Source: Paludibacteraceae bacterium (GTDB taxonomy: Bacteria; Bacteroidota; Bacteroidia; Bacteroidales; Paludibacteraceae). From it: 64,000 bases of DNA. Every line of letters begins with the position of its first letter. Positions within the stretch are counted from its first letter, which is position 1. The notes below the pieces were generated by a model, which was not told the origin of the DNA, ran no database searches, and saw nothing but the letters and a program-made list of their open reading frames with translations. Where the stretch lies: contig JAFWXW010000001.1 of assembly GCA_017517845.1 (NCBI GenBank), positions 124,001-188,000 on the forward strand, read 5' to 3'. A program made the translations under genes and the position numbers. Shown here piece after piece: positions 1-64,000 of the stretch.

Positions 1-105
1 TGAGCTAAATTTGTTATAATAACGGCATCTAGGAGTTTTGCGTAATCCAATTATTCTTGATTTCTACTCATACTAGCAGATAACTCATTTTACGAATAGG
101 TGTAG

Positions 106-125
106 GGACGTAGCGTGCTGCGTCC
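106..125. repeat. REP-like palindrome, GTAGGGAC family, copy 1
   Basis: Imperfect palindrome GGACGTAGC-GT-GCTGCGTCC preceded by TGTA and followed by GTG. Related copies lie at 2983-3002 and about 4177-4187 beside the RhuM gene ends, and at 27333-27352 and 31958-31977, where the arms are ACT/AGT instead of GTA/TGC. The GCGTGC centre is constant. Confidence 0.6.
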
Positions 126-126
126 G

Positions 127-400
127 TGTTATAATTTGCATTAGGTGGAATGAATACTGCTTGTTGTTCTTTATACCATTAACGTGTAAAAAATGCACGT
201 TAATATCTCTTTCAACTTTTGTTTAAATCACGATACAAATGGAACAGGAAAATTTAGTTGTAAAGGATTCCTTGACAACTAAAATAATATATAAAAATAA
301 TATTATCAACACGCAAAAAATACGTCTTGTTATGAGCATTAGTAGCAAATACCTGCCATTACTTGAGGTCACAATTTGTGACCTCAAGTTGTAGTAATGT
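127..400 (-). pseudogene. Decayed fourth ORF6N/PLD-like paralogue
   Basis: Two short stretches match the intact paralogues to the right. At 127-172 the minus strand reads KEQQAVFIPPNANYN. It joins the middle of the shared C-terminal domain (HNKQYS in intact copies) directly to its last residues (NIPPSAIL), as if about 140 bp were deleted. At about 345-400 it reads HYYNLRSQIVTSSNG, matching the LRSQIATSSNG segment of the ORF6N gene, with an in-frame stop upstream. The sequence between these stretches (about 175-340) shows no recognisable gene. A plausible reading is that a fourth tandem copy was eroded by deletions. The second stretch could instead be only a mobile palindrome, because it coincides with the repeat at 361-389. 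Confidence 0.5.
361..389. repeat. Extragenic copy of the ORF6N-embedded palindrome
   Basis: Perfect palindrome with 14-bp arms (ACTTGAGGTCACAA / TTGTGACCTCAAGT) and a single central T. The same sequence occurs inside the ORF6N gene at 1874-1902, and a compensated variant at 1814-1842. Flanking matches (CCATT on the left) extend the similarity to the copy at 1814. Confidence 0.85.
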
Positions 401-491
401 GCAATAGTTACAAATTACTGCTTGTGACTCTATTACTTTTAGAGTGTCTTTTATGCAAGTGTTCGGAAAAACCTAACACTTGACTCAAATT

Positions 492-959
492 CTAAATTTC
501 AGACTTTAAAATAGGTTCTCCATTCTCGTCAAGAGAAATATTTATCTTTAAATCCTTTGCAGATAGAATATTTTGTAGTATCTTTGCAAAAACTTTTAAG
601 CGTTGCGGCTGCTTTTGAGCAGTATTAGAACCTTCGCTTAAAAGTTTTCTTTTTTCTATAACTTCGTGTAAATAAAACTTATTCTCGTTCAGATTCTTTC
701 TAATAACTACTAAACAGGCATATCGCTCCTCCTTAATCACTATTGGCGCAGCCAACACCGCACTATTATAACCTCGACCTTTGTGATTGAAGTCATAATG
801 CACTAAAATTCCTTTTTCTATTACATCTTTCACAGCTGCATAAGCTATAGCTTTGAGTCTTCCCATACCATGTGCCAAACTATCATCAGCACCTTTGCGG
901 TCCAATGTAACCTCTCCAAAGAATGGCGAAATTACTTTTCCACCTAGGCTAATGAAATA
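492..959 (-). pseudogene. Truncated phage-type polyvalent-protein domain (PBECR/LPD-like)
   Basis: The reading frame is open from 959 to the stop at 492. It has no ATG at its beginning; the first candidate start is TTG at 905. The translation contains DRKGADDSLAHGMGR, then YNSAVLAAPIVIK, then KFYLHEV, and ends DENGEPILKSEI. This pattern resembles the conserved segment of large polyvalent proteins of phages and conjugative elements that carries a Barnase/EndoU/ColicinE5/RelE-like nuclease or associated domain. That family assignment is from memory. Full-length relatives are much longer at both ends, so this is probably a fragment of an integrated element. It could also be a small stand-alone protein starting at TTG 905 (137 residues). 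It lies next to other decayed sequence, which favours the remnant reading. Confidence 0.45.
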
Positions 960-1010
960 TTATTCAACCTGGTCTGTTAATGTTTTCCCTTCTATAGGGC
1001 AAACCAGTCA

Positions 1011-1027
1011 TACCCGCATAGCGGGTA
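1011..1027. repeat. Short perfect palindrome
   Basis: TACCCGC-ATA-GCGGGTA. It is one of three unrelated palindromes packed into the 250-bp gap 906-1156, which holds no recognisable intact gene. Confidence 0.6.
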
Positions 1028-1054
1028 ATTCTTAATAATAGGCAGGTGTTTCAT

Positions 1055-1091
1055 AAATTCGGTCCCTGAGCTTGTCGAAGGGCCCGAATTT
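1055..1091. repeat. REP-like palindrome with CCCTGAGCTTGTCGAAGGG core
   Basis: Outer arms AAATTCGG / CCGAATTT enclose a core with CCCT / AGGG arms and the loop GAGCTTGTCGA. From memory, this core resembles the CCCTTCGACAAGCTCAGGG palindrome common in intergenic regions of many bacterial phyla. It is a dispersed repeat, not part of a gene. Confidence 0.6.
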
Positions 1092-1127
1092 ACGCAACGC
1101 CTGTAAGGTTGCATCACCCCACATAAA

Positions 1128-1146
1128 CCACGCCCGTAGGGTGTGG
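1128..1146. repeat. Palindrome with CCCGTAGGG core
   Basis: CCACGCCCGTAGGGTGTGG is an imperfect palindrome lying 10 bp beyond the stop of the ORF6N gene. A related palindrome (GCACCCCCGTAGGGTGGTGC) lies at 4104-4123 in the equivalent intergenic zone between the RhuM genes. Confidence 0.55.
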
Positions 1147-1156
1147 AACCCAGAGC

Positions 1157-2176
1157 TTATAAAATCGCACTTAGCGGAATATTTAATTTAGAAAATGCAA
1201 AAAGTTTCTTTCCCAAATCTTTTAGCGAAGCCCCGATGTGATAAACTTCTGTGTCATCAATGATTAAAAACCTATCGTGCGATGTAGTATGATTATGGAC
1301 ATTAATAGGAGAATACTGCTTATTGTGTTTTTGTAAGTCCTGTCTAAGAGTTTGTGAAATAGGGTAGGTGTAAATGTCGGCAATGACGCTAGGCTTGCGT
1401 TTGCTCAACATAAGCAGTACCGACTCATCAATGTAGTTGTCAATAAGCACCAAACTTTTATTTGCCGATTTAATCAAATCCGTAGCAAACTTATACGCAT
1501 CAAAAATCTGCCCATTGTGGAAAACTCCTTCAATAGGTAGTTCGTGTTTGGCAAGAGCATTGAATAGTGTTTCTATTTTAGCGTCAGTATTATCTTGTCT
1601 CTGCATTACCAACAACTGATGATGTTCTAAGTTTTCAATTCGATTAAAGAGTTTGCTGTTGGAAATCAAAGAATGACGCATAGCAACGAAAGCACGCATT
1701 ATCTGAATGTTGACACTAATTGCTGTTTGAGAACGAAGTACAGAACTCAACATTGAAACACCACTTTCAGTAAATACGTATGGCATATAGCGTATGCCAC
1801 CATGCTTGCCATTACTTGAGGTCGCAATTTGCGACCTCAAGTTGTGAATGCATTCATAATTAGAAGATTCTATACTTGAGGTCACAATTTGTGACCTCAA
1901 GTTATTTTCAAACTCTTCATTCGTAAGCTGAAACATAAAATCCTCAGGAAACCTCTCAATATTCCTTTTTACAGCTTCGTTTAAACGTTTGGTCTCCACT
2001 CCATACAGACGTGCCAAGTCGCGGTCAAGCATCACTTGCTTCCCTCTAATGTTTAAGATAAGGTTTTCAATGTTCTCTAATGGAGTTTGCACAGAGGTTA
2101 ATACTTCTTTCTCTGCAGTTTGCTTTGCTTGTAAATCAGTTTTCATATTGATGCTTGAAAGATGTTTTTTTAGCAT
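1157..2176 (-). CDS. ORF6N-domain DNA-binding protein with PLD-like C-terminal domain
   Basis: Residues about 35-180 match the ORF6N family of phage-related DNA-binding regulators (NIRGKQVMLDRDLARLYGV, then RFPEDFMFQLT, then YVFTESGVSMLSSVLRS). The C-terminal 120 residues (from IEGVFHNGQIFDAYKF) contain SHDRFLIIDD and YHIGASLKDLGKK, reminiscent of a phospholipase-D-like fold with a degenerate HxK motif. This half is almost identical in the two RhuM-type genes to the right, so it is a shared effector or oligomerisation module. The ATG at 2176 overlaps the preceding gene's stop by 7 bp (ATGCTAA), suggesting translational coupling. The internal ATG at 2146 begins MKTDLQAKQTA, exactly where both paralogues start, and may be the real start. 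The module carries a duplicated 20-residue unit, LRSQI(V/A)TSS, encoded by a palindrome. The molecular role is unknown. Confidence 0.85.
   Translation of the reverse strand: MLKKHLSSINMKTDLQAKQTAEKEVLTSVQTPLENIENLILNIRGKQVMLDRDLARLYGVETKRLNEAVKRNIERFPEDFMFQLTNEEFENNLRSQIVTSSIESSNYECIHNLRSQIATSSNGKHGGIRYMPYVFTESGVSMLSSVLRSQTAISVNIQIMRAFVAMRHSLISNSKLFNRIENLEHHQLLVMQRQDNTDAKIETLFNALAKHELPIEGVFHNGQIFDAYKFATDLIKSANKSLVLIDNYIDESVLLMLSKRKPSVIADIYTYPISQTLRQDLQKHNKQYSPINVHNHTTSHDRFLIIDDTEVYHIGASLKDLGKKLFAFSKLNIPLSAIL
1814..1902. repeat. Two palindromes embedded in the ORF6N coding sequence
   Basis: 1814-1842 and 1874-1902 are 29-bp palindromes with 14-bp arms and one central base, spaced exactly 60 bp (20 codons) apart. 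They differ at two positions, one in each arm (GGTCACAA/TTGTGACC versus GGTCGCAA/TTGCGACC), so pairing is preserved. They encode LRSQIVTSS and LRSQIATSS on the minus strand. Confidence 0.9.
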
Positions 2177-2712
2177 TTTGTGTATATAAGTTCGTAGTTG
2201 TCAAAAGTAGAATTTTCTTCTAAAATTCCATTCAGGAAATAAAATTTATTGTAATAGTATTGATAATTATCAATTTCTTCTTCTAGAAAAACTATATTTT
2301 CATTGTGTTGGTTTATTTCCTTGTCAATTTTATCATATATCTCTAGATTTGCTTTAACAATCCGTTTTTCTAATCTTTCAATTATTTCCTTACTATTAAT
2401 GATGCTTTCCTTATAATCGTTAATTCTTTCTTTATAAAAATCTAGAATATTGTCAAGAAGATTTTTTGTAAGAGGTTTTGGGTCTGGGCTATATGGTAAA
2501 ACATCTAATTCTCTGCTTGGGGTAGTCCCAATGTAAAATAGTTTACACCCGAATGATTTGTGAACAATGTTGTTGTATTCTTCAACTTCTTTAATTAGTT
2601 TATGAATATCTTTATCTTCAAGTCCGTGTGTTTCTTCTCCACTTGGGTAATCTTTATATTCAAGTAAAGGTTTATCTTTACTTCTTAAATAAACAGTTGT
2701 ATATTCACTCAT
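2170..2712 (-). CDS. Uncharacterised coiled-coil-rich protein
   Basis: I do not recognise the family. The 180-residue protein begins MSEYTTVYLRSKDKPLLEY and has no signal peptide or membrane segment. Residues about 90-160 are rich in Lys, Glu, Ile and Asn with heptad-like spacing (NSKEIIERLEKRIVKANLEI, then IVFLEEEIDNYQYYYNKFYF), suggesting a coiled coil. It lies immediately upstream of the ORF6N gene on the same strand and overlaps it by 7 bp, so the two are probably co-transcribed. The spacing suggests a partner of the ORF6N protein or cargo of the same mobile segment. Its very low GC content resembles the neighbouring accessory genes. Confidence 0.6.
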   Translation of the reverse strand: MSEYTTVYLRSKDKPLLEYKDYPSGEETHGLEDKDIHKLIKEVEEYNNIVHKSFGCKLFYIGTTPSRELDVLPYSPDPKPLTKNLLDNILDFYKERINDYKESIINSKEIIERLEKRIVKANLEIYDKIDKEINQHNENIVFLEEEIDNYQYYYNKFYFLNGILEENSTFDNYELIYTKC

Positions 2713-3005
2713 ATTTTTTCATATTATGTTAATAAATTCTTTTTTAGATAGGTTTTTACTTAAAATCTGTACGAATTTAAATCATTAAATCGTGTTTTCA
2801 AAGTATTAGAGAGTCTATTTTTGAAATATTCCAAATGTTTTGTTTTTTAGAATTTTATGAAGAAATTTCTGGTTGTTTTGTTCTAAAATTTAGAATTTCT
2901 TGATTATATAAAACTTAGTTGTTGCAAATTCTTCACATTACATTCATAACTGCAAGAGGTAATTTTTATAACTAGTTGTAAAGAACGTAGCGTGCTGCGT
3001 CCGTG
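2713..3005. repeat. Palindrome-rich intergenic region
   Basis: No gene is seen. At 2881-2895 there is a palindrome TTCTAAA-A-TTTAGAA. At 2917-2930 AGTTGTTGCAAATT repeats one arm of the palindrome embedded in the third paralogue (4823-4849). At 2983-3002 lies a copy of the GTAGGGAC-family palindrome (GAACGTAGCGTGCTGCGTCC), 3 bp beyond the stop of the middle RhuM gene. Confidence 0.5.
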
Positions 3006-3917
3006 TTATAAAATTGCACTTGGTGGGATGTTCAATTTTGAAAAAGCAAAGAGTTTCTTTCCCAAATCTTTTAGCGAAGCACCGATGTGGTATACTTCTG
3101 TATCGTCGATGATTAGGAACCTATCGTGCGACGTGGTGTGATTATGTATGTTGATAGGAGAATACTGCTTATTGTGTTTTTGTAAGTCCTGTCTAAGAGT
3201 TTGTGAGATAGGGTAGGTGTAAATATCGGCAGAGACTCCAGGTTTGCGTTTGCTCAACATAAGAAGCACCGACTCATCAATGTAGTTGTCGATAAGCACC
3301 AAACTCTTATTTGCAGATTTAATCAAATCAGTAGCAAACTTATACGCATCAAAAATCTGCCCGTTGTGGAAAACTCCTTCAATAGGTGGAAGCGAAGTGC
3401 GAACGAAGAAGTCGATTTTGTCTTCGTGTTTGTCAAGTATAGCTCTATGTTCTTTGAGTTGCTCTTCTATCAACTCAAACTTGTAATTTAACGCGTGTCC
3501 ACGCAATAAATATTCTTTCAGAACTTTGTTTGCCCATTGGCGGAAAAGAGTTGCATTTCTGCTATTTACTCTATATCCTATTGATAATATGGCATCTAGA
3601 TTGTAAAAACCTGTATTATAAATCTTACCATCATTGGCAGTATATTCCAAAATGGAATAAACTGAATTTATGTCAAGTTCTTCTGAGGTAAAGATGTTTT
3701 TTAGATGTTTAGAAATAGCCGGTTGCCCAACCCCAAAGAGGCTTGCAATCTGTGCTTGCGTCAACCACACCGTCTCATTCTCCAAGCGCACTTCAAGACT
3801 AATGGTGTCGTTAGGACGGTAAAGGATAATTTGATTTTGTTCTTTTGCGGAAACTTCGTTAACACTCAAAGAAGTCTCTTCCCTTGCAGTTTGCTTTGCT
3901 TGTAAATCAGTTTTCAT
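3006..3917 (-). CDS. RhuM-family DNA-binding protein with PLD-like C-terminal domain, paralogue 2
   Basis: The 303-residue protein begins with the shared leader MKTDLQAKQTA. Residues about 28-160 match the RhuM virulence-protein family: IILYRPNDTISLEVRLENET, WLTQAQIASLFGV with a helix-turn-helix look, DGKIYNTGFYNLDAILSIGYRV, and FRQWANKVLKEYLLRGHALN. A short helical linker (ELIEEQLKEHRAILDKHEDK) leads to the PLD-like domain with SHDRFLIIDD and YHIGASLKDLGKK, nearly identical to both neighbours. Compared with paralogue 3, the linker and C-terminal half are conserved while residues about 55-120 differ, as expected for module exchange or gene conversion. It has its own promoter at 4050-4081. RhuM was named after a Salmonella island gene; its biochemical role is not established. 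Confidence 0.85.
   Translation of the reverse strand: MKTDLQAKQTAREETSLSVNEVSAKEQNQIILYRPNDTISLEVRLENETVWLTQAQIASLFGVGQPAISKHLKNIFTSEELDINSVYSILEYTANDGKIYNTGFYNLDAILSIGYRVNSRNATLFRQWANKVLKEYLLRGHALNYKFELIEEQLKEHRAILDKHEDKIDFFVRTSLPPIEGVFHNGQIFDAYKFATDLIKSANKSLVLIDNYIDESVLLMLSKRKPGVSADIYTYPISQTLRQDLQKHNKQYSPINIHNHTTSHDRFLIIDDTEVYHIGASLKDLGKKLFAFSKLNIPPSAIL
3638..3664. repeat. Palindrome embedded in RhuM paralogue 2
   Basis: 27-bp palindrome: CAGT, one mismatch, TATTCCA, AAA centre, TGGAATA, one mismatch, ACTG. It encodes SVYSILEYTA on the minus strand. The palindrome in paralogue 3 (4823-4849) has the same length, the same outer CAGT/ACTG and the same position in the protein, but different inner arms. 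Confidence 0.8.
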
Positions 3918-4049
3918 AATCGTATAAAATTTAAAATTCTAATTCTTTACAGAATTAAGTTTAATAATAAAGTGTTCTCTCACATTCTCACTTTACTTCT
4001 TCTTTGGCAGTGGGGGCTACCTTTTACATTTCTTTATTCAGCAGTGGTA

Positions 4050-4081
4050 CAAAGGTAGGGAAAAAGTGAGAGATATGCAAT
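4050..4081 (-). promoter_or_regulatory. Predicted promoter of RhuM paralogue 2
   Basis: On the minus strand, -33 ATTG (4078-4081), 20-bp spacer, -7 TACCTTTG (4050-4057), fitting the Bacteroidota consensus. It lies about 130 bp upstream of the start codon. The 150-bp leader downstream is duplicated in front of paralogue 3. Confidence 0.65.
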
Positions 4082-4103
4082 ATAACTAACCCTCTCCACA
4101 CCA

Positions 4104-4123
4104 GCACCCCCGTAGGGTGGTGC
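4104..4123. repeat. Palindrome with CCCGTAGGG core, second copy
   Basis: GCACCCCCGTAGGGTGGTGC, an imperfect palindrome between the RhuM genes, related to the one at 1128-1146 beside the ORF6N gene. Confidence 0.5.
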
Positions 4124-4159
4124 AACTGAGTTGTTAGTTTAGTGGTGCATTTTCCATAA

Positions 4160-4174
4160 GTTCCAAAATGGAAC
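4160..4174. repeat. Extragenic cognate of the palindrome inside paralogue 2
   Basis: GTTCCA-AAA-TGGAAC shares the 13-base core TTCCAAAATGGAA with the palindrome inside paralogue 2 (3638-3664). It lies about 80 bp upstream of that gene's -33 element and 17 bp beyond the stop of paralogue 3. Confidence 0.7.
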
Positions 4175-4190
4175 ATGTGCTGCGTCCGTG

Positions 4191-5102
4191 TTACAAAATT
4201 GCACTTGGTGGAATGTTCAATTTAGAAAATGCAAAGAGTTTTTTGCCCAAATCCTTTAACGAAGCCCCGATGTGATAAACTTCTGTGTCATCAATGATTA
4301 AAAACCTGTCGTGCGACGTAGTGTGATTATGTATGTTGATAGGAGAATACTGCCTATTGTGTTTTTGCAAATCCTGTCTAAGAGTGTGTGAAATAGGGTA
4401 GGTGTAAATATCGGCAGAGACTCCAGGCTTGCGTTTACTCAACATAAGAAGCACCGACTCATCAATGTAGTTGTCGATAAGCACCAAACTTTTATTTGCC
4501 GACTTAATCAAATCCGTAGCAAATTTATACGCATCAAAAATCTGCCCGTTGTGGAAAACTCCTTCGACAGGTGGAAGCGAAGTGCGAACGAAGAAGTCGA
4601 TTTTATCCTCGTGTTTGTCAAGTATAGCCCTATGTTCTTTGAGTTGCTCTTCTATTAACTCAAATTTGTAATTTAATGCGTGTCCACGCAATAAATATTC
4701 TTTTAGGACCTTGTTAGCCCACTGGCGGAATTGTGTACCACGAATACTTTTAACGCGATAACCTACTGATATAACTACGTCTAGATTATAATAATCGACC
4801 TGATAAATTTTACCATCTGAAGCAGTTGTTGCAAATTTTGCAACAACTGACTCTTCTAGTAATTCTTTTTCTTGAAAGATGTTTTTGACGTGTCTTGAGA
4901 TAGTAGATTTGTTCCTCTGAAATAAATCTGACATCATTTCTTGCGTCAACCACACCGTGTCATTCTCCAAACGCACTTCAAGACTAATTGTGTCGTTCGG
5001 GTGGTAAAGGATAATTTGATTTTGTTCTTTTGCGGAAACTTCGTTAACACTCAATGAAGTCTCTTTCTCTGCAGTTTGCTTTGGTTGTAAATCAGTTTTC
5101 AT
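4191..5102 (-). CDS. RhuM-family DNA-binding protein with PLD-like C-terminal domain, paralogue 3
   Basis: 303 residues, beginning MKTDLQPKQTAEKE. The RhuM module reads IILYHPNDTISLEVRLENDT, WLTQEMMSDLFQRNKSTISR (helix-turn-helix-like), DGKIYQVDYYNLDVVISVGY and FRQWANKVLKEYLLRGHALN. The linker and PLD-like C-terminal domain (SHDRFLIIDD, YHIGASLKDLGKK) match paralogue 2 almost residue for residue. The region around residues 55-120 differs, including the helix-turn-helix and the segment SVVAKFATTA, which is encoded by a 27-bp palindrome. The promoter at 5236-5267 and the leader are a duplicate of those of paralogue 2. Such tandem copies with divergent recognition modules suggest diversified DNA specificity attached to a common effector. 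That is an inference. Confidence 0.85.
   Translation of the reverse strand: MKTDLQPKQTAEKETSLSVNEVSAKEQNQIILYHPNDTISLEVRLENDTVWLTQEMMSDLFQRNKSTISRHVKNIFQEKELLEESVVAKFATTASDGKIYQVDYYNLDVVISVGYRVKSIRGTQFRQWANKVLKEYLLRGHALNYKFELIEEQLKEHRAILDKHEDKIDFFVRTSLPPVEGVFHNGQIFDAYKFATDLIKSANKSLVLIDNYIDESVLLMLSKRKPGVSADIYTYPISHTLRQDLQKHNRQYSPINIHNHTTSHDRFLIIDDTEVYHIGASLKDLGKKLFAFSKLNIPPSAIL
4823..4849. repeat. Palindrome embedded in RhuM paralogue 3
   Basis: 27-bp perfect palindrome with 13-bp arms (CAGTTGTTGCAAA / TTTGCAACAACTG) and one central base. It encodes SVVAKFATTA. A 14-base half copy (AGTTGTTGCAAATT) lies outside the gene at 2917-2930. Confidence 0.9.
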
Positions 5103-5235
5103 AATCGTATAAAATTTAAAATTCTAATTCTTTACAGAATTAAGTTTAATAATAAAGTTTCTCTCACATTCTCACTTTACTTCTTCTTCGGCAGTGGGGG
5201 CTACCTTTAGTATCTTTTAATTTTCAGCAGTGACG

Positions 5236-5267
5236 CAAAGGTAGGGAAATTTGGTGTGGTAGGCAAA
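5236..5267 (-). promoter_or_regulatory. Predicted promoter of RhuM paralogue 3
   Basis: On the minus strand, -33 TTTG (5264-5267), 20-bp spacer, -7 TACCTTTG (5236-5243): an exact match to the Bacteroidota consensus. The leader between it and the start codon (about 5103-5230) is nearly identical to that of paralogue 2. Confidence 0.75.
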
Positions 5268-5284
5268 ATTTTTCCTTTAAATCG

Positions 5285-5315
5285 TTTGAAAATATTAAGA
5301 AATATTATACTTTTG
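5285..5315 (+). promoter_or_regulatory. Predicted promoter of structured RNA copy A
   Basis: -33 TTTG (5285-5288), 19-bp spacer, -7 TACTTTTG (5308-5315). This is a perfect match to the consensus and places the transcript start about 5320, exactly where the conserved RNA stem begins. Confidence 0.75.
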
Positions 5316-5319
5316 TGAA

Positions 5320-5607
5320 GAGTCCATGCCGTGCTATGGGAGTATAGTTAAAGGGTGGGCTTTATAATACATATTAGGCGTCTTTAGACGTTTTGTAGTT
5401 GGCATACAGGAATCTCGCAAATTCTCTATAACCAATCAACTGCAAGGCAACAAAGATGTCCTACGGGTATGTATATGCGGGTGTATTGTATTAATGTGCA
5501 ATATACCCTTTACATACGGCGTGGGCTTCGTGTTGCATGTTCTTGATTGGTGGGCTATGCGAGAGCCTCTGTAGCGGAACTGCAACAATGGGGTCCCGCT
5601 TTTTTTG
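5320..5607 (+). ncRNA. Stand-alone structured RNA, copy A (family not identified)
   Basis: The 288-nt region between a consensus promoter and an intrinsic terminator has no credible ORF. It is related to 33738-34039. Both begin with a 5' strand (GTCCATGCCGTG here) that pairs over about 12 bp with a strand near the 3' end (ATACGGCGTGGGC). The bases differ between the copies but pairing is kept. Next comes a hairpin TCGTGTTGC ... GCTATGCGA, then GCCTCT, then the terminator. The central region shares TCGCAA, AATCA and TACGGG-TATG blocks with copy B. It could belong to one of the Bacteroidales RNA motifs with known promoter and terminator but no known function, or be a 6S-like RNA. It shows no tmRNA or RNase P signature that I can recognise. 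The 5' and 3' ends are predicted. Confidence 0.7.
5573..5607 (+). terminator. Intrinsic terminator of RNA copy A
   Basis: Stem AGCGG(5573-5577)/CCGCT(5596-5600), extended by AC/GT, followed by a seven-T run. Confidence 0.75.
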
Positions 5608-5713
5608 TGTCTGTAGGTGAAGAATAATATTTCTTCTTGACCGAATATCTTTTTGTATGAGAAATGAGAAACTATAATAATTTGAAGTAAGATGTTTAAT
5701 TAACTAATAATTG

Positions 5714-6001
5714 ATGATTATGAAGGAATTATGTTTAGAACAAGGCGTGATAGCAAAAATTGGAGAGTCTATAAACGAAAAGCCAATTGCTAATATGGTT
5801 CATACCATTAACTTATTTATTCAATATGGTAATAATCCAATAGAACCAATTCAAATACAGATTGATGCAGAAAGAATGGAGAAAAAAGGTGAAGATAATA
5901 AAATATCTTCAGATGAAGATTATATAAGGCTATTATATGATATAGAAACTGCTCATGACGCACAAATATATGATTTGAATAAAAATAAAATAACATTTTA
6001 G
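5714..6001 (+). CDS. Small uncharacterised protein
   Basis: The 95-residue protein is not recognised. From ATG 5714 it begins MIMKELCLEQGVIAKIGESI. The ATG at 5720 is an equally good start because it sits in the same ATTATGAA context as the next gene. It has no signal peptide or membrane segment and is moderately acidic. It lies 107 bp downstream of the RNA terminator and 78 bp upstream of the first exported-protein gene, on the same strand. It may be the first gene of the secreted-protein locus or an independent accessory gene. Confidence 0.5.
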   Translation: MIMKELCLEQGVIAKIGESINEKPIANMVHTINLFIQYGNNPIEPIQIQIDAERMEKKGEDNKISSDEDYIRLLYDIETAHDAQIYDLNKNKITF

Positions 6002-6079
6002 AATAAATTTGAGAACTATTTTTAACTAAGAGAGTAATCAAATATAAGAACTAAATATTAACCAATAAAAATTACAATT

Positions 6080-6715
6080 ATGAAAAAATTATTAGTGTTA
6101 GCTATGGGCTTAATCATAGCATTTAGTGGAGTTATCGCTCAGCCTAAGACTTCTGAAAAAGCGTTGTGGAAACAAGCAAAAAAGAAATCTAAAGAACTTG
6201 TTAAAGAAGGTTGGAAAATAGATGGATCTAGGACCTTAGATGTATGTTTATACGATCATTATATGAAACTTCAAGATTCTAATAATCAAGAGTTAATCTC
6301 GAATGTAATAGGTCAAACAAATGTGCAAACTCTTAATCAGGCTCAACGTTGGGCAATTGTTAATGCTGCTACTTCATATGCAACACAGGCACGTATGATG
6401 GTAGTTGGACGCATCACTAGTGAAGTAGGTGGAGGTCTAGCAGATGTTGGTTCTCCTGATGATTTCTATGCTGCTTATGAGAGCCGAGTTGCAACTGAAC
6501 TGCAAGGTGAGCTTAAAGCGAGCATTAGTCTATATCGTGAAAATAAAGCAGGAAAATTAGAGTATAAAATATTTTATTTAGTAAATGAAGATTCTGCATC
6601 TAAGGCAAGAATGCGTGCGATGGAACGTGCTATGCAAGAATCAGAATTTGCACGTGCTAATGCGGAAAGAATTTCAGAATTTGTTCGTGAAGGATTCCCT
6701 GTCGTGGCAGAATAA
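6080..6715 (+). CDS. Exported protein, function unknown
   Basis: Residues 1-20 form a signal peptide ending in GVIAQ, so the protein is exported. The mature part begins KTSEKALWKQAKKKSKELVK and contains a region rich in Ala, Met and Arg (YATQARMMVVGRITSEVGGG). It ends in an amphipathic helical stretch, SKARMRAMERAMQESEFARA. The alternation of Ala-rich helices and the phrase ELKASISLYRE loosely recall LPP20-type envelope proteins, but no family is certain. The next gene also has an LPP20-like segment, so the two may act in the same envelope process. The ribosome-binding context is AT-rich (ACCAATAAAAATTACAATT), as usual in this phylum. Confidence 0.65.
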   Translation: MKKLLVLAMGLIIAFSGVIAQPKTSEKALWKQAKKKSKELVKEGWKIDGSRTLDVCLYDHYMKLQDSNNQELISNVIGQTNVQTLNQAQRWAIVNAATSYATQARMMVVGRITSEVGGGLADVGSPDDFYAAYESRVATELQGELKASISLYRENKAGKLEYKIFYLVNEDSASKARMRAMERAMQESEFARANAERISEFVREGFPVVAE

Positions 6716-6718
6716 AAT

Positions 6719-6752
6719 TTATGAGAGTGTGCATAAGCGCACTCTCATTTGT
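6719..6752 (+). terminator. Hairpin between secreted-locus genes
   Basis: GAGAGTG(T)GC-ATAA-GC(G)CACTCTC followed by a short T run. It is a weak terminator or processing hairpin, 12 bp before the next start. Confidence 0.5.
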
Positions 6753-6764
6753 AAATGTTAATTT

Positions 6765-7568
6765 ATGAGAAAAATATACTTTTTATTTCTTTTATTTTTA
6801 ATTCCATTTATCTTGTTTGCTTCTTCAAAAGATGAAATAAAGCTAATTAGAGGAGTAAGAGGTGAATATAGTATATTATCTTCCTCTTCTTCTTTATCGA
6901 TGAAGCAAGCGGTGGAATTGGCAAGGGAAGATGCAAAACGAAAGGCTTTAGAACAGGCTTTTGGTGTGGCTTTAACAATATGGGATCAAGTGGAAATCTC
7001 AAGTAAAGGGGAGTCATTTAATTCTTTAGCTGTGCATCAAACTGGAGGTGAGGTTATAGAATTTAAAGTATTAGAGGAAGGAAATTATAAGTCTGATATA
7101 CGTTCTGTAGAAACTATTTTCTACTGCGTCGCTAATGTACGTGTAAAAAGAATGGAACAAATGAAATCAGATTTTAAGGCAGAGGTTAATGGAATAAAAA
7201 GTGTATATTACAATAATGATGAGTTGTTATTTTCGGTTTCTCCAAATAAAAATTGCTATGTAAATACATTTCTCTTAACAGATTTTGGTGAAGGTTATTT
7301 GATATATCCAAATTATATGGAAGAATCTGTTATGCTTGAAAAAAATAAGAGTTATAATTTCCCAATGAATATAAATAGTGAGTATACGATTACAAAAGAC
7401 ACAGATGCTCCTATTGAGGTTAATAGGCTAATATTTATATTCACTGAGAAAGAGCATCAATTTAGTCAGCAAATAACTTCTAGGACAGAGATTGAAAAGT
7501 GGTTGGCACTTGTGCCTGCTTCAGAGAGGTTTATGTATTCAAACGCATTTGATATAATTAATAGGTAG
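6765..7568 (+). CDS. Exported DUF4384-like protein
   Basis: 267 residues with a hydrophobic signal peptide (residues 1-19). Residues about 40-130 include MKQAVELAREDAKRKALEQA, the repeated-charge helix seen in LPP20-like domains. From about residue 145 the pattern FKAEVNGI, LLFSVSPNKNCYVNTFLLTD, GYLIYPNYMEE and NFPMN resembles DUF4384, a domain often found with caspase-like or kinase domains in bacterial surface proteins. The gene ends 3 bp before the transglutaminase-like gene, so the two are co-transcribed. The caspase gene follows. A role in a secreted signalling or proteolysis pathway is inferred from context. Confidence 0.65.
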   Translation: MRKIYFLFLLFLIPFILFASSKDEIKLIRGVRGEYSILSSSSSLSMKQAVELAREDAKRKALEQAFGVALTIWDQVEISSKGESFNSLAVHQTGGEVIEFKVLEEGNYKSDIRSVETIFYCVANVRVKRMEQMKSDFKAEVNGIKSVYYNNDELLFSVSPNKNCYVNTFLLTDFGEGYLIYPNYMEESVMLEKNKSYNFPMNINSEYTITKDTDAPIEVNRLIFIFTEKEHQFSQQITSRTEIEKWLALVPASERFMYSNAFDIINR

Positions 7569-7571
7569 AAT

Positions 7572-9026
7572 ATGAATCTTATATCAAGGATTATAATATT
7601 ATTTTTTTTACTGATTTCATTACCAGTTTATTCTCAAAATTTAGATGAATGGTATAATTCGTTTAAAATGGACTCAGAGAAAGAATATAATACCTTCCGT
7701 GATAAAGCAAATAAAGATTATGCAGATTTTATTCGTGCTTCATGGGAATTTTATGAGGCTTCTCCTGCTATGTCAAAACCAAATGAAGAACCTATACCTC
7801 CTGTGATATATAAAGAGGAACAAGAAGAAAGAGAAGATGAAAATATTTTAATTGATAATCCTATTACAATTCCTTTGCCAGAACCGCAACCAAAACCTAT
7901 AGAACCTATCAAGCCTCAACCACAGCCAATAAAAAGTTTTTGTCAGTTTTCTTTTTTTAATACATATTGCGAGGTAAGTATTCCTAGGAATCTAATAAAT
8001 CTAGGTAGCATTGATAATGAAGAATTAGCAAATGCTTGGGAAACTTTATCTAATGGAGAGTTTGATGCTACTTTATATGATTGTTTACAACTTCGTGATA
8101 AAATGCAACTATGTGATTGGGCATATCTTTTATTATTGAAAGAACTATCAATAAGTGCATACAAGGCATTAAATAATGAGTCTGTTTTACTTACAGCTTG
8201 GCTGTATTGTCAATCTGGCTATCAAATGCGTTTAGCAAATGATGGAAATAAGTTGCATATGTTGTATGCTTCTCAATATACTATTTATAATCAATCTTAT
8301 TATCAGTTAGATGGTTTTAATTATTATTCATTATTACCTATATCTGATAAATTGCAGATTTGTTCTGCTGCATTTGAAAATGAACAAGCACTTTCATTGC
8401 AAGTTTCTATTTATCCTACTCTAAAAGAAACAACTTCACAAACAAGAAATTTACAATCAGAGAGGTATAAAAACCTAAAAGTCTCTGTTCGAGTTAATAA
8501 AAATTTAATTGACTTTTATGATACATATCCTAGTAGTGAATTAAATAGTAATCCATTGACCAGATGGGCAATGTACGCAAATACACCATTAACTGATAAT
8601 GTAAAAAGAGATTTGTATCCTACACTAAAACATCAAATACAAAATTTATCTAATCGCCAAGCAATAGAACAATTATTAAACTTTGTTCAAACAGCGTTTG
8701 TGTATGAATATGATGACAAAGTATGGGGTGGTGACAGAGCATTATTTGCAGAAGAAACACTTTATTATCCATACGCAGACTGTGAAGACCGTTCTATTTT
8801 GTTTTCACGTTTGGTTCGTGATTTATTAAATCTGCCAGTAGTTTTAGTTTATTATCCAGGTCACTTAGCCACAGCTGTTGCGTTTCAAACGGCAGAACAA
8901 GGTGACTACATTATGCTAGATGGTAAACGATTTACTATTTGTGACCCTACTTATATAGGAGCACCAGTAGGAGCGACAATGCCTAAAATGGAAAATAAAA
9001 CAGCAAAGGTGATTTTACTAGAATAA
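7572..9026 (+). CDS. Exported transglutaminase-like protein
   Basis: 484 residues. A signal peptide ends near SLPVYSQ (residue 22). A short helical region is followed by a proline-rich linker (PLPEPQPKPIEPIKPQPQP, residues about 95-115). The C-terminal 100 residues carry a transglutaminase-like triad: Cys404 in YADCEDRS, His431 in YPGHLATAV and Asp458 in CDPTYIG. Such domains act as cysteine proteases or transferases. Here the enzyme would act in the periplasm or on the surface. The middle region (about 120-370) is not recognised and may bind substrate. It is co-transcribed with the DUF4384 gene (3-bp gap) and the caspase gene (16-bp gap). Confidence 0.7.
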   Translation: MNLISRIIILFFLLISLPVYSQNLDEWYNSFKMDSEKEYNTFRDKANKDYADFIRASWEFYEASPAMSKPNEEPIPPVIYKEEQEEREDENILIDNPITIPLPEPQPKPIEPIKPQPQPIKSFCQFSFFNTYCEVSIPRNLINLGSIDNEELANAWETLSNGEFDATLYDCLQLRDKMQLCDWAYLLLLKELSISAYKALNNESVLLTAWLYCQSGYQMRLANDGNKLHMLYASQYTIYNQSYYQLDGFNYYSLLPISDKLQICSAAFENEQALSLQVSIYPTLKETTSQTRNLQSERYKNLKVSVRVNKNLIDFYDTYPSSELNSNPLTRWAMYANTPLTDNVKRDLYPTLKHQIQNLSNRQAIEQLLNFVQTAFVYEYDDKVWGGDRALFAEETLYYPYADCEDRSILFSRLVRDLLNLPVVLVYYPGHLATAVAFQTAEQGDYIMLDGKRFTICDPTYIGAPVGATMPKMENKTAKVILLE

Positions 9027-9042
9027 TATAATTTACAACGAT

Positions 9043-10695
9043 ATGAAACATCTATTTACTTCAATTTTGTTAATTGTAGGAACTTTATTAGGGAATGCTT
9101 CTAATATTAGTCCTGTTATGAGTTTTAATATTCAAAAAGAGGTTAAACCTCCTATCTTGAATATTGTAGAAGGTTCTGTAAATTTTATAGAACCAAGTGG
9201 AAATAATGCAATTGACGCTAACGAAAAATGTAAGTTGCAGTTTAAAATTTCTAACACTGGTATTGGAGATGCCGTGAATTGTGTAGCAAAGGTAAATGCT
9301 ATCGGAAATACTAATGGTTTACAGATAACTCCAGTAAGGTTACCAAACATCCCAGTAGGAAAAACAATTCTTGTAGAAATTCCATTCACAACTAATATGC
9401 AAACAGTTGATGGTAAAGTAGATTTTGAAATATTTGTAGAGGAACCATTAGGTTTTGGAACAGATAAATTTCAAATGATAGTAGATACTCGAGCTTTTGT
9501 TTCACCTTATTTAAAAGTAGTAGATTATACTGTTACTGGAGATAAAGGAGGTAAATTAATGAGAAATCAAATTTTTGATTTACAACTTTTATTGCAGAAT
9601 ACCAATTATGGTATGGCGGAAGATGTTTCTATAACTGTAGATGTGCCTAAGGGAGTTTTTATAATGGATAATCCAGAAGGAAAGTTCACTACATTAAAAT
9701 CTGGAGAACAGAAATCTCTTGTTTATAGAATGGCTATTAATAACCAATATGATGGTGAAGTTATCCCTATTAAGGTTAGACTTAGTGAGAAATTCAAGAA
9801 ATACTCAGAAGATAGGATTATAGATTTGTATTTAAATCAAAAATTATCATCAACAAAAATAGAAGTAAAAGGGGAACATGAAATATATGATGAAATTAAA
9901 ATAGGAACATTAAGAAGTGATGTTGATATAAATATTCCTCAAAATAATTATAAGAATGATAAGACATTTGCCGTTATTATCGCAAATGAAGATTATCAAA
10001 CTATATCAAAAGTTCCATATGCTTTAAATGATGGTGAGGTATTTAGTCAATATTGTCATAATACATTGGGTATTCCACAAAGTCATATTAAATTAGTAAA
10101 AAATGCAACACTTAATAATATTAAGCATGAGATTAATTGGTTAAGCAATGTAATTCGTGCGTACGAAGGTGATGCAAAAGTAATTTTTTATTATGCTGGT
10201 CATGGTATTCCTGATGAAGGAAATAGAACTTCATATTTATTGCCTGTAGATGGAAATGGCAACGACGTAACGACAGGTTATAAGCTAGATGATTTATACA
10301 AGAAACTAGGAGAATTGTCATCTGAATCAATTACAGTACTATTAGATGCTTGCTTCTCTGGTGCTAAACGTGATGGTGGTATGTTAGCAAGTGCACGTGG
10401 TGTAGCTATTAAAGCAAAATCAGGTCAACCAATAGGTAATATGATTGTGATGTCAGCTTCACAAGGAGATGAAACTGCATATCCATACAAAGAAAAACAA
10501 CATGGTATGTTTACCTACTTCCTACTTAAGAAACTACAAGAGACTAAGGGTGATGTTAATATGTCTGAGTTATCTTCTTATGTAACAAAAAGTGTAAGCC
10601 AAAAAAGTATTGTGGAAAATGGTAAATCTCAAACTCCAATTTTAACTCCATCTGCTGCAGTAGGAACTGAATGGAAGGAATGGAGTTTAAAATAA
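9043..10695 (+). CDS. Exported caspase-family (C14) peptidase
   Basis: 550 residues with an N-terminal signal peptide (LLIVGTLLGNAS). Residues about 35-270 form Ig-like, CARDB-type domains (NAIDANEKCKLQFKISNTGI, then PKGVFIMDNPEGKF). The C-terminal domain from residue 307 (KTFAVIIANEDYQ) is caspase-like. The catalytic His387 lies in YYAGHG and Cys437 in DACFSG, both intact. The caspase fold cleaves after basic or acidic residues depending on the family; specificity cannot be read here. The neighbours encode a DUF4384 protein, a transglutaminase-like protein and surface repeat proteins, suggesting processing of envelope substrates. No T9SS C-terminal sorting domain is evident. Confidence 0.8.
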   Translation: MKHLFTSILLIVGTLLGNASNISPVMSFNIQKEVKPPILNIVEGSVNFIEPSGNNAIDANEKCKLQFKISNTGIGDAVNCVAKVNAIGNTNGLQITPVRLPNIPVGKTILVEIPFTTNMQTVDGKVDFEIFVEEPLGFGTDKFQMIVDTRAFVSPYLKVVDYTVTGDKGGKLMRNQIFDLQLLLQNTNYGMAEDVSITVDVPKGVFIMDNPEGKFTTLKSGEQKSLVYRMAINNQYDGEVIPIKVRLSEKFKKYSEDRIIDLYLNQKLSSTKIEVKGEHEIYDEIKIGTLRSDVDINIPQNNYKNDKTFAVIIANEDYQTISKVPYALNDGEVFSQYCHNTLGIPQSHIKLVKNATLNNIKHEINWLSNVIRAYEGDAKVIFYYAGHGIPDEGNRTSYLLPVDGNGNDVTTGYKLDDLYKKLGELSSESITVLLDACFSGAKRDGGMLASARGVAIKAKSGQPIGNMIVMSASQGDETAYPYKEKQHGMFTYFLLKKLQETKGDVNMSELSSYVTKSVSQKSIVENGKSQTPILTPSAAVGTEWKEWSLK

Positions 10696-10710
10696 TATAG
10701 CAATTGTCTA

Positions 10711-11565
10711 ATGAAGAATAATTTGTTTCGCTTAGTCATATTAGTCCTTCTTAATGTATTAGTATGTAATGCTGTAGCAACTGACTACGTATCTTCTGTA
10801 AGAAGTTATCAAGAAGGAAAGAATATTATTATTACATATGAATTATCAAAGCAATCGGATATAGCAGTTTCTGTTTCTACAGATGGAGGAAATACATATA
10901 GAACGTTAAATAGTGTATCTGGTGATGTAGGGAAAACGATAATGCCTGGTTCAAAGAAGATTGTATGGGATGTGTTAAGTGAGTACGAGAGTTTTAATTT
11001 CTCAGAAGTTTGTTTTAAAGTAGTACCCTCTAAAGAAGAACTAACTTTAAATAATTGTCACGACTATGTAGATTTAGCACTATCATCAGGAACACTTTGG
11101 GCTACGTGTAATATTGGTGCAACAAAACCTGAAGAATATGGAGATTACTTTGCCTGGGGTGAGAGTGAGACAAAATTAGAATATTCAGTGCAAAACTATT
11201 CATACAAGAATAATTCAAATACAATCTCTTTAGAGAATGATGTTGCGTATAAAAAATGGGGTAAAGATTGGAGATTGCCAAGTAAGAAAGAAATAGAAGA
11301 ACTATATAGTGAATGTATCTGGGAAAAAACAAATTATAAGAATGTAGTAGGATATAAAGTGATAAGTAAAAAGAATGGTAACTATCTTTTTATTCCTGCT
11401 GGTGGTTTTAGATTAGGAAATCAATATGTAGGAAGAGGGAGTCTTTGTTATTTTTGGACAAACTCACTTTTTAATGAAAATCTTGCATCTGGTTTTGGTC
11501 CTGCAGGTGTGTCGGGATATTATAAATATGATGGAATTACTGTTCGTCCAGTTCTTAACAAATAA
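10711..11565 (+). CDS. Exported FISUMP-domain protein
   Basis: 284 residues with a signal peptide (residues 1-23). Residues about 25-105 form a domain shared with the next gene: SSVRSYQEGKNIIITYELS, SVSGDVGKTI and GSKKIVWDVLSEY. Residues about 110-284 match the Fibrobacter succinogenes major paralogous (FISUMP) domain: DYVDLALSSGTLWATCNIGA, PEEYGDYFAWGE, WRLPSKKEIEEL and a terminal VRPVL. FISUMP domains are found on surface lipoproteins; their biochemical role is not settled. The gene follows the caspase gene by 15 bp, and its FISUMP domain recurs twice in the lipoprotein encoded downstream. Confidence 0.75.
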   Translation: MKNNLFRLVILVLLNVLVCNAVATDYVSSVRSYQEGKNIIITYELSKQSDIAVSVSTDGGNTYRTLNSVSGDVGKTIMPGSKKIVWDVLSEYESFNFSEVCFKVVPSKEELTLNNCHDYVDLALSSGTLWATCNIGATKPEEYGDYFAWGESETKLEYSVQNYSYKNNSNTISLENDVAYKKWGKDWRLPSKKEIEELYSECIWEKTNYKNVVGYKVISKKNGNYLFIPAGGFRLGNQYVGRGSLCYFWTNSLFNENLASGFGPAGVSGYYKYDGITVRPVLNK

Positions 11566-11583
11566 TTCTTTGTAAACTATAAA

Positions 11584-12414
11584 ATGCAAAAATATAGTAA
11601 TAAAATATTAAGATTTATAGGAATTCTTTTTGTATTTCTTTTGATACAATTTGATGTGAATGCCTCAAATCGTGTACGCTCTGTTAATGCTTATCAAAGT
11701 GGAAATTTAATCATTGTGGATTATGAATTAACACAAGGAGCTAATATTGAACTTCAAGTATACATAAATGGACAATATACTTATAGTTCTAAGAGCCTTT
11801 CTGGTGATGTGGGATATAATATTAAAGCGGGTAAAAAACGTATTGTTTGGGATGTCTTGAAAGATTATGATGAATTCAAATACGATAATGTTCAGTTTAA
11901 AGTTTATTCGTATGGGAAAACGTATGTTCCATGGTCTAATTTCATAATGGTTAATGGTGGTTTTACATCTTTGCCTGATTATAGTTTTGGTTTAACTTAT
12001 GCATTTGTAAAACGAGCAGGTATGTATTTCAGTGCAATGAGTAACTTCAATTTTAGATTTAATTCTGATTATATAGGCGCATCAGATGCATCTGTAGGTG
12101 GTATTTATCCACTATATTCAGGAGAAAAGGAGTATACAAAGCTTACTGCAACTACAGGTTTAATGGTAAGATTTTGTGAACCACTTTATATGTATATGGG
12201 TGGCGGATATGGATATCGTGGTTTATTCTATGAAACAGTTGATAAGGAATGGGTTGCAGTTCATGGAGAACATTGTATTTACCATGGTGGCGTAGCAGAA
12301 ATTGGGTTGATTGGTAATATATATGGTTTTTCTTTGTCACTAGGTTTTTCTATAATTACTGATTTTGATAATTATTACCCAGAGGCTAAAGTGGGTATAG
12401 GTTATTGTTTTTAA
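11584..12414 (+). CDS. Exported protein, probable outer-membrane beta-barrel
   Basis: 276 residues with a signal peptide (residues 1-27, ending VNAS). Residues 28-115 repeat the domain of the preceding protein: RVRSVNAYQSGNLIIVDYEL, SLSGDVGYNI and GKKRIVWDVLKDY. The remainder alternates polar and aromatic residues with glycine (FIMVNGGFTSLPDYSFGLTY, then LYMYMGGGYGYRGLFY), ends with YYPEAKVGIGYCF and looks like an eight-stranded beta-barrel. The final aromatic residue is typical of outer-membrane proteins. It may anchor the shared domain at the surface. The gene lies 18 bp after its neighbour. Confidence 0.65.
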   Translation: MQKYSNKILRFIGILFVFLLIQFDVNASNRVRSVNAYQSGNLIIVDYELTQGANIELQVYINGQYTYSSKSLSGDVGYNIKAGKKRIVWDVLKDYDEFKYDNVQFKVYSYGKTYVPWSNFIMVNGGFTSLPDYSFGLTYAFVKRAGMYFSAMSNFNFRFNSDYIGASDASVGGIYPLYSGEKEYTKLTATTGLMVRFCEPLYMYMGGGYGYRGLFYETVDKEWVAVHGEHCIYHGGVAEIGLIGNIYGFSLSLGFSIITDFDNYYPEAKVGIGYCF

Positions 12415-12426
12415 TGTGATTTGTTT

Positions 12427-15246
12427 ATGAAGAAATATATTAAAATATTAACTCTATTTTTTACTTTATCTTTTTTATGGGGTTGTCTAGAAGATCCTGA
12501 GGTTTATAAAGTAACAGTAAAAACAGATAGTACAATAGAATTTGTGCAAGGAGGGGTTTCTGTAAGTGGAGGAATCTATACAGAAAAAGAGGAATACCAA
12601 CCTACTATAGAAAGCTGTGGTTTTTGCTATGGTGTAGCAGAGGGTCCAACATTATCTAATTCAGTTGTAAAAGTAAAAAATCCTGGTATAGGAGATTTTA
12701 ATGCGATTTTAAAGTCATTGCATGATGGAACAAAATATTATGTAAGAGCATTTGCTCAAAACAAATATGGTGTGGTTTATGGAGAGGAAGTTTCATTTGT
12801 CTCTTTAACAAAGCCGACAGTAAAAACACTTTCATTGTCAGAAGATAATGAGAATTCTCAATTAATAGTGGAGTGTGAATTAGAATCGTTGGGAAGTGGT
12901 GAAATAACAGAATTGGGTGTTTGTTATAGTTCTGAAAATAAATTGCCCAATAAAGAAAATGATGAATATAAAATAGTTTCAAACATACACAAAGGTAAAT
13001 ATACAGTTTCAATTCCAGTTGAACCTAATACTAAGTACTATGTAAGAGCCTTTGCCTCAAATTTAGCAAGTGTTGCATACGGCAATGTAAAGGAAAGTAA
13101 ATATATAATAAGTTTTAATAGTAATGGTGGAAATGGAGAAATGAATGAAATGATAGTTTCTCCTTCAAGAAATACGAAATTACCTTTAAATTCTTTTACT
13201 CGTGTTGGATATGTCTTTATAGGTTGGAATACTAAAGCAGATGCTTCTGGACTTACTTATAGTGATAATCAGATGGTAAGTATTAGTGAAAATATTATAC
13301 TATATGCTCAGTGGAGAGAGGATTATGTGGATTTAGGACTTTCTAGTGGGACTCTTTGGGCAAAAATGAATATAGGAGCATCTTCTCCTGAAGAATATGG
13401 GGATTATTTTGCTTGGGGGGAAATTGAAACCAAATCATTATTTAGGTGGAGTACTTATAGGTGGTGTAATGGGGATGATTATGAACATAATCTGACTAAG
13501 TATTGTATGCAAGAATATGAAGGTAGGGTAGATAATAAGATTATTCTAGAGTTGGCAGATGATGCCGCACATGCTAATTGGGGAGGTAACTGGAGGATGC
13601 CAAGCAAGGCTGAATTGGAAGAACTATGCACTGAATGTATTTGGACAGAGACAACCATAAATGCTATAAATGGTTATTTAGTAACTTCTAAAACTAATGA
13701 TAATAGCATATTTTTACCATCAGCAGGGTATTATGATTATATTTCAGACTACTTGAAGAATGAAGGTTCATGTGGTCTTTATTGGAGTAGTTCACTTCGT
13801 ACAGATGTCTCTGATTATGCTTTCTATATGAGTACTGCGAATCATGTTATTAGTGCACGAGAACGCTATAATGGACGAACAGTTCGTCCTGTATTGTCTG
13901 CTAATAATATAGAAAAACCTGAACTTCCAGCTAAATATACTATCACATTTTATACTAATGGAGGTGTTGGAAGCCTCTTCTCTAAGTCTATAGGTGTTGG
14001 AAGTTTTATAACATTGCCAACTAATAAATTTACTCGAACAGGATATGAATTTGTAGGTTGGAATACAAGTTCAGATGGGACCGGAATCTCATATACAGAA
14101 GGTCAAACTATTACTCCTTTGGGAAATATAAGTTTTTATGCTCAGTGGAAGAAGATAGAGATATATTACACTATATCATTTAATAGCAATGGAGGTAGTG
14201 GTAATATGGGCTCTAAAACGGTGAGTTCAGATGCTTCTGTTACTTTGCCAGCAAATACCTTTACTCGCTCTGGTTATGAATTTGCTGGTTGGAATACAAA
14301 AGCTGATGGTTCTGGAGATTCTTATACAAATGGTCAGAATATTACGCCATCTGGAGATATGACTCTTTATGCTCAATGGAAGGTGAAAGAGGTATATTAT
14401 ACCATAACATTTAATAGTAATGGTGGTAGTGGTAGTATGTCTTCACAAACCGTGAGTGCTGGCTCTTCGATTACCTTACCATCAAATACTTTCACTCGTT
14501 CGGGTTATGAGTTTATAGGATGGAATACAAACGCAGATGGCTCTGGAGTTTCTTATACAAATGGTCAGAGAATTACTCCATCTAGAAGTATTACTCTTTA
14601 TGCTCAATGGAAGAAGATTGAAGAGGATCAAGAACAAGTTAGTGGTTCTCATATGGGTCATGATTATGTAGATTTAGGTCTGCCTAGTGGAACTCTATGG
14701 GCGACTTGTAATGTAGGTGCAACCAAAGCAGAAGAGTATGGCGATTATTTTGCTTGGGGTGAAACAGAGTCTAAGGATATGTTTAGTTGGAATACGTATA
14801 AATGGTGTAATGGTAATGATGAAACCATGACAAAATATTGTACTTCTTCTTCCTCTGGAGTAGTAGATAATAAAAGAACTTTAGAACTTTCTGATGATGT
14901 TGCGTATGCAAAATGGGGTGGGAATTGGCGTATGCCAACAAAGTCAGAATTAGATGAGTTAAAGAATTCTGCTTATACAATATGGATTGTAACGACTAAA
15001 AATGGAGTTAGTGGTTGTAAAGTAACGTCCAAACTTAATGGATATAGTATTTTTCTTCCTGCAGTTGGTACATATGACAATTCTGAATTGCGTTTCCCAG
15101 GAGAGCGTGGTGACTACTGGGGGCGTTCGCTTAATACTAGTAGACCGGATGAAGCTTATATTTTGTTCTTTCATCCAGAAGGTGTCTCTAGTGGATACAT
15201 ATCTAGACGTCTTGGTAAATCAGTTCGTCCTGTTATGTCGAGGTGA
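12427..15246 (+). CDS. Surface lipoprotein with InlB-type and FISUMP repeats
   Basis: The start is placed at ATG 12427; the frame is open from an upstream TTG at 12421. The 939-residue product has a lipobox LWGC at residues 17-20, so it is lipidated, probably at the surface. Residues about 25-225 contain two fibronectin-III-like modules (GTKYYVRAFAQNKYGVVYGE and NTKYYVRAFASN). Four Listeria-Bacteroides (InlB B-type, Flg_new) repeats follow the pattern FNSNGG, TFTRSGYEFIGWNT, YAQW: one at about 230-295 and three at about 500-735. A FISUMP domain at about 300-495 and another at about 745-939 follow these blocks (YVDLGLSSGTLWAKMNIGAS; YVDLGLPSGTLWATCNVGAT). The architecture suggests adhesion or a surface scaffold. 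It is the last gene of the secreted locus. Confidence 0.8.
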   Translation: MKKYIKILTLFFTLSFLWGCLEDPEVYKVTVKTDSTIEFVQGGVSVSGGIYTEKEEYQPTIESCGFCYGVAEGPTLSNSVVKVKNPGIGDFNAILKSLHDGTKYYVRAFAQNKYGVVYGEEVSFVSLTKPTVKTLSLSEDNENSQLIVECELESLGSGEITELGVCYSSENKLPNKENDEYKIVSNIHKGKYTVSIPVEPNTKYYVRAFASNLASVAYGNVKESKYIISFNSNGGNGEMNEMIVSPSRNTKLPLNSFTRVGYVFIGWNTKADASGLTYSDNQMVSISENIILYAQWREDYVDLGLSSGTLWAKMNIGASSPEEYGDYFAWGEIETKSLFRWSTYRWCNGDDYEHNLTKYCMQEYEGRVDNKIILELADDAAHANWGGNWRMPSKAELEELCTECIWTETTINAINGYLVTSKTNDNSIFLPSAGYYDYISDYLKNEGSCGLYWSSSLRTDVSDYAFYMSTANHVISARERYNGRTVRPVLSANNIEKPELPAKYTITFYTNGGVGSLFSKSIGVGSFITLPTNKFTRTGYEFVGWNTSSDGTGISYTEGQTITPLGNISFYAQWKKIEIYYTISFNSNGGSGNMGSKTVSSDASVTLPANTFTRSGYEFAGWNTKADGSGDSYTNGQNITPSGDMTLYAQWKVKEVYYTITFNSNGGSGSMSSQTVSAGSSITLPSNTFTRSGYEFIGWNTNADGSGVSYTNGQRITPSRSITLYAQWKKIEEDQEQVSGSHMGHDYVDLGLPSGTLWATCNVGATKAEEYGDYFAWGETESKDMFSWNTYKWCNGNDETMTKYCTSSSSGVVDNKRTLELSDDVAYAKWGGNWRMPTKSELDELKNSAYTIWIVTTKNGVSGCKVTSKLNGYSIFLPAVGTYDNSELRFPGERGDYWGRSLNTSRPDEAYILFFHPEGVSSGYISRRLGKSVRPVMSR

Positions 15247-15287
15247 TTAATAATGATATATTAAAAGTATAAGGATCATTTGTAGTT

Positions 15288-16025
15288 ATGAATATTTATA
15301 GTAATTCATTTTTTCATAGGACACAGAAATATAGTTATTTAAAAAGTATAATAGAGGATGGTCTAAAAGTGTTCTATTGTAAAGAAGAGTTTCTTTTAGA
15401 GAAAAAAGGTAAGACTATAAATGTAGGAATACCGATGGTATGTTTTTGTGATATTCCGTTATCATTTTTAAGCAGAAATAATTATGGGAAATATGGAATA
15501 GCATTGTCTAGGAATTGGGGGAATATTCATAAATTAGAACCAGTATTATATTATCCAAATAATAAAGAATGTCAATCTACCAAAATGGTTGTTGAAGCCG
15601 CTGAATTTTTTTATCAAGAAAATAATAAAAAAAAGGATTTTAGTAGATATCGCATATTAGGATATGCAAAACCAGTAAGGAAGATTAATGAAACAAAAGA
15701 TAAGAACAAGGATAATTATGCTGAACGTGAATGGCGAAGGGTGTATAGTTCTAAAAGGTATAAATGGAAGAAAGAGGAAGAGTACAAAGAATATAGAGGT
15801 TCTAATGATTCAGATAAGAAACCTGTAGGTACTCCAATGAAATTTAAAATTGATGATATTGATTTTATTATAGTAGCAAAATCAGATCTAATTGAATTAA
15901 AAGAGTTTATAATTAGAGATTTGAAAACTATAGGGGGATATAATAAGAATGGGATTACAGATGATGAACGTTATTCATTATTATCTAAAATTCTAGTTTA
16001 CGAAGATTTGAAAGACAACTTATAA
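15288..16025 (+). CDS. AbiGi-like abortive-infection protein, orphan
   Basis: The 245-residue cytosolic protein resembles AbiGi, annotated as the antitoxin half of the AbiG phage-resistance system. The recognisable pattern is HRTQKYSYLKSIIEDGLKVF, GIPMVCFCDIPLSFL, NNYGKYGIALSRNWG and EPVLYYPN. The remainder is Lys/Glu-rich and ends IIVAKSDLIELKEFII. No AbiGii-type nucleotidyltransferase partner lies next to it: the gene to the right is an unrelated U32 gene on the other strand. It is therefore either a solitary member acting alone or a remnant of a two-gene system. It is much lower in GC than the core genes, consistent with transfer. Confidence 0.7.
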   Translation: MNIYSNSFFHRTQKYSYLKSIIEDGLKVFYCKEEFLLEKKGKTINVGIPMVCFCDIPLSFLSRNNYGKYGIALSRNWGNIHKLEPVLYYPNNKECQSTKMVVEAAEFFYQENNKKKDFSRYRILGYAKPVRKINETKDKNKDNYAEREWRRVYSSKRYKWKKEEEYKEYRGSNDSDKKPVGTPMKFKIDDIDFIIVAKSDLIELKEFIIRDLKTIGGYNKNGITDDERYSLLSKILVYEDLKDNL

Positions 16026-16353
16026 ACTTTCTACTTTAGGGATTTATATAGCAGTTCACTGAAGATTTAGTCGTATAGTACGACCAAATCTTCAGCGTGA
16101 TTTTGTAATACGTTGATAACAAAGTGTGTGTTATATGTATGTTTTAATATACCAATGATATTTCTCCTTCCTTATAACATAGATTCCTATCTGAAAAAGA
16201 AATATCTTGATGTCTACTTTTACAAACTACTACAGATTTTTTTGGAAAAGTGTAGAAAATACCCCATTTTTTACTTGGAAAAGTGTAAATAAGTAGATTT
16301 TCCATATTAGAATATTGTTTTGTATTAATGTTTTAATTTACATATCTCTACTT
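16026..16353. other. Gene-free interval with long hairpin
   Basis: No gene or RNA is recognised in this 328-bp interval between convergent genes, apart from the hairpin at 16059-16095. The rest is AT-rich with no clear promoter. Confidence 0.5.
16059..16095. terminator. Long hairpin after the AbiGi-like gene
   Basis: CTGAAGATTT-(A)-GTCGTA / TACGAC-(C)-AAATCTTCAG: a 16-bp stem with one mismatch and a tiny loop. Only a weak T stretch follows on either strand. It lies between convergent genes, so it could terminate both. Confidence 0.6.
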
Positions 16354-18147
16354 TCACCCCTTCCTTACTTCCATCACGCAGTCTTTGCAGTTGAAGTGGA
16401 GGCGTAGGTAGTAGTTTTTGTGAATAAGAAACAGCGGTTCGTTTAGTTGTGCTGCTGTTTTATTTTGTTTAGGACACGCACCAAGAGCAAATCTAATGCA
16501 GTGTTTGCAAAACATCAGAGTGGCATCGTCTTTGGGTTCTACTTCAAACGCACGAGCAGATACTTTAGCCCCATGGTCGTAGTAAAACTGCATTGCCTTG
16601 GCGTTGGCTATATTGTTTAAGTAGCTATCGCTAACAAGTGGAAACTCTATATTGTTTTTATTAGGTAAGATGCTAGGCGAAGGCAGTGGTTTGCTTATTT
16701 TCAAAACAAGTTCTTCGCATAATGTTCTACGAATGTTCCCCAATATAGATGCAGGAAAGAAAAAGTAAGTATCAACATTCACTTCTCCTGCCTCAAAAAT
16801 GCTATCTCCCAGTTTGCTAAGTTGGGTCGCAATATAAGCCGAAGGGTCTTTTTGAGCCTTGTCTAGTTCACCTTCATAAACATATTCCGCCATATATTCG
16901 CCAAAGGAAAAACGGAAAGTTTTGTCGATCACGGCGATGTTTATCTTTATTTTTCTTTTGGCACTTTCCACTCCCAAGACCTTGTTAAACGCCTCGTCGT
17001 TGTTTCTATAAACCTTGTCGCCAACAGCAATTTTCACGCTCTCCGCTGAGGTTATCAGCCCACCATTTGCCGTGTTCGCTCTAAATCCTTCCAACTCGCC
17101 ACGGCTGTTTACAAAACAAAAACCATCGCCGTTGTTCAGCGTGTGAGCAGTTTTCACCCAAATCTTTTTGCCGTCCACTTTGCTCACCGTACCAATAGGT
17201 TCGCCAAAAGACTTAGGACTAATAGGTTGGAAAATATAATTTTGTCTTCCATTCAAAAAGAAAGAAGTAAATCCTCTATTAAAACTCTTGTATGGGTTTG
17301 GAGTGAAAGTATATGTGCACTCGCCAAAAGACTGTTTCTTAAATTGTGGCCTAGACTTCAATGCCTCGTCAATCTTGCCCCTATAATATGCCACTATATT
17401 TTTTACGTAGGTAATATCCTTCAATCTTCCCTCTATCTTAAATGACCTAACACCAGCATCTATCATTTCTCCTACATAGTCAGAAGCATTAAAATCTTTA
17501 AGAGAAAGCCAATGTTTCTTTCCTAGCGAATGTCCTTCTCTATCTTGTAAGTCAAAAAGTAAACGACAAATCTGAGCACATTCACCTCTATTGGCACTTC
17601 TGCCTGTTAATGCCTGGCTTACATAACATTTTCCACTATAGCTTACACAAAGTGCTCCGTGAACGAATGCTTCTAGGCGAACAGATGTGTTTTTATGAAT
17701 ATGTGCAATATCCTCCAAACTCAATTCACGTGCCAAAACCACTTGCTCACAACCAATGCTTTCCCAAAACTTAACCTTTTCCAGTGTACTATTTTCTGCC
17801 TGAGTGCTAGAATGTATAGCAATGGGTGGCAAATCAAGTTTAAAAATAGAAGTATCTTGAACAATAAGTGCATCAACACCTATCTTATACAAATCATGAA
17901 TGAGTTTTTCTGCCTCTGGTAATTCCTCATCATACAAAATAGTATTTACCGTAACATAGATTCTAGCTCCGTATCCATGAGCAAATTTGACCAAACGATC
18001 TATATCCTCTATGGTATTTGATGCAGAATATCTAGCTCCAAATTTTGGAGCTCCTATATATACGGCATCAGCACCATGTTTTATGGCTTCAATGCCTGTT
18101 TCTGTATTTTTTGCAGGGGCAAGTAGTTCTATATTCACTTCGTTCAT
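16354..18147 (-). CDS. U32-family protein (RlhA/YhbU-like)
   Basis: 597 residues starting MNEVNIELLAPAKNTETGIE. Residues 1-270 form the U32 TIM-barrel-like domain (GADAVYIGAPKFGARYSASN; GVRSFKIEGRLK). Four cysteines at about 165-195 (CVSYSGKCYVSQ, then GECAQICR) are positioned as in U32 proteins thought to bind an Fe-S cluster. Residues about 390-480 fit DUF3656. Together these resemble RlhA, which hydroxylates a cytidine in 23S rRNA, better than a peptidase. The extra C-terminal Cys cluster (FCKHCIRFALGAC, then NCKDC) may hold a further metal site. The gene is single, with a predicted promoter immediately upstream. Confidence 0.8.
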   Translation of the reverse strand: MNEVNIELLAPAKNTETGIEAIKHGADAVYIGAPKFGARYSASNTIEDIDRLVKFAHGYGARIYVTVNTILYDEELPEAEKLIHDLYKIGVDALIVQDTSIFKLDLPPIAIHSSTQAENSTLEKVKFWESIGCEQVVLARELSLEDIAHIHKNTSVRLEAFVHGALCVSYSGKCYVSQALTGRSANRGECAQICRLLFDLQDREGHSLGKKHWLSLKDFNASDYVGEMIDAGVRSFKIEGRLKDITYVKNIVAYYRGKIDEALKSRPQFKKQSFGECTYTFTPNPYKSFNRGFTSFFLNGRQNYIFQPISPKSFGEPIGTVSKVDGKKIWVKTAHTLNNGDGFCFVNSRGELEGFRANTANGGLITSAESVKIAVGDKVYRNNDEAFNKVLGVESAKRKIKINIAVIDKTFRFSFGEYMAEYVYEGELDKAQKDPSAYIATQLSKLGDSIFEAGEVNVDTYFFFPASILGNIRRTLCEELVLKISKPLPSPSILPNKNNIEFPLVSDSYLNNIANAKAMQFYYDHGAKVSARAFEVEPKDDATLMFCKHCIRFALGACPKQNKTAAQLNEPLFLIHKNYYLRLHFNCKDCVMEVRKG

Positions 18148-18151
18148 ACCG

Positions 18152-18180
18152 CAAAGTTACTGATAAATTCTTTATTCAAA
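18152..18180 (-). promoter_or_regulatory. Predicted promoter of the U32 gene
   Basis: Minus strand: TTTG (18177-18180), 17-bp spacer, TAACTTTG (18152-18159). The start codon begins 5 nt after the -7 box, so the mRNA would be almost leaderless if this is used. Confidence 0.45.
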
Positions 18181-18217
18181 CACTTTAACATTTCATTTTA
18201 ACTTTTTAAAATATAGA

Positions 18218-18250
18218 ATTGTGCTATGCTTTTACAAATATCTATCTTTG
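18218..18250 (+). promoter_or_regulatory. Predicted promoter of the Bat operon
   Basis: -33 ATTG (18218-18221), 21-bp spacer, -7 TATCTTTG (18243-18250), with a leader of about 120 nt. The leader contains a heptad-repeat remnant (18311-18347). Confidence 0.6.
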
Positions 18251-18310
18251 CGTTTATAAATTTCAAACGTGTGATATAAAGTTAGAAATAATATAAAGAA
18301 AAGGAAGTTG

Positions 18311-18347
18311 TATAACTTCTAATTGCCTAACTTCTAACTCCTAACTT
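18311..18347. repeat. Heptad-repeat remnant in the moxR leader
   Basis: Degenerate AACTCCT/AACTTCT units, part of the dispersed heptad family of this chromosome. Confidence 0.5.
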
Positions 18348-18375
18348 AAAAACGTAATCAACTAAAATTAATTAT

Positions 18376-19371
18376 ATGAATCAAGTAGTAGATATCAGAG
18401 AATTAAATGCTAGCATAGAGCAAAAAAGTGCCTTTATAGATGTGCTTACCATGGGTATGGACAAAGTCATCGTAGGTCAAAAACACTTAGTAGAATCCCT
18501 ATTAATAGGCTTGTTGTCAGATGGACATATCCTATTAGAAGGTGTTCCTGGTTTGGCTAAAACATTAGCTATTAAAACATTAGCACAATTAATCGACAGT
18601 AAATATAGCCGTATTCAGTTTACACCAGACCTTCTTCCTGCCGACGTTTTAGGTACTATGATTTATAGTCAAAAAAATGAAGAATTTGTAGTTAAAAAAG
18701 GACCTATCTTTGCAAACTTCGTATTGGCAGATGAAATTAACCGTGCTCCTGCCAAAGTACAATCAGCACTTCTAGAAGCCATGCAAGAACGCCAAGTGAC
18801 CCTAGCAGACACCACATATAAACTAGACGATCCATTCCTAGTTCTTGCAACCCAAAACCCTATAGAACAAGAAGGTACATATCCACTACCAGAAGCACAA
18901 GTGGACCGTTTTATGCTCAAAGTGGTTGTTTCATATCCACGTTTGGAAGAAGAACGCCTTATCATTCGTCAAAACATAGGTCCAAAACCAGAACCTATTA
19001 AACCTATTCTCAAAGCATCAGAAATCATCGAAGCACGCAACGTTGTTCGTGAAATCTATCTAGATGAAAAAATAGAAAAATACATCTTGGATATAGTATT
19101 TGCTACTCGTGACCCACAAGCATACGGCTTAACAGACCTTAAAGGCATGATAGCATTCGGAGGTTCTCCACGTGCTTCTATAAGCCTAGCTCTAGCCGCT
19201 CGTGCCTACGCATTCATCAAACATCGTGGTTATGTTATCCCAGAAGATGTGCGTGCCGTTTGTCACGATGTTCTTCGTCACCGTATTGGTCTAACATACG
19301 AAGCCGAAGCGAATAATATTACAACTGAGGATGTTATTTCAGAGATTTTGAATATAGTTGAGGTGCCTTAA
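18376..19371 (+). CDS. moxR: MoxR-family AAA ATPase
   Basis: 331 residues. Walker A GVPGLAKT at 56-63, Walker B LADEI at 117-121 followed by NRAPAKVQSALLEAMQERQV, sensor region LATQNPIEQEGTYPLPEAQ, and arginine-finger region DRFMLKV. MoxR ATPases act as chaperones that remodel partner VWA-domain proteins. Those partners (DUF58, BatA, BatB) are encoded directly downstream, so this is the first gene of the Bat (aerotolerance) operon. It is separated from the DUF58 gene by a 175-bp heptad-flanked element. The length is typical of the family. Confidence 0.9.
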   Translation: MNQVVDIRELNASIEQKSAFIDVLTMGMDKVIVGQKHLVESLLIGLLSDGHILLEGVPGLAKTLAIKTLAQLIDSKYSRIQFTPDLLPADVLGTMIYSQKNEEFVVKKGPIFANFVLADEINRAPAKVQSALLEAMQERQVTLADTTYKLDDPFLVLATQNPIEQEGTYPLPEAQVDRFMLKVVVSYPRLEEERLIIRQNIGPKPEPIKPILKASEIIEARNVVREIYLDEKIEKYILDIVFATRDPQAYGLTDLKGMIAFGGSPRASISLALAARAYAFIKHRGYVIPEDVRAVCHDVLRHRIGLTYEAEANNITTEDVISEILNIVEVP

Positions 19372-19541
19372 TAAGTTAGGAGTTAGGAATTAGGAGTTAG
19401 GAGTTTAAAATATATTGAAAATCCTAGGTCCTTGTTCTTTCTTCTCAACTTTAAAATCAATATTATTTAGTAAAAAATTTTAAAATTCATTTTAAGAGTA
19501 AGGTGTTAACTCCTAACTCCTCACTCCTCATTCCTAACTGT
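19371..19541. repeat. Heptad-flanked intergenic element
   Basis: The left end carries TTAGGAG/TTAGGAA units (about 19375-19404). The right end carries the inverted AACTCCT units (about 19507-19540). Between them is about 100 bp of AT-rich sequence. The arms can fold on each other. The element separates moxR from the DUF58 gene, whose GTG start follows 6 bp later. Confidence 0.65.
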
Positions 19542-19546
19542 TAGAA

Positions 19547-20413
19547 GTGGAAACAACTGAATTATTAAAAAAAGTACGTCAGATTGAGATTAAAACTCGT
19601 GGACTTTCGCAAAATATTTTTGCGGGACAATACCATTCTGCCTTCAAGGGTAGGGGTATGGCATTTTCAGAAGTTCGCGAATATCAAGTGGGCGATGATA
19701 TAAGAAATATAGATTGGAACGTGACAGCACGTTTCAATCACCCTTTCGTCAAGGTTTTTGAAGAAGAAAGAGAACTTACCTTTATGCTTCTTATAGACGT
19801 GTCTGGTAGTAGTGATTTTGGAACAACTACTCAAACCAAACGTTCTGTGATAACAGAATTGGCAGCCACACTAGCATTCTCTTCTCTTCAAAACAATGAT
19901 AAAATAGGAGTGATATTCTTCTCAGACAAGATAGAGAAATTTATTGCTCCGCAGAAAGGTAAAAAACACGTCTTGTACATTATACGTGAACTTATAGAGT
20001 TTAAACCAGAAAGTAACAGAACAGATGTTTCTGTGGTTTTAGAATATTTTAGAAATGTAATTAAAAAACGTTGTACAGCTTTCTTAATATCCGACTTTAT
20101 ATCACCAGATTTTGAAAAACCACTTATGGTAGCCTCAAACAGACATGATTTAGTGGCAGTTCAGGTCTATGACCCAAAAGATACAGAAATCCCAAATGTG
20201 GGTTGGGTTAAGATGATAGATGCAGAAACAAACGAAACTGTATATGTAGATACATCTAGTTTAGATGTTAGAATGCATTATAAAGATAAATGGAATAAAC
20301 AGCAAGCCACAATTAAGAAGAATTTCTCCAAAAATAATGTGGATATGGTTTCTATTAGTACAGACGATGACTATGTGAAAGCATTGATTAACCTATTTAG
20401 AATGAGAGGATAA
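19547..20413 (+). CDS. DUF58 protein of the Bat operon
   Basis: 288 residues from a GTG start (VETTELLKKVRQIEIKTRGL). The DUF58 signature RNIDWNVTAR occurs near residue 45-55 after REYQVGDDIR. A VWA-like segment follows (LLIDVSGSSDF, a MIDAS-like DxSxS motif). DUF58 proteins pair with MoxR ATPases. The predicted location is cytosolic or membrane-associated. The TAA stop ends 1 bp before the next start, so translation is probably coupled. The GTG start is chosen because no in-frame ATG lies nearby upstream and the repeat element ends just before it. Confidence 0.85.
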   Translation: METTELLKKVRQIEIKTRGLSQNIFAGQYHSAFKGRGMAFSEVREYQVGDDIRNIDWNVTARFNHPFVKVFEEERELTFMLLIDVSGSSDFGTTTQTKRSVITELAATLAFSSLQNNDKIGVIFFSDKIEKFIAPQKGKKHVLYIIRELIEFKPESNRTDVSVVLEYFRNVIKKRCTAFLISDFISPDFEKPLMVASNRHDLVAVQVYDPKDTEIPNVGWVKMIDAETNETVYVDTSSLDVRMHYKDKWNKQQATIKKNFSKNNVDMVSISTDDDYVKALINLFRMRG

Positions 20414-20414
20414 T

Positions 20415-21383
20415 ATGAAGAAGGTATTATTGTTTATATTATTGACCGTAGGTCTATTAAATATTTCTTATGCTCAAAATTTATCAGTGAGGGCTTCATT
20501 AGAACCTTCTCAGATTCTAATAGGCGAACAATCCAAATTTAAAATAGAACTATTTCAGTCTGAAACAGACCAAGTTTCATGGCCTATTTTTTCTGATACA
20601 ATAGCAACTAATGTTTCAATTATAGAAAAATTAGCAATAGATACAATTAAAACAGGCGATGGAAGGATTAGTATTGTATCAGAATATTTAGTTACCTCAT
20701 ACGATAGTGGTTATTATTATATTCCAGAATTTGTATTTGAAACTACCACAGAAAAGGTATCTACCAATCCACTAGGACTTACTGTTAATACAGTTCCAGT
20801 AAATGAACAACTAGATGACATAAAAGCAGAAAAAGATATTATGTCTGCTCCGTTTTCTTGGATAGAGTTGGCAAGTTGGACTGGTATGGGACTAGCAGTG
20901 ATTCTAATTATAGTTATCATAGTGCTACTTCTTATGAGATTTGTATTTAATAAGAAGGTTAAAATTATTCCAGAAACTCCAAAAGTGGTGATTCCTGCCC
21001 ATGTGGTGGCTCTGCAAAAACTAGAGCAAATCAAATCTGATAAATTGTGGCAAACAGGTCAAATAAAACTCTTCTATACCCAATTGACAGATGTTATAAG
21101 AGAATATTTGGCAGATGCCTATGATATTAATGCCATGGAACTAACCACAGACGAAATAGTGGCATTGGTAAAGAAAAACAAAGATTTAGATGAAATTAGA
21201 TTGGTACTAAAAGATATGCTAGAACTATCAGATTTAGTTAAGTTTGCCAAGTTTGTACCTCTAGAAAATGAAAATGAAGCTTCTGTTTTAAATGCGTTTA
21301 TGATAGTAGAAAAAACTACTAAACAACCAGAAATAGAAGAGAAAGAAGAAAAAGTAGAATCAGAAAAAACAGCAGAAGAATGA
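20415..21383 (+). CDS. Membrane-anchored DUF4381-like Bat-operon protein
   Basis: 322 residues: a signal peptide (ISYAQ at about 20), an extracytoplasmic Ig-like domain (residues 22-135), a transmembrane helix near 150-175 (TGMGLAVILIIVIIVLLLMR), then a cytosolic part with the pattern WQTGQIKLFYTQLTDVIREY, seen in DUF4381 proteins. The C-terminus is Glu/Lys-rich. It ends 4 bp into the next gene (ATGA overlap). In related operons this protein sits between DUF58 and BatA. It probably joins the membrane VWA complex. Confidence 0.75.
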   Translation: MKKVLLFILLTVGLLNISYAQNLSVRASLEPSQILIGEQSKFKIELFQSETDQVSWPIFSDTIATNVSIIEKLAIDTIKTGDGRISIVSEYLVTSYDSGYYYIPEFVFETTTEKVSTNPLGLTVNTVPVNEQLDDIKAEKDIMSAPFSWIELASWTGMGLAVILIIVIIVLLLMRFVFNKKVKIIPETPKVVIPAHVVALQKLEQIKSDKLWQTGQIKLFYTQLTDVIREYLADAYDINAMELTTDEIVALVKKNKDLDEIRLVLKDMLELSDLVKFAKFVPLENENEASVLNAFMIVEKTTKQPEIEEKEEKVESEKTAEE

Positions 21384-22366
21384 TAACATTTGCTAATCCA
21401 TGGTATTTATTACTGTTATTGATAATCCCTGCTATAATAGCATATTATGTTTATAACAGAAAAAAACTTACTGCTGAGATAAAATTCTCATCAATAGATG
21501 TTTTTAAATCAATGCCAAAGACGTATAAACATTATTTGCGTCATCTACCATTTGCATTGCATTTAATTGCATTGACAGCATTGATTATTGCCATTGCTCG
21601 TCCTCAAAAAACAGATAGTTGGAGTAATCAGACCACAGAAGGTATAGATATAGTGATGGCTGTGGATATATCTTCTAGTATGTTGGCAGAAGACTTGAAA
21701 CCAAATAGATTGATAGCTGCCAAAAAGGTGGCTACAGAGTTTATCACATCTCGTCCAAATGACAATATTGGTTTAGTTGTTTTTGCAGGAGAGAGTTTTA
21801 CTCAATGTCCGCTCACCATCAATCATTCAGAACTTATAAATCTACTCAACGGAATAGAAAGTGGAATGATAGAAGATGGTACAGCTATAGGTTCTGGGTT
21901 GGCTACATCAGTTAATAGAATAAAAGATAGCAAAGCCAAATCAAAGGTGGTTATTTTATTAACAGATGGTTCAAATAACCGTGGACAGATAGCACCTATC
22001 ACAGCAGGTGAAATAGCCAAAAGTTTTGGAATAAGAGTTTATACCATAGGTGTAGGTTCTAGAGGAACTGCTCCATATCCATTCCAAACTCCATACGGTG
22101 TTCAATACCAAGATGTAGAAGTGGATATAGATGAAGAAAGCCTAAAAGATATAGCAGAAATCACTGGTGGAACATACTTTAGAGCTACAGATACCAAAAG
22201 TTTGTCTGCTATTTATCAAGAAATAGACCAATTAGAAAAAACAAAAATTCAAGTAAAAGAATATAATAAAAAAGAAGAATTATATCATTGGTTTGTGTTA
22301 GCACTAGTGGTTTGTTTGATAGGAGAAATAACATTAAGAAATACCGTATTTAAATCTATTCCATAA
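21380..22366 (+). CDS. batA: BatA, VWA-domain membrane protein
   Basis: 328 residues. Two N-terminal hydrophobic helices (residues 7-24 and about 55-72) are followed by a VWA domain with MIDAS motif DISSSM in DIVMAVDISSSMLAEDLKPN, the threonine region GTAIGSGLATS, and LLTDGSNN. A C-terminal helix near 300 (HWFVLALVVCLIGEI) closes the domain. BatA and BatB form a membrane VWA complex with MoxR. Bat genes were linked to aerotolerance in Bacteroides fragilis. It is adjacent to batB with a 1-bp gap. Confidence 0.9.
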   Translation: MITFANPWYLLLLLIIPAIIAYYVYNRKKLTAEIKFSSIDVFKSMPKTYKHYLRHLPFALHLIALTALIIAIARPQKTDSWSNQTTEGIDIVMAVDISSSMLAEDLKPNRLIAAKKVATEFITSRPNDNIGLVVFAGESFTQCPLTINHSELINLLNGIESGMIEDGTAIGSGLATSVNRIKDSKAKSKVVILLTDGSNNRGQIAPITAGEIAKSFGIRVYTIGVGSRGTAPYPFQTPYGVQYQDVEVDIDEESLKDIAEITGGTYFRATDTKSLSAIYQEIDQLEKTKIQVKEYNKKEELYHWFVLALVVCLIGEITLRNTVFKSIP

Positions 22367-22367
22367 T

Positions 22368-23390
22368 ATGTTCAGATTTGCGAGACCCGAATTTTTATAT
22401 TTGCTGATATTAGTTCCTGTTTTAATAGGATTCTTTTATTATGCATTAATTATAAAATCCAAAAGATTAAAGACTTTAGGTAATAAGGCCTTATTGAGAA
22501 CATTGATGCCAGAAGCCTCACGCATAAGGCCTAGAGCTAAGTTTTATTTACTTTTAGTGGCCTTGGTTCTATCCATTTTTATGATGGCAGGTCCACAATT
22601 TGGAACTAAACTAGAAAAACAGAAAAGACAAGGAGCAGAAGTGGTGATAGCAGTCGATGTGTCAAATTCTATGCTTTCACAAGACCTTAAACCAGATAGA
22701 ATGTCTAGAGCAAAAAGAATTTTGGGTGGTTTAATAGACAATTTACAAGAAGATAAGGTGGCATTAATGGTATTTGCAGGTGATGCATACGTGCAAATGC
22801 CTCTTACCACAGATGTTTCATCTGCCAAAATGTTCCTTTCTAATATAAATCCAGGCATGGTGCCTATTCAGGGTACAGCCATTGGAATGGCTATAAAACG
22901 TTCTATGTCGTTATTTTCCAATACGGATACCAATGTTGGCAAAACCATTATAATAATTACTGATGGTGAAAATCATGAAGATGATGCTGTAGCAATGTCA
23001 AAAAAAGCATTGGAAAGTGGAATTACAGTAAATGTAATGGGCGTGGGAACCCCAGAAGGAGCACCAATACCTATTGCAGGAACCAATAGTTTCAGAAAAG
23101 ATAAGTATGGCAATGTGGTAGTTACAAAATTAAATGAATCAATGTGTCAAGAAATAGCATCTGCAGGCGGTGGAGCTTATGTAAAAGCAGATAATTCTTC
23201 TGCCGCAGTGCGAGCATTGACTTCTGAACTGGAAAAATTATCAAAATCAGAAATAGAATCACAGGTCTATTCTCAATACAACGAGCAATACACAGTCATT
23301 GCGTGGATAGTATTAATCCTTTTAGTTGTGGAATGTTTATTGCTAGAGAGAAAAAATCCATTGTTTAAAAACATAAAATTATTCTCATAA
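22368..23390 (+). CDS. batB: BatB, VWA-domain membrane protein
   Basis: 340 residues. Two N-terminal hydrophobic segments (residues 10-28 and 55-70) precede a VWA domain with MIDAS DVSNSM (EVVIAVDVSNSMLSQDLKPD), GTAIGMAIKRS and IITDGENHEDD. A C-terminal transmembrane helix (VIAWIVLILLVVECLLLE) follows. It resembles BatA in order but has an additional insertion at GVGTPEGAPIPIAGTNSFRK. It overlaps the batC start by 1 bp (TAATG). Confidence 0.9.
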   Translation: MFRFARPEFLYLLILVPVLIGFFYYALIIKSKRLKTLGNKALLRTLMPEASRIRPRAKFYLLLVALVLSIFMMAGPQFGTKLEKQKRQGAEVVIAVDVSNSMLSQDLKPDRMSRAKRILGGLIDNLQEDKVALMVFAGDAYVQMPLTTDVSSAKMFLSNINPGMVPIQGTAIGMAIKRSMSLFSNTDTNVGKTIIIITDGENHEDDAVAMSKKALESGITVNVMGVGTPEGAPIPIAGTNSFRKDKYGNVVVTKLNESMCQEIASAGGGAYVKADNSSAAVRALTSELEKLSKSEIESQVYSQYNEQYTVIAWIVLILLVVECLLLERKNPLFKNIKLFS

Positions 23391-24076
23391 TGATAAGATT
23401 AGTAATTTCTTTATTAACTTTGTTCACTTTTATTCCTCTTTTTGCCTATAAGGCCAATCCATACATTAGAGGAGGCAATGGTGAATATGAAGATGGAAAA
23501 TTTACAGATGCAGAAATAGAGTATAGAAAAGGCATTCAGGAAGATAAATATTCTGTAGAGTCTGCATACAATTTGGGAAACTCTTTATATAAACAAGAAA
23601 AGTACAAAGAAGCTGCCGCTGAATATGAAAAGGCGTCTAAACTTACTGATAACAAGGAGAAATTATCCTCTATATATCATAATTTGGGAAATTCTCTTTA
23701 CAAAGCAGAAGACTATGGAAATAGTATAAATGCATATAAAAATGCTTTAAAGAATAATCCTAAAGATGAAGAAACTAGATTTAATCTAGCATTGGCACAA
23801 AAAAAGTTGCAAGCCCAACAACAGCAACAACAAAACAAGGATAATAAAAACGAAAATAAAGATAAGCAACAGCAACAACAGCAACAACAAGAAGAGCAAA
23901 AACAAGAACAATCTGAGCAACAAGAGCAACCACAGCAGCCTCAACAAAACAAAGAAGAAATGTCACAAGAGGCAGCACAGCAAATTCTAGATGCTTTTTC
24001 TCAAGATGAAAAACAACTCCAAGAGGAAATGCAACGCAGAAAAGGTGGTCAAAGGAGTTTAGAAAAAGATTGGTAA
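23390..24076 (+). CDS. batC: BatC, TPR protein with Gln-rich tail
   Basis: 228 residues with a short signal peptide (ending FAYK, about residue 18). TPR repeats occupy about 40-140 (AYNLGNSLYKQEKYKEAAAE; YHNLGNSLYKAEDYGNSINA). A low-complexity Gln/Lys/Asn-rich segment (residues about 142-190) is encoded by CAA/CAG-type repeats at about 23805-23950. The tail is QLQEEMQRRKGGQRS. TPRs mediate protein contacts within the Bat complex. The Gln-rich linker is a likely site of length variation between strains. Confidence 0.85.
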   Translation: MIRLVISLLTLFTFIPLFAYKANPYIRGGNGEYEDGKFTDAEIEYRKGIQEDKYSVESAYNLGNSLYKQEKYKEAAAEYEKASKLTDNKEKLSSIYHNLGNSLYKAEDYGNSINAYKNALKNNPKDEETRFNLALAQKKLQAQQQQQQNKDNKNENKDKQQQQQQQQEEQKQEQSEQQEQPQQPQQNKEEMSQEAAQQILDAFSQDEKQLQEEMQRRKGGQRSLEKDW

Positions 24077-24077
24077 T

Positions 24078-25916
24078 ATGAAAAAGAGAATATCTATAGG
24101 GATTTTATTGTGGCTTACTGCACTATTAGTTTGTGCAGAAGAGGTAAGTTTTACTTGTAAAGCACCATCTACAGTAATTTCTGGACAGCAATTTAAATTA
24201 GTTTATACACTCAACAAAGAAGGCAAAGACCTGAGAGTGCCAGAAATCTCAGATTTTGATGTTTTATTTGGTCCTTCTACTTCTCATAGTAGTAGTTTTC
24301 AAATAGTGAATGGCAAAGCATCTAGCAACACCCAAGTTACTTATACCTATATGCTAGCAGGTAGGGAACCTGGTAGATATACCATTGCTCCTGCCACAAT
24401 CATGGTAAGTGGAGATAAATATACTAGTAATTCTGTAGAGATTCAGGTACTTCCTCCAGATAAAACCCCTACCAATTCTTCTAGTGGAGCTTCCAATCAA
24501 GGAATTTCTGTAGATGATTCTTCTGTGCAAAATGTTTCTAATGAACAAATATTCGTAAGACAACATTTTTCCAAAACCAGAGTTTATGAGCAAGAAGCTA
24601 TTTTGGTAACTCTTAAACTTTATACCCGTACAGATGTAGTCCACGTTGGTTCGGGAAAATTCCCAGAGTTTAAAGATTTCTTTGTCCAAGATGTGGAATT
24701 AGAACCAAATCGTCCATGGTTGGTGGAACATGTAGATGGATATAATTATAACACCATTATTCTAAAGCAAAGTGTAATCTTCCCACAACATTCAGGAAAA
24801 ATTAATGTAGATGGTGGTAATATAGAAGTGGTAATCAGAATGCGTTCTGCTTCGAGAGGACAGAGCATATTTGATGATTTCTTCCAATCTTATCAAGATG
24901 TAAAGAAAAATTTAAAATTCTCTGGTGCTCAAATCACAGTGAAGGAACTTCCAGATAATGCTCCTGCAGGTTTCTCTGGAGCTGTTGGGTCATATAATTT
25001 AAATTCATCTATTTCTTCACAAGAGGTAAATGCCAATGAGGCAATTACATTAAAATTAAAAATTTCTGGTACGGGTAACCTAAAACTAGTTAAAACTCCA
25101 GAGGTTAAATTCCCATTAGACTTTGATGTCTATGACCCAAAAGTAGATGTGAAGGTAAAACCATCTGCAGCAGGTCAAAGTGGACATAAATCTATAGAAT
25201 ATGTGGCTATACCTCGTTTTGGAGGCGACTTTGAAATCCCTGCTATCAAGTTTGTTTATTTTGATATTAACAAGGGATCATATAAAACCTTAACTTCTCC
25301 CGAATATAAAATAAAGGTTGATGGAAGTGCAGAAGCTTCACAAGGTGTATCTGTGGTTTCTCCAGTAGTGAACAAAGAAGATGTGAAACACTTGGCAACT
25401 GATATTAGATTTATACATACCGATATAGAAAAAGGATTGACCAAAAAAGGTAGCCATTTCATATTCTCATCATTTATGTATATGGCTTTATTCACACCAT
25501 TATTTATATTTGTAATAATATTATTGCTTCTACAAAAACAAGCAAGAGAAAATGCAAATATAGCTCTTAGAAATACCAAACGTGCTAATAAAGTGGCAAA
25601 AAGACGCCTAAAAGAAGCACAAAAATGTTTACGTGCTGGTGAAAAATCCAAGTTCTATGAAGAAACAATGCGTGCTTTATGGGGTTATATAGCAGACAAA
25701 TTAACCATACCTGTTTCTGAATTGACCAAGGACAATGTTCAAGAAAAACTTATCTCACACAGCTGTAATGAAGAATTAATTAGAGAATTCTTATCTTGTC
25801 TTTCAGATTGTGAATTCGCTAGATTCTCTCCTATGGTGGACGATAGTTTATCTATGGAAAATATTTATGATAGAGCAGCAGATTTAATAGGTAAACTTGA
25901 TAATACTTTAAGATAA
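24078..25916 (+). CDS. batD: BatD
   Basis: 612 residues. A signal peptide (residues 1-20, ending LLVCAEE) is followed by a long extracytoplasmic BatD region with beta-sandwich domains (FTCKAPSTVISGQQFKLVYT, YMLAGREPGRYTIAPATIMV). A transmembrane helix at about 465-485 (YMALFTPLFIFVIILLLLQK) precedes a basic coiled-coil stretch (RANKVAKRRLKEAQKCLRAG) and a small cytosolic domain. This matches the BatD family layout. It is co-transcribed with batC (1 bp) and batE (1 bp) and expected to act in the membrane complex with BatA and BatB. Confidence 0.9.
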   Translation: MKKRISIGILLWLTALLVCAEEVSFTCKAPSTVISGQQFKLVYTLNKEGKDLRVPEISDFDVLFGPSTSHSSSFQIVNGKASSNTQVTYTYMLAGREPGRYTIAPATIMVSGDKYTSNSVEIQVLPPDKTPTNSSSGASNQGISVDDSSVQNVSNEQIFVRQHFSKTRVYEQEAILVTLKLYTRTDVVHVGSGKFPEFKDFFVQDVELEPNRPWLVEHVDGYNYNTIILKQSVIFPQHSGKINVDGGNIEVVIRMRSASRGQSIFDDFFQSYQDVKKNLKFSGAQITVKELPDNAPAGFSGAVGSYNLNSSISSQEVNANEAITLKLKISGTGNLKLVKTPEVKFPLDFDVYDPKVDVKVKPSAAGQSGHKSIEYVAIPRFGGDFEIPAIKFVYFDINKGSYKTLTSPEYKIKVDGSAEASQGVSVVSPVVNKEDVKHLATDIRFIHTDIEKGLTKKGSHFIFSSFMYMALFTPLFIFVIILLLLQKQARENANIALRNTKRANKVAKRRLKEAQKCLRAGEKSKFYEETMRALWGYIADKLTIPVSELTKDNVQEKLISHSCNEELIREFLSCLSDCEFARFSPMVDDSLSMENIYDRAADLIGKLDNTLR

Positions 25917-25917
25917 T

Positions 25918-26673
25918 ATGAAAATTAAAATATACGGCATATTAGTAGCATTATTGGTTTGTTTTAATATACAAGCCAATGAAAATTTTGAACTTATAAA
26001 AGCAGAAGAAGCGTATGCTGCAAGTGACTATGACAAAGCATTAGAAATCTACAAATCTGTTCTAGACAAAGGCTATGAATCTGCAGATTTGTATTATAAT
26101 GTGGCAAATTGCTTTTACAGAAAAGGAGAATTGGCTCCTTCTATTCTAAACTATGAAAGAGCATTGAGAATAGACCCATCACATGAAGATGCTAAGCATA
26201 ATTTAAGTTTGGCAGAAAGTAAAACTGTGGATAATATAGATACACTAGGTAGAGTGTTTTTGCTGGATTGGTGGAACTCTTTTTCCAACCTTACTTCTGC
26301 AGATTCATGGGCATTCATTAGCATTGTACTATTTATCATTACTCTAGTTTCATTGTCTGTTTATATTTTTGTACGTAAGATTTGGGTTAGAAAACTAGGA
26401 TTTTCTGTTGCTGTTATAGCACTATTCTTTACCATTATATCTTTCTGCTCAGCGTACACTCGTTACAATGTAGAAACTTCAAAAAATCAGGCAATAGTTT
26501 TTTCTCAAACTGTAACCATAAAAAGTTCTCCAGATAATAGTGGTAATAATCTTTTTATTCTTCACGAAGGAACCAAGGTTAATATAAAATCACGTTTGGG
26601 AGAATGGGTAGAAATAATCACCTCTGATGGAAACTCAGGTTGGCTACCAGCTAATGCAATAGAAGTTATTTAA
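25918..26673 (+). CDS. batE: BatE, TPR and SH3-type protein
   Basis: 251 residues. Signal peptide (residues 1-20), TPR repeats at 27-100 (AYAASDYDKALEIYKSVLDK; YNVANCFYRKGELAPSILNY), two adjacent transmembrane helices at about 128-180, and a C-terminal bacterial SH3 domain (NLFILHEGTKVNIKSRLGEW, ending GWLPANAIEV). It is the last Bat gene. The stop TAA overlaps the ATG of the PAP2 gene (TAATG), suggesting that the phosphatase is translated with the Bat proteins. Confidence 0.9.
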   Translation: MKIKIYGILVALLVCFNIQANENFELIKAEEAYAASDYDKALEIYKSVLDKGYESADLYYNVANCFYRKGELAPSILNYERALRIDPSHEDAKHNLSLAESKTVDNIDTLGRVFLLDWWNSFSNLTSADSWAFISIVLFIITLVSLSVYIFVRKIWVRKLGFSVAVIALFFTIISFCSAYTRYNVETSKNQAIVFSQTVTIKSSPDNSGNNLFILHEGTKVNIKSRLGEWVEIITSDGNSGWLPANAIEVI

Positions 26674-27332
26674 TGGAATTATTTAATTCGTTAATAGAGT
26701 GGGATAGGGAATTATTAGTGAATATAAATTCACTTAATTCACCATTCTTCGATAATGTTATGTGGTGGATTTCGGACCGTTTTGTCTGGATTCCACTATA
26801 TCTTTCTATATTGTTTTTCCTTTTCAAGGTAAAAGGTAAAGATGCCATGATAGCAGCATTGGCTGTAGGTTTGTGTGTATTAATAGCAGACCAAGTGGCT
26901 TCTGGTTTCTGTAAACCATTTTTTGAAAGACTTAGGCCAACTCATGACCCACAACTAAAAGATATTCTTCATATAGTAAACGATTATAGAAGTTCATTAT
27001 ATGGATTTTGTTCTTCTCATGCTTCTAATACCTTTGGGATAGCCACACTTACATGTTTGCTGTTTAGAAACAGGTGGTATGCTGCACTTATTTTTTCGTG
27101 GGCAGTGCTTAATTCATACTCCAGAATGTATCTAGGTGTGCATTTCCCACTTGACATTCTTTGTGGTGCATTGGTAGGTGTAGTAGCTGGATATATTTCA
27201 TATTATCTATACAAATACACCGTATGTAAGTTTCACTACTTCAATGCCGACAAAGGAGTGATGGAAAACAAACAAGTGCTGTGCATAGGTGCTGTGTATT
27301 TGCTCACATTTGTATATATGCTTGTCTTGTAG
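26673..27332 (+). CDS. PAP2-family membrane phosphatase
   Basis: 219 residues with five or six hydrophobic helices. PAP2 motifs are present: KPFFERLRP (residues about 82-90), SSHASNTFG (about 115-123) and YSRMYLGVHFPLDILCG (about 150-165). Together they form the lipid-phosphate phosphatase active site (Lys/Arg, Ser-His and Arg-His signatures). Likely substrates are undecaprenyl-pyrophosphate or phosphatidyl-glycerophosphate-type lipids at the membrane. Its overlap with batE is notable, since PAP2 genes often follow Bat genes in this phylum by my recollection. A GTAGGGAC-family palindrome lies at the very end. Confidence 0.85.
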   Translation: MELFNSLIEWDRELLVNINSLNSPFFDNVMWWISDRFVWIPLYLSILFFLFKVKGKDAMIAALAVGLCVLIADQVASGFCKPFFERLRPTHDPQLKDILHIVNDYRSSLYGFCSSHASNTFGIATLTCLLFRNRWYAALIFSWAVLNSYSRMYLGVHFPLDILCGALVGVVAGYISYYLYKYTVCKFHYFNADKGVMENKQVLCIGAVYLLTFVYMLVL

Positions 27333-27352
27333 GGACACTGCGTGCAGTGTCC
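27333..27352. repeat. GTAGGGAC-family palindrome
   Basis: GGACACTGCGTGCAGTGTCC, perfect palindrome (8-bp arms, CGTG centre) preceded by TAG of the PAP2 stop and followed by GTT. It is identical to the copy at 31958-31977, including the flanking GTAG...GT. Confidence 0.8.
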
Positions 27353-27373
27353 GTTATTCTCCGTGCATTGCCC

Positions 27374-28081
27374 TTATTTATATAACAAAAATATCGTTGG
27401 TCTTTTTGCCAAATCTGGCAATGTGGTCTTACGCCACGCCGCAACAGTTTGAGTCTTGATATATTCGGTTTCCAATGTTATATCACACGCGATACAGAGT
27501 TTGGTGGAGTTTTGGCAATTTTTGAGAATATCTTCAACCAATTTCATGTTTCTATATGGAGTTTCTATAAAAATCTGAGTTTGGTGTTCACCATATATAC
27601 GTTGCTCCATCTTTTTGAACATCTTATTCCTATCCACGGCGTCAATAGGCAAATAACCTAAAAATGCAAAACTCTGACCATTAAATCCAGAACCCATAAG
27701 AGAAAGTAGGATAGAAGAAGGACCTACAAGGGGCTTCACTATATAACCTTTGCTTTGGGCAATGCCCACCACATCTGCTCCAGGGTCTGCTATGGCAGGA
27801 CAACCAGCTTCTGAAATTACACCCATAGAATGCCCCTCTGCCATAGGTTTCAAAAAAGATGAAATCTGTTCGGCTTTTGTATGACCATTTAATTCAAAAA
27901 ACTCTAGTTCATCTATATTAATGTTTCTATCTACTTTTTTTAGAAATCTACGTGCAGTACGAATATTCTCCACTATAAAATATTTTAGTGAAGTAATAAT
28001 ATTGGCATTAGCCTGTGGCAAAACGTTATTTAAATCTGTTTCGCCCAATGTACATGGAATTAAATATAATATTTGTTTCAT
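27374..28081 (-). CDS. SAM-dependent methyltransferase, RsmI-like
   Basis: 235 residues of the tetrapyrrole-methylase (RsmI/YraL) class: LYLIPCTLGETDLNNVLP at the start, GVISEAGCPAIADPG (residues about 88-102), the substrate-site GPSSILLSLMGSGF, FIETPYRN and CDITLETEY. Canonical RsmI methylates the ribose of C1402 in 16S rRNA. This shorter Bacteroidota variant is commonly annotated only as SAM-dependent methyltransferase, so the exact target is unsure. It lies 3 bp upstream of the DUF4105 gene stop on the same strand and is probably co-transcribed. Confidence 0.8.
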   Translation of the reverse strand: MKQILYLIPCTLGETDLNNVLPQANANIITSLKYFIVENIRTARRFLKKVDRNINIDELEFFELNGHTKAEQISSFLKPMAEGHSMGVISEAGCPAIADPGADVVGIAQSKGYIVKPLVGPSSILLSLMGSGFNGQSFAFLGYLPIDAVDRNKMFKKMEQRIYGEHQTQIFIETPYRNMKLVEDILKNCQNSTKLCIACDITLETEYIKTQTVAAWRKTTLPDLAKRPTIFLLYK

Positions 28082-28084
28082 AAT

Positions 28085-29263
28085 TTATTGTAAATAAACT
28101 CCTAACTCTATAATTAATACCAACGCAAATGGAATGAAAGCATGATTTACGCAACCCCAAAATGTAAATGAGTATAATATAAAGAACACTGCCAAAAGAA
28201 TAAATACCACATTTATAATCCTCAAATACTTTTTCTTTTCTTTTATCATTAATCCAACAAATGGAATAATAAGAAGAGGATTAAATATGCAGATATTTAC
28301 ATTTGCAGATGTAAAAGGATGTTCAGAAAAGAACATTAGGAATGTAACGATAACTCCTATTAGCGTATAAGTAAGAAGTATAGTTCCACTATAAATATTA
28401 CTTGCAATACGACATTTCTTTCCAAAAAATAAATTAATAATTGAAAGAAGAAGCAGAATGCAAGCCATCACCATAGGAGTGAATAATGTTTTTTCAATTT
28501 CTTTTTCTTTAGGCATAAGGTGAATTTCTTGCCTAGTTTTAGACTTAAATTCTTCACCATCTCTACCTATTAAACTATTATTTATAGCTTTATCTAAGTG
28601 TTCAGGTAAAAACTGTGCCTCTTCTGGAGTCATTAAAGTATTATATTCTTTCCCTCCCAAACAAATATCAAAAGAAAACATATACCAAGGGTAATTTTCT
28701 GCATATTTTCCTATAATTTCTCTAAAAGTATATTCAGAAGGAACTAGACTCTCATACTTTCCAGAATAAGCAAACTTAATTATATCCCTTATTTTTGTTG
28801 CACAGTTATTATATACAAAATTATATCTGTACTCACTATTTTCTGGTTTCAAATCATGAGTTAAAACTCTAATAATGCGTTCTTTTTCATCATCATTGAG
28901 GTCCAAAACAGTTCCTTTAACACCACTTCCTCGCCATGCGTATGAATAAAGAAAAGAACTAAAGTGCTCTGCACCACAAGAGTAATCTGTTTCACCTTTT
29001 ACAAATCTAAAAACAAAACTATCTTGATTAAAATCAAAAAGTCCATAATTTACCACTGCATCTAGACCAATGTTTGGATTGCATACCCTCACAGCTGTAT
29101 GCCCAAAGATTGAATATATTTGGTCTCCTGGCGAACAAGTCAAAACAGAAATTTCGGTGTTGCTTATGTCTTTTGTCCAGACTTTATATCTTGTATTTGT
29201 GTTGGTAGCAAAACAGTTTGCCACACAAAAGAATAGTAATAATATTAATAGTTTAAATTTCAT
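28085..29263 (-). CDS. DUF4105 (Lnb-type) membrane protein
   Basis: 392 residues. A signal peptide (CFATNTN, about residue 19) is followed by a DUF4105 domain: VLTCSPGDQIYSIFGHTAVR (His near 54), NYGLFDFNQDSFVFRFVKGE and NFVYNNCATKIRDIIKF (Cys near 154). Five hydrophobic helices at the C-terminus (after residue 265) anchor it. DUF4105 is the domain of Lnb lipoprotein acyltransferases, where conserved Cys and His residues matter, so a role in lipoprotein acyl transfer is plausible. The conserved residues are visible, but the activity is inferred. The stretch between this gene and folC contains heptad repeats. Confidence 0.75.
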   Translation of the reverse strand: MKFKLLILLLFFCVANCFATNTNTRYKVWTKDISNTEISVLTCSPGDQIYSIFGHTAVRVCNPNIGLDAVVNYGLFDFNQDSFVFRFVKGETDYSCGAEHFSSFLYSYAWRGSGVKGTVLDLNDDEKERIIRVLTHDLKPENSEYRYNFVYNNCATKIRDIIKFAYSGKYESLVPSEYTFREIIGKYAENYPWYMFSFDICLGGKEYNTLMTPEEAQFLPEHLDKAINNSLIGRDGEEFKSKTRQEIHLMPKEKEIEKTLFTPMVMACILLLLSIINLFFGKKCRIASNIYSGTILLTYTLIGVIVTFLMFFSEHPFTSANVNICIFNPLLIIPFVGLMIKEKKKYLRIINVVFILLAVFFILYSFTFWGCVNHAFIPFALVLIIELGVYLQ

Positions 29264-29266
29264 TTA

Positions 29267-29299
29267 GTTAGGAATTAGGAGTTAGGAGTTAGGAGTTAT
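29267..29299. repeat. Heptad repeats that form the end of folC
   Basis: TTAGGAG/TTAGGAA units. Read on the minus strand they encode the final TPNS and the stop codon of FolC. Confidence 0.7.
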
Positions 29300-30496
29300 T
29301 ATTTCTGCTACGGTAAAATTACTTCCACCTACAAAAATAAAGTCATTTGTAGAAGCATCACGTTTTGCACTATCTAGAGCATCAGAAACAGAAGGGTAGG
29401 TATTACCTTTTAGTCCAAATTCAGATGCTTTCCTTTTTAATTCTTCTGCAGGTAGTGCTCTAGGAATCTGAGCATTACAGAAATAATAAATGGCATCTTT
29501 GGGTAGAAGTTTAAGCATAGAAGTAATATCCTTATCTCCAACCATACCTATAACCAGACGCTTGTTTTCTGCCTTTATATCAGCTATTTGTGAGACTATA
29601 TATTGCATTCCTGCCACATTGTGACCTGTATCAGCAATGATAAGTGGAGAATAAGATAGTTTTTGCCAACGACCCATCAAAGAAGTTAATTCTACCACAT
29701 TTTTTAGGCCTTCGGCAATGTTCTCCTCTTTTATATTTAATTCATTTTTTAGTAATTCCACAGCACAAAGAATTGTCTTTTTATTTTTCTCTTGACAATA
29801 TCCTTTTAATTCAAATTCATAATCAGAATATGCTGTGTCCTCTGCAAATACAACTTTTTCTGTTTTTTCGGTAAATATTGGACGAAGTCCCAAAGGCATT
29901 TCACCTACCACTGCAGGAATACCTTTTTTAATAATACCAGCCTTTTCAAATGCTATTTTTTCAAGTGTGTCACCAAGTAGGTTTACATGGTCAAAACTTA
30001 CATTGGTTACAACAGAAAGAATAGGACTAATAATATTTGTGCTATCTAGTCGCCCTCCCAATCCAGTCTCTATCACTGCTATGTCCACATTCTCATGAGC
30101 AAAATATGTAAATGCCATAAGAGTGGTAATTTCAAAAAATGATGGATTAAGTCTATCAATAATTTCTTCTGCTTCACGTACAAAATCTATTACATATTGT
30201 TCAGATATTGGTTTGCCGTTTATGCGAATGCGTTCAGAAAAATCTTTTAAGTGAGGCGAAGTATATAGCCCTACTTTATATCCAGCAGACTGGAGAATTG
30301 CTGCCAATGTATGTGACACAGAACCTTTGCCATTAGTTCCTGCTATATGAATAGTTTTAAATCTTTTATGTGGATTTCCATAAAAATCATCTAGCTCCAT
30401 CACATTTGCCAGCCCAGGTTTATATGCAGTCTCTCCTTTTTGCTGAAAAGCAGGAGTTTTTACAAATAAATATTCTAATGTTTCTTGATAATTCAT
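29282..30496 (-). CDS. folC: Folylpolyglutamate/dihydrofolate synthase
   Basis: 404 residues. The ATP-binding motif HIAGTNGKGSVSHTLAAILQ, then TSPHLKDFSERIRING, and VIETGLGGRLDSTN match the folate Mur-ligase family. DTGHNVAGM near residue 290 is another family motif. The enzyme adds glutamate to dihydropteroate or folates in the cytosol. The length is close to that of characterised FolC proteins. The last residues IITPNS and the stop are supplied by a heptad array, so the true ancestral C-terminus has probably been replaced. Confidence 0.9.
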   Translation of the reverse strand: MNYQETLEYLFVKTPAFQQKGETAYKPGLANVMELDDFYGNPHKRFKTIHIAGTNGKGSVSHTLAAILQSAGYKVGLYTSPHLKDFSERIRINGKPISEQYVIDFVREAEEIIDRLNPSFFEITTLMAFTYFAHENVDIAVIETGLGGRLDSTNIISPILSVVTNVSFDHVNLLGDTLEKIAFEKAGIIKKGIPAVVGEMPLGLRPIFTEKTEKVVFAEDTAYSDYEFELKGYCQEKNKKTILCAVELLKNELNIKEENIAEGLKNVVELTSLMGRWQKLSYSPLIIADTGHNVAGMQYIVSQIADIKAENKRLVIGMVGDKDITSMLKLLPKDAIYYFCNAQIPRALPAEELKRKASEFGLKGNTYPSVSDALDSAKRDASTNDFIFVGGSNFTVAEIITPNS

Positions 30497-30581
30497 TTTT
30501 TAAGAAATTTTACACTACAAAATTATAAAAGAATTTCTTTTTTTATTAAATTTACAATACAAAATCCTAAAATTTACTACT

Positions 30582-31904
30582 ATGAGTACCAAAAAGAACT
30601 TCATCTTAGACACTAACGTAATTTTACATGATTACAAGTGTATTTATAATTTCCAGGAAAATGACATTTATATTCCTATTGTTGTTCTAGAAGAGTTGGA
30701 TAAATTTAAAAAAGGAAATGAAGAAATCAACTACAATGCTAGACAATTTGCCAGAGAATTAGACGAGATTAGCGATAATGATTTCTTTGAAAAAGGAGCA
30801 GAAATAGGAGAGGGATTGGGAAGATTATTTATTGTAGTGAATCGTGAACCTTCTGAGAGTCTCAAGGCTGCGTTTATGGAAAATACTCCAGACCATAGAA
30901 TATTAGCCATTACAGAAAGTATCCAAAATGCCAATCCTAATATGAAAACCATTTTGGTTACCAAGGATATAAACTTGAGAATGAAGGCACGTTCTGTTGG
31001 AATACTTGCCGAAGATTATTTTAATGATAAAATCACAAGTAAAGATATTTTTGATCGTGAACACGAAGTTTATGACGGAATAGATAGTGCTATTATAGAC
31101 AAGATGTATGCCACATCTGCTGTTTCTATAAATGAATTTGCTTTCAAAGATGATATAGACCCAAATGAATATTTCATCTTGAAGAGTGAACGAAATAGCG
31201 TTATGGCTAGATATGATAGTGAGTTGGAATGTGTAGTAAGGGTAAACAAAGAACGTGCATACGGTATAGAAGGAAGAAATGCAGAACAAGCATTTGCACT
31301 TAATGCACTTCTAAATGATGATTTAAAACTAGTTTGTATCACAGGCAAGGCCGGTACAGGTAAAACTTTATTGGCATTGGCGGCAGCCTTAGAAAAATGT
31401 CATACTTATAAACAAATATTACTAGCTAGACCTATTGTGGCACTTGCCAACAAGGATTTAGGATTCCTACCAGGTACAGAAAAGGATAAAATAGCACCTT
31501 ATATGCAACCATTGTTTGACAATTTAAATGTAATCAAACATCAGTTTAGTGCAAGTTCACGTGAGCTTACAGCAATTTCAGAAATGCAACAATCAGGTCA
31601 GTTGGTCATAGAAGCACTTGCATATATTCGTGGTAGAAGCCTTTCTGATGCATATATCATTGTAGATGAAGCCCAAAACTTAACTCCTCACGAAATCAAA
31701 ACCATTATCACCCGTGCAGGAGAAAATACCAAAGTAGTGTTTACTGGCGACGTTCAACAAATAGACCAACCATATTTGGATATGCTTTCAAACGGTTTGG
31801 TTTACACTATAGACAAAATGAAAGGTCAAAACATCTTTGCCCACGTAAACCTAATCAAAGGCGAACGCAGCTACCTATCAGAACTCGCAAGTAATTTATT
31901 GTAA
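30582..31904 (+). CDS. PIN-PhoH ATPase
   Basis: 440 residues. An N-terminal PIN domain (residues 6-150; Asp at LDTNVILHD, and LVTKDINLRMKARSVGI) is fused to a PhoH-type helicase domain with Walker A GKAGTGKT at about 255-262 and Walker B IIVDEAQNLTP. The fusion is the YlaK/PhoH2 type. PhoH2 proteins are reported as RNA helicase-ribonucleases linked to toxin-antitoxin systems. The gene is single and is followed by a repeat and a strong terminator. Confidence 0.9.
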   Translation: MSTKKNFILDTNVILHDYKCIYNFQENDIYIPIVVLEELDKFKKGNEEINYNARQFARELDEISDNDFFEKGAEIGEGLGRLFIVVNREPSESLKAAFMENTPDHRILAITESIQNANPNMKTILVTKDINLRMKARSVGILAEDYFNDKITSKDIFDREHEVYDGIDSAIIDKMYATSAVSINEFAFKDDIDPNEYFILKSERNSVMARYDSELECVVRVNKERAYGIEGRNAEQAFALNALLNDDLKLVCITGKAGTGKTLLALAAALEKCHTYKQILLARPIVALANKDLGFLPGTEKDKIAPYMQPLFDNLNVIKHQFSASSRELTAISEMQQSGQLVIEALAYIRGRSLSDAYIIVDEAQNLTPHEIKTIITRAGENTKVVFTGDVQQIDQPYLDMLSNGLVYTIDKMKGQNIFAHVNLIKGERSYLSELASNLL

Positions 31905-31957
31905 ATCACCCAAACTTGAGTAACACATAGGTAAAGAGTTAACAGAGGAATGTGTAG

Positions 31958-31977
31958 GGACACTGCGTGCAGTGTCC
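31958..31977. repeat. GTAGGGAC-family palindrome
   Basis: GGACACTGCGTGCAGTGTCC, identical to 27333-27352, flanked by TGTAG and GTA. It lies just before the terminator at 31982. Confidence 0.8.
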
Positions 31978-31981
31978 GTAA

Positions 31982-32015
31982 ATTAGCACCCTGTGGAGGG
32001 GTGCTAATTTTTTTT
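31982..32015 (+). terminator. Intrinsic terminator after PIN-PhoH gene
   Basis: ATTAGCACC ... GGTGCTAAT stem (9 bp, extended by one more C-G pair) with a run of seven or more T residues. Confidence 0.85.
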
Positions 32016-32030
32016 GTCCAAAAAATATAT

Positions 32031-32075
32031 GTGGCAAAATTTCTATAAAACAAAAATAATACATATCTTTGCCAC
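32031..32075. promoter_or_regulatory. Promoter of the XRE module with candidate operator
   Basis: A perfect 8-bp inverted repeat, GTGGCAAA (32031-32038) and TTTGCCAC (32068-32075), is separated by 29 bp. The -7 box TATCTTTG at 32064-32071 overlaps the right half; no good -33 is seen. This arrangement suits autorepression by the XRE protein encoded 25 bp downstream. Confidence 0.55.
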
Positions 32076-32100
32076 GTGTTTGATTTTAATTATTTAGAGT

Positions 32101-32442
32101 ATGGAAGAGAGAATGATTATTGCTAGGAATATTAAACGAATGAGGGAAGCAAGCAATTATACTCAAGACAGTGTGGCAACTTTCTTAGGTATAGGTCGTT
32201 CTGCATACTCTAATTACGAAGCAGGTCTAAGGGAATTGCCGCTCGAACACATGGAAAAATTGGCTGATCTTTATGGGTGTGATGCATATATGATGTATGA
32301 AGAAAATTTAGATTTAGTCGAGAATATGCTAGCAACAGCCTTTAGAGTTGATAATCTTACCGCATCGGATATGGAGCAAGTTGCCACATTTAAAAAGGTG
32401 GTAAAAAATTCTTTAATGATGGATTCAATGTTGTCAAAATGA
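32101..32442 (+). CDS. XRE-family HTH regulator
   Basis: 113 residues. Residues 6-62 form a Cro/CI-type helix-turn-helix (ARNIKRMREASNYTQDSVAT, then GIGRSAYSNYEAG). The short C-terminal part (LVENMLATAFRVDNLTASDM) is Leu/Ala-rich. It is likely the repressor, or antitoxin-like DNA-binding partner, of the module. It ends 4 bp into the ImmA/IrrE gene (ATGA overlap), a strong sign of co-translation. The inverted repeat upstream is its probable operator. Confidence 0.85.
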   Translation: MEERMIIARNIKRMREASNYTQDSVATFLGIGRSAYSNYEAGLRELPLEHMEKLADLYGCDAYMMYEENLDLVENMLATAFRVDNLTASDMEQVATFKKVVKNSLMMDSMLSK

Positions 32443-33149
32443 AGAAATTAACAGTACAAGAAGCCGATATACTTGCAGGTAAATTTAGATCTCAAATTGG
32501 TTTAAATCCCAATGACCCTATAAACATTAAAACATTTATACGCAAGCATCAAATTACAGCAATGTATAGACCACTATCTGTAAATTCTTATGGTATTAGT
32601 TGTAAGTCTAATAGTGGTAAGATGTTTGTTTTAATCAATAGTAATTCTACTCGTGGGCGTCAGCATTTTACTTTTGCTCACGAATTGTATCATCTTTATT
32701 TCGATAAGAAACCCACACCTCACATGTGTGGAGTGGTATCAACAGTTGAAGAAAAGAATGCAGACTTGTTTGCATCTAGCCTTCTGCTCCCAAAGGAGGG
32801 AGTTTATGCCATGATTAGTAACGAAGAAATTCTAAATCACAAAATCAGTCTTGCCACAGTTCTTAGGATAGAACAAATGTTTCAAGTATCTAGGTCAACA
32901 TTACTTATTCGCTTGAAAAATATTGGAATTATTTCTGAAACTCAATTAAAAGAACTTCAAAGTATTCCAGTGAAAGAGTCTGCCAAAGAGTATGGTTATG
33001 ATACTTCTTTGTATAGAAGTGGAAATGAAGGACTTTTTATAGGCGATTTTGGTGAAAAAGCAAGAATCTTATTTGAGTCAGAGCGTATTTCAGAAGGCCA
33101 TTATATGGAACTTTTAAATATGATATCTGATGAAAGAGAAGAAAACTAA
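32439..33149 (+). CDS. ImmA/IrrE-family metalloprotease
   Basis: 236 residues. The zinc-binding HELYH at residues 81-85, in FTFAHELYHLYFDKK, is followed by EEKNADLFASSLLLP with the third ligand (Glu/Asp). ImmA/IrrE peptidases cleave XRE repressors, here the one encoded 4 bp upstream. The C-terminal half (about 120-236, SRSTLLIRLKNIGIISETQL) is winged-helix-like. It overlaps the PIN gene by 20 bp (33130-33149), so the three genes are translated together. Confidence 0.85.
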   Translation: MKKLTVQEADILAGKFRSQIGLNPNDPINIKTFIRKHQITAMYRPLSVNSYGISCKSNSGKMFVLINSNSTRGRQHFTFAHELYHLYFDKKPTPHMCGVVSTVEEKNADLFASSLLLPKEGVYAMISNEEILNHKISLATVLRIEQMFQVSRSTLLIRLKNIGIISETQLKELQSIPVKESAKEYGYDTSLYRSGNEGLFIGDFGEKARILFESERISEGHYMELLNMISDEREEN

Positions 33150-33663
33150 GATTGTACTAGATGCCGATGTGATAAATCACTTTGTAAGAGGTGGTTTATT
33201 GTCTTTACTTCCAAATATACTTCCAGAATATGAGTTTATTGTATTAAATATAGTTAAACAAGAACTTCCAATTCTTATTTTATCAACACTAGATAAGCAA
33301 ATAAAGGAGAAAAAGAATATTAAAGAGGAAGTTTTTGGATTGTCAAATGAAGAGAAAAAAGAATATTTTCGATTGACGGCAACAAATGGACTACATCTAG
33401 GTAGAGGAGAAAGTGCTTGCATGGTTTATTGCAAGTTTCATAAAGATGTAGTAGGAAGTAGTAATACAAAGGATATAACCAAATATTGTACAGAAAATAA
33501 CATTATTTTTCTTACTACCAATGATTTTTTATACTACGCTATTAAAAGAGAACTTATGTCTATCGAACAAGCTGTTGATTTTGTAGATAAAGTTAGGAAT
33601 CTCGGTAGTTTTATTCCTATAGTAGATTTTACTAAATATACGTGTGATAAGTTAGAGATATGA
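33130..33663 (+). CDS. PIN-domain-like nuclease of the XRE/ImmA module
   Basis: 177 residues. An N-terminal VLDADVINHFVRGG contributes Asp11 and Asp13, then Glu94 in GRGESACMVY, and IIFLTTNDFLYYAIK near 135-150. This acidic-residue order fits PIN-family Mg-dependent ribonucleases, as in VapC-type toxins. Similarity beyond the motifs is weak. It is encoded 3' of an XRE and an ImmA/IrrE gene and overlaps the latter by 20 bp. This supports a toxin or effector controlled by regulated proteolysis. The substrate RNA is unknown. Confidence 0.65.
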   Translation: MKEKKTKIVLDADVINHFVRGGLLSLLPNILPEYEFIVLNIVKQELPILILSTLDKQIKEKKNIKEEVFGLSNEEKKEYFRLTATNGLHLGRGESACMVYCKFHKDVVGSSNTKDITKYCTENNIIFLTTNDFLYYAIKRELMSIEQAVDFVDKVRNLGSFIPIVDFTKYTCDKLEI

Positions 33664-33702
33664 TAAATAAAAAATAATCTATACAAATATTAAGATAAAT
33701 TC

Positions 33703-33732
33703 TTTTATTTTTAAATATTTACATTATATTTG
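33703..33732 (+). promoter_or_regulatory. Predicted promoter of structured RNA copy B
   Basis: Weak -33 TTTT (33703-33706), 18-bp spacer, -7 TATATTTG (33725-33732). The predicted start, about 33738, again falls at the first base of the conserved stem. Confidence 0.6.
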
Positions 33733-33737
33733 CAATT

Positions 33738-34039
33738 GAATAGTGCCCACGCCGATTTAGGTGCATAGAGATGTGCGGTGTGGGAAATATTTTTTTTATT
33801 ATAAGCGTTTATTACGCATGTTCTGACGTTTAGAAACTTCGCAACTTTTTAATACGCTAATCAGAATATAGCAACGATAAATGCTTACGGGATATGGGTA
33901 TGTTATGTGCGTATCTATACTTAGGTGTATAGTATGTTTACTTATATCGGCGTGGGCTTTGCGTTGTCTGTTCTATTAGTGTAAGGCAATGCGAAGGCCT
34001 CTAAACGTGGAACGACAACAGTCGAGTCCACGTTTTTTT
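33738..34039 (+). ncRNA. Stand-alone structured RNA, copy B (family not identified)
   Basis: The 302-nt region has no credible ORF and is homologous to 5320-5607. A 5' strand GCCCACGCCGAT pairs over 12 bp with ATCGGCGTGGGC near the 3' end. A hairpin TTTGCGTTGTC / GGCAATGCGAA (with G-U pairs) follows, then GCCTCT, then a terminator. The central region keeps the TCGCAA, AATCA and TACGGG blocks of copy A. Close to the 5' end the same strand can also pair with CGGTGTGGG (about 33776-33784), followed by an A/T stretch, giving a competing hairpin. The location between the PIN gene and the GtrA operon differs from that of copy A, so the element moves or duplicates independently of its neighbours. 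Confidence 0.7.
34006..34039 (+). terminator. Intrinsic terminator of RNA copy B
   Basis: Outer stem CGTGGA/TCCACG and inner CGAC-AACA-GTCG, followed by seven T residues. Confidence 0.8.
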
Positions 34040-34078
34040 ATGTCTGAACATGAGATTATATAAATAAAACTATTTTAT

Positions 34079-34483
34079 ATGAACTTTAAAATCAGACAAT
34101 TACTATCTAAGTATCAAGACTTACTTCTTTATGCCATAATAGGCGGATTATGTGCAGGATTAGATTTTGGTGTATATTCTGTATTGTGTTTTATTATGCC
34201 ATATTTATGGGCAAATGTTATCAGTACGCATTGCGGAATATTCTGTAGTTTTCTACTTAATAGACAATACAACTTCAAAGTAAAAGATAAAACAATAAAA
34301 CGTTTCTTCTCTTTTTATACTGTTGGATTATTAGGTTTAGGAATTAGTTCTTTATTACTCTACATACTAGTTGATATAGCCCATTTTAATGAATTGATTT
34401 GTAAACTATTAACTATAGTTATTGTGGCTATTATACAGTTTCTGCTTAATAAGTTTATAACCTTTAAAAATACATCCAAATGA
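34079..34483 (+). CDS. GtrA-family membrane protein
   Basis: 134 residues with four hydrophobic helices. The GtrA pattern YAIIGGLCAGLDFGVYS and NRQYNFKVKDK marks it as the bactoprenol-linked glucosyl or polyprenyl-sugar translocase family. It overlaps the broken GT2 gene by 4 bp (ATGA) and is first in the glycan operon. It is likely to flip or assist transfer of a lipid-linked sugar. Confidence 0.8.
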   Translation: MNFKIRQLLSKYQDLLLYAIIGGLCAGLDFGVYSVLCFIMPYLWANVISTHCGIFCSFLLNRQYNFKVKDKTIKRFFSFYTVGLLGLGISSLLLYILVDIAHFNELICKLLTIVIVAIIQFLLNKFITFKNTSK

Positions 34484-35196
34484 AATCTATTTATTTTGTT
34501 ATGCCTGCATATAATGAAGAGGCAAATATTGAAGATGTTATCAAGCAATGGCATCCAATCTGTGAGAAAATCAATCAGTTAGGAGATAATGCAAAATTAG
34601 TTATTGCCAATGATGGTAGTAAGGATAACACATATAAGATAATGAAGAATTTAGAAGAGAAATATCCTTACTTTATTGCTATTGATAAACCTAATTCAGG
34701 TCATGGTGCTACAGTTCTATATTTGTATCGTTATGCTATAGATAATGGTGCAGATTATGTTTTTCAAACTGATAGTGATGGACAAACTTTACCAGAGGAA
34801 TTTTGGCAAATGTGGGATAATAAAGAGAAATATGATTTTCAGATAGGCACTCGTGGTGGTCGTCAAGATGGCGGAAGTAGAGTATTTGTAACCAAAACTC
34901 TTCGTTTTGTTGTATGATGTATGTTCCATGTATGGGTGAAAGATGCTAATACACCTTTTAGATTATTAGATGTGGAAAAACTTAAACCAATATTAGACAT
35001 AATTCCTACAGACTATAATCTAGCAAATGTGGCAGTAAGTGCCATTGCTGTTCGTTGGAACTACAATATTGCATGGTATCCAATTACATTCCGTCCTCGT
35101 CAAGGAGGGGTGAATTCCATAAATATGAAACGTATATTTAAAATTGGAGTAAAAGCATTGAGCGATTTTAGAATGATAAATAAGAATTTGAAATGA
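34480..35196 (+). pseudogene. GT2 glycosyltransferase interrupted by in-frame TGA
   Basis: The frame from ATG 34480 runs to TGA at 34915-34917. It continues in the same frame without a frameshift to 35196, giving 145 and about 92 residues. The N-terminal part carries the GT2 signature (PAYNEEANIEDVI; VIANDGSKDNT; QTDSDGQTLPE, a DxD-like motif). The second part carries FHVWVKDANTPFRLLDVEKL and ends FRMINKNLK. The residues around the stop read TLRFVV-stop-CMFHVW, where a Trp (TGG to TGA) would complete the family pattern. The gene is probably inactive; suppression or sequencing error cannot be excluded. Other operon genes remain intact. Confidence 0.85.
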
Positions 35197-36851
35197 AAGA
35201 GGTTTTAAAGAAAGATTGGATGTATTTGCTGATAATTTTAGGATTATCAATACTAACTTTTATACAAGTAACAGGTTTCAGTTATGGTTTCTTTACAGCA
35301 TACGACGAGGCATACTTTCTGCTAAAGTTACAAGAGGCTTATGATATGAGTTGTATTACCGGTAAGAGTCAATGGAATCTAATTGCAATCCACTGGTTTC
35401 CATATTTGGATTTAACAAGTAAGGTTAGTTCTTATTTGGCTTCGGATATATTAATTTGGGTAAGCATTATTATCGTAACAATAACATCATGCATACTATA
35501 TAATCCTAAACGAGCAATAAAGTATTTTGCTCTTGCTTGGTTGGTTATGTTTGGACTTGGAGGTGGTTTGAGCTATGTTCCGATGCAGACTGCAGTACTT
35601 TGTTGGGCGCTTTGTGCTTTTATGCTATATTGGAAAAGTAGTATTGTATGGCATAAAACTCTATATGCAACTCTATGTGGAGTGTTTCTTGGTTTTTCCC
35701 TATTTATTATTATACCTGCAGCACTTATATTATTGGCTATTATTTCATTGTTAATTATATTTTCACAATGGGGTAATTGGCTTAATTTATTTAAATATAT
35801 AGGCTCTGGAGTAATAGGGGTACTCCTTGCATGTTTATATATGCATTTTATAGTATGTCCATTAGAGGAAATCTTAGATGCAATGTTATTTACAGCGAGT
35901 TACATAGGTAAAAGTGGCTATAATTATGATGGTACAAGTTTCATCATTCAATATGGGTTATTTTTTAGAGATTGTTTATTTGTAGTAATAGCATTTGTTG
36001 GTTCTTACTGGTTATCCAAACGTTTTACAAATAGTTGGTTTGGTGGGCTTGTATATATAGGTTTTATATTGATGTACACACATTATCAAGTTAAACCACA
36101 AATTTCTCCTTCTATGTTTATGATGAGTTTGCCTATAATTCCATTTTTATTCGGAAACTTCTCAAGTTTAAAATTTGGTCAATTTAAGAAAGCAGATTCG
36201 TGGTTTTATCTATTTATATTTTTATTCCCTATAATTGCATCATTGGGTACCAATACAGCCTTAAGTGGCAGAATACATTGTTTTGTTGCTGCATGGTTAT
36301 TCTTATGGTTTGAATATGAAAATAAATTTAAGAACGAGCATTACAAACGTGTATTGCTTGCAGTGTTAATACTTTTTATATTACCATTAAATGGAGTAAT
36401 TAAATCATATAATATTCGTGATAATTCTCATCATTTTACACGTGGTAATAAAAATTTTGCAGAAATAGCACTTACAGAAAAACAAGTTGAATATTTCAAC
36501 AATGTGTATGATATACTCGAAGACTATAACTTTAAACCTAAAGAATCAGTTGTACTAACTGCTGCATTTGATTATTGTTGTTTATATGCTTTTGATGCAG
36601 TTAATGCATCTAATTATCATCAAGTACAAAACTTTCATTATTTTCCTAAAGAAAAAATGATTAAACCAGATTTTGTATTTTTATGTAAATGGGATTCTAT
36701 TGTTATGGCAAAGGAGTTGGCAGAGATGCCTTGGGGATGGCCTGAAGAATTTGATGCATATTATGTGGGAACTCCAGAAGATGAAAATGCGAATTGGGTA
36801 AATCATCCAGAATTAGAGCGTAGGACTTTATATTGTAGAAAAAAACAATGA
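35193..36851 (+). CDS. Multi-pass membrane protein, GT39-like
   Basis: 552 residues with about ten hydrophobic helices (LLIILGLSILTFIQVTGFSY; LIIFSQWGNWLNLFKYIGSG). An early Asp-Glu pair in the first loop (TAYDEAYFLLKLQE) recalls the catalytic loop of GT-C (dolichyl-phosphate-mannose type) transferases. The C-terminal soluble part has no clear motif. It overlaps the GT2 remnant and glf by 4 bp. A lipid-linked glycosyltransferase in the galactofuranose pathway is inferred. Confidence 0.7.
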   Translation: MKEVLKKDWMYLLIILGLSILTFIQVTGFSYGFFTAYDEAYFLLKLQEAYDMSCITGKSQWNLIAIHWFPYLDLTSKVSSYLASDILIWVSIIIVTITSCILYNPKRAIKYFALAWLVMFGLGGGLSYVPMQTAVLCWALCAFMLYWKSSIVWHKTLYATLCGVFLGFSLFIIIPAALILLAIISLLIIFSQWGNWLNLFKYIGSGVIGVLLACLYMHFIVCPLEEILDAMLFTASYIGKSGYNYDGTSFIIQYGLFFRDCLFVVIAFVGSYWLSKRFTNSWFGGLVYIGFILMYTHYQVKPQISPSMFMMSLPIIPFLFGNFSSLKFGQFKKADSWFYLFIFLFPIIASLGTNTALSGRIHCFVAAWLFLWFEYENKFKNEHYKRVLLAVLILFILPLNGVIKSYNIRDNSHHFTRGNKNFAEIALTEKQVEYFNNVYDILEDYNFKPKESVVLTAAFDYCCLYAFDAVNASNYHQVQNFHYFPKEKMIKPDFVFLCKWDSIVMAKELAEMPWGWPEEFDAYYVGTPEDENANWVNHPELERRTLYCRKKQ

Positions 36852-37975
36852 AACCATACCATTACCTTATAGTTGGCTCTGGATTGTTTGGAGCAACATT
36901 TGCTTATTGGGCAAAACAATCAGGCAAGAAATGCCTTGTTATAGATAAACGTCCACAATTGGGTGGAAATGTGTATTGTGAACTTACAGAAGGGATTAAT
37001 GTGCATAAATATGGTGCACATATTTTTCACACAAGTAATAAAGAGTTGTGGGATTTTGTAAACAATATAGTTCCTTTTAACCGATACACTAATTGCCCAG
37101 TGGCAAATTTTGAAGGGAAATTGTATAATCTCCCTTTCAATATGAATACCTTTTATCAAATGTGGGGAGTAACAACTCCAATGCAAGCTGAAGAAAAGAT
37201 TGCTGAGCAAAAGGCAGAAGCGTTAGCTATGCTAAATGGTCGTGAACCTCAAAATTTGGAAGAACAAGCATTGACTTTAGTAGGAAAGGATATTTATGAG
37301 AAACTCATAAAAGGATATACCGAAAAACAATGGGGTCGTCCATGTACAGAACTACCTGCATTTATCATTCGTCGTTTACCTGTTCGTTTGATTTTTGACA
37401 ATAATTATTTCAATGATAAATATCAAGGTATTCCAGAAGGTGGTTATAACAAACTTGTTGCAGGATTGCTGGATGGTATTGATACTATGGTTGATACAGA
37501 CTTCTTTGCAGATAGAGAAAAATGGGAATCAGTGGCAGAGAATATTATCTTTACAGGTAAGATTGACGAGTATTTTAATTATAGTTTAGGCAAGTTGGAG
37601 TATCGTACTGTTCGTTTTGAGACAGAGATTCTTGATACACCAAACTACCAAGGTAATGCAGTAATTAATTATACTTCTCGTGATATTCCCTATACTCGAG
37701 TTATTGAACATAAGCACTTTGAAATGTTTGGTGCAGAAGTATATGATTGTCCTAAAACAGTTACCAGTAAAGAGTTTAGTACAGAGTGGACAGATGGTAT
37801 GGAACCTTTTTATCCAGTAAATGATGAAAAGAATGCTTCTCTTTACGAACAATACAGAACTCTTGCTGATTCTATTGACAATGTCTATTTTGGTGGCAGA
37901 TTGGCAGAATACAAATACTACGACATGGCTCCAACCATAGAAGCAGCAATGAAGTTGTGGGAGAGGATAGGGTAA
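36848..37975 (+). CDS. glf: UDP-galactopyranose mutase
   Basis: 375 residues. The FAD-binding GSGLFGATFAYWAK (GxGxxG, residues 9-22), the second motif DKRPQLGGNVY, the signature VHKYGAHIFHTSNKELWDFV and the C-terminal NVYFGGRLAEYKYYDM define the enzyme. It converts UDP-galactopyranose to UDP-galactofuranose in the cytosol. This gives the operon a galactofuranose-containing glycan as the probable product. It is the last gene of the GtrA operon. Confidence 0.9.
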   Translation: MKPYHYLIVGSGLFGATFAYWAKQSGKKCLVIDKRPQLGGNVYCELTEGINVHKYGAHIFHTSNKELWDFVNNIVPFNRYTNCPVANFEGKLYNLPFNMNTFYQMWGVTTPMQAEEKIAEQKAEALAMLNGREPQNLEEQALTLVGKDIYEKLIKGYTEKQWGRPCTELPAFIIRRLPVRLIFDNNYFNDKYQGIPEGGYNKLVAGLLDGIDTMVDTDFFADREKWESVAENIIFTGKIDEYFNYSLGKLEYRTVRFETEILDTPNYQGNAVINYTSRDIPYTRVIEHKHFEMFGAEVYDCPKTVTSKEFSTEWTDGMEPFYPVNDEKNASLYEQYRTLADSIDNVYFGGRLAEYKYYDMAPTIEAAMKLWERIG

Positions 37976-38026
37976 TTTTACGCAATCTTCCACACTTCAA
38001 AAATCTAGAATGAAAAATAGGGTAGT

Positions 38027-38734
38027 TTAATACAATTTACTTTTTTTGGCAATTATACCCTTTTTTTCTTCGTAGGCAAATTCTATGGCTCGGTTCATTA
38101 TAGTAATAAAAGGAGTTGCCTTTTGAAAGAGTGAGAGTGTTTGCTCTACCCAGTTTGGTTGCAAGAACCAATCAGAATCCAATTGATGTACCAAACAAAA
38201 TTCTTTTTGGCGAAGCAAATATTCGTATTCTGGTGCAACAGTATAACCACGAGGCACACGTTTCAATGCATTGGAAGTATCTAAGCTAAAACCACTTTCT
38301 GCAATTGCCTTTTCTATAGCTACAGCATTATCCATAATCTCTTCTCGCATGCTACGCAACAGAAATGCCTCTGGACACACATTGCCCGCTGCAATAAACG
38401 AACCTTCGCCCCAAGTATTCCCCTTGGGTGATATATGCAAATAATATCCTAGATAGCCACTTTTTTTACCTCCTCGGGCAATAAAAGCACTAAAGAAATC
38501 TTTGTAAGGTGTTTTATCGGCAGAGAAACGAGTATCACGATAGATACGATATGTACTATTTTCAATGGTAGGTGTTCCTACAGAAGCATCAAACGCCTGT
38601 ATTCCCGCTATGAGTTTTGTTACGTTTGCTCGATGAGTTGCCAAAGACGCTAAATAACGTTCTTTGTTTTCTGCAAACCATTCACGATTATTATTATCAT
38701 GTAAGTCTGATAAAAAAGATAACAATTCTTTCAT
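38027..38734 (-). CDS. DUF2461-family protein
   Basis: 235 residues matching DUF2461: FLSDLHDNNNREWFAENKER, YRIYRDTRFSADKTPYKDFF and ARGGKKSGYLGYYLHISPKG. The function is unknown; the family is widespread in Bacteroidota and Proteobacteria. The protein is soluble, with no signal peptide. It is the minus-strand neighbour of the LolC/E-like gene, with a 32-bp gap, and may be co-transcribed with it. Confidence 0.85.
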   Translation of the reverse strand: MKELLSFLSDLHDNNNREWFAENKERYLASLATHRANVTKLIAGIQAFDASVGTPTIENSTYRIYRDTRFSADKTPYKDFFSAFIARGGKKSGYLGYYLHISPKGNTWGEGSFIAAGNVCPEAFLLRSMREEIMDNAVAIEKAIAESGFSLDTSNALKRVPRGYTVAPEYEYLLRQKEFCLVHQLDSDWFLQPNWVEQTLSLFQKATPFITIMNRAIEFAYEEKKGIIAKKSKLY

Positions 38735-38766
38735 AGTCTAAATAAATTTAATCTCCTAACTATGTA

Positions 38767-40014
38767 TCACTCAAACTTAATTGATTTAGCAGGTGAAATC
38801 TTCGCGATAAGGTATGAAGGAATAACCAAAATACAAAGGATTGCTATACCTACACCAATATTTAGTACCACTGCTTGCCATGGAATAAGTTCTACAGGAG
38901 CATAATCTACAAAATATATCTCAGGGTCTAGTTTTACTACCTTGAGATATTTTTGCATGAAATATAGCCCTAGACCAATAACATTTCCCCATAACATAGC
39001 TTTGCCGATAAGGAAAGAGGCTTGATAAAGGAAAATTTTTCTAATAGTCCAATTGTTGGCACCCAAAACTTTCAATGTCCCTATTAGCGTAGTCTTTTCT
39101 AAGATTATAATCAACAATCCAGAAATCATGGTAAAAGTGGCAACAGAGAACATTAAAATAAGGATAATAACCATATTTAAGTCCAAAAGGTCTAGCCAAC
39201 CAAAGATTTGTGGTTGAAGCTCGTAGATATTTCTAGTGTAATAAGGATTGTAATTTCCTGTGAAATTATTAGCTGTGGCTAGGAAAATACTATACGATGT
39301 ATCTTCCAAAATATTAAGGTCATTAACAAAAACTTCTATGCTAGTAGCTGTATTTTCGTCCCAATTATTGAGTAATCTAATGTGTTTTATGTCTGAGACA
39401 ATAAATAATTTATCAAAATCTGCTAGTCCAGTACTATAAATGCCAGAAATAGTATATTGGCGAAGTCTTACTTGATCTTGAATGAAATAACAAATAAATT
39501 TGTCGCCAACATTAAGTTTCAGGGCATCTGCCTGTTTAGAAGAAATTAAGACCTCATTTGATGGAGTGCTGTCGTTATAAATAGGAAGTTCTCCTTCTCT
39601 TAAATACTCCTTAAAGAAATCCCAATTATATTTCTCATCTACACCTTTTAGAACAATGCCTTGAAAGTCTGTTTTAGTTTTGATTATTGCAGGTTTGGTA
39701 GCTGTAGTCTGGATATAATTAACATTAGGAACTTCCTTAATGGCATTAATCAAAGTGTCAGAAAAAGAAATAGGGGGTAGGTCGTATGTTTTATTATTAG
39801 TAAGACTAGTGATTTGGATATGTGCACCAAATCCCATAACCTTTCTGCCTACTTCATTTTTAAAACCTACTACTACAGCTAGGGCAATAATCATAACAGC
39901 CAAACCAAGTGCTATGCCGCACAATGCTATTCGGACAGCAGGTTTGGAAACTTTTCTCTCATTATTTTGAGAGGAAAAATGTATTTTTCTAGCTATGAAT
40001 AATGGGAAATTCAT
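38767..40014 (-). CDS. ABC transporter permease (LolC/E-type)
   Basis: 415 residues. An N-terminal transmembrane helix at about 28-48 precedes a large periplasmic MacB-like core (residues about 50-270), and three C-terminal transmembrane helices follow (DLNMVIILILMFSVATFTMI). This is the FtsX/LolCDE type, used for moving lipoproteins from the inner membrane. It starts IHFSSQNNERKVSKPAVRIA. No ATPase gene is adjacent. It overlaps the aminotransferase stop by 4 bp (ATGA). Confidence 0.8.
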   Translation of the reverse strand: MNFPLFIARKIHFSSQNNERKVSKPAVRIALCGIALGLAVMIIALAVVVGFKNEVGRKVMGFGAHIQITSLTNNKTYDLPPISFSDTLINAIKEVPNVNYIQTTATKPAIIKTKTDFQGIVLKGVDEKYNWDFFKEYLREGELPIYNDSTPSNEVLISSKQADALKLNVGDKFICYFIQDQVRLRQYTISGIYSTGLADFDKLFIVSDIKHIRLLNNWDENTATSIEVFVNDLNILEDTSYSIFLATANNFTGNYNPYYTRNIYELQPQIFGWLDLLDLNMVIILILMFSVATFTMISGLLIIILEKTTLIGTLKVLGANNWTIRKIFLYQASFLIGKAMLWGNVIGLGLYFMQKYLKVVKLDPEIYFVDYAPVELIPWQAVVLNIGVGIAILCILVIPSYLIAKISPAKSIKFE

Positions 40015-41210
40015 TTGGTACGACCAGGATAAACTTCTAGTGCTTTTTTAAGTATGAACAAGGCCTTTTCTAGGTCTTCTTTTTTGAGTACGTATGCCAC
40101 ACGCACTTCATTGTTGCCCACATTGTTCATGGTATAGAAACCAGAGGCAGGAGCCATCATGACAGTTTGTTTTTCATACTCAAATTCACTTAAAAGCCAA
40201 GCACAGAATTTATCTGAATCGTCAATAGGAAGTCTAGCTACAGTATAGAAAGCACCCATTGGGATAGGAGAATATACCCCAGGAATTTTATTTAGACCCT
40301 CTATAAGGAAATTTCTGCGTTCTAGATATTCGTCATACATCTCTTGCATATATTCTGCAGGAGTGTCTATAGAAGCTTCGGCTATAACTTGACCAATAAG
40401 AGGAGGACTAAGTCTAGCCTGACAGAATTTCATAACGCTTTCTTTTACAGATTGGTTTTTACAAACCAATGCACCAATTCTTATACCGCATTCGCTATAG
40501 CGTTTGGAAACAGAGTCAAAAAGAACAACATTTTCTTCTATACCTTCCAAATGGAATGCAGAAACGTATGGCGAGTCTGTGTAACAAAATTCGCGATAAA
40601 CCTCGTCAGAGAATAAGTAAAGATCATATTTCTTTACTAAATCACGAATTTGATTCATTTCTTCCTTTGTATATAGGTAACCAGTAGGGTTGTTTGGGTT
40701 ACAAATCAAGATACCTTTGGTTCTAGGAGTGATTTGTTCCTCAAACTTTTCTATACTAGGAAGGGCAAATCCGTCTTCTATACTAGATAAAACAGGTTTA
40801 ATTATAGCTCCACAACTTATTGCAAATGCAGTATAGTTTGCGTATGCAGGTTCTGGAACTATAATCTCATCACCAGGGTCTAGACAAGCCATAAATGCAA
40901 AGTTTACAGCCTCAGATCCACCAGTGGTGACTATAATATCTTTATAATCTACATTAATGTTAAATCTGTGATAATATTCTGCTAGTTTCAATCTTAATGA
41001 TTTATAACCATCACTAGGACTATATTCTAGAATCTCTCTGTCTATACCTTTTATGGCCTCCAACGCCACTTTTGGTGTCTTAAGGTCTGGCTGACCAATG
41101 TTTAAATGGTAAACTTTAACACCACGTTCTTTAGCTCTGTCTGCTAATGGAACGAGTTTTCTAATAGGCGATTGCGGCATTATCCAGCTGCGTTTAGAGG
41201 TCTGTGGCAT
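40011..41210 (-). CDS. Class I/II aminotransferase
   Basis: 399 residues. PLP-binding lysine in DSVSKRYSECGIRIG, cofactor motifs GQPDLKTPKVALEAI and VTTGGSEAVNF, and NPNNPTGYLYTKEEM. The fold is AspC-like; the substrate is not fixed by motifs. It is co-translated with the LolC/E-like permease (4-bp overlap), though there is no functional link. A -7 TATCTTTG lies at 41243-41250 on the minus strand, about 33 nt upstream of the start, with a poor -33. Confidence 0.85.
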   Translation of the reverse strand: MPQTSKRSWIMPQSPIRKLVPLADRAKERGVKVYHLNIGQPDLKTPKVALEAIKGIDREILEYSPSDGYKSLRLKLAEYYHRFNINVDYKDIIVTTGGSEAVNFAFMACLDPGDEIIVPEPAYANYTAFAISCGAIIKPVLSSIEDGFALPSIEKFEEQITPRTKGILICNPNNPTGYLYTKEEMNQIRDLVKKYDLYLFSDEVYREFCYTDSPYVSAFHLEGIEENVVLFDSVSKRYSECGIRIGALVCKNQSVKESVMKFCQARLSPPLIGQVIAEASIDTPAEYMQEMYDEYLERRNFLIEGLNKIPGVYSPIPMGAFYTVARLPIDDSDKFCAWLLSEFEYEKQTVMMAPASGFYTMNNVGNNEVRVAYVLKKEDLEKALFILKKALEVYPGRTK

Positions 41211-41267
41211 AGTAATTAATCTTTAAAATATAACGTAAATTACAAAGATAATTATTTTATGCGGTTT

Positions 41268-42983
41268 TTACACCAAAGTACGAGCTTTTTTTAATGCTTC
41301 ATTAATATTAGAGCAAACAAACTCTTCTTTCAAGATTTTGTTAAATCCTGCTTTTTGAAGTGTTTTTCTAACATTAGTGTTTACACCAGAAAGAACTACA
41401 TGGATACCTTCTTTTGCTGATTGTTGGCATAATGTTTCCAAGTTGTGAATACCTGTTGAGTCAATAAATGGAACTTTACGCATACGAATGACACGCACTT
41501 TTGGTTTATCACCTAGGTTTTGCATGATTTCGTCAAACTTATTAGCTATACCAAAGAAGTAAGGACCATCTATTTCATATACCTCTGTGCCTTCTGGAAT
41601 AGTAAGTTTATCCTCATGAAGCTCTAAGTCGGTCTCATTTGTAGGGTCTATCTCGTGATGGAATACCTTAATAGAAACTGCTTCGCTAGTACGTTTCAAG
41701 AATAAAACAATAGCTAATACCAAACCTACTTCTATAGCAATAGTTAAATCAAATACCACAGTAAGAATAAATGTGGTCATAAGTACTGCAAAGTCAGATT
41801 TTGGGTTTTTGGCAAGTGAAACAAATGTTTTCCAACCACTCATGTTGTAAGAAACCATAATTAGAACAGCAGCTAAACATGGCATAGGAATTAGACCAAC
41901 TAGTTTTCCTAGTAGAAGTAAAACCAATAGAAGAACCACTGCGTGGATAATACCAGCCACAGGAGTACGACCACCATTATTGATGTTGGTCATGGTACGA
42001 GCTATTGCACCAGTTGCTGGAATACCACCAAAAAAAGGCACTACCATATTAGCAACACCTTGACCTATAAGTTCCATATTAGAATCATGTTTTCCACCTA
42101 TAACACCATCTGCCACCATAGCAGATAGAAGAGATTCTATAGCACCAAGGATGGCAATGGTAAATGCAGCAGGGAAAAGAGATTGAACTATACCTAATAT
42201 AGTTTCACCCTCTGCTAAATCCAATTTTGGCATACTAGGAGCTGGCATACCTTCTGGAAGTGTATATAAATCACCAATAGTAGCAATGCTTTTTGCTCCT
42301 TCCCAAATATCAAATTCTTTAAGTGCCCAAACTGCTAGTGTTGCCACAATAATAGCAATTAAAGAACCAGGGACTTTACTAGATACTTTTGGTGAGAATA
42401 TAATAATTAGAAGGCTTATTAAACCAACAGCAAATGAGCCCCAATTTACCTTATCTACATTTTGGAAATAATACCACCATTTGTGAAGGAAATCTGCAGG
42501 TATATTAGTTAAACCTAAACCGAATAGGTCATTCATTTGTGTAGAGAAAATGGTTAATGCTATACCACCAGTAAAACCAACAATAACAGGGTAGGGAACG
42601 AATTTAATAACATTTCCCAATTTAAATACACCCATTAATACTAGCATAATACCAGCCATAATGGTAGCAATACTTAGACCTATTAATCCATGTTGTTGGA
42701 TAATGCCATAAATAATGACGATAAATGCACCTGTAGGTCCACCGATTTGAACTTTGGTACCTCCCAAAAATGAGATAATAAAACCTGCTATGATAGCAGT
42801 AACTAGACCTTCTGTTGGTCCTACGCCAGAAGCAATACCGAATGCAATGGCAAGTGGAATAGCCACGATACCCACAATAATACCAGCCATAAGGTCTGTA
42901 GAGAATTGCTGGCCATTATATCCTTTTAAGCAGCGAAAGAAAAAAGGAATGGGCAAACTGAATTTATTAGAAATCTTGCTCAT
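41268..42983 (-). CDS. SulP-family anion transporter
   Basis: 571 residues with 10-12 hydrophobic helices. The SulP domain (GGPTGAFIVIIYGIIQQHGL; GIPATGAIARTMTNINNGGR) is followed by a cytosolic STAS domain (residues about 450-560; RVIRMRKVPFIDSTGIHNLE with the conserved Asp-Ser-Thr). SulP proteins carry sulfate, bicarbonate or dicarboxylates. This is a stand-alone gene. A -7-like TAATTTTG lies at 43022-43029 on the minus strand. Confidence 0.85.
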   Translation of the reverse strand: MSKISNKFSLPIPFFFRCLKGYNGQQFSTDLMAGIIVGIVAIPLAIAFGIASGVGPTEGLVTAIIAGFIISFLGGTKVQIGGPTGAFIVIIYGIIQQHGLIGLSIATIMAGIMLVLMGVFKLGNVIKFVPYPVIVGFTGGIALTIFSTQMNDLFGLGLTNIPADFLHKWWYYFQNVDKVNWGSFAVGLISLLIIIFSPKVSSKVPGSLIAIIVATLAVWALKEFDIWEGAKSIATIGDLYTLPEGMPAPSMPKLDLAEGETILGIVQSLFPAAFTIAILGAIESLLSAMVADGVIGGKHDSNMELIGQGVANMVVPFFGGIPATGAIARTMTNINNGGRTPVAGIIHAVVLLLVLLLLGKLVGLIPMPCLAAVLIMVSYNMSGWKTFVSLAKNPKSDFAVLMTTFILTVVFDLTIAIEVGLVLAIVLFLKRTSEAVSIKVFHHEIDPTNETDLELHEDKLTIPEGTEVYEIDGPYFFGIANKFDEIMQNLGDKPKVRVIRMRKVPFIDSTGIHNLETLCQQSAKEGIHVVLSGVNTNVRKTLQKAGFNKILKEEFVCSNINEALKKARTLV

Positions 42984-43121
42984 AAATTATGTTTTATAAC
43001 ATAGTTTTAAAAAATAGATTGCAAAATTAATAAAAAATATCTACTAATAATCAGTTTATGTTAAGTTTTTTAAATATTTTTTTACGAAAACGTTTTCAAA
43101 TCTTTTATCAAAATAATAGCA

Positions 43122-43158
43122 CAAAAAAAGAGGTGAACAACTAATGTCCACCTCTTTT
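43122..43158 (-). terminator. Terminator of serC-serA
   Basis: Minus strand: AAAAGAGGTG ... CACCTCTTTT stem with a T run (AAAAAAA on the plus strand at 43124-43129). Confidence 0.75.
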
Positions 43159-43181
43159 GATATATTTAATAATTTTCTTGA

Positions 43182-44102
43182 TTACTTGTTAACCTGAAAC
43201 TTATTAATACCATCACGAATAAAACCTACAATCTGTTTAGCTGCTGCGATACCTGCATTGATGTTTGCTTCTGCAGTTTGAGCACCCATTTTCTTAGGAG
43301 TAGAGAAATAACGTGTTGGGAATTGTGCAACAAATTCTGCGTTAGCAGCTGGCATAATGTCAGTTACATAGCGGAAATCTGCTCTGTCTTCCATAAGTTT
43401 GATTAATTCTACTTCGTTGATTACTTCTTTGCGAGCGGTATTTACTAAAACAGCGTTTTTAGGCATTCGCTCTAGAAGAGAGTAGTTGATAGAATTTTTT
43501 GTTTCTGCTGTTGCAGGGATATGTAATGAAACGAATTGGCAAGTGCTGTAAAGTTCTTCAACAGAGTCAAGAGCTTTTACACCATCATTTTCAATTACTT
43601 CTTTTGGGCAGTAAGCATCGTATGCATAGATTTCCATACCGAAACCTTTAGCTACGCGTGCTACGTTTCTACCTACGTTACCATAAGCATGGATACCTAG
43701 TTTTTTACCCATTAATTCTGTACCAGAAGTACCATTGAATAGGTTACGAACTGCGTAAACCATAAGACCTAAAGCAAGTTCTGCCACTGCGTTTGCATTT
43801 TGACCTGGAGTGTTCATAACCACTACATTTGCATTTGTAGCAGCTTGAAGATCTACGTTGTCATAACCAGCACCTGCACGAACAACTATTTTTAATTGTT
43901 TAGCTGCAGCTATAACTTCTGCATCAACAATATCACTACGGATAATGATAGCGTCAGCATCTGCCACTGCATCCAAAAGTTCTTTCTTTTCTGTGTATTT
44001 TTCTAGAAGGGCCATTTCGTAACCTGCTTCGTCCAATACTTGTTTGATACCATCTATAGCTACTTTAGCAAATGGTTTTTCTGTAGCAACTAAAACTTTC
44101 AT
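43182..44102 (-). CDS. serA: D-3-phosphoglycerate dehydrogenase
   Basis: 306 residues starting MKVLVATEKPFAKVAIDGIK. The frame extends 42 bp further upstream into serC, but the ATG at 44102 lies 4 bp after the serC stop and matches the family start. Cofactor motif AYGNVGRNVA (NAD-binding), substrate region VVRAGAGYDNVDL and NTARKEVINE are present. It lacks the ACT regulatory domain found in longer SerA types. It oxidises 3-phosphoglycerate in serine biosynthesis. It is co-transcribed after serC. Confidence 0.85.
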   Translation of the reverse strand: MKVLVATEKPFAKVAIDGIKQVLDEAGYEMALLEKYTEKKELLDAVADADAIIIRSDIVDAEVIAAAKQLKIVVRAGAGYDNVDLQAATNANVVVMNTPGQNANAVAELALGLMVYAVRNLFNGTSGTELMGKKLGIHAYGNVGRNVARVAKGFGMEIYAYDAYCPKEVIENDGVKALDSVEELYSTCQFVSLHIPATAETKNSINYSLLERMPKNAVLVNTARKEVINEVELIKLMEDRADFRYVTDIMPAANAEFVAQFPTRYFSTPKKMGAQTAEANINAGIAAAKQIVGFIRDGINKFQVNK

Positions 44103-44106
44103 TTTA

Positions 44107-45177
44107 TTATGCGTGTAATTTTTCAAATTCGTTAATGCAATCAACTAAAGCTTGAACACTTTCAATAGGAAGTGCATTGTAAGTAGAAGCACGGAAACCA
44201 CCAACTGAACGGTGACCTTTGATACCTACCATACCTCTTTCAGTAGCAAATTTCATAAAGTCAGCTTCTAGGTCTTTGTATTCTTCTTTCAATACGAAGC
44301 AAATGTTCATCAATGAACGGTCTTCTTTATTTGCTGTACCTACAAACATTTTGCTGTTGTCGATAGCGTTGTAAAGAAGTTCAGCTTTAGCTATATTTCT
44401 TTTTTCCATTTCTGCTAAACCACCTTGAGCTTTTAACCATTTAAGGGTTTGAAGTGCTGTATAGATAGGTAATACTGGAGGAGTATTGAACATAGAACCA
44501 TTATCTATATGTGTTTGGTAGTTAAGCATAGTTGGGATATAACGGCTAACTTTTCCTAAAACGTCGTTGCGGATGATAACGAAAGTAACACCAGCAGGAG
44601 CTAGGTTCTTTTGAGCTCCACCATAGATAACAGCATATTTAGTTACGTCTAATGGACGAGAGAAAATATCAGAAGACATATCAGCTACAAGTGGAACTGG
44701 AGAGTCGATGTCTTTTCTGATTTCTGTACCATAAATGGTGTTGTTGGTAGTGATGTGGAAATAATCTGCGTCTGCAGGAATTTCAAAGTCTTTAGGAATG
44801 AATGTATAGTTAGCATCTGCTGATGAAGCTACTTCTACAACTTCACCGAAGCCTTTTGCTTCTTTCATAGCTTTTTTTGCCCATACACCAGTATTTAAGT
44901 ATGCTGCTTTCTTTTCTAAAAGGTTGAATGGAAGCATGCAGAATTGTAGGCTAGCACCACCACCTAAGAAAATAACTGAATAATTTTCAGGAATACCTAG
45001 AAGTTCTCTCATTAAAGCTTCTGCTTCATCTACTACTGGTTGGAAGTATTTAGCACGGTGGCTAATTTCTAGGATTGATAAACCTTCACCTTGGAAATCT
45101 AAAACTGCTTTTGCTGTGTTTTCTATAACTTCTTGTGGAAGGATAGAAGGTCCAGCATTAAAATTATGTTTCTTCAT
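44107..45177 (-). CDS. serC: Phosphoserine aminotransferase
   Basis: 356 residues. [39 protein letters not shown]-lysine motif [20 protein letters not shown] and the C-terminal [11 protein letters not shown] define SerC. It works with SerA in the serine pathway. It lies first on the minus strand. A -7 TATCTTTG on the minus strand (45216-45223) lies 39 nt upstream. Confidence 0.9.
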
Positions 45178-45231
45178 ATCTTTATAAGTTAATAGTCTTA
45201 TTTTTTTAGAAAGTGCAAAGATACTAAAAAA

Positions 45232-46287
45232 TTATCTATTTGTATATTGTTTTTCGTAATATTTTGTATAATCGCCAGAAGTAACGTTATTTAACCATTC
45301 TTCATTCTCCAAATACCAATCTACAGTCTTTTCTAAACCTTCTGCAAACTGTAATGAAGGTTCCCAACCTAGTTCGTCACGAAGTTTGGTAGGGTCGATT
45401 GCATAACGTAAGTCGTGACCTGCACGGTCAGAAACGAATGTGATAAGTTTTTCAGAAGTACCTTCTTCTCTTCCCAATTTTTTGTCCATTACTTTACATA
45501 GTAAACGGATTAGGTCTATATTGGTCCATTCGTTGTGTCCACCTATATTATATGTTTCTCCCAAACGACCATTGTGGAAAATAGTGTCAATTGCACGAGC
45601 ATGGTCATTAACCCATAACCAGTCACGTACATTTTCACCTTTGCCATAAATAGGAATTGGTCTGTTGTTTTTTATGTTGTTGATAGAAAGTGGAATAAGT
45701 TTTTCTGGGAAGTGGTTTGCTCCATAGTTGTTTGAGCAGTTTGACATAACCACAGGCAGACCATATGTGTGGAAATATGCACGAACAAAGTGGTCTGAAC
45801 TAGCTTTTGATGCTGAATATGGACTACGTGGGTCGTATGCTGTTTTTTCTGTGAAATAACCCTCTTTACCTAATGAACCATAAACTTCATCGGTAGAAAC
45901 GTGATAGAAACGTTTACCTTCATAATCACCTTTCCATAGGTTGCGAGCAGCGTTAAGTAGGTTTGCAGTGCCCATTACATTGGTACGAATAAATGCTAGT
46001 GGGTCTGTAATAGAACGATCGACGTGAGACTCTGCTGCAAGGTGGATAACACCATCAAATTTGTATTCTTGGAATAGATTTTCTATAAATTCAGTATCGG
46101 TGATGTCACCTTTAATAAATTGATAGTTTGGTAAATCGCAGATGTCTTTTAGGTTTTCTAGGTTTCCTGCGTATGTAAGTGCGTCTAGGTTGTAGCACAT
46201 ATAGTTTGGATACTTAGTTACGAAAAGACGAATTACATGAGAGCCGATAAAACCAGCTGCACCAGTGATTAAAATTTTTCTATCCAT
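45232..46287 (-). CDS. rfbB: dTDP-glucose 4,6-dehydratase
   Basis: 351 residues from ATG 46287 (MDRKILITGAAGFIGSHVIR). The upstream 105 bp is open in frame, but it translates the palindromic element at 46331-46453, not protein, so the longer call is rejected. NAD motif GAAGFIG, catalytic YSASK region (SPYSASKASSDHFVRAYFHT) and STDEVYGSLG are present. It forms dTDP-4-keto-6-deoxyglucose, an O-antigen/rhamnose precursor. It is a single gene, not next to the other rml genes. Confidence 0.9.
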   Translation of the reverse strand: MDRKILITGAAGFIGSHVIRLFVTKYPNYMCYNLDALTYAGNLENLKDICDLPNYQFIKGDITDTEFIENLFQEYKFDGVIHLAAESHVDRSITDPLAFIRTNVMGTANLLNAARNLWKGDYEGKRFYHVSTDEVYGSLGKEGYFTEKTAYDPRSPYSASKASSDHFVRAYFHTYGLPVVMSNCSNNYGANHFPEKLIPLSINNIKNNRPIPIYGKGENVRDWLWVNDHARAIDTIFHNGRLGETYNIGGHNEWTNIDLIRLLCKVMDKKLGREEGTSEKLITFVSDRAGHDLRYAIDPTKLRDELGWEPSLQFAEGLEKTVDWYLENEEWLNNVTSGDYTKYYEKQYTNR

Positions 46288-46330
46288 ATTATAATATATT
46301 GGTATATTTAAGTTCTTAATTCCTAAAATT

Positions 46331-46453
46331 ACTCGCTCCGCTCGTGATTTCTGGCTGCACTCGGGATAACTCAAGCAAGCTTGGTTCTCCACTCGTTTGC
46401 ACAGAAATTCCTCACTCCTAACTCCTAATTCCTAATTCCTAATTCCTAATTAG
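46331..46453. repeat. ACTCGCTCCGCTCG element with heptad tail
   Basis: About 75 bp of ACTCGCTCCGCTCG..., including the hairpin CAAGC-AA-GCTTG, is followed by AACTCCT/AATTCCT heptads (46407-46453). It is the first of three elements with the same plan (others 52561-52705 and 54537-54650). Confidence 0.7.
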
Positions 46454-47329
46454 TTACGGATTGTATTCCAAAAGCCACGCGTCCCTAAATTGAGGAAATT
46501 TTTTAGCAATATTTTGAATTCCAATATTACCTAAATCTTCTGTTTCATAACTATCAGCAATAATCCTAAAGCGATTGTCAGAACAAACTATTTTACAATG
46601 TTCTAATTCTTTAGGAAGTTCGCTTAGGAATTTAAGTGCTTTTGCTTGTGTGTTAAAACTACCAATAACTGCATGAAATGGGGTGCAAATAACTTCCTCT
46701 TCTATTTGAGGTTGTATAACTACCTCTTCCAATGCAGTGATAGGTACAAAAGTGGCACGATATACCACCTGTTTTTGGTTAAAGTTTATAGGGATAAACA
46801 ATAAAAGGATAATGGCAGCTACGCACGCCGCAACATAGTTAAATGATCTAGATTTTTCTGTAACTAGAGGTTTAACAATTCCTTTTTCTGTATTAGTCTT
46901 TTCTAGAGGTTTATTTTGATTTATTTCTGGGAAATAAAATGTTTGAAGACCAAAAGAATTTTTAAGTAGGTTTATAGACTTATCTGGTTCAAAATATACT
47001 TTGTCTTCGTTAAGATGAAAAGTCCCCAAATTTCCAAAAGAAAAATGTTTAAAACTTTTTAGAGTTAGTTTTAATTTTTCTACTGTATCAGAAATGTAGG
47101 TGTTCGCTAGATTTAAACTAATGCCTTCTGTTTTAGCAATTTCTTGAGCCAAAAGCCCGTCATTATATGTTAAGTCGGGATTAAAACCAATGGTTTTGGT
47201 TGGAGGTAATAGATAACCATTTTCCATCTGAGCAGATTCCTCAGATGCTACGAAGCCACCAAAAGCAGGAATTATAACAAAATCATGCTTCTCTAGTAGA
47301 TTTTCTATATGGTTTTCTATGTTTTGCAT
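46454..47329 (-). CDS. HU-CCDC81 and SPOR domain protein
   Basis: 291 residues starting MQNIENHIENLLEKHDFVII at ATG 47329. A TTG at 47338 would add three residues but falls inside the -7-like box TAACTTTG. Residues about 1-120 fit the CCDC81-like prokaryotic HU domain (FGGFVASEESAQM; FGNLGTFHL). A transmembrane helix at about 170-190 (YVAACVAAIILLLFIPIN) is followed by a SPOR-like domain at about 215-290 (HAVIGSFNTQAKALKFLSEL). SPOR binds septal peptidoglycan. This is a Bacteroidota-type cell-division-linked membrane protein. Confidence 0.75.
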   Translation of the reverse strand: MQNIENHIENLLEKHDFVIIPAFGGFVASEESAQMENGYLLPPTKTIGFNPDLTYNDGLLAQEIAKTEGISLNLANTYISDTVEKLKLTLKSFKHFSFGNLGTFHLNEDKVYFEPDKSINLLKNSFGLQTFYFPEINQNKPLEKTNTEKGIVKPLVTEKSRSFNYVAACVAAIILLLFIPINFNQKQVVYRATFVPITALEEVVIQPQIEEEVICTPFHAVIGSFNTQAKALKFLSELPKELEHCKIVCSDNRFRIIADSYETEDLGNIGIQNIAKKFPQFRDAWLLEYNP

Positions 47330-47397
47330 TAACTGCAAAGTTAAATTAAAAAATGCAAATAAACTAGTGAAAAGTAAAATAAGTTATCAACAAACAC

Positions 47398-47429
47398 AAA
47401 AAAAAGAGGCTGATGAAAATCAACCTCTT
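47398..47429 (-). terminator. Terminator of rpsF-rpsR-rplI
   Basis: Minus strand: AAGAGGTTGAT-TTTC-ATCAGCCTCTT with a run of eight T residues (A run at 47398-47405 on the plus strand). Confidence 0.8.
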
Positions 47430-47448
47430 CATTTATAGTAGTTTATAA

Positions 47449-47892
47449 TTATTCTGCTACTACATTAACAGTGATTTCTGCACTAACTTCGCGGTGAAGT
47501 TTAACTGCAACTTTAACTGTACCAAGTTCTTTAAGAGCTTCTTTAAGAACGATAGTACGTTTGTCAATGCTAATACCTTGTTTTTCTAGTTCTTCTGCTA
47601 TTTGCATAGAAGTTACAGAACCGAATACTTTACCAGCTTCGCTAGCTTTGGTAGCGATAGTGATGTTAGCTTCGTTAAGTTTAGCTGCAAGTGCTTCAGC
47701 GTCAGCTTTAATTTTAGCTAATTTGTGAGCACGTTGTTTAAGTTCTTCTGCTAATACTTTTTCTGCAGAAGGAGTAGCTAAGATAGCTTTACCTGTAGGG
47801 ATTAAAAAGTTACGACCATATCCGTCTTTTACTGTAAGGATATCATCTTTGTATCCTAATCCGTGTACATCTTCTTTTAATATAATTTTCAT
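47449..47892 (-). CDS. rplI: Ribosomal protein bL9
   Basis: 147 residues: MKIILKEDVHGLGYKDDILTV, GYGRNFLIPTGKA, then a long helix and the C-terminal domain. It is the last gene of the rpsF operon and directly before the terminator. bL9 binds 23S rRNA at the L1 side of the large subunit. The length is typical. Confidence 0.95.
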   Translation of the reverse strand: MKIILKEDVHGLGYKDDILTVKDGYGRNFLIPTGKAILATPSAEKVLAEELKQRAHKLAKIKADAEALAAKLNEANITIATKASEAGKVFGSVTSMQIAEELEKQGISIDKRTIVLKEALKELGTVKVAVKLHREVSAEITVNVVAE

Positions 47893-47909
47893 AACGTGTC
47901 TCCTTTTAA

Positions 47910-48179
47910 TTATTTCATCATATCGGTTACGTAAGGAAGCAATGCTAAGTGGCGTGCTCTCTTAACTGCTTGTGCTATTTGACGTTGGTATTTTAATGAA
48001 GTACCAGTGATGCGACGAGGAAGGATTTTACCTTGCTCATTTAAGAATTTTTTCAAAAATTCTGGGTCTTTGTAATCGATATATTTAATGCCTAGTTTTT
48101 TGAAACGGCAATATTTTTTCTTCTTTGTATCCACTGATTGTGGAGTCAAGAAACGGATTTCAGATTGATTCTGTGCCAT
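47910..48179 (-). CDS. rpsR: Ribosomal protein bS18
   Basis: 89 residues: [20 protein letters not shown], and [20 protein letters not shown] match bS18. It pairs with bS6 on the small subunit. It lies 17 bp from rplI and 16 bp from rpsF. Confidence 0.95.
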
Positions 48180-48195
48180 GGTTTATGTCTCCTTC

Positions 48196-48552
48196 TTAAG
48201 CTTCAACGTTAGACTTAGTGTTGTTACCAACTTTTTTTCTTCTCTTTTCTGCGTATTCGATAGCGTATTTTTCCATTTTTACGGTTAAGAAACGTAAAAT
48301 ACGTTCGTCACGACGGAATTGTGTTTCTAGGTTTGCGATAACTTCTGGTTCTGCAGTGAACTCAAATAGTTGATAAAAACCTGTAGATTTTTTTTCAATA
48401 GGGTAAGCAAGTTTGCGTAAACCCCAGTTTTCTTCATTCAAAATAGCTGCACCTGCGCTTGTAAGTACAGTTTTGAACTTTTCGACCGCTTCCTTCATCT
48501 GAGCGTCAGATAAAACGGGAGTCAAAATGAAAACGGTTTCGTAATGGTTCAT
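48196..48552 (-). CDS. rpsF: Ribosomal protein bS6
   Basis: 118 residues starting [20 protein letters not shown] at ATG 48552. The frame is open 75 bp further upstream, but that stretch would be leader, and the family begins at this Met. [20 protein letters not shown] is characteristic. The promoter (TTTG, 20-bp spacer, TATCTTTG) lies at 48614-48645 on the minus strand. It is first in the rpsF-rpsR-rplI operon. Confidence 0.9.
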
Positions 48553-48613
48553 AATGTCCTTTGTTTTTAAATTGTTAATAATTAATTGTTTAGTGCTTTC
48601 ATAAAAAGCGGTG

Positions 48614-48645
48614 CAAAGATACGACAAAATTTTTAATTAAACAAA
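48614..48645 (-). promoter_or_regulatory. Promoter of rpsF-rpsR-rplI
   Basis: Minus strand: -33 TTTG (48642-48645), 20-bp spacer, -7 TATCTTTG (48614-48621), an exact consensus match. Confidence 0.8.
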
Positions 48646-48678
48646 TGTTTTTTATATGAGAAATGAAAACTTTAATAA

Positions 48679-48708
48679 TTTGATTTTACGCAGAAAAATG
48701 TATTTTTG
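48679..48708 (+). promoter_or_regulatory. Promoter of ubiE
   Basis: -33 TTTG (48679-48682), 18-bp spacer, -7 TATTTTTG (48701-48708), about 38 bp upstream of the start codon. The divergent rpsF promoter is 35 bp away. Confidence 0.65.
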
Positions 48709-48745
48709 TAGCCTTAATTATTATTAGAATAAAACTTAAATAATT

Positions 48746-49441
48746 ATGGCAAAAAAAGAAGGCGTAAGAAAATTGTTTGATAATATTGCTTCCGATTATG
48801 ATAAACTTAATCATATTCTATCTTTAAACATTGATAAAGGTTGGCGAAAAAAGGCTGTGCGTAATTTGGTTGATACGCAAGCACCACTTAAAGTGCTTGA
48901 TGTGGCATGCGGAACGGCAGATTTTACCATTGAGATTGCTCAAAAAGTGGGCAAGGGTAGTGAAGTGATTGGTGTGGATATTTCGGAGCGAATGATGGCT
49001 GTGGGCAGAGAAAAAATAAAGAAAGCAGGTGTTTCTGCCGAACTTTATGTAGCAGATTGTGAAGATTTGCCATATCCTGATAATACTTTTGACCGTATTT
49101 CAGTAGGTTTTGGCGTGCGAAATTTTGAGCATTTAGAACTTGGCTTAAGCCAAATGTGTAGGGTGTTAACTCCTGGTGGAAAGTTAGTTATATTGGAACT
49201 TTCTGTACCATCCAATGCTTTTATTCGTTGGTGTTATAAACTGTATTTCTTGAAAATATTGCCTGCTATTGGTGGTATGATTTCTGGAGATAGGGGAGCA
49301 TACGAGTATCTTCCTGCTTCTGTTTTGCGTTTTCCTGCACCAGATAAGTTTATTTCTATGTTGAAGTCGGCTGGTTTTGCTCAGGTGGAGCATACACCGC
49401 TCACATTGGGTATTTGTAGAATGTATGTAGCTAAAAAATAG
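48746..49441 (+). CDS. ubiE: Demethylmenaquinone methyltransferase
   Basis: 231 residues. SAM motif VLDVACGTADFTIEIA at 50-65, DISERMMAVGREKIKKAG and FDRISVGFGVRNFEHLELGL mark UbiE/MenG. It performs the last methylation of menaquinone, the quinone expected in this phylum. It is a single gene with a promoter at 48679-48708; the MFS gene follows after 73 bp. Confidence 0.9.
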   Translation: MAKKEGVRKLFDNIASDYDKLNHILSLNIDKGWRKKAVRNLVDTQAPLKVLDVACGTADFTIEIAQKVGKGSEVIGVDISERMMAVGREKIKKAGVSAELYVADCEDLPYPDNTFDRISVGFGVRNFEHLELGLSQMCRVLTPGGKLVILELSVPSNAFIRWCYKLYFLKILPAIGGMISGDRGAYEYLPASVLRFPAPDKFISMLKSAGFAQVEHTPLTLGICRMYVAKK

Positions 49442-49514
49442 GTTATTATAAAGGCTGGCATGCCCAATGACTTTGTAAAAAGAGTAATAAAAACGTTTTT
49501 ATAAGGTTGGTTCT

Positions 49515-50696
49515 ATGAAAGAAAAAACAGAAAAATTATGGAATAGCAACTACACCAAGGTCTGGTTTGCCAATTTCTGGTTGTATTTCTCTTTTATGTT
49601 GCTAACACCCTTGTTCCCGCTTTACCTAAGCGAGCAGTTTGATGCCAATAAACAAACCATAGGGTTGGTACTTTCTGGTTATACCTTAACAGCCCTTATA
49701 ATCCGCTTTTTTAGTGGGTATTTAGTGGATAGTTTTCCTAGGAAAATTATTTTATTAGTTAGTTTCGGGTTGTTTGCTTTGTTTTTTACGGGCTATCCGA
49801 TAGCTTCTTCTTTGTGGTTGTTTGCTGTTGTTAGAACGCTCCATGGTGCTCCTTTTGGAGTGGCTACGGTTTCTAATAGTACGGTTGCTATCGATGTTTT
49901 GCCCAGTACGCGTAGGGCAGAAGGAATAGGATATTATGGTTTGAGTAATAATGTTGCTACAGCAATAAGTCCTAGTGTGGCACTTTTTATATATAGCATC
50001 AATCATAGTTATGATACCTTATTTGCTTTGGCAATAGCTTGCTCATTTATTGCATTTTTGTTTAATACAACGGTAAAAACCACTTCTCGTCCGTTGCAAA
50101 AACGTCCTCCAATGTCATTTGATAGATTTATTATGCTCAAAGCTTGGCGGCATATTATTTGCATGGCTTGTTTTGCTTTTGCCTATGGCATTATTTCTAC
50201 CTATATTGCTATTTATGGAAAAGAGGAGTTGGGCATAACTGGTGGAACAGGACTTTTCTTTATGCTTCTGTCTGTAGGTCTTATACTTTCTCGTCTTACA
50301 GGAAGTAGGACACTCAGTCAAGGAAAAATTACTCAAAATGCTTCTATTGGCATAGCCGTATCTGTGATTGGTTATTTGTTGTTTGCCACTGTGCATAACT
50401 ATTGGGGATATTACGGTGCTGCCTTTATTATTGGTTTAGGTAATGGGCACATGTTTCCTGCTTTTCAGAGTATGTTTATAAATTTAGCCCCTAATGAAAG
50501 ACGTGGCACAGCCAATTCTACACTTTATGTGTCTTGGGATACGGGTTTTGGATTAGGTGTTTTATTGGGTGGACTAATGGCAGAACATGCTGGTTATCAT
50601 GCTGCATTTTATTTAATGGTTGCAGTTAAGGCATTGGGTGCGATTCTTTATTATTTACAAGCAAAGGGGTATTTCTTGAAATATAAATTAAGGTAA
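49515..50696 (+). CDS. MFS transporter
   Basis: 393 residues with 12 hydrophobic helices. The loop 2-3 motif GYLVDSFPRKIILLVSFG fits the MFS family, and NLAPNERRGTANSTLYVSWD resembles a second family motif. The substrate is not evident. It ends before the terminator at 50711. Confidence 0.85.
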   Translation: MKEKTEKLWNSNYTKVWFANFWLYFSFMLLTPLFPLYLSEQFDANKQTIGLVLSGYTLTALIIRFFSGYLVDSFPRKIILLVSFGLFALFFTGYPIASSLWLFAVVRTLHGAPFGVATVSNSTVAIDVLPSTRRAEGIGYYGLSNNVATAISPSVALFIYSINHSYDTLFALAIACSFIAFLFNTTVKTTSRPLQKRPPMSFDRFIMLKAWRHIICMACFAFAYGIISTYIAIYGKEELGITGGTGLFFMLLSVGLILSRLTGSRTLSQGKITQNASIGIAVSVIGYLLFATVHNYWGYYGAAFIIGLGNGHMFPAFQSMFINLAPNERRGTANSTLYVSWDTGFGLGVLLGGLMAEHAGYHAAFYLMVAVKALGAILYYLQAKGYFLKYKLR

Positions 50697-50710
50697 ACTT
50701 AACAACGATA

Positions 50711-50743
50711 AAAGGCTCTCAAAACTGAGAGCCTTTCGTTTTT
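50711..50743. terminator. Terminator between convergent MFS and GGGtGRT genes
   Basis: AAAGGCTCTC-AAAACT-GAGAGCCTTT followed by CGTTTTT. The 10-bp stem serves the plus strand and could also serve the convergent gene. Confidence 0.85.
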
Positions 50744-50760
50744 ATAAGAGGGGGCGGGAA

Positions 50761-51771
50761 TTATTTATTTAGTGCTTCAGCAACACCTACGGCAACTGCT
50801 ACAGTAGCACCTACCATTGGGTTGTTACCCATACCTAAGAAGCCCATCATTTCTACGTGTGCAGGAACTGAAGAAGAACCAGCGAACTGAGCATCAGAGT
50901 GCATACGACCTAATGTGTCAGTCATACCGTAAGAAGCAGGACCAGCAGCCATGTTGTCTGGGTGAAGAGTACGACCTGTACCACCACCAGAAGCTACTGA
51001 GAAGTATGGTTTGTTAGCAAGTACACGTTCTTTTTTGTATGTACCAGCTACTGGGTGTTGGAAACGAGTAGGGTTTGTTGAGTTACCTGTGATAGATACG
51101 TCAACGCCTTCTTTCCACATTACAGCTACACCTTCGCGAACGTCGTCAGCACCATAGCAGTTTACTTTAGCACGTGGACCGTTTGAGTAAGCTTTAGTTT
51201 TAACTACGTTAAGTTCACCTGTAGCATAGTCAAATTCTGTTTGAACGTATGTGAAACCGTTGATACGTGAAATAATCATAGCAGCGTCTTTACCAAGACC
51301 GTTTAGGATAACACGTAGAGGGTTTTTACGTACTTTGTTCGCCATTTCAGCAATTTTGATAGCACCTTCTGCAGCAGCGAAAGATTCGTGACCTGCTAAG
51401 AATGCAAAACATTGTGTTTCTTCACGAAGAAGACGAGCAGCTAGGTTACCGTGACCTAAACCTACTTTACGGTCGTCAGCTACTGAACCAGGGATACAGA
51501 ATGCTTGAAGACCTTCACCGATTGCTTCTGCAGCGTCAGCAGCATTTTTGCAACCTTTTTTGATAGCGATAGCAGCACCAACTACGTAAGCCCATTTTGC
51601 GTTTTCAAAACAGATGTTTTGAGTCTGTTCGCATTCTAGATATGGGTCTAGACCATATTGGTCACAGATTTGATTTGCTTCTTCGATAGAAGCGATACCG
51701 TATTGGTTTAATACTTTATTGATTTGAGCCTCACGACGATTTTGGCTTTCGAATTTTACTTCTCTCATCAT
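50761..51771 (-). CDS. GGGtGRT protein
   Basis: 336 residues with the signature FSVASGGGTGRTLHPDNMAA near residue 258, from which the family is named. The protein is soluble, with no signal peptide. The catalytic function is not established. It lies 19 bp downstream of the NifU-like gene on the same strand; the pair is conserved together in Bacteroidota and Clostridia, by my recollection. This suggests a linked Fe-S role. Strong ribosome-binding site AAAGGAG upstream of ATGATG. Confidence 0.85.
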   Translation of the reverse strand: MMREVKFESQNRREAQINKVLNQYGIASIEEANQICDQYGLDPYLECEQTQNICFENAKWAYVVGAAIAIKKGCKNAADAAEAIGEGLQAFCIPGSVADDRKVGLGHGNLAARLLREETQCFAFLAGHESFAAAEGAIKIAEMANKVRKNPLRVILNGLGKDAAMIISRINGFTYVQTEFDYATGELNVVKTKAYSNGPRAKVNCYGADDVREGVAVMWKEGVDVSITGNSTNPTRFQHPVAGTYKKERVLANKPYFSVASGGGTGRTLHPDNMAAGPASYGMTDTLGRMHSDAQFAGSSSVPAHVEMMGFLGMGNNPMVGATVAVAVGVAEALNK

Positions 51772-51790
51772 AATTTGTTTCTCCTTTTAA

Positions 51791-52492
51791 TTAGTCAATA
51801 CGTGGATCAATAAATTTAACTGCGCCTTGTTCTTCAGTGAAGCGACCGTATGTAGCAGTAGCTTTTTTAAGAGCTTCGTTTGCATCAACGCCTTTTTTGA
51901 TTTGTTCCATCATCACACCTAGACGTACGAATTGGTAACCACAAACTTCGTCATCACAGTCTAAAGCGATTTTTGTAACATAACCTTCAGCCATTTCTAG
52001 GTAACGAACACCTTTTGCTTTGGTAGAGAACATTGTACCTACTTGAGAACGTAAGCCTTTTCCTAAGTCTTCTAGACCAGCACCGATTACTAGACCACCT
52101 TCTGAGAAAGCAGATTGTGTACGTCCGTAAACGATTTGTAGGAATAATTCACGCATTGCAGTATTAATAGCGTCGCACACTAAGTCGGTGTTAAGAGCTT
52201 CTAATAAGGTTTTTCCTGGAAGGATTTCTGCAGCCATAGCAGCTGAGTGAGTCATACCAGAGCAACCAATAGTTTCTACTAATGCTTCTTCAATGATACC
52301 TTCTTTTACATTTAATGTAAGTTTACAAGCACCTTGTTGAGGAGCACACCAACCGATACCGTGTGTAAGACCAGAAATATCTTTAATTTCTTTAGATTTT
52401 ACCCATTTTCCTTCTTCTGGAATTGGAGCAGGACCATGATTAGGACCTTTTTTCACAACACACATGTGTTCTACTTCATGAGAATAAATCAT
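51791..52492 (-). CDS. NifU-like Fe-S cluster assembly scaffold
   Basis: 233 residues. It resembles the IscU/NifU N-terminal scaffold with spaced cysteines: GWCAPQQGACKLTL, ETIGCSGMTHSAAM and DLVCDAINTAMREL. A C-terminal segment includes DCDDEVCGYQF. It precedes the GGGtGRT gene. A -7 TATATTTG on the minus strand lies at 52547-52554 without a clear -33, because a heptad element abuts it. Confidence 0.75.
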   Translation of the reverse strand: MIYSHEVEHMCVVKKGPNHGPAPIPEEGKWVKSKEIKDISGLTHGIGWCAPQQGACKLTLNVKEGIIEEALVETIGCSGMTHSAAMAAEILPGKTLLEALNTDLVCDAINTAMRELFLQIVYGRTQSAFSEGGLVIGAGLEDLGKGLRSQVGTMFSTKAKGVRYLEMAEGYVTKIALDCDDEVCGYQFVRLGVMMEQIKKGVDANEALKKATATYGRFTEEQGAVKFIDPRID

Positions 52493-52560
52493 ACCGTTTT
52501 GTTGTTTTATTTATGTTTATAAAAAAATAATTGCTTAAACTCTGCAAATATAATAAAAAT

Positions 52561-52705
52561 AATTAGGAATTTTTCAAATTATATAAAAAAAAACTCCTAA
52601 CTCCTAATTCCTAACTCCTAATTGCCTAACGGCGATTTTGCTCCCGCTCGGCATAGTTCAAACAAGTTTGACTCTGCTCTCGCTTACTCGCAAAATTCCT
52701 AACTA
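52561..52705. repeat. Heptad-flanked element with hairpin
   Basis: Left: TTAGGAA unit, a core TTTTTCAAATTATATAAAAA, then AACTCCT units (52591-52630). The same core with inverted heptads occurs at 62321-62412. The right part (52622-52705) contains CGCTCGGCATAGTTCAAAC-AA-GTTTGA, related to the ACTCGCT elements. Confidence 0.7.
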
Positions 52706-52709
52706 ACTC

Positions 52710-54527
52710 TCACTGCGCATATCTTCTTAAAATGTTGTAGGCGCCGTGGAGTCCGAGTTCGCCAGCACGAGAAAGGTCTTCTCTGCCTTTTTCTATATTG
52801 TTTTGGAAGATATAAATTAATCCTCTGTTGTAATAACTTTCTGCAAATTCTGGATTAATTTCTATTAATTTATTAAAAGTTTCAATGGCTTTTTTGAAGT
52901 TTTGTTCCAATAAATACACATAACCAATATTATATAGTGCATATATTAATGAACTATCTGTTTGATAAGCCTTGGTGAAGTCGTTTATGGCTGCTTGATA
53001 GTCTAGATATGCATTGTCTTTTAATTCGGCAGATAGGTTTTCTATTTCTTTTAATCTGGCATTGCCACGATTGAAATATGCTATAGATAAACTTTTTGTG
53101 GCAATAAGACTATCAAAGTCTGCAAGTATATCTGTGTAATCTTCTACTTTTAAATCATTCTTTATGCAGAACTGAAGATTTGAATTGTGATTGTTGTTGT
53201 ATTTGTCTAGGTCTGCATTGTGCCAACGTTTGGACTGAATAGGGTCATATTCTTTTGGTAAACCTATGATAAAGTTTGCAAGTGGTTCTATATCAATGTC
53301 ATTATACTGTACTTGTCCTCTAATCTCACTTTTATATTTATCCTTCACCTCTGTGTTTATGTTATGAACTATAGCCTTGGCTTCTGCATCAAGTTTTATA
53401 TCTTTGTCTTGGGCAGACTTAGGTGCTCTGCGACCACTTTTAATCTCTTCTTCTATTTTTTGAGCAGTGTAAATATCTTTGTTGGCATTGGTGGTTTGGC
53501 GTAGTTTTTTATAAACTTCACTTCTACCATAATACGCAGGAACAAAGTCTGGATAGACCTCCAAAATTAATGTATAATCTGCAATAGATTTTTTATACTC
53601 TCCGAGTTTATATTCCAATATGGCACGTTGGAAATATGCATTGTAATTGTCTGGTTCCAGGGCAATGGCAGTATTCAAGTCTTCTAATGCTCTGTTTTCA
53701 TCACCCACCATAGCTCTTAAAAGTGACCTGTTAAAGTAACTATTGGGATTCAATTTGTCCATCTCTATGGCTTGATCAAAGTCTTGCATTGAACCTCTCA
53801 AATCGTTAAGATTCATTTTGATGATGGCTCTATTTCCAAAATAATCTGCTCTAAATAAGTTTAATCTGATAGCGTCATTAAGGTCTTGTAATGCACTTGT
53901 GTAGTCCTTTTGATTGTACCTTATCATACCTCTTATGGCGTATGGAAGGTCTGCAAATTTATTGTGAACTATGGCACTGTCCAAATCCATAAGGGCTAAT
54001 GTGGTGTCTTGTTGAGAAAGGTAAATCTGCGAACGCAAAATGTATGTATTTACGTGAGATGGATATTCCTCTATGAGATTATTACATGAAATCAATGCCT
54101 CGTCATTCTTCTTTAGTCTTATCATATTTTCTATCATAAGACAACTTGTATTCAGGTTGTTGGGGTCAAACTCTAGAGATTTTTTTAAATCTAAAGTAGA
54201 GTTTTCTAGGTCTCCCAATTGCCTATAGGCAATGCCTCTGCAATAATAAACTTTGGGTAAAAAAGGATTGATTTCTAGTGCAGCATCGCAGTCTGATATG
54301 GCACCGTAGTAGTCTTCTAAATTTAATTTGGCAAAAGCCCTAAATAAATAGGGCTCTGTCAAATATGGTTTTGCTTTTATTACTTGGTTGAAGTTTTGTA
54401 TAGCAACAATATAGTCTTCAAAATATAGGGCATTTCTGCCAATGTCCAACAATCGTTGGGTGTTAATCTGTGCCACCAACGAAAAGGTTGAAAATATAAG
54501 AAGAAATATTGTGTTTTTTAATCTCAT
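52710..54527 (-). CDS. Exported TPR-repeat protein
   Basis: 605 residues from ATG 54527 (MRLKNTIFLLIFSTFSLVAQ), a signal peptide. The frame is open 39 bp upstream only through the palindromic element at 54537-54650, so that start is rejected. At least ten TPR motifs occupy residues about 30-360 and 500-600 (AYYGRSEVYKKLRQTTNANK; YYNRGLIYIFQNNIEKGRED), with a non-repeat linker at about 370-490. It probably acts in the periplasm or envelope as an assembly scaffold. It is a single gene. Confidence 0.75.
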   Translation of the reverse strand: MRLKNTIFLLIFSTFSLVAQINTQRLLDIGRNALYFEDYIVAIQNFNQVIKAKPYLTEPYLFRAFAKLNLEDYYGAISDCDAALEINPFLPKVYYCRGIAYRQLGDLENSTLDLKKSLEFDPNNLNTSCLMIENMIRLKKNDEALISCNNLIEEYPSHVNTYILRSQIYLSQQDTTLALMDLDSAIVHNKFADLPYAIRGMIRYNQKDYTSALQDLNDAIRLNLFRADYFGNRAIIKMNLNDLRGSMQDFDQAIEMDKLNPNSYFNRSLLRAMVGDENRALEDLNTAIALEPDNYNAYFQRAILEYKLGEYKKSIADYTLILEVYPDFVPAYYGRSEVYKKLRQTTNANKDIYTAQKIEEEIKSGRRAPKSAQDKDIKLDAEAKAIVHNINTEVKDKYKSEIRGQVQYNDIDIEPLANFIIGLPKEYDPIQSKRWHNADLDKYNNNHNSNLQFCIKNDLKVEDYTDILADFDSLIATKSLSIAYFNRGNARLKEIENLSAELKDNAYLDYQAAINDFTKAYQTDSSLIYALYNIGYVYLLEQNFKKAIETFNKLIEINPEFAESYYNRGLIYIFQNNIEKGREDLSRAGELGLHGAYNILRRYAQ

Positions 54528-54536
54528 AGGTAAACT

Positions 54537-54650
54537 ACTCGCTACGCTCGTGATTTTTGGCGGCACCTCGGCAAATTAAGTAAACTTATTTGAACTCGGT
54601 TTGCACAAAAATTTCAAACTCCTAACTCCTAACTTCTAACTCCTAACTCT
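54537..54650. repeat. ACTCGCTACGCTCG element overlapping lon end
   Basis: Palindromic element with hairpin AAGT-AA-ACTT at about 54580 and AACTCCT heptads at 54619-54650. The heptads supply the stop codon of lon (54643-54645). Confidence 0.7.
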
Positions 54651-57081
54651 CCTTTAGTGCTAACGCAAACACCTCTTTAAGGTCTTTTACATAATGAAAT
54701 TTGACACCTTTTACATAGATAGGTTTAATATCTTCTATGTTTTTTTGGTTTTCCTTACATAAAATAATGTCTGTAACGCCAGAACGTTTAGCTGCTAATA
54801 TTTTTTCTTTGATACCGCCTACAGGAAGCACTTTGCCGTGAAGAGTAATTTCGCCTGTCATAGCAATGTGTTTACGCACTTTTCTACCTGTAATGGCAGA
54901 AAGTAGGCTAGTAGCCATAGTAACACCTGCCGATGGACCGTCTTTTGGAATAGCACCTTCTGGCACGTGTATATGAATATTTTTGTCTTCAAAAAAGTCT
55001 TCGCTAATACCTAACTCTTCTGCGTGAGCTCTTATGTATTGCAAACCAAGTGTGGCAGATTCTTTCATTACATCTCCCAAGTTTCCTGTAAGGGTCAATT
55101 TTCCTCCCTTGCATTTGCTTATGCTTGTTTCAATTTGTAGAATTTCTCCACCTACAGATGTCCATGCTAGGCCTGTAACTATACCTACTTCTTCTTTGTC
55201 GTCTTGCTCATCTTGACTAAATGGAGCAAGTCCTAAATATTCATATAGTGATGATTCTGCAAGGGTATCTGTAAAGTTTTCGTCAAGAGCGCGTTTTTTT
55301 GCAGCTTTACGAGCTATTTTTGCAATAGTTTTATCTAGTGCTCTAACGCCAGACTCACGAGTATATTGCTCTATGATAGCACGAATAGTCTTTTTAGGAA
55401 TAGAAATTATATCTTCTGAAATTCCGTGATTTGCTAATTGCTTAGGAATAAGATATTTATTTGCTATTTCTATTTTTTCTTCCACTATATAACCGCTTAT
55501 ATTTATTAGTTCCATACGGTCAAGTAATGGTTTAGAAATATTGCTAAGTGAGTTTGCTGTAGCTATGAACATCACGTTTGACAAATCGAAGTCCATGTCT
55601 ATAAAGTTGTCGTGGAAAGCATTGTTTTGCTCTGGGTCCAAAACTTCTAACAATGCAGATTCTGGGTCTCCTTTATAGTCATTTCCTACCTTATCTATTT
55701 CGTCTAGAATGAAAACAGGGTTTGCACTGCCCACTTTTAGTAAGTTTTGAATAATGCGTCCTGGCATAGCACCAATATAAGTGCGGCGGTGACCTCTAAT
55801 TTCTGATTCGTCATGCAGACCACCTAATGAAATACGTGCATATTTTCTGCCCAATGCTTCTGCTATAGATTTACCTAGTGAGGTTTTTCCCACCCCAGGA
55901 GGGCCATAAAGGCAGATAATAGGGGAGTGAAGGCTACCTTTAAGTTTTAGCACAGCTAGGTGTTCTATTATTCTGTCTTTTACATCATCTAAACCAAAAT
56001 GATCTCTGTTTAGAATCTTTTCTGCACGTTTTAGATTAAAATTATCCTTAGTAAACTCGTTCCAAGGTAAATCTACTAGTGTTTGAACATAGTTGTTTTG
56101 AACAGAATAGTCTGGAGAATGTGGAGAAAGTGCCTCTAATTTTTGGATTTGCTTTTCTACTGCTTCTTTGACCTCTTCTGACCATTTCTTTTTAGCAGCT
56201 TTCTCTTTTATTTGTTTTAGGTCTTGTTCAGAAATACTTCCGCCCAATTCTTTCTGTATTGTTTTAATTTGTTGTTGAAGGAAGTATTCACGTTGTTGTT
56301 TGTCTATGTTTTCCATAGCTTGAGATTGTATAGAAGATTTAATCTCAAGCATTTGTGACATAGTGCTTAATTTTTTAAGAAGTTCAGACGCACGTTCTTC
56401 TAGATCTTCTATTTCCAAAATACTTTGGCGTTCATCTTTTTCCAACCCTACATTTGCTGATACAAAGTTTACTATATAACCATTCCCCTCTATGTTTTTA
56501 AGAGCAAATAGAACTTCTTGTTGAACATTTCCAGAAAGACGTATTATTCTCATTGCCAAGTCTTTGATAGCAGAAATTAATGCTTTGAAGTTCTTGGTTG
56601 GATTTTTTTCATATTTAGAATTACTCTTTCTAGGACTAATAAGACCAGTAAGATAACCTTTTTTGTTGTCTTCTAGTATGCTGGTTAATTGGAAACTTTG
56701 TTTGCCCTGCACAATTACAGTGGTTGTTCCATCTGGCATTTCTAATATCTTTAGAATATTAGCAGCTGTGCCTACTTCATGTAAATCTTCAAACTTAGGA
56801 TTATCTACATTTTTGTCCCTTTGGGCAATACAACCTATGAGATTACCTTTTTTGTGGTTGTCTCTGATAAGTTTTAATGAAGATTTTCTGCCTACAGTAA
56901 TAGGCATAATAATTCCAGGAAATAGAACAGTGTTTCTAAGTGGAAGAATGTCTATTTCTGAGTCTTTGTTAATAGATTTAGAATAACCTTCTGGTTCGTT
57001 TTCTGACACTAATGGTATGAAACTAGTCTCTTCTAAATCTTCTCCTATGGCATTTATAATAACTTTTTTAAAGTTTTTCAT
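54643..57081 (-). CDS. lon: Lon protease
   Basis: 812 residues. N-terminal LON substrate-binding domain (IDILPLRNTVLFPGIIMPIT), AAA core with Walker A GPPGVGKTSLGKSIAEALG near 395-413 and Walker B PVFILDEIDKVG, and proteolytic domain with catalytic Ser in PKDGPSAGVTMA and Lys in GGIKEKILAAKRSG. It is an ATP-dependent serine protease. The stop comes from a heptad repeat. Co-transcribed after pheS with a 2-bp gap. Confidence 0.95.
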   Translation of the reverse strand: MKNFKKVIINAIGEDLEETSFIPLVSENEPEGYSKSINKDSEIDILPLRNTVLFPGIIMPITVGRKSSLKLIRDNHKKGNLIGCIAQRDKNVDNPKFEDLHEVGTAANILKILEMPDGTTTVIVQGKQSFQLTSILEDNKKGYLTGLISPRKSNSKYEKNPTKNFKALISAIKDLAMRIIRLSGNVQQEVLFALKNIEGNGYIVNFVSANVGLEKDERQSILEIEDLEERASELLKKLSTMSQMLEIKSSIQSQAMENIDKQQREYFLQQQIKTIQKELGGSISEQDLKQIKEKAAKKKWSEEVKEAVEKQIQKLEALSPHSPDYSVQNNYVQTLVDLPWNEFTKDNFNLKRAEKILNRDHFGLDDVKDRIIEHLAVLKLKGSLHSPIICLYGPPGVGKTSLGKSIAEALGRKYARISLGGLHDESEIRGHRRTYIGAMPGRIIQNLLKVGSANPVFILDEIDKVGNDYKGDPESALLEVLDPEQNNAFHDNFIDMDFDLSNVMFIATANSLSNISKPLLDRMELINISGYIVEEKIEIANKYLIPKQLANHGISEDIISIPKKTIRAIIEQYTRESGVRALDKTIAKIARKAAKKRALDENFTDTLAESSLYEYLGLAPFSQDEQDDKEEVGIVTGLAWTSVGGEILQIETSISKCKGGKLTLTGNLGDVMKESATLGLQYIRAHAEELGISEDFFEDKNIHIHVPEGAIPKDGPSAGVTMATSLLSAITGRKVRKHIAMTGEITLHGKVLPVGGIKEKILAAKRSGVTDIILCKENQKNIEDIKPIYVKGVKFHYVKDLKEVFALALKES

Positions 57082-57083
57082 AA

Positions 57084-58100
57084 TTAAAGGGCAGATTCAA
57101 ATTGTTTTAGGAAACGTAGGTCATTTTCTGAGAACATACGTAGGTCTTTACATTGGTATTTTAGGTTGGCAATACGTTCCACACCCATACCGAATGCATA
57201 ACCAGTATAAACTTTTGAATCTATTCCACATTCTTCTAAAACGTTAGGATCTACCATTCCACAACCCAAAATTTCTACCCAACCAGTATGTTTACAGAAA
57301 GGACAGCCTTTACCACCACATAAATTACATGAAATATCCATTTCTGCACTAGGCTCAGTAAATGGGAAATATGAAGGACGAAGACGAATTTGAGTTTCTT
57401 CTCCGAACATTTCTTTTGCGAAGTATAATAAAGCTTGTTTCAAATCTGCGAAAGATACATTTTTGTCTATGTATAAACCTTCTACTTGGTGGAAGAAACA
57501 GTGAGCACGATAAGAGATAGCCTCGTTTCTATATACTCTACCTGGGCAAAGTACACGAATAGGAGGTTCGCTAGATGTCATTACACGAGATTGCACACTA
57601 GAAGTATGAGTTCTAAGAAGGATATCAGGATTTTTTTCTATAAAGAATGTATCTTGCATATCACGTGCAGGGTGTTCTGGAGGGAAATTTAATGCTCCAA
57701 ATACGTGCCAATCATCTTCTATTTCTGGACCTTCTGCCACGGTGAAACCAATACGTGAGAAAATGTCAATGATTTCATTTTTTACAAGTGAAAGTGGGTG
57801 GCGAGTACCTAGATTAAAATCTGCAGCACTACGAGAAAGGTCTATTTGTTCTCCTAAATCGTTGTTTTCAAATGTTTCTTTTAGAGAATTAATCTTTTCT
57901 TGAGCTGTATTTTTAAGTTCGTTAAGAAGTTGGCCTACAGCACGTTTTTCTTCGTTAGGAACGTTTTTAAAGTCATTAAACAAATCGTTTAATATACCTT
58001 TTTTACTCAAATACTGTATTCTTAGGCGTTCCACCTCTTCTTTGCTACTTGCTGTTAGATTTTTTATTTCCTCTAACAAGTTATTTATTTTCTCTACCAT
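57084..58100 (-). CDS. pheS: Phenylalanine-tRNA ligase alpha subunit
   Basis: 338 residues starting MVEKINNLLEEIKNLTASSK at ATG 58100; the longer frame begins 45 bp upstream in leader. Coiled N-terminus, then the class II core (HPLSLVKNEIIDIFSRIGF; FFHQVEGLYIDKNVSFADLK; FTEPSAEMDI and GMGVERIANLKY). A Cys cluster CNLCGGKGCPFC is present. It charges tRNA-Phe with PheT, which is not nearby. A -7 TATTTTTG on the minus strand lies at 58209-58216. Confidence 0.9.
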   Translation of the reverse strand: MVEKINNLLEEIKNLTASSKEEVERLRIQYLSKKGILNDLFNDFKNVPNEEKRAVGQLLNELKNTAQEKINSLKETFENNDLGEQIDLSRSAADFNLGTRHPLSLVKNEIIDIFSRIGFTVAEGPEIEDDWHVFGALNFPPEHPARDMQDTFFIEKNPDILLRTHTSSVQSRVMTSSEPPIRVLCPGRVYRNEAISYRAHCFFHQVEGLYIDKNVSFADLKQALLYFAKEMFGEETQIRLRPSYFPFTEPSAEMDISCNLCGGKGCPFCKHTGWVEILGCGMVDPNVLEECGIDSKVYTGYAFGMGVERIANLKYQCKDLRMFSENDLRFLKQFESAL

Positions 58101-58137
58101 GATATTTAGGTTAAATTTATTATTCTGTATTTTCTTA

Positions 58138-58186
58138 ACTCTCAACTCCTAACTCCTAACTCCTAACTCCTAACTCCTAACTATTA
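58138..58186. repeat. Heptad array upstream of pheS
   Basis: Six or so consecutive AACTCCT units at 58141-58186 in the leader of pheS, on the minus-strand gene's upstream side. Confidence 0.7.
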
Positions 58187-58306
58187 ACGAGTTAATTGAA
58201 AGCGAGTGCAAAAATAGCATTTTTCTTTTAGAAAATTAATTTTTTATAGTACTTTTACTCCTTAAACATTCCTTTTTTTTATTACTTTTGCAAAAATATT
58301 TATAAT

Positions 58307-59071
58307 ATGGGAAAAATTATAGCATTAGCCAATCAAAAGGGTGGAGTGGGAAAGACTACTACCGCAGTAAACTTAGCTGCTTCATTAGCTGTTATGGACA
58401 AAAAAGTATTGCTAGTAGATGCAGATCCACAAGCCAATGCTTCTTCTGGTTTGAATATAGATATTACCAGCATAAAAGAGAGTATATATGAATGCTTAAT
58501 AAACAATTTGCCTGTAGAACAAGCTATTAAGAAAACAGAAGTAGAAAACTTAGATATTATCCCTTCTCATATAGACTTAGTGGGTGCAGAAATAGAAATG
58601 TTGAAGTTGGAAAATAGAGAGGAATATCTGAGAAAAATATTGGCATCACAAAAAGATAAATATGATTATATCTTAATAGACTGTTCTCCGTCATTGGGTC
58701 TAATTACAGTAAACTGCTTAACAGCAGCAGATTCTGTGATTATTCCAGTGCAAGCAGAGTATTATGCTCTAGAAGGAATTTCAAAATTATTAGTTACCAT
58801 AAAAATCATCAAAGGTAGATTAAATCCTGCATTGGAAATAGAAGGATTCTTGCTTACCATGTATGATTCTCGTTTAAGACTTGCTCGTCAAGTATATGAT
58901 GAAGTGAAACAACACTTCCAAGATATGGTATTTAACACGGTGATTCAGAGAAACATTAAATTAAGTGAATCTCCTAGTCACGGTGTTCCTGTGCTTTTGT
59001 ATGATGCAGATTCTACAGGTGCCAAAAACTATTTATCATTAGCTCAAGAAGTTATTAACAAAAACAATTAA
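58307..59071 (+). CDS. parA: Chromosome-partitioning ATPase
   Basis: 254 residues. Deviant Walker A KGGVGKTT in ANQKGGVGKTTTAVNLAASL, DADPQANASSGL, and IDCSPSLG as the Walker B region. ParA/Soj moves ParB-parS complexes. It overlaps parB by 1 bp (TAATGG). A -7 TACTTTTG lies at 58283-58290 without a clear -33. No parS was recognised in the window. Confidence 0.9.
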   Translation: MGKIIALANQKGGVGKTTTAVNLAASLAVMDKKVLLVDADPQANASSGLNIDITSIKESIYECLINNLPVEQAIKKTEVENLDIIPSHIDLVGAEIEMLKLENREEYLRKILASQKDKYDYILIDCSPSLGLITVNCLTAADSVIIPVQAEYYALEGISKLLVTIKIIKGRLNPALEIEGFLLTMYDSRLRLARQVYDEVKQHFQDMVFNTVIQRNIKLSESPSHGVPVLLYDADSTGAKNYLSLAQEVINKNN

Positions 59072-59946
59072 TGGAAAAAAAATCTGCGTTAGGTAGAGGC
59101 CTAGGAGCCTTAATAGATATTCAACCTACAGTTCAAACTAGTGGTTCTTCACTGATAGATGAGGTGGAACTCTCCAAGATAGAGGCAAATCCAGACCAAC
59201 CTCGTACCAATTTTAATGAAGAAGCACTTCAAGAATTAGCTGCATCTATAGCAGAGTTGGGTGTGGTACAACCCATAACTATTCGTGAAATTGCTCCAGA
59301 AAAATACATGATTATAGCAGGTGAACGCCGTTTTAGAGCTTCTAAATTGGCTGGTTTAACCAAAATTCCTGCGTATATCAAACGTGTTTCTGATGAAACC
59401 ATGATGGAAATGGCGTTGGTGGAAAATATCCAACGTGAAGACCTTAATGCTATAGAAATAGCCCTTACATACCAACGTCTGTTGGACGAATATAAATTTA
59501 CTCAAGAAAAATTGAGTGAAAGAGTGGGTAAAAAACGTGCCACCGTGGCAAATTATCTTCGTCTTTTAAAACTTCCAGCAGAAATTCAGTTGGGTCTTAC
59601 CAAAAAAGAAATAGATATGGGTCACGCTCGTGCATTAATCAATGTGCAAGATCCAACCAAGATGATTAAGCTTTACGAAGAAGTAGTGGCTAAGGGTTAT
59701 TCTGTGAGAAAAGTAGAAGAACTTGTAAGACAATTGAATGAAGAGGGTGAAGCAAAAGAAAAGAAAGCATCAGACCCCGAAATTCAAAAAGCTTATTCAC
59801 AGATAGCAGACCGTCTGTCTTCTATTTTCGGAGCAAAGGTAAAAGTGGATAGAAATGAAAAGGGCAAAGGTAAAATCTCACTTGTATTTTCTTCTGACGA
59901 AGAGTTAGAAAATATTTTGATGGTGATAGATTCTATAAAAAATTGA
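59071..59946 (+). CDS. parB: Chromosome-partitioning DNA-binding protein
   Basis: 291 residues. Starts with the ParA-stimulating basic patch (ALGRGLGALI). ParB N-terminal domain with the CTPase motif GERRFRASKLAGL, HTH KLSERVGKKRATVANYLRLL, and C-terminal dimer region. It binds parS sites, which are not visible here. The TGA stop overlaps the next gene's TTG start. Confidence 0.9.
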   Translation: MEKKSALGRGLGALIDIQPTVQTSGSSLIDEVELSKIEANPDQPRTNFNEEALQELAASIAELGVVQPITIREIAPEKYMIIAGERRFRASKLAGLTKIPAYIKRVSDETMMEMALVENIQREDLNAIEIALTYQRLLDEYKFTQEKLSERVGKKRATVANYLRLLKLPAEIQLGLTKKEIDMGHARALINVQDPTKMIKLYEEVVAKGYSVRKVEELVRQLNEEGEAKEKKASDPEIQKAYSQIADRLSSIFGAKVKVDRNEKGKGKISLVFSSDEELENILMVIDSIKN

Positions 59947-60602
59947 GAAAAAAAATAATCTACATATCAATAATTCTTATGGTAACTAATTGGCTATCTG
60001 CCAATGCAGCTACTGTAATGAGTGATTCTATCTATATAACAGAAACCTCTGATACCATAGTAGTACAATCTGAACCTCAGACTTCTCAGGTGGAGATTGC
60101 AGATTTCCAACCAGATGCTCAAAAAGCTGTGTGGTTGGCAGCTGTGGTTCCTGGATTAGGCCAGATTTACAATCGCCAGTATTGGAAAGTTCCTATAATT
60201 TATGGTGGAACATTGGGTTTGGTATATGGCATTACATGGAATGATAGAATGTATGTGGATTATAGAAAAGGATATGTGGATTTGATGGATAAAGATCCTA
60301 ATACTAATTATTTTGAACATTTGTTACCAAGTGGAGTGGTACTAGATAATTCTAATTCAAGTTATTATACCAAAATAATAAAAACTAAATTAGATAATTA
60401 TAGAAGGTATAGAGATTTATGTATAATAGGAACTGCTGTTCTTTATCTGATGTCCATAATTGATGCGTATGTAGATGCACAAATGTTTGATTATGACATT
60501 AGTCCAGAATTGTCTTTGGAGGTGGCACCTACATTGATTGCTCCTAGTTCTTCGTATGAACAGGACACATCTGTGGGTTTAAGTTGTAAATTAAAATTTT
60601 AA
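59943..60602 (+). CDS. DUF5683 exported protein
   Basis: 219 residues from a TTG start overlapping the parB stop (TTGA). A signal peptide (residues 1-20, LSANA) is followed by KAVWLAAVVPGLGQIYNRQY, the DUF5683 hallmark with a P-G-L-G-Q motif, and two hydrophobic stretches. Found next to parAB and lytic transglycosylases in this phylum, in my recollection. The function is unknown. It overlaps mltD-like by 1 bp. Confidence 0.7.
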   Translation: MRKKIIYISIILMVTNWLSANAATVMSDSIYITETSDTIVVQSEPQTSQVEIADFQPDAQKAVWLAAVVPGLGQIYNRQYWKVPIIYGGTLGLVYGITWNDRMYVDYRKGYVDLMDKDPNTNYFEHLLPSGVVLDNSNSSYYTKIIKTKLDNYRRYRDLCIIGTAVLYLMSIIDAYVDAQMFDYDISPELSLEVAPTLIAPSSSYEQDTSVGLSCKLKF

Positions 60603-61879
60603 TGAAGAAAATTTATATATTGTTGGCAGTTTTAGGACTGTCTAATGCGTTTTTATTTGCTCAGAGCGATAGTATTATATCCACATCGGTGGATTCTTTA
60701 AAAGTGATTGATTTAAAACCAGATTCTGTAAATGAAGATACTCTTGTTGTAGATTCTCTAGAGAGAATGGTGTTTGAATCTACTATAGAAGAGAAATTTG
60801 TAAGTTGGTGCAATGAAGTAACGTTTACAGATTCTTGTGTTCACAATCCTGTAAAAGAAGCTCTTCCAAAAGAAGAATATGTAAAAAGAATGTCTGAACT
60901 TCCTGCAGAAATGGAACTTTCTTATAATCAGGTGGTTCGTTCTTATATAGATTCATACGTACATCGTTATCCCAAGAATCTTTCCAAGTTGTTGGGACTG
61001 TCGCAATATTATTTTCCTATCTTTGAGCGTGAGCTATTGGCAGAAGGACTTCCAATGGAATTAAAATATCTTCCTGTTATAGAGTCTGCACTTAACCCAA
61101 CGGCACGCTCCCGAGTTGGTGCTATGGGACTTTGGCAGTTTATGCCATATACAGGAAAATTATATGGTCTAGAGATAAATAGTTTAGTAGATGAACGTTG
61201 TGACGTGATAAAATCTACCAAGGCGGCAGTTAAGTATTTAAAGGATTTGTATGGTATTTATAACGACTGGCTTTTGGTTATTGCTGCATACAACTGTGGT
61301 CCAGGAAATGTGAATAAAGCCATTAAAAGGGCTAATAAAGGTACAGATTATTGGGCTATTTATAATTATTTGCCTCGTGAAACACGTGGCTATGTGCCAG
61401 CATTCATTGCAGTGAATTATGCTATGGAATATGCCACAGATGTTTATAATATATGTCCTTCTAAACCTAATATGCCTACATTGATAGACACAGTGATGGT
61501 GTCTGATAGAATGCATTTTGAGCAGATTTCGGCAAAAATGGACATTACAGTGGAACAACTTAGAAAATTAAATCCACAATATAAATTGGATATAGTACCA
61601 GCTCAAAAAAAGCCTTGTGCAATAGTTTTTCCTGTCAACGATACATTGGATTTTATTGCTGTAAAAGATTCTATCCTTGCATACGAAAAGGAGAAATATG
61701 CAAAAAGAATGGAAACAGCAGTTGTTTTACAAACCACATACAAAATTCGTTCGGGAGATAACCTTTGGGATATAGCTAAGAAAAAAGGTACAACAGTAGC
61801 AGCTATTAAAAAAGCAAATCCTGGTAAAAATTTGAAAGTATTAAGAATAGGACAAGTAATAAACCTTCCAGTAAGATAA
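60602..61879 (+). CDS. Lytic transglycosylase with LysM (MltD-like)
   Basis: 425 residues. Signal peptide (LSNAFLFAQ, about residue 21). Transglycosylase SLT domain at about 135-300, with catalytic Glu in LPVIESALNPTARS, AMGLWQFMPYTGKLYGL and AAYNCGPGNV. A C-terminal LysM at about 378-423 (YKIRSGDNLWDIAKKKGTTV). It cleaves peptidoglycan in the periplasm. Translated together with DUF5683 and followed by DUF4494 after 6 bp. Confidence 0.85.
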   Translation: MKKIYILLAVLGLSNAFLFAQSDSIISTSVDSLKVIDLKPDSVNEDTLVVDSLERMVFESTIEEKFVSWCNEVTFTDSCVHNPVKEALPKEEYVKRMSELPAEMELSYNQVVRSYIDSYVHRYPKNLSKLLGLSQYYFPIFERELLAEGLPMELKYLPVIESALNPTARSRVGAMGLWQFMPYTGKLYGLEINSLVDERCDVIKSTKAAVKYLKDLYGIYNDWLLVIAAYNCGPGNVNKAIKRANKGTDYWAIYNYLPRETRGYVPAFIAVNYAMEYATDVYNICPSKPNMPTLIDTVMVSDRMHFEQISAKMDITVEQLRKLNPQYKLDIVPAQKKPCAIVFPVNDTLDFIAVKDSILAYEKEKYAKRMETAVVLQTTYKIRSGDNLWDIAKKKGTTVAAIKKANPGKNLKVLRIGQVINLPVR

Positions 61880-61885
61880 AATATT

Positions 61886-62320
61886 ATGGCAAATTGGTAT
61901 GAATGTAAAATCCGTTATGAAAAAAACATAGACGGAAAGACAAAAAAAGTAAATGAATCATATTTAGTAGATGCTTTAACTTATACAGAAGCAGAAACAC
62001 GTATATTAGAAACTCTATGTCAATATATTTCTGGTGAATATACTATTACAAACATCAAGCGTTCCAGAATTATAGAAATATTTACTTCAGAAGTTGATGT
62101 GTACGACAGATGGTATAATTGCAAAATTAATATTATCACTTTAGATGAGGAAAAAGGTATCGAAAAGAAAACTCCTCAATTAATGCTAGTTCACGCAGAT
62201 ACCATAGATACTGCTCTTGCTCGCTTAAGAGAGGGTCTCAAAGATACTCTTTATGATTATACTATTGTGTCAATTGCGGAGAGTGCGATATTAGACTATT
62301 TCCCTTATACTGTGAAATAA
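61886..62320 (+). CDS. DUF4494 protein
   Basis: 144 residues matching DUF4494: MANWYECKIRYEKNIDGKTK, VNESYLVDALTYTEAETRIL and a second, repeated half starting WYNCKINIITLDEEKG. The function is unknown; the family is restricted to Bacteroidota. Soluble, with no signal peptide. Last gene of the parA operon. Confidence 0.8.
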   Translation: MANWYECKIRYEKNIDGKTKKVNESYLVDALTYTEAETRILETLCQYISGEYTITNIKRSRIIEIFTSEVDVYDRWYNCKINIITLDEEKGIEKKTPQLMLVHADTIDTALARLREGLKDTLYDYTIVSIAESAILDYFPYTVK

Positions 62321-62412
62321 AATTAGGAATTAGGAATTAGGAATGAGGAATTTTTCAAATTATATAAAAAAAACTCCTAACTCCTAACTCCTCACTCCTC
62401 ACTCCTCACTCA
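62321..62412. repeat. Heptad-flanked element with TTTTTCAAATTATATAAAAA core
   Basis: TTAGGAA units, the core TTTTTCAAATTATATAAAAA, then AACTCCT/CACTCCT units. It has the same plan as 52561-52630, with inverted heptad arms. Confidence 0.75.
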
Positions 62413-62425
62413 TAACTAATAAAAT

Positions 62426-63994
62426 ATGAACGAAGAAATTAAACGACGCCGTACATTTGCTATTATATCACACCCCGATGCGGGTAAAACTACATTGACC
62501 GAAAAACTTCTACTTTTCGGTGGTGCTATTCACATAGCTGGTGCTGTGAAGTCAAACAAAATTAAGAAGACTGCCACATCGGACTGGATGGAAATTGAAA
62601 AACAACGTGGTATTTCTGTGGCAACTTCTGTAATGGGTTTTGAATACAAAGATTACAAAATCAATATTCTAGATACCCCTGGTCACCAAGACTTTGCAGA
62701 AGATACATTCCGTACACTTACTGCTGTGGATAGTGTAATTATAGTGATAGACTCTGCAAAAGGTGTAGAAACTCAAACTCGCAAGCTAATGCAAGTTTGT
62801 CGTATGCGTAAAACCCCTGTGATGGTGTTTATCAACAAAATGGACCGTGAGGGTAAAGACCCATTCGACTTGCTAGACGAAGTTGAGTCTGAACTTGGCA
62901 TACGCGTGCGTCCACTTAGTTGGCCAATCAATGGTGGTGTAGGTTTCAAGGGTGTTTACAATATTCACCAAGAAAGTTTAAATCTATATACTCCTAATAA
63001 ACAGGTAGTTACAGAAACTGTAGAAATAGACCTAAACAGCGAGGAGTTGGAAAACTATGTAGGAGATACAGACGCAGCAAAACTTCGTGAAGACCTAGAA
63101 CTTATAGAAGGTGTTTACTCAGAATTTGATGTAAATGAATACCTTGCGGGCGATTTAGCTCCAGTATTCTTTGGTAGTGCATTAAATACCTTTGGTGTGA
63201 AAGAACTTCTAGATTGTTTCGTAGAAATAGCACCTTCTCCACGTCCAGTAGAGGCGATGGAACGTACTATAGACCCATACGAAAAAGGTTTCTCTGGTTT
63301 TGTGTTTAAGATTCACGCCAATATGGATCCAAATCATCGTAGTTGTATTGCTTTTGTGAAGATTTGCTCAGGTAAATTTGAACGTAACGTAAACTACAAA
63401 CATATTCGTCATGGCAAAATGATGAAATTCTCTGCTCCAACATGTTTCATGGCTCAAAAGAAAGAAACTGTAGATGAAGCATACGCTGGTGATATTGTAG
63501 GTCTTCCTGATACAGGAAACTTTAAAATTGGTGATACTCTTACCTCTGGAGAAGAAATCCACTTCAAAGGTCTTCCTAGTTTCTCACCAGAAATGTTTAA
63601 ATACATTGAAAATGCCGACCCTATGAAGCAAAAACAACTTCAAAAAGGTATTGACCAACTTATGGACGAAGGTGTTGCTCAATTGTTTACCAACCAATTC
63701 AATGGTCGTAAGATTATCGGTACTGTAGGACAACTTCAGTTTGAAGTCATCCAATATCGCTTGCTTCACGAATATGGTGCTCAATGTAAATGGGAACCAA
63801 TCAATCTTTACAAAGCTTGTTGGATAGAAAGTGACGACCCTGCAGAACTTGAAAACTTCAAAAAGCGTAAATATCAATATATGGCCAAAGACAAAGAAGG
63901 TCGTGACGTGTTCCTAGCAGACTCAAACTACGTCCTTCAAATGGCACAAAGTGACTTTAAGAATATTAGGTTCCACTTTACCTCAGAGTTTTAG
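62426..63994 (+). CDS. prfC: Peptide chain release factor 3
   Basis: 522 residues. GTPase motifs: [15 protein letters not shown] (G1), RGISVATSV (G2), DTPGHQDF (G3), [12 protein letters not shown] (G4). The RF3-specific [11 protein letters not shown] and C-terminal domains match. RF3 recycles RF1/RF2 after termination. It is complete, ending with TAG at 63992-63994. It lies downstream of the heptad element and is probably transcribed separately. Confidence 0.95.
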
Positions 63995-64000
63995 TCGAGC

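Follow-up and report, generated by a model that had tools for sequence, protein, structure and literature searches.

By analogy, the closest precedent for the arrangement described here would be the lambda origin of replication, which lies inside gene O. Lambda O is a dimeric protein that binds sites within its own coding sequence (PMC3985674), and the likeness is that of a protein whose sites are located inside its own gene. The two differ in that lambda uses four iterons, located centrally in a single gene, for replication, whereas here there is usually one palindrome, placed in wing-coding DNA, occurring across four Pfam families, and related to the protein by a helix-site code. The Bro-N/KilA-N/ORF6N network, for which domain swapping has been described (PMC10111431), consists of the very genes analyzed here, and in the accessible portion of the literature on it no mention was found of a palindrome inside coding sequence. 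Palindromes inside reading frames are also a feature of the Rickettsia palindromic elements, which are about 150 bp long and inserted in unrelated genes; the available text on these mentions neither a fixed place nor a cognate protein (PMC10969869). PARCEL elements are coding repeats with dyad symmetry that spread by transfer (PMC2996958), but they are tandem repeats of 25 residues, located in ORFs to which no function is assigned, many of them membrane-targeted, and not a DNA-binding domain. With regard to physiology, overproduction of Bro and Ant slows growth, and Bro/Ant pairs were once taken as toxin-antitoxin systems; the paired Xre proteins did not neutralize them, and the available part of that report contains no mention of in-gene operators for Bro/Ant (PMC4257102).

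Palindromes inside three genes of the window

The window is the whole stretch of DNA analyzed, 64,000 nt from Paludibacteraceae bacterium (GCA_017517845.1, contig JAFWXW010000001.1, positions 124,001 to 188,000 of the forward strand). An original prediction placed four palindromes in three of its genes, and all four are present, at 1814-1842, 1874-1902, 3638-3664 (imperfect), and 4823-4849. The first two lie in an ORF6N gene of 339 aa (1157-2176, minus strand; PF10543 E 5.3e-36, 123.2 bits against a gathering score of 27.8). Each is a perfect 29-bp palindrome with 14/14 pairs and a 1-nt center, and the two were correctly described as one base pair apart, the difference lying four positions from the center. 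The copy at 1814-1842 is of the GTCGC type and encodes NLRSQIATSS, and the in-frame second copy at 1874-1902 is of the GTCAC type. The helix residues KRLNE (63-67; codons at 1976-1990, minus strand) accompany GTCGC sites in other ORF6N genes, and the helix of the window protein fits only the 1814 copy, its predicted own site. The 1874 copy fits the helix KVLNQ of a paralogue (L002) encoded elsewhere in the same genome; as each core fits a different helix, a plain duplicate of the 1814 copy is ruled out.

The C-terminal domain of the ORF6N protein is common to both window RhuM genes, RhuM-1 (3006-3917, minus strand) and RhuM-2 (4191-5102, minus strand), each of which encodes 303 aa with a RhuM module followed by a domain of predicted PLD fold. 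Their PF13310 scores are 66.8 and 79.9 bits against a gathering score of 33.7 (E 2.5e-18 for RhuM-1), with the match reaching only profile position 65 of 252, that is, the module without the RhuM C-terminus. The palindrome of RhuM-1 at 3638-3664 is of the ATTCC type, has 11/13 pairs, and encodes SVYSILEYTA, and that of RhuM-2 at 4823-4849 is of the TTGCA type, has 13/13 pairs, and encodes SVVAKFATTA; both are the predicted own sites of the respective proteins. As had been claimed, they occupy the same codons (SV......TA) and agree in length (27 bp) and in the outer CAGT/ACTG. In the predicted model of RhuM-2, the recognition helix spans residues 65-77 (starting KSTISRH; codons at 4872-4910, minus strand), and SVVAKFATTA would form the first strand of the wing (hairpin strand 87-93); alignment to RhuM-2 places the RhuM-1 helix at residues 65-77, starting QPAISKH (codons at 3687-3725, minus strand).

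The C-terminal domain has a PLD fold according to the RhuM-2 model, with structure matches to FAM83, PLD2, PLD3, NucT (E 8e-4), and Zucchini (E 5e-3), although TrmBL2 takes the first six places, superposing poorly; for RhuM-1 the fold is assigned via its 84% identity to RhuM-2 together with that model. Its PLD motif reads HDRFLIID, in which Arg stands where Lys is usual in the PLD (HKD) motif. Viral proteins also appear among the structure matches, under the names Bro-N (E 2e-5) and KilA-N (E 1.1e-3), with low full-length TM-scores and the module folded only as part of the whole protein. Sequence searches of the PDB gave no convincing match (best E 0.67 and 0.45), and the matches of the window proteins to NCBIfam were all weak. 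When the best palindrome of each gene is compared with 2000 shuffles of synonymous codons over the entire gene, it is reached by 8 shuffles for ORF6N, 20 for RhuM-2, and 216 for RhuM-1, and RhuM-1 is therefore unconvincing alone; it is the test at the level of the family that convinces.

The families and the match between helix and core

Family genes were taken from genomes belonging to the same class or phylum as the window; the highest-scoring profile matches were used, together with 40 ORF6N and 20 Bro-N regions from lower in the match lists. Across five groups (ORF6N, RhuM, two Bro-N types including E. coli dinD, and KilA-N), a palindrome in the module passes the threshold in 180 of 210 non-redundant genes and 30 miss it, where genes more than 85% identical, containing N, or cut off had been dropped; with redundant rows included, the count is 224/280. 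The threshold is reached by 10 of 428 neighboring ORFs, and an earlier background count that included antisense frames of family genes gave 35/863. For the best palindrome in 600 nt, the figures are 183/210 family genes against 2/30 HTH_3 and 1/30 MarR genes, the control ORFs of both kinds being the longest over the match, with wrong frames possible among them. The synonymous-shuffle check that had been proposed for ORF6N and RhuM genes is passed on the whole: 95% of shuffles are beaten by 75 of 77 ORF6N genes (60 beat all 200) and by 63 of 77 RhuM genes (19 beat all 300; 14 fail). The same level is not beaten by 5/18 Bro-N, 4/18 DinD-type, and 2/15 KilA-N genes. Of the E. coli dinD genes, the three read from the divergent allele class show an imperfect dyad only. 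A chance origin is rejected by the neighboring-ORF, HTH_3, MarR, and shuffle controls.

The dyad also keeps its place. In RhuM genes it is 25-31 bp long, at a constant codon offset and with diverse arms, the ORF6N position is likewise fixed, and genes scoring at least 8 have a single shared offset in KilA-N (14/14, from a set of 15) and in the DinD type (15/15, from a set of 18). A first scoring of KilA-N left 5/19 loci below 9; the frame was found by motif in 16/19 loci, of which 13 score at least 9. In the correct KilA-N frame L200 has a score of 13, and L211, L212, and L213 have scores of 5-6, L211 and L213 being matches with an internal stop. L202 and L208 carry palindromes without a KilA-N motif, and L218 yielded no gene. 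A search for Rha returned four genes, all resembling ORF6N, of which three score at least 9.

Changes in one arm are matched in the other. In RhuM genes, 90.8% of cells are paired, against 57.6% when shuffled and 30-42% when slid, the site center being whichever of a small number of permitted offsets scored best, a choice that favors pairing. L192 is excluded from alignment A4, its site being in another frame and misaligned in alignment A2. Covariation is 0.883 against 0.244 in shuffles, and none of 500 shuffles attains either value, with sequence counts inflated by the relatedness of the genes. Two of five compensation measures are not above shuffles, namely pairs changed on both sides (11 against 11.2) and further pair types (33 against 31.6). 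Of the 77 RhuM genes, 77, 76, 77, 76, and 76 form the pairs k3 to k7, respectively, and each of these pairs occurs in 3-4 types. Pairing holds strictly at k3-k7 and again at k10-k12, relaxes at k8-k9, and disappears past k13. Compensated dyads are also found in DinD, KilA-N, and Bro-N, and the proposal that matched arm changes reflect action at the level of DNA or RNA holds across the families. A cause at the level of the protein is rejected, since the same DNA core yields different peptides: GTCAC is read as LRSQIVTSS or LVTICDHL, TTCGG as VVRNFRTT or RKFGNSEFS, and GTGCA as VCAIFAHTA or NVHFLHI in different frames. Quasi-palindrome correction alone is likewise rejected, as it would not track the helix and the strength of pairing is uneven along the dyad.

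In leave-one-out prediction, the upstream recognition helix yields the core of the same gene for 61.7 of the 67 RhuM genes that are predictable (random 6.5) and for 54.7 of 61 when votes are restricted to other loop subtypes, compared with 26.2 and 19.5 for the downstream domain. The set comprises 75 of 77 RhuM genes, as L129 and L142 have no helix by pattern, and in 8 of these the core occurs once and is unpredictable; the ORF6N set omits 2 of 77. Helix position 6 in RhuM accounts for 1.32 of 1.32 bits at base k4 and position 1 for 1.40 of 1.48 bits at k7 (75 genes), and position 9 in ORF6N for 1.40 of 1.49 bits at k4 (75 genes). The code makes chemical sense, with Glu accompanying G at k4 (C opposite), Arg or Lys accompanying C (G opposite), and Gln accompanying A, and ORF6N follows the same Glu/Arg-Lys code. 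As the helix predicts the core, each protein most likely binds the palindrome within its own gene; judged from sequence, the site most likely matches the specificity of the protein encoded around it, and we consider it very likely that the palindrome is the cognate site of that protein. Between selection and copying, the choice left by the original prediction, the match of helix and palindrome points to selection, with binding of the site by the protein that the gene encodes as what is selected.

Sites outside the three genes

Five further palindromes, absent from the original prediction, lie outside the three genes. That at about 4154-4180 (core GTTCCAAAATGGAAC; 9/13 pairs; E 0.0067) is located directly downstream of RhuM-2; its core fits the paralogue L011 (helix RPAITKH), and its 27 bases recur identically in stretch C31 (12169-12195), downstream of gene L012. 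The palindrome at 253-283 (14/15 pairs; E 0.005) is TCAAG/TAAAG-like, with the minus-strand peptide VVKESFTTK and a counterpart at C31:11682-11706, and that at 361-389 (14/14 pairs) is of the ORF6N type with GTCAC. Those at 178-204 and 456-482 are weak, with 10/13 pairs each, and the window holds further palindromes of equal strength. The former is GTGCA-like (minus-strand peptide NVHFLHVNG), has the same sequence at C31:11604-11630, and was not found when the window was searched with the model R1; the latter is TTCGG-like (minus-strand peptide SVRFFRTLA; E 0.027), and its counterpart at C31:11823-11849 pairs better. The second ORF6N copy and the window orphans all mismatch the gene that contains or adjoins them.

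In 458 kb of the organism's own genome, made up of the window and 20 stretches (394,499 bases) and amounting to about 27% of a genome that is 81% complete, all nine RhuM-type places below E 0.1 are in or beside genes of these families. One site of RhuM type, in C19, falls within a reading frame that is unrelated. A broader genome-wide search scored 150 of 1162 candidates and missed two of the window orphans, and for this reason it cannot demonstrate that sites are absent elsewhere; the count over the 458 kb is the more reliable of the two.

Proposed role and alternative readings

We infer from these observations that the palindrome would be a dimer-binding operator for the protein of the gene that contains it, situated in the wing-coding DNA of a winged-helix module directly after the recognition helix. 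A DNA specificity and the target that goes with it would thus be combined in the module and evolve jointly, and the site would accompany the module irrespective of the effector domain or promoter to which the module is joined. Such an intragenic auto-operator, carried along by the DNA-binding module, is probably the correct reading, and on balance we favor negative autoregulation as the main role of the site. The bound dimer would most likely repress its own gene, either by obstructing RNA polymerase once it is a few hundred bases inside the gene or through a local repressor complex. As overproduced Bro and Ant slow growth, tight self-control would make sense. Looping would want a second site with the same core, which few genes have; that such sites occur in 8 of 130 genes where 2.4 would be expected nevertheless counts in favor of the auto-operator.

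It is conceivable, though unlikely, that the protein binds its own site for the purpose of module exchange, with the protein or its PLD-fold domain provoking recombination or gene conversion. The five E. coli dinD genes read point in this direction, as their alleles differ at codons 12-82, the module with the palindrome, and are near-identical afterwards. So do L068, where a full gene is preceded by truncated, palindrome-bearing RhuM modules, the predicted PLD fold of the C-terminal domain, and the array of orphan palindromes that the window and C31 have in common, in which a block of about 59 bases around the 361-389 palindrome (near 338-396) is present in the window and missing from the C31 counterpart. 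However, RhuM genes that have the RhuM C-terminus (L008) carry palindromes just as well, as do DinD and KilA-N genes, which to our knowledge have no PLD domain, and the stretch exchanged between dinD alleles extends around the module instead of ending at the palindrome.

A role as in lambda O, in which the protein would bind in-gene sites and thereby initiate replication or partition of its carrier element, appears improbable. In its favor, several members are phage or satellite-phage genes, and the lambda origin is located mid-gene, with four 19-bp iterons bound by dimeric O (PMC3985674). Against it, a single site without an iteron array is usual here, another site with the same core being found in the locus of 8 of 130 genes (2.4 expected) and in few cases in the gene itself, and dinD is chromosomal.

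An RNA hairpin acting in attenuation, transcript stability, or translation control is very unlikely, although inverted repeats can fold and mismatches in KilA-N (k1-k14) lean to G-T, with 15 against 3 A-C. Pairing extends to the base adjacent to the center in 48 of 69 distinct RhuM sites, and G-T is no commoner than A-C in RhuM (k3-k12, 6 against 10), ORF6N (k3-k13, 4 against 7), DinD (k3-k14, 3 against 5), or Bro-N (k3-k12, 7 against 8); at k2 alone mismatches lean to G-T in RhuM (5 to 1) and DinD (4 to 1). A hairpin would also leave the helix-core code unexplained. Given that one core encodes unrelated peptides in different frames and that no tolerance of G-U is seen outside KilA-N, the constraint is on DNA, and the level of action can be narrowed to DNA and not RNA for the RhuM, ORF6N, and Bro-N groups.

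In-frame mobile elements resembling the Rickettsia palindromic elements would account for the additional copies that lie in frame in L064, L098, L108, L121, and the ORF6N gene of the window, and for the block missing from C31, but are hardly credible given the helix code, the size of 25-38 bp against about 150 bp in those elements (PMC10969869), and the compensated changes in differing arms at one fixed homologous position in hosts from several phyla. Insertion of a mobile palindrome is rejected as a general cause.

Returning to the auto-operator, the pairing of helix and palindrome in each gene would make a DNA-recognition code readable from genomes alone. E. coli K-12 dinD is a DNA-damage-inducible gene, and as it is among the genes concerned, the proposal can be tested in any laboratory. 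It is possible, and we put it forward tentatively, that all genes of the Bro-N/KilA-N/ORF6N/RhuM network are self-addressed, in which case helix and palindrome together would form a record of specificity and cross-placed sites would wire mutual silencing. If so, the sites of foreign specificity in the window and C31 would represent a silencing among mobile regulators that resembles superinfection immunity. The auto-operator itself would explain the shuffling of modules between effectors and hosts with self-regulation retained, and it would make the DNA bound by these common but poorly understood regulators of phages and mobile elements deducible from the gene alone. It would be a clear example of a single stretch of DNA that serves two codes, as protein and as operator, and does so in more than one frame, and the DNA of the gene would encode the reader and at the same time be the text that is read.

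Palindromes in the window genes and related families

The three minus-strand genes considered here, ORF6N (1157-2176), RhuM-1 (3006-3917) and RhuM-2 (4191-5102), contain all four palindromes of the original prediction. Those at 1814-1842 and 1874-1902 in ORF6N and at 4823-4849 in RhuM-2 have no mismatch about their one central base, the RhuM-1 palindrome at 3638-3664 forms 11 of 13 pairs, and the two RhuM sites do occupy the same codons. When each whole gene was shuffled synonymously, its best palindrome was matched in 8 (ORF6N), 20 (RhuM-2) and 216 (RhuM-1) of 2,000 shuffles. The evidence from single window genes is mixed, and the right test is the one proposed in the original prediction, on relatives. 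Across 1157-5102, the three genes are closely alike in their C-terminal domains and leader sequences and differ in their N-terminal modules, as if several specificities had been joined to one effector.

The same genome (assembly of 1.68 Mb, 81% complete) holds four ORF6N matches and seven RhuM matches, the latter in six genes. The other RhuM genes have palindromes at the same codons with different arms (CAGTTGTTCGGAATTTCCGAACAACTG in L008, CAGTTGTCGCAAATTTTGCGACAACTG in L010 and GTAATATGCAAATTTTGCATAATAC in L012), the palindrome of L011 being shorter. No palindrome was found in L003 and L004, two ORF6N genes cut by contig ends.

More widely, 118 RhuM rows were read and 77 non-redundant genes tested, in which the dyad lies at a few offsets from the YNLD motif, reflecting loop length. 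The mean palindrome score is 10.65, versus 5.44 in synonymous shuffles. The proposed excess over such shuffles was borne out in ORF6N, where 30 of 30 genes in a first set and 75 of 77 in a larger one beat 95% of shuffles, and in 63 of the 77 RhuM genes; the remaining 14 fail. Bro-N genes of two kinds (SPKAEPF and DinD types) and KilA-N genes, examined as possible negative controls, proved to have palindromes as well, with 13/18, 14/18 and 13/15, respectively, beating 95% of shuffles; that of Escherichia coli K-12 dinD is TGACCATTTCGAGGAGATCCTCGATATGGTCA. A score of at least 9, taken as the palindrome threshold, is reached within the DNA-binding module by 72/77 ORF6N, 66/82 RhuM, 13/18 Bro-N (SPKAEPF type), 15/18 DinD-type and 14/15 KilA-N non-redundant genes (180/210 together), and by 10 of 428 windows of 150 nt in neighboring open reading frames. 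By the best palindrome over 600 nt, these five groups give 183/210, versus 2/30 for HTH_3 and 1/30 for MarR. Four RhuM genes (L121, L098, L064 and L108) contain at least two in-frame palindromes, with a common or nearly common core and different outer arms.

Compensation and the level of constraint

The matched changes between arms hold across families. In RhuM (80 sites, 69 distinct), 90.8% of cells are paired, compared with 57.6% in shuffles and 30-42% with one arm slid, and the covariation score is 0.883 versus 0.244 in shuffles (standard deviation, 0.017; reached by 0/500). Two further RhuM measures, the count of pairs changed on both sides and that of pair types, are no higher than in shuffles. 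Numbered outward from the center, pairs 3 to 7 are formed in 77, 76, 77, 76 and 76 of the 77 non-redundant RhuM genes, each with three or four pair kinds, pairs 8 and 9 in 62 and 60, and pairs 10 to 12 in 72, 75 and 76; beyond pair 13, pairing is about that expected from composition. Pairing up to the base next to the center is usual, not invariable. The same pattern is seen, from fewer sequences, in ORF6N, DinD, KilA-N and Bro-N. All these counts are of sequences rather than independent events, and for each site the center was taken as whichever of a few permitted offsets paired best.

A constraint on the peptide is countered by the finding that one DNA core read in different frames yields unrelated peptides, as with GGTCACAATTTGTGACC in the ORF6N gene L002, which encodes LVTICDHL instead of LRSQIVTSS. 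A constraint on RNA finds some favor in KilA-N, the exception, with 15 G-T versus 3 A-C mismatches, and at k2 (the second pair from the center), where mismatches lean to G-T in RhuM and DinD. The other four groups show no such bias, with G-T versus A-C counts of 6 and 10 in RhuM (k3 to k12), 4 and 7 in ORF6N, 3 and 5 in DinD, and 7 and 8 in Bro-N. Where selection or copying at the DNA or RNA level had been proposed, the sequences thus argue for DNA, and not RNA or peptide, the KilA-N mismatch bias excepted.

Correspondence between recognition helix and core

The RhuM site is tracked by the predicted recognition helix encoded upstream of it. The helix QSVI(S/A/T)RH occurs with the 5-base core ATGCA, RTVITRH with GTGCA, KSTISRH with TTGCA, VKTIGKH with TCGCA, KQNISLH with TCAAG, VPNISMH with TTAAG, RPAITKH with GTTCC, QPAISKH with ATTCC, and KSTISEH with TTCGG; exceptions exist, such as ESNIRRH with GTGCA. 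As plug-in values from 75 RhuM genes, the full 1.32 bits of base k4 are accounted for by helix position 6, and 1.40 of the 1.48 bits of k7 by position 1. The distance between cores correlates at 0.56 with that between helices (partial Mantel value, 0.55; reached by 0/999 permutations), compared with 0.13 to 0.18 for other protein parts and 0.05 for loop subtype. The helix nearest neighbor predicts the exact core for 61.7 of the 67 genes where prediction is possible, versus 6.5 by random pick, a further 8 genes falling outside the 67 with a core seen once. Restricted to genes of another loop subtype, it still predicts 54.7/61, compared with 26.2/67 and, with other loop subtypes, 19.5/61 from the downstream domain.

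Similarly, the ORF6N helices KRLNE, KVLNQ and KNLNK go with GTCGC, GTCAC and GTTCC, and KQLKR with GTGCC or GAGCC; position 9 carries 1.40 of the 1.49 bits of k4 (75 genes, left arm). At k4, Glu accompanies G in both families, and Arg or Lys accompanies C. By inspection, the three window genes conform to this code.

RhuM-2 as modeled by AlphaFold2 (mean pLDDT, 83; pTM, 0.45) has its recognition helix at 65-77. The palindrome-encoded SVVAKFATTA falls about the first strand (87-93) of a hairpin that spans 87-105 and can be read as a wing. The C-terminal domain has a PLD fold, and proteins with the names Bro-N, BRO and KilA-N are among the viral fold neighbors.

Sites outside the genes, apparent module exchange and a possible intragenic operator

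A RhuM-site covariance model applied to the genome (150 of 1,162 candidates scored) returned, at E < 0.1, the own sites of six RhuM genes and one place on contig C19. There, at C19:44286-44312 (L292), a strong RhuM-type palindrome, ATTTGTTGCATTTTTTGCAACAAAT, lies inside an unrelated reading frame without the RhuM motif, close to the start of a neighboring frame. When the window and 20 stretches of the genome (458,499 bases together) were searched in full, nine places came out at E < 0.1, namely the own sites of four RhuM genes and five orphans (palindromes outside such a gene). All five orphans lie in flanks of RhuM/ORF6N-type genes, in the window and on contig C31, and outside these loci those bases gave no place below E 1. 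The ORF6N site, with up to three mismatches, occurs at three places, all within the window. A second site with the same core is present in the locus of 8/130 genes, versus 2.4 expected.

The 1814 copy fits the window ORF6N's own helix; L002 is the paralogue fitted by both the 1874 copy and an orphan at 361, and L011 the one fitted by the orphan at 4154-4180. Window positions 151-651, which hold an array of orphan palindromes of RhuM types, match C31:11576-12017 (L372) at 92-97% identity in two blocks, and three of the four orphan sites in this part recur on C31; a further block, about 59 bases long and carrying an ORF6N-type palindrome, is present in the window copy only. A single minus-strand frame, interrupted by stops, contains the orphan peptides. 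The orphans may be gene relics or cross-regulation sites. A short minus-strand gene at 492-905, matching LPD3 (PF18798; E, 3.7e-8), adjoins the array. Elsewhere, in L068, the region upstream of a RhuM gene (1827-2452) contains truncated N-terminal modules of the RhuM kind, whose palindromes have other specificities; they resemble a set of silent cassettes.

Matches to E. coli dinD fall into two identity classes, at ≥95% (1,932 of 4,668 records) and at 80-90% (2,732). Five genes were read (L219 to L222 and L195). Both first-class genes have the K-12 palindrome; in the three of the second class, codons 12-82 differ, palindrome included, with an imperfect dyad only, and the remainder is nearly identical. 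The DNA-binding module appears to travel as a single unit, and the classes, differing mainly in the module, look like module exchange by recombination.

Among the open-licence PubMed Central papers listed, no title or abstract opening described an intragenic palindrome or operator in RhuM, ORF6N, KilA-N, Bro-N or DinD genes. The closest precedent found is lambda O, whose origin lies inside gene O; this single case is known, and we found no precedent among the papers listed for the family-wide, compensated, code-bearing form. In the simplest reading, the palindrome would serve as an operator within the gene, to which the encoded protein itself binds as a dimer, and such binding could provide negative feedback that travels along with the module. 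Growth is reported to slow when Bro and Ant proteins are overproduced (PMC4257102), so this feedback would be useful.
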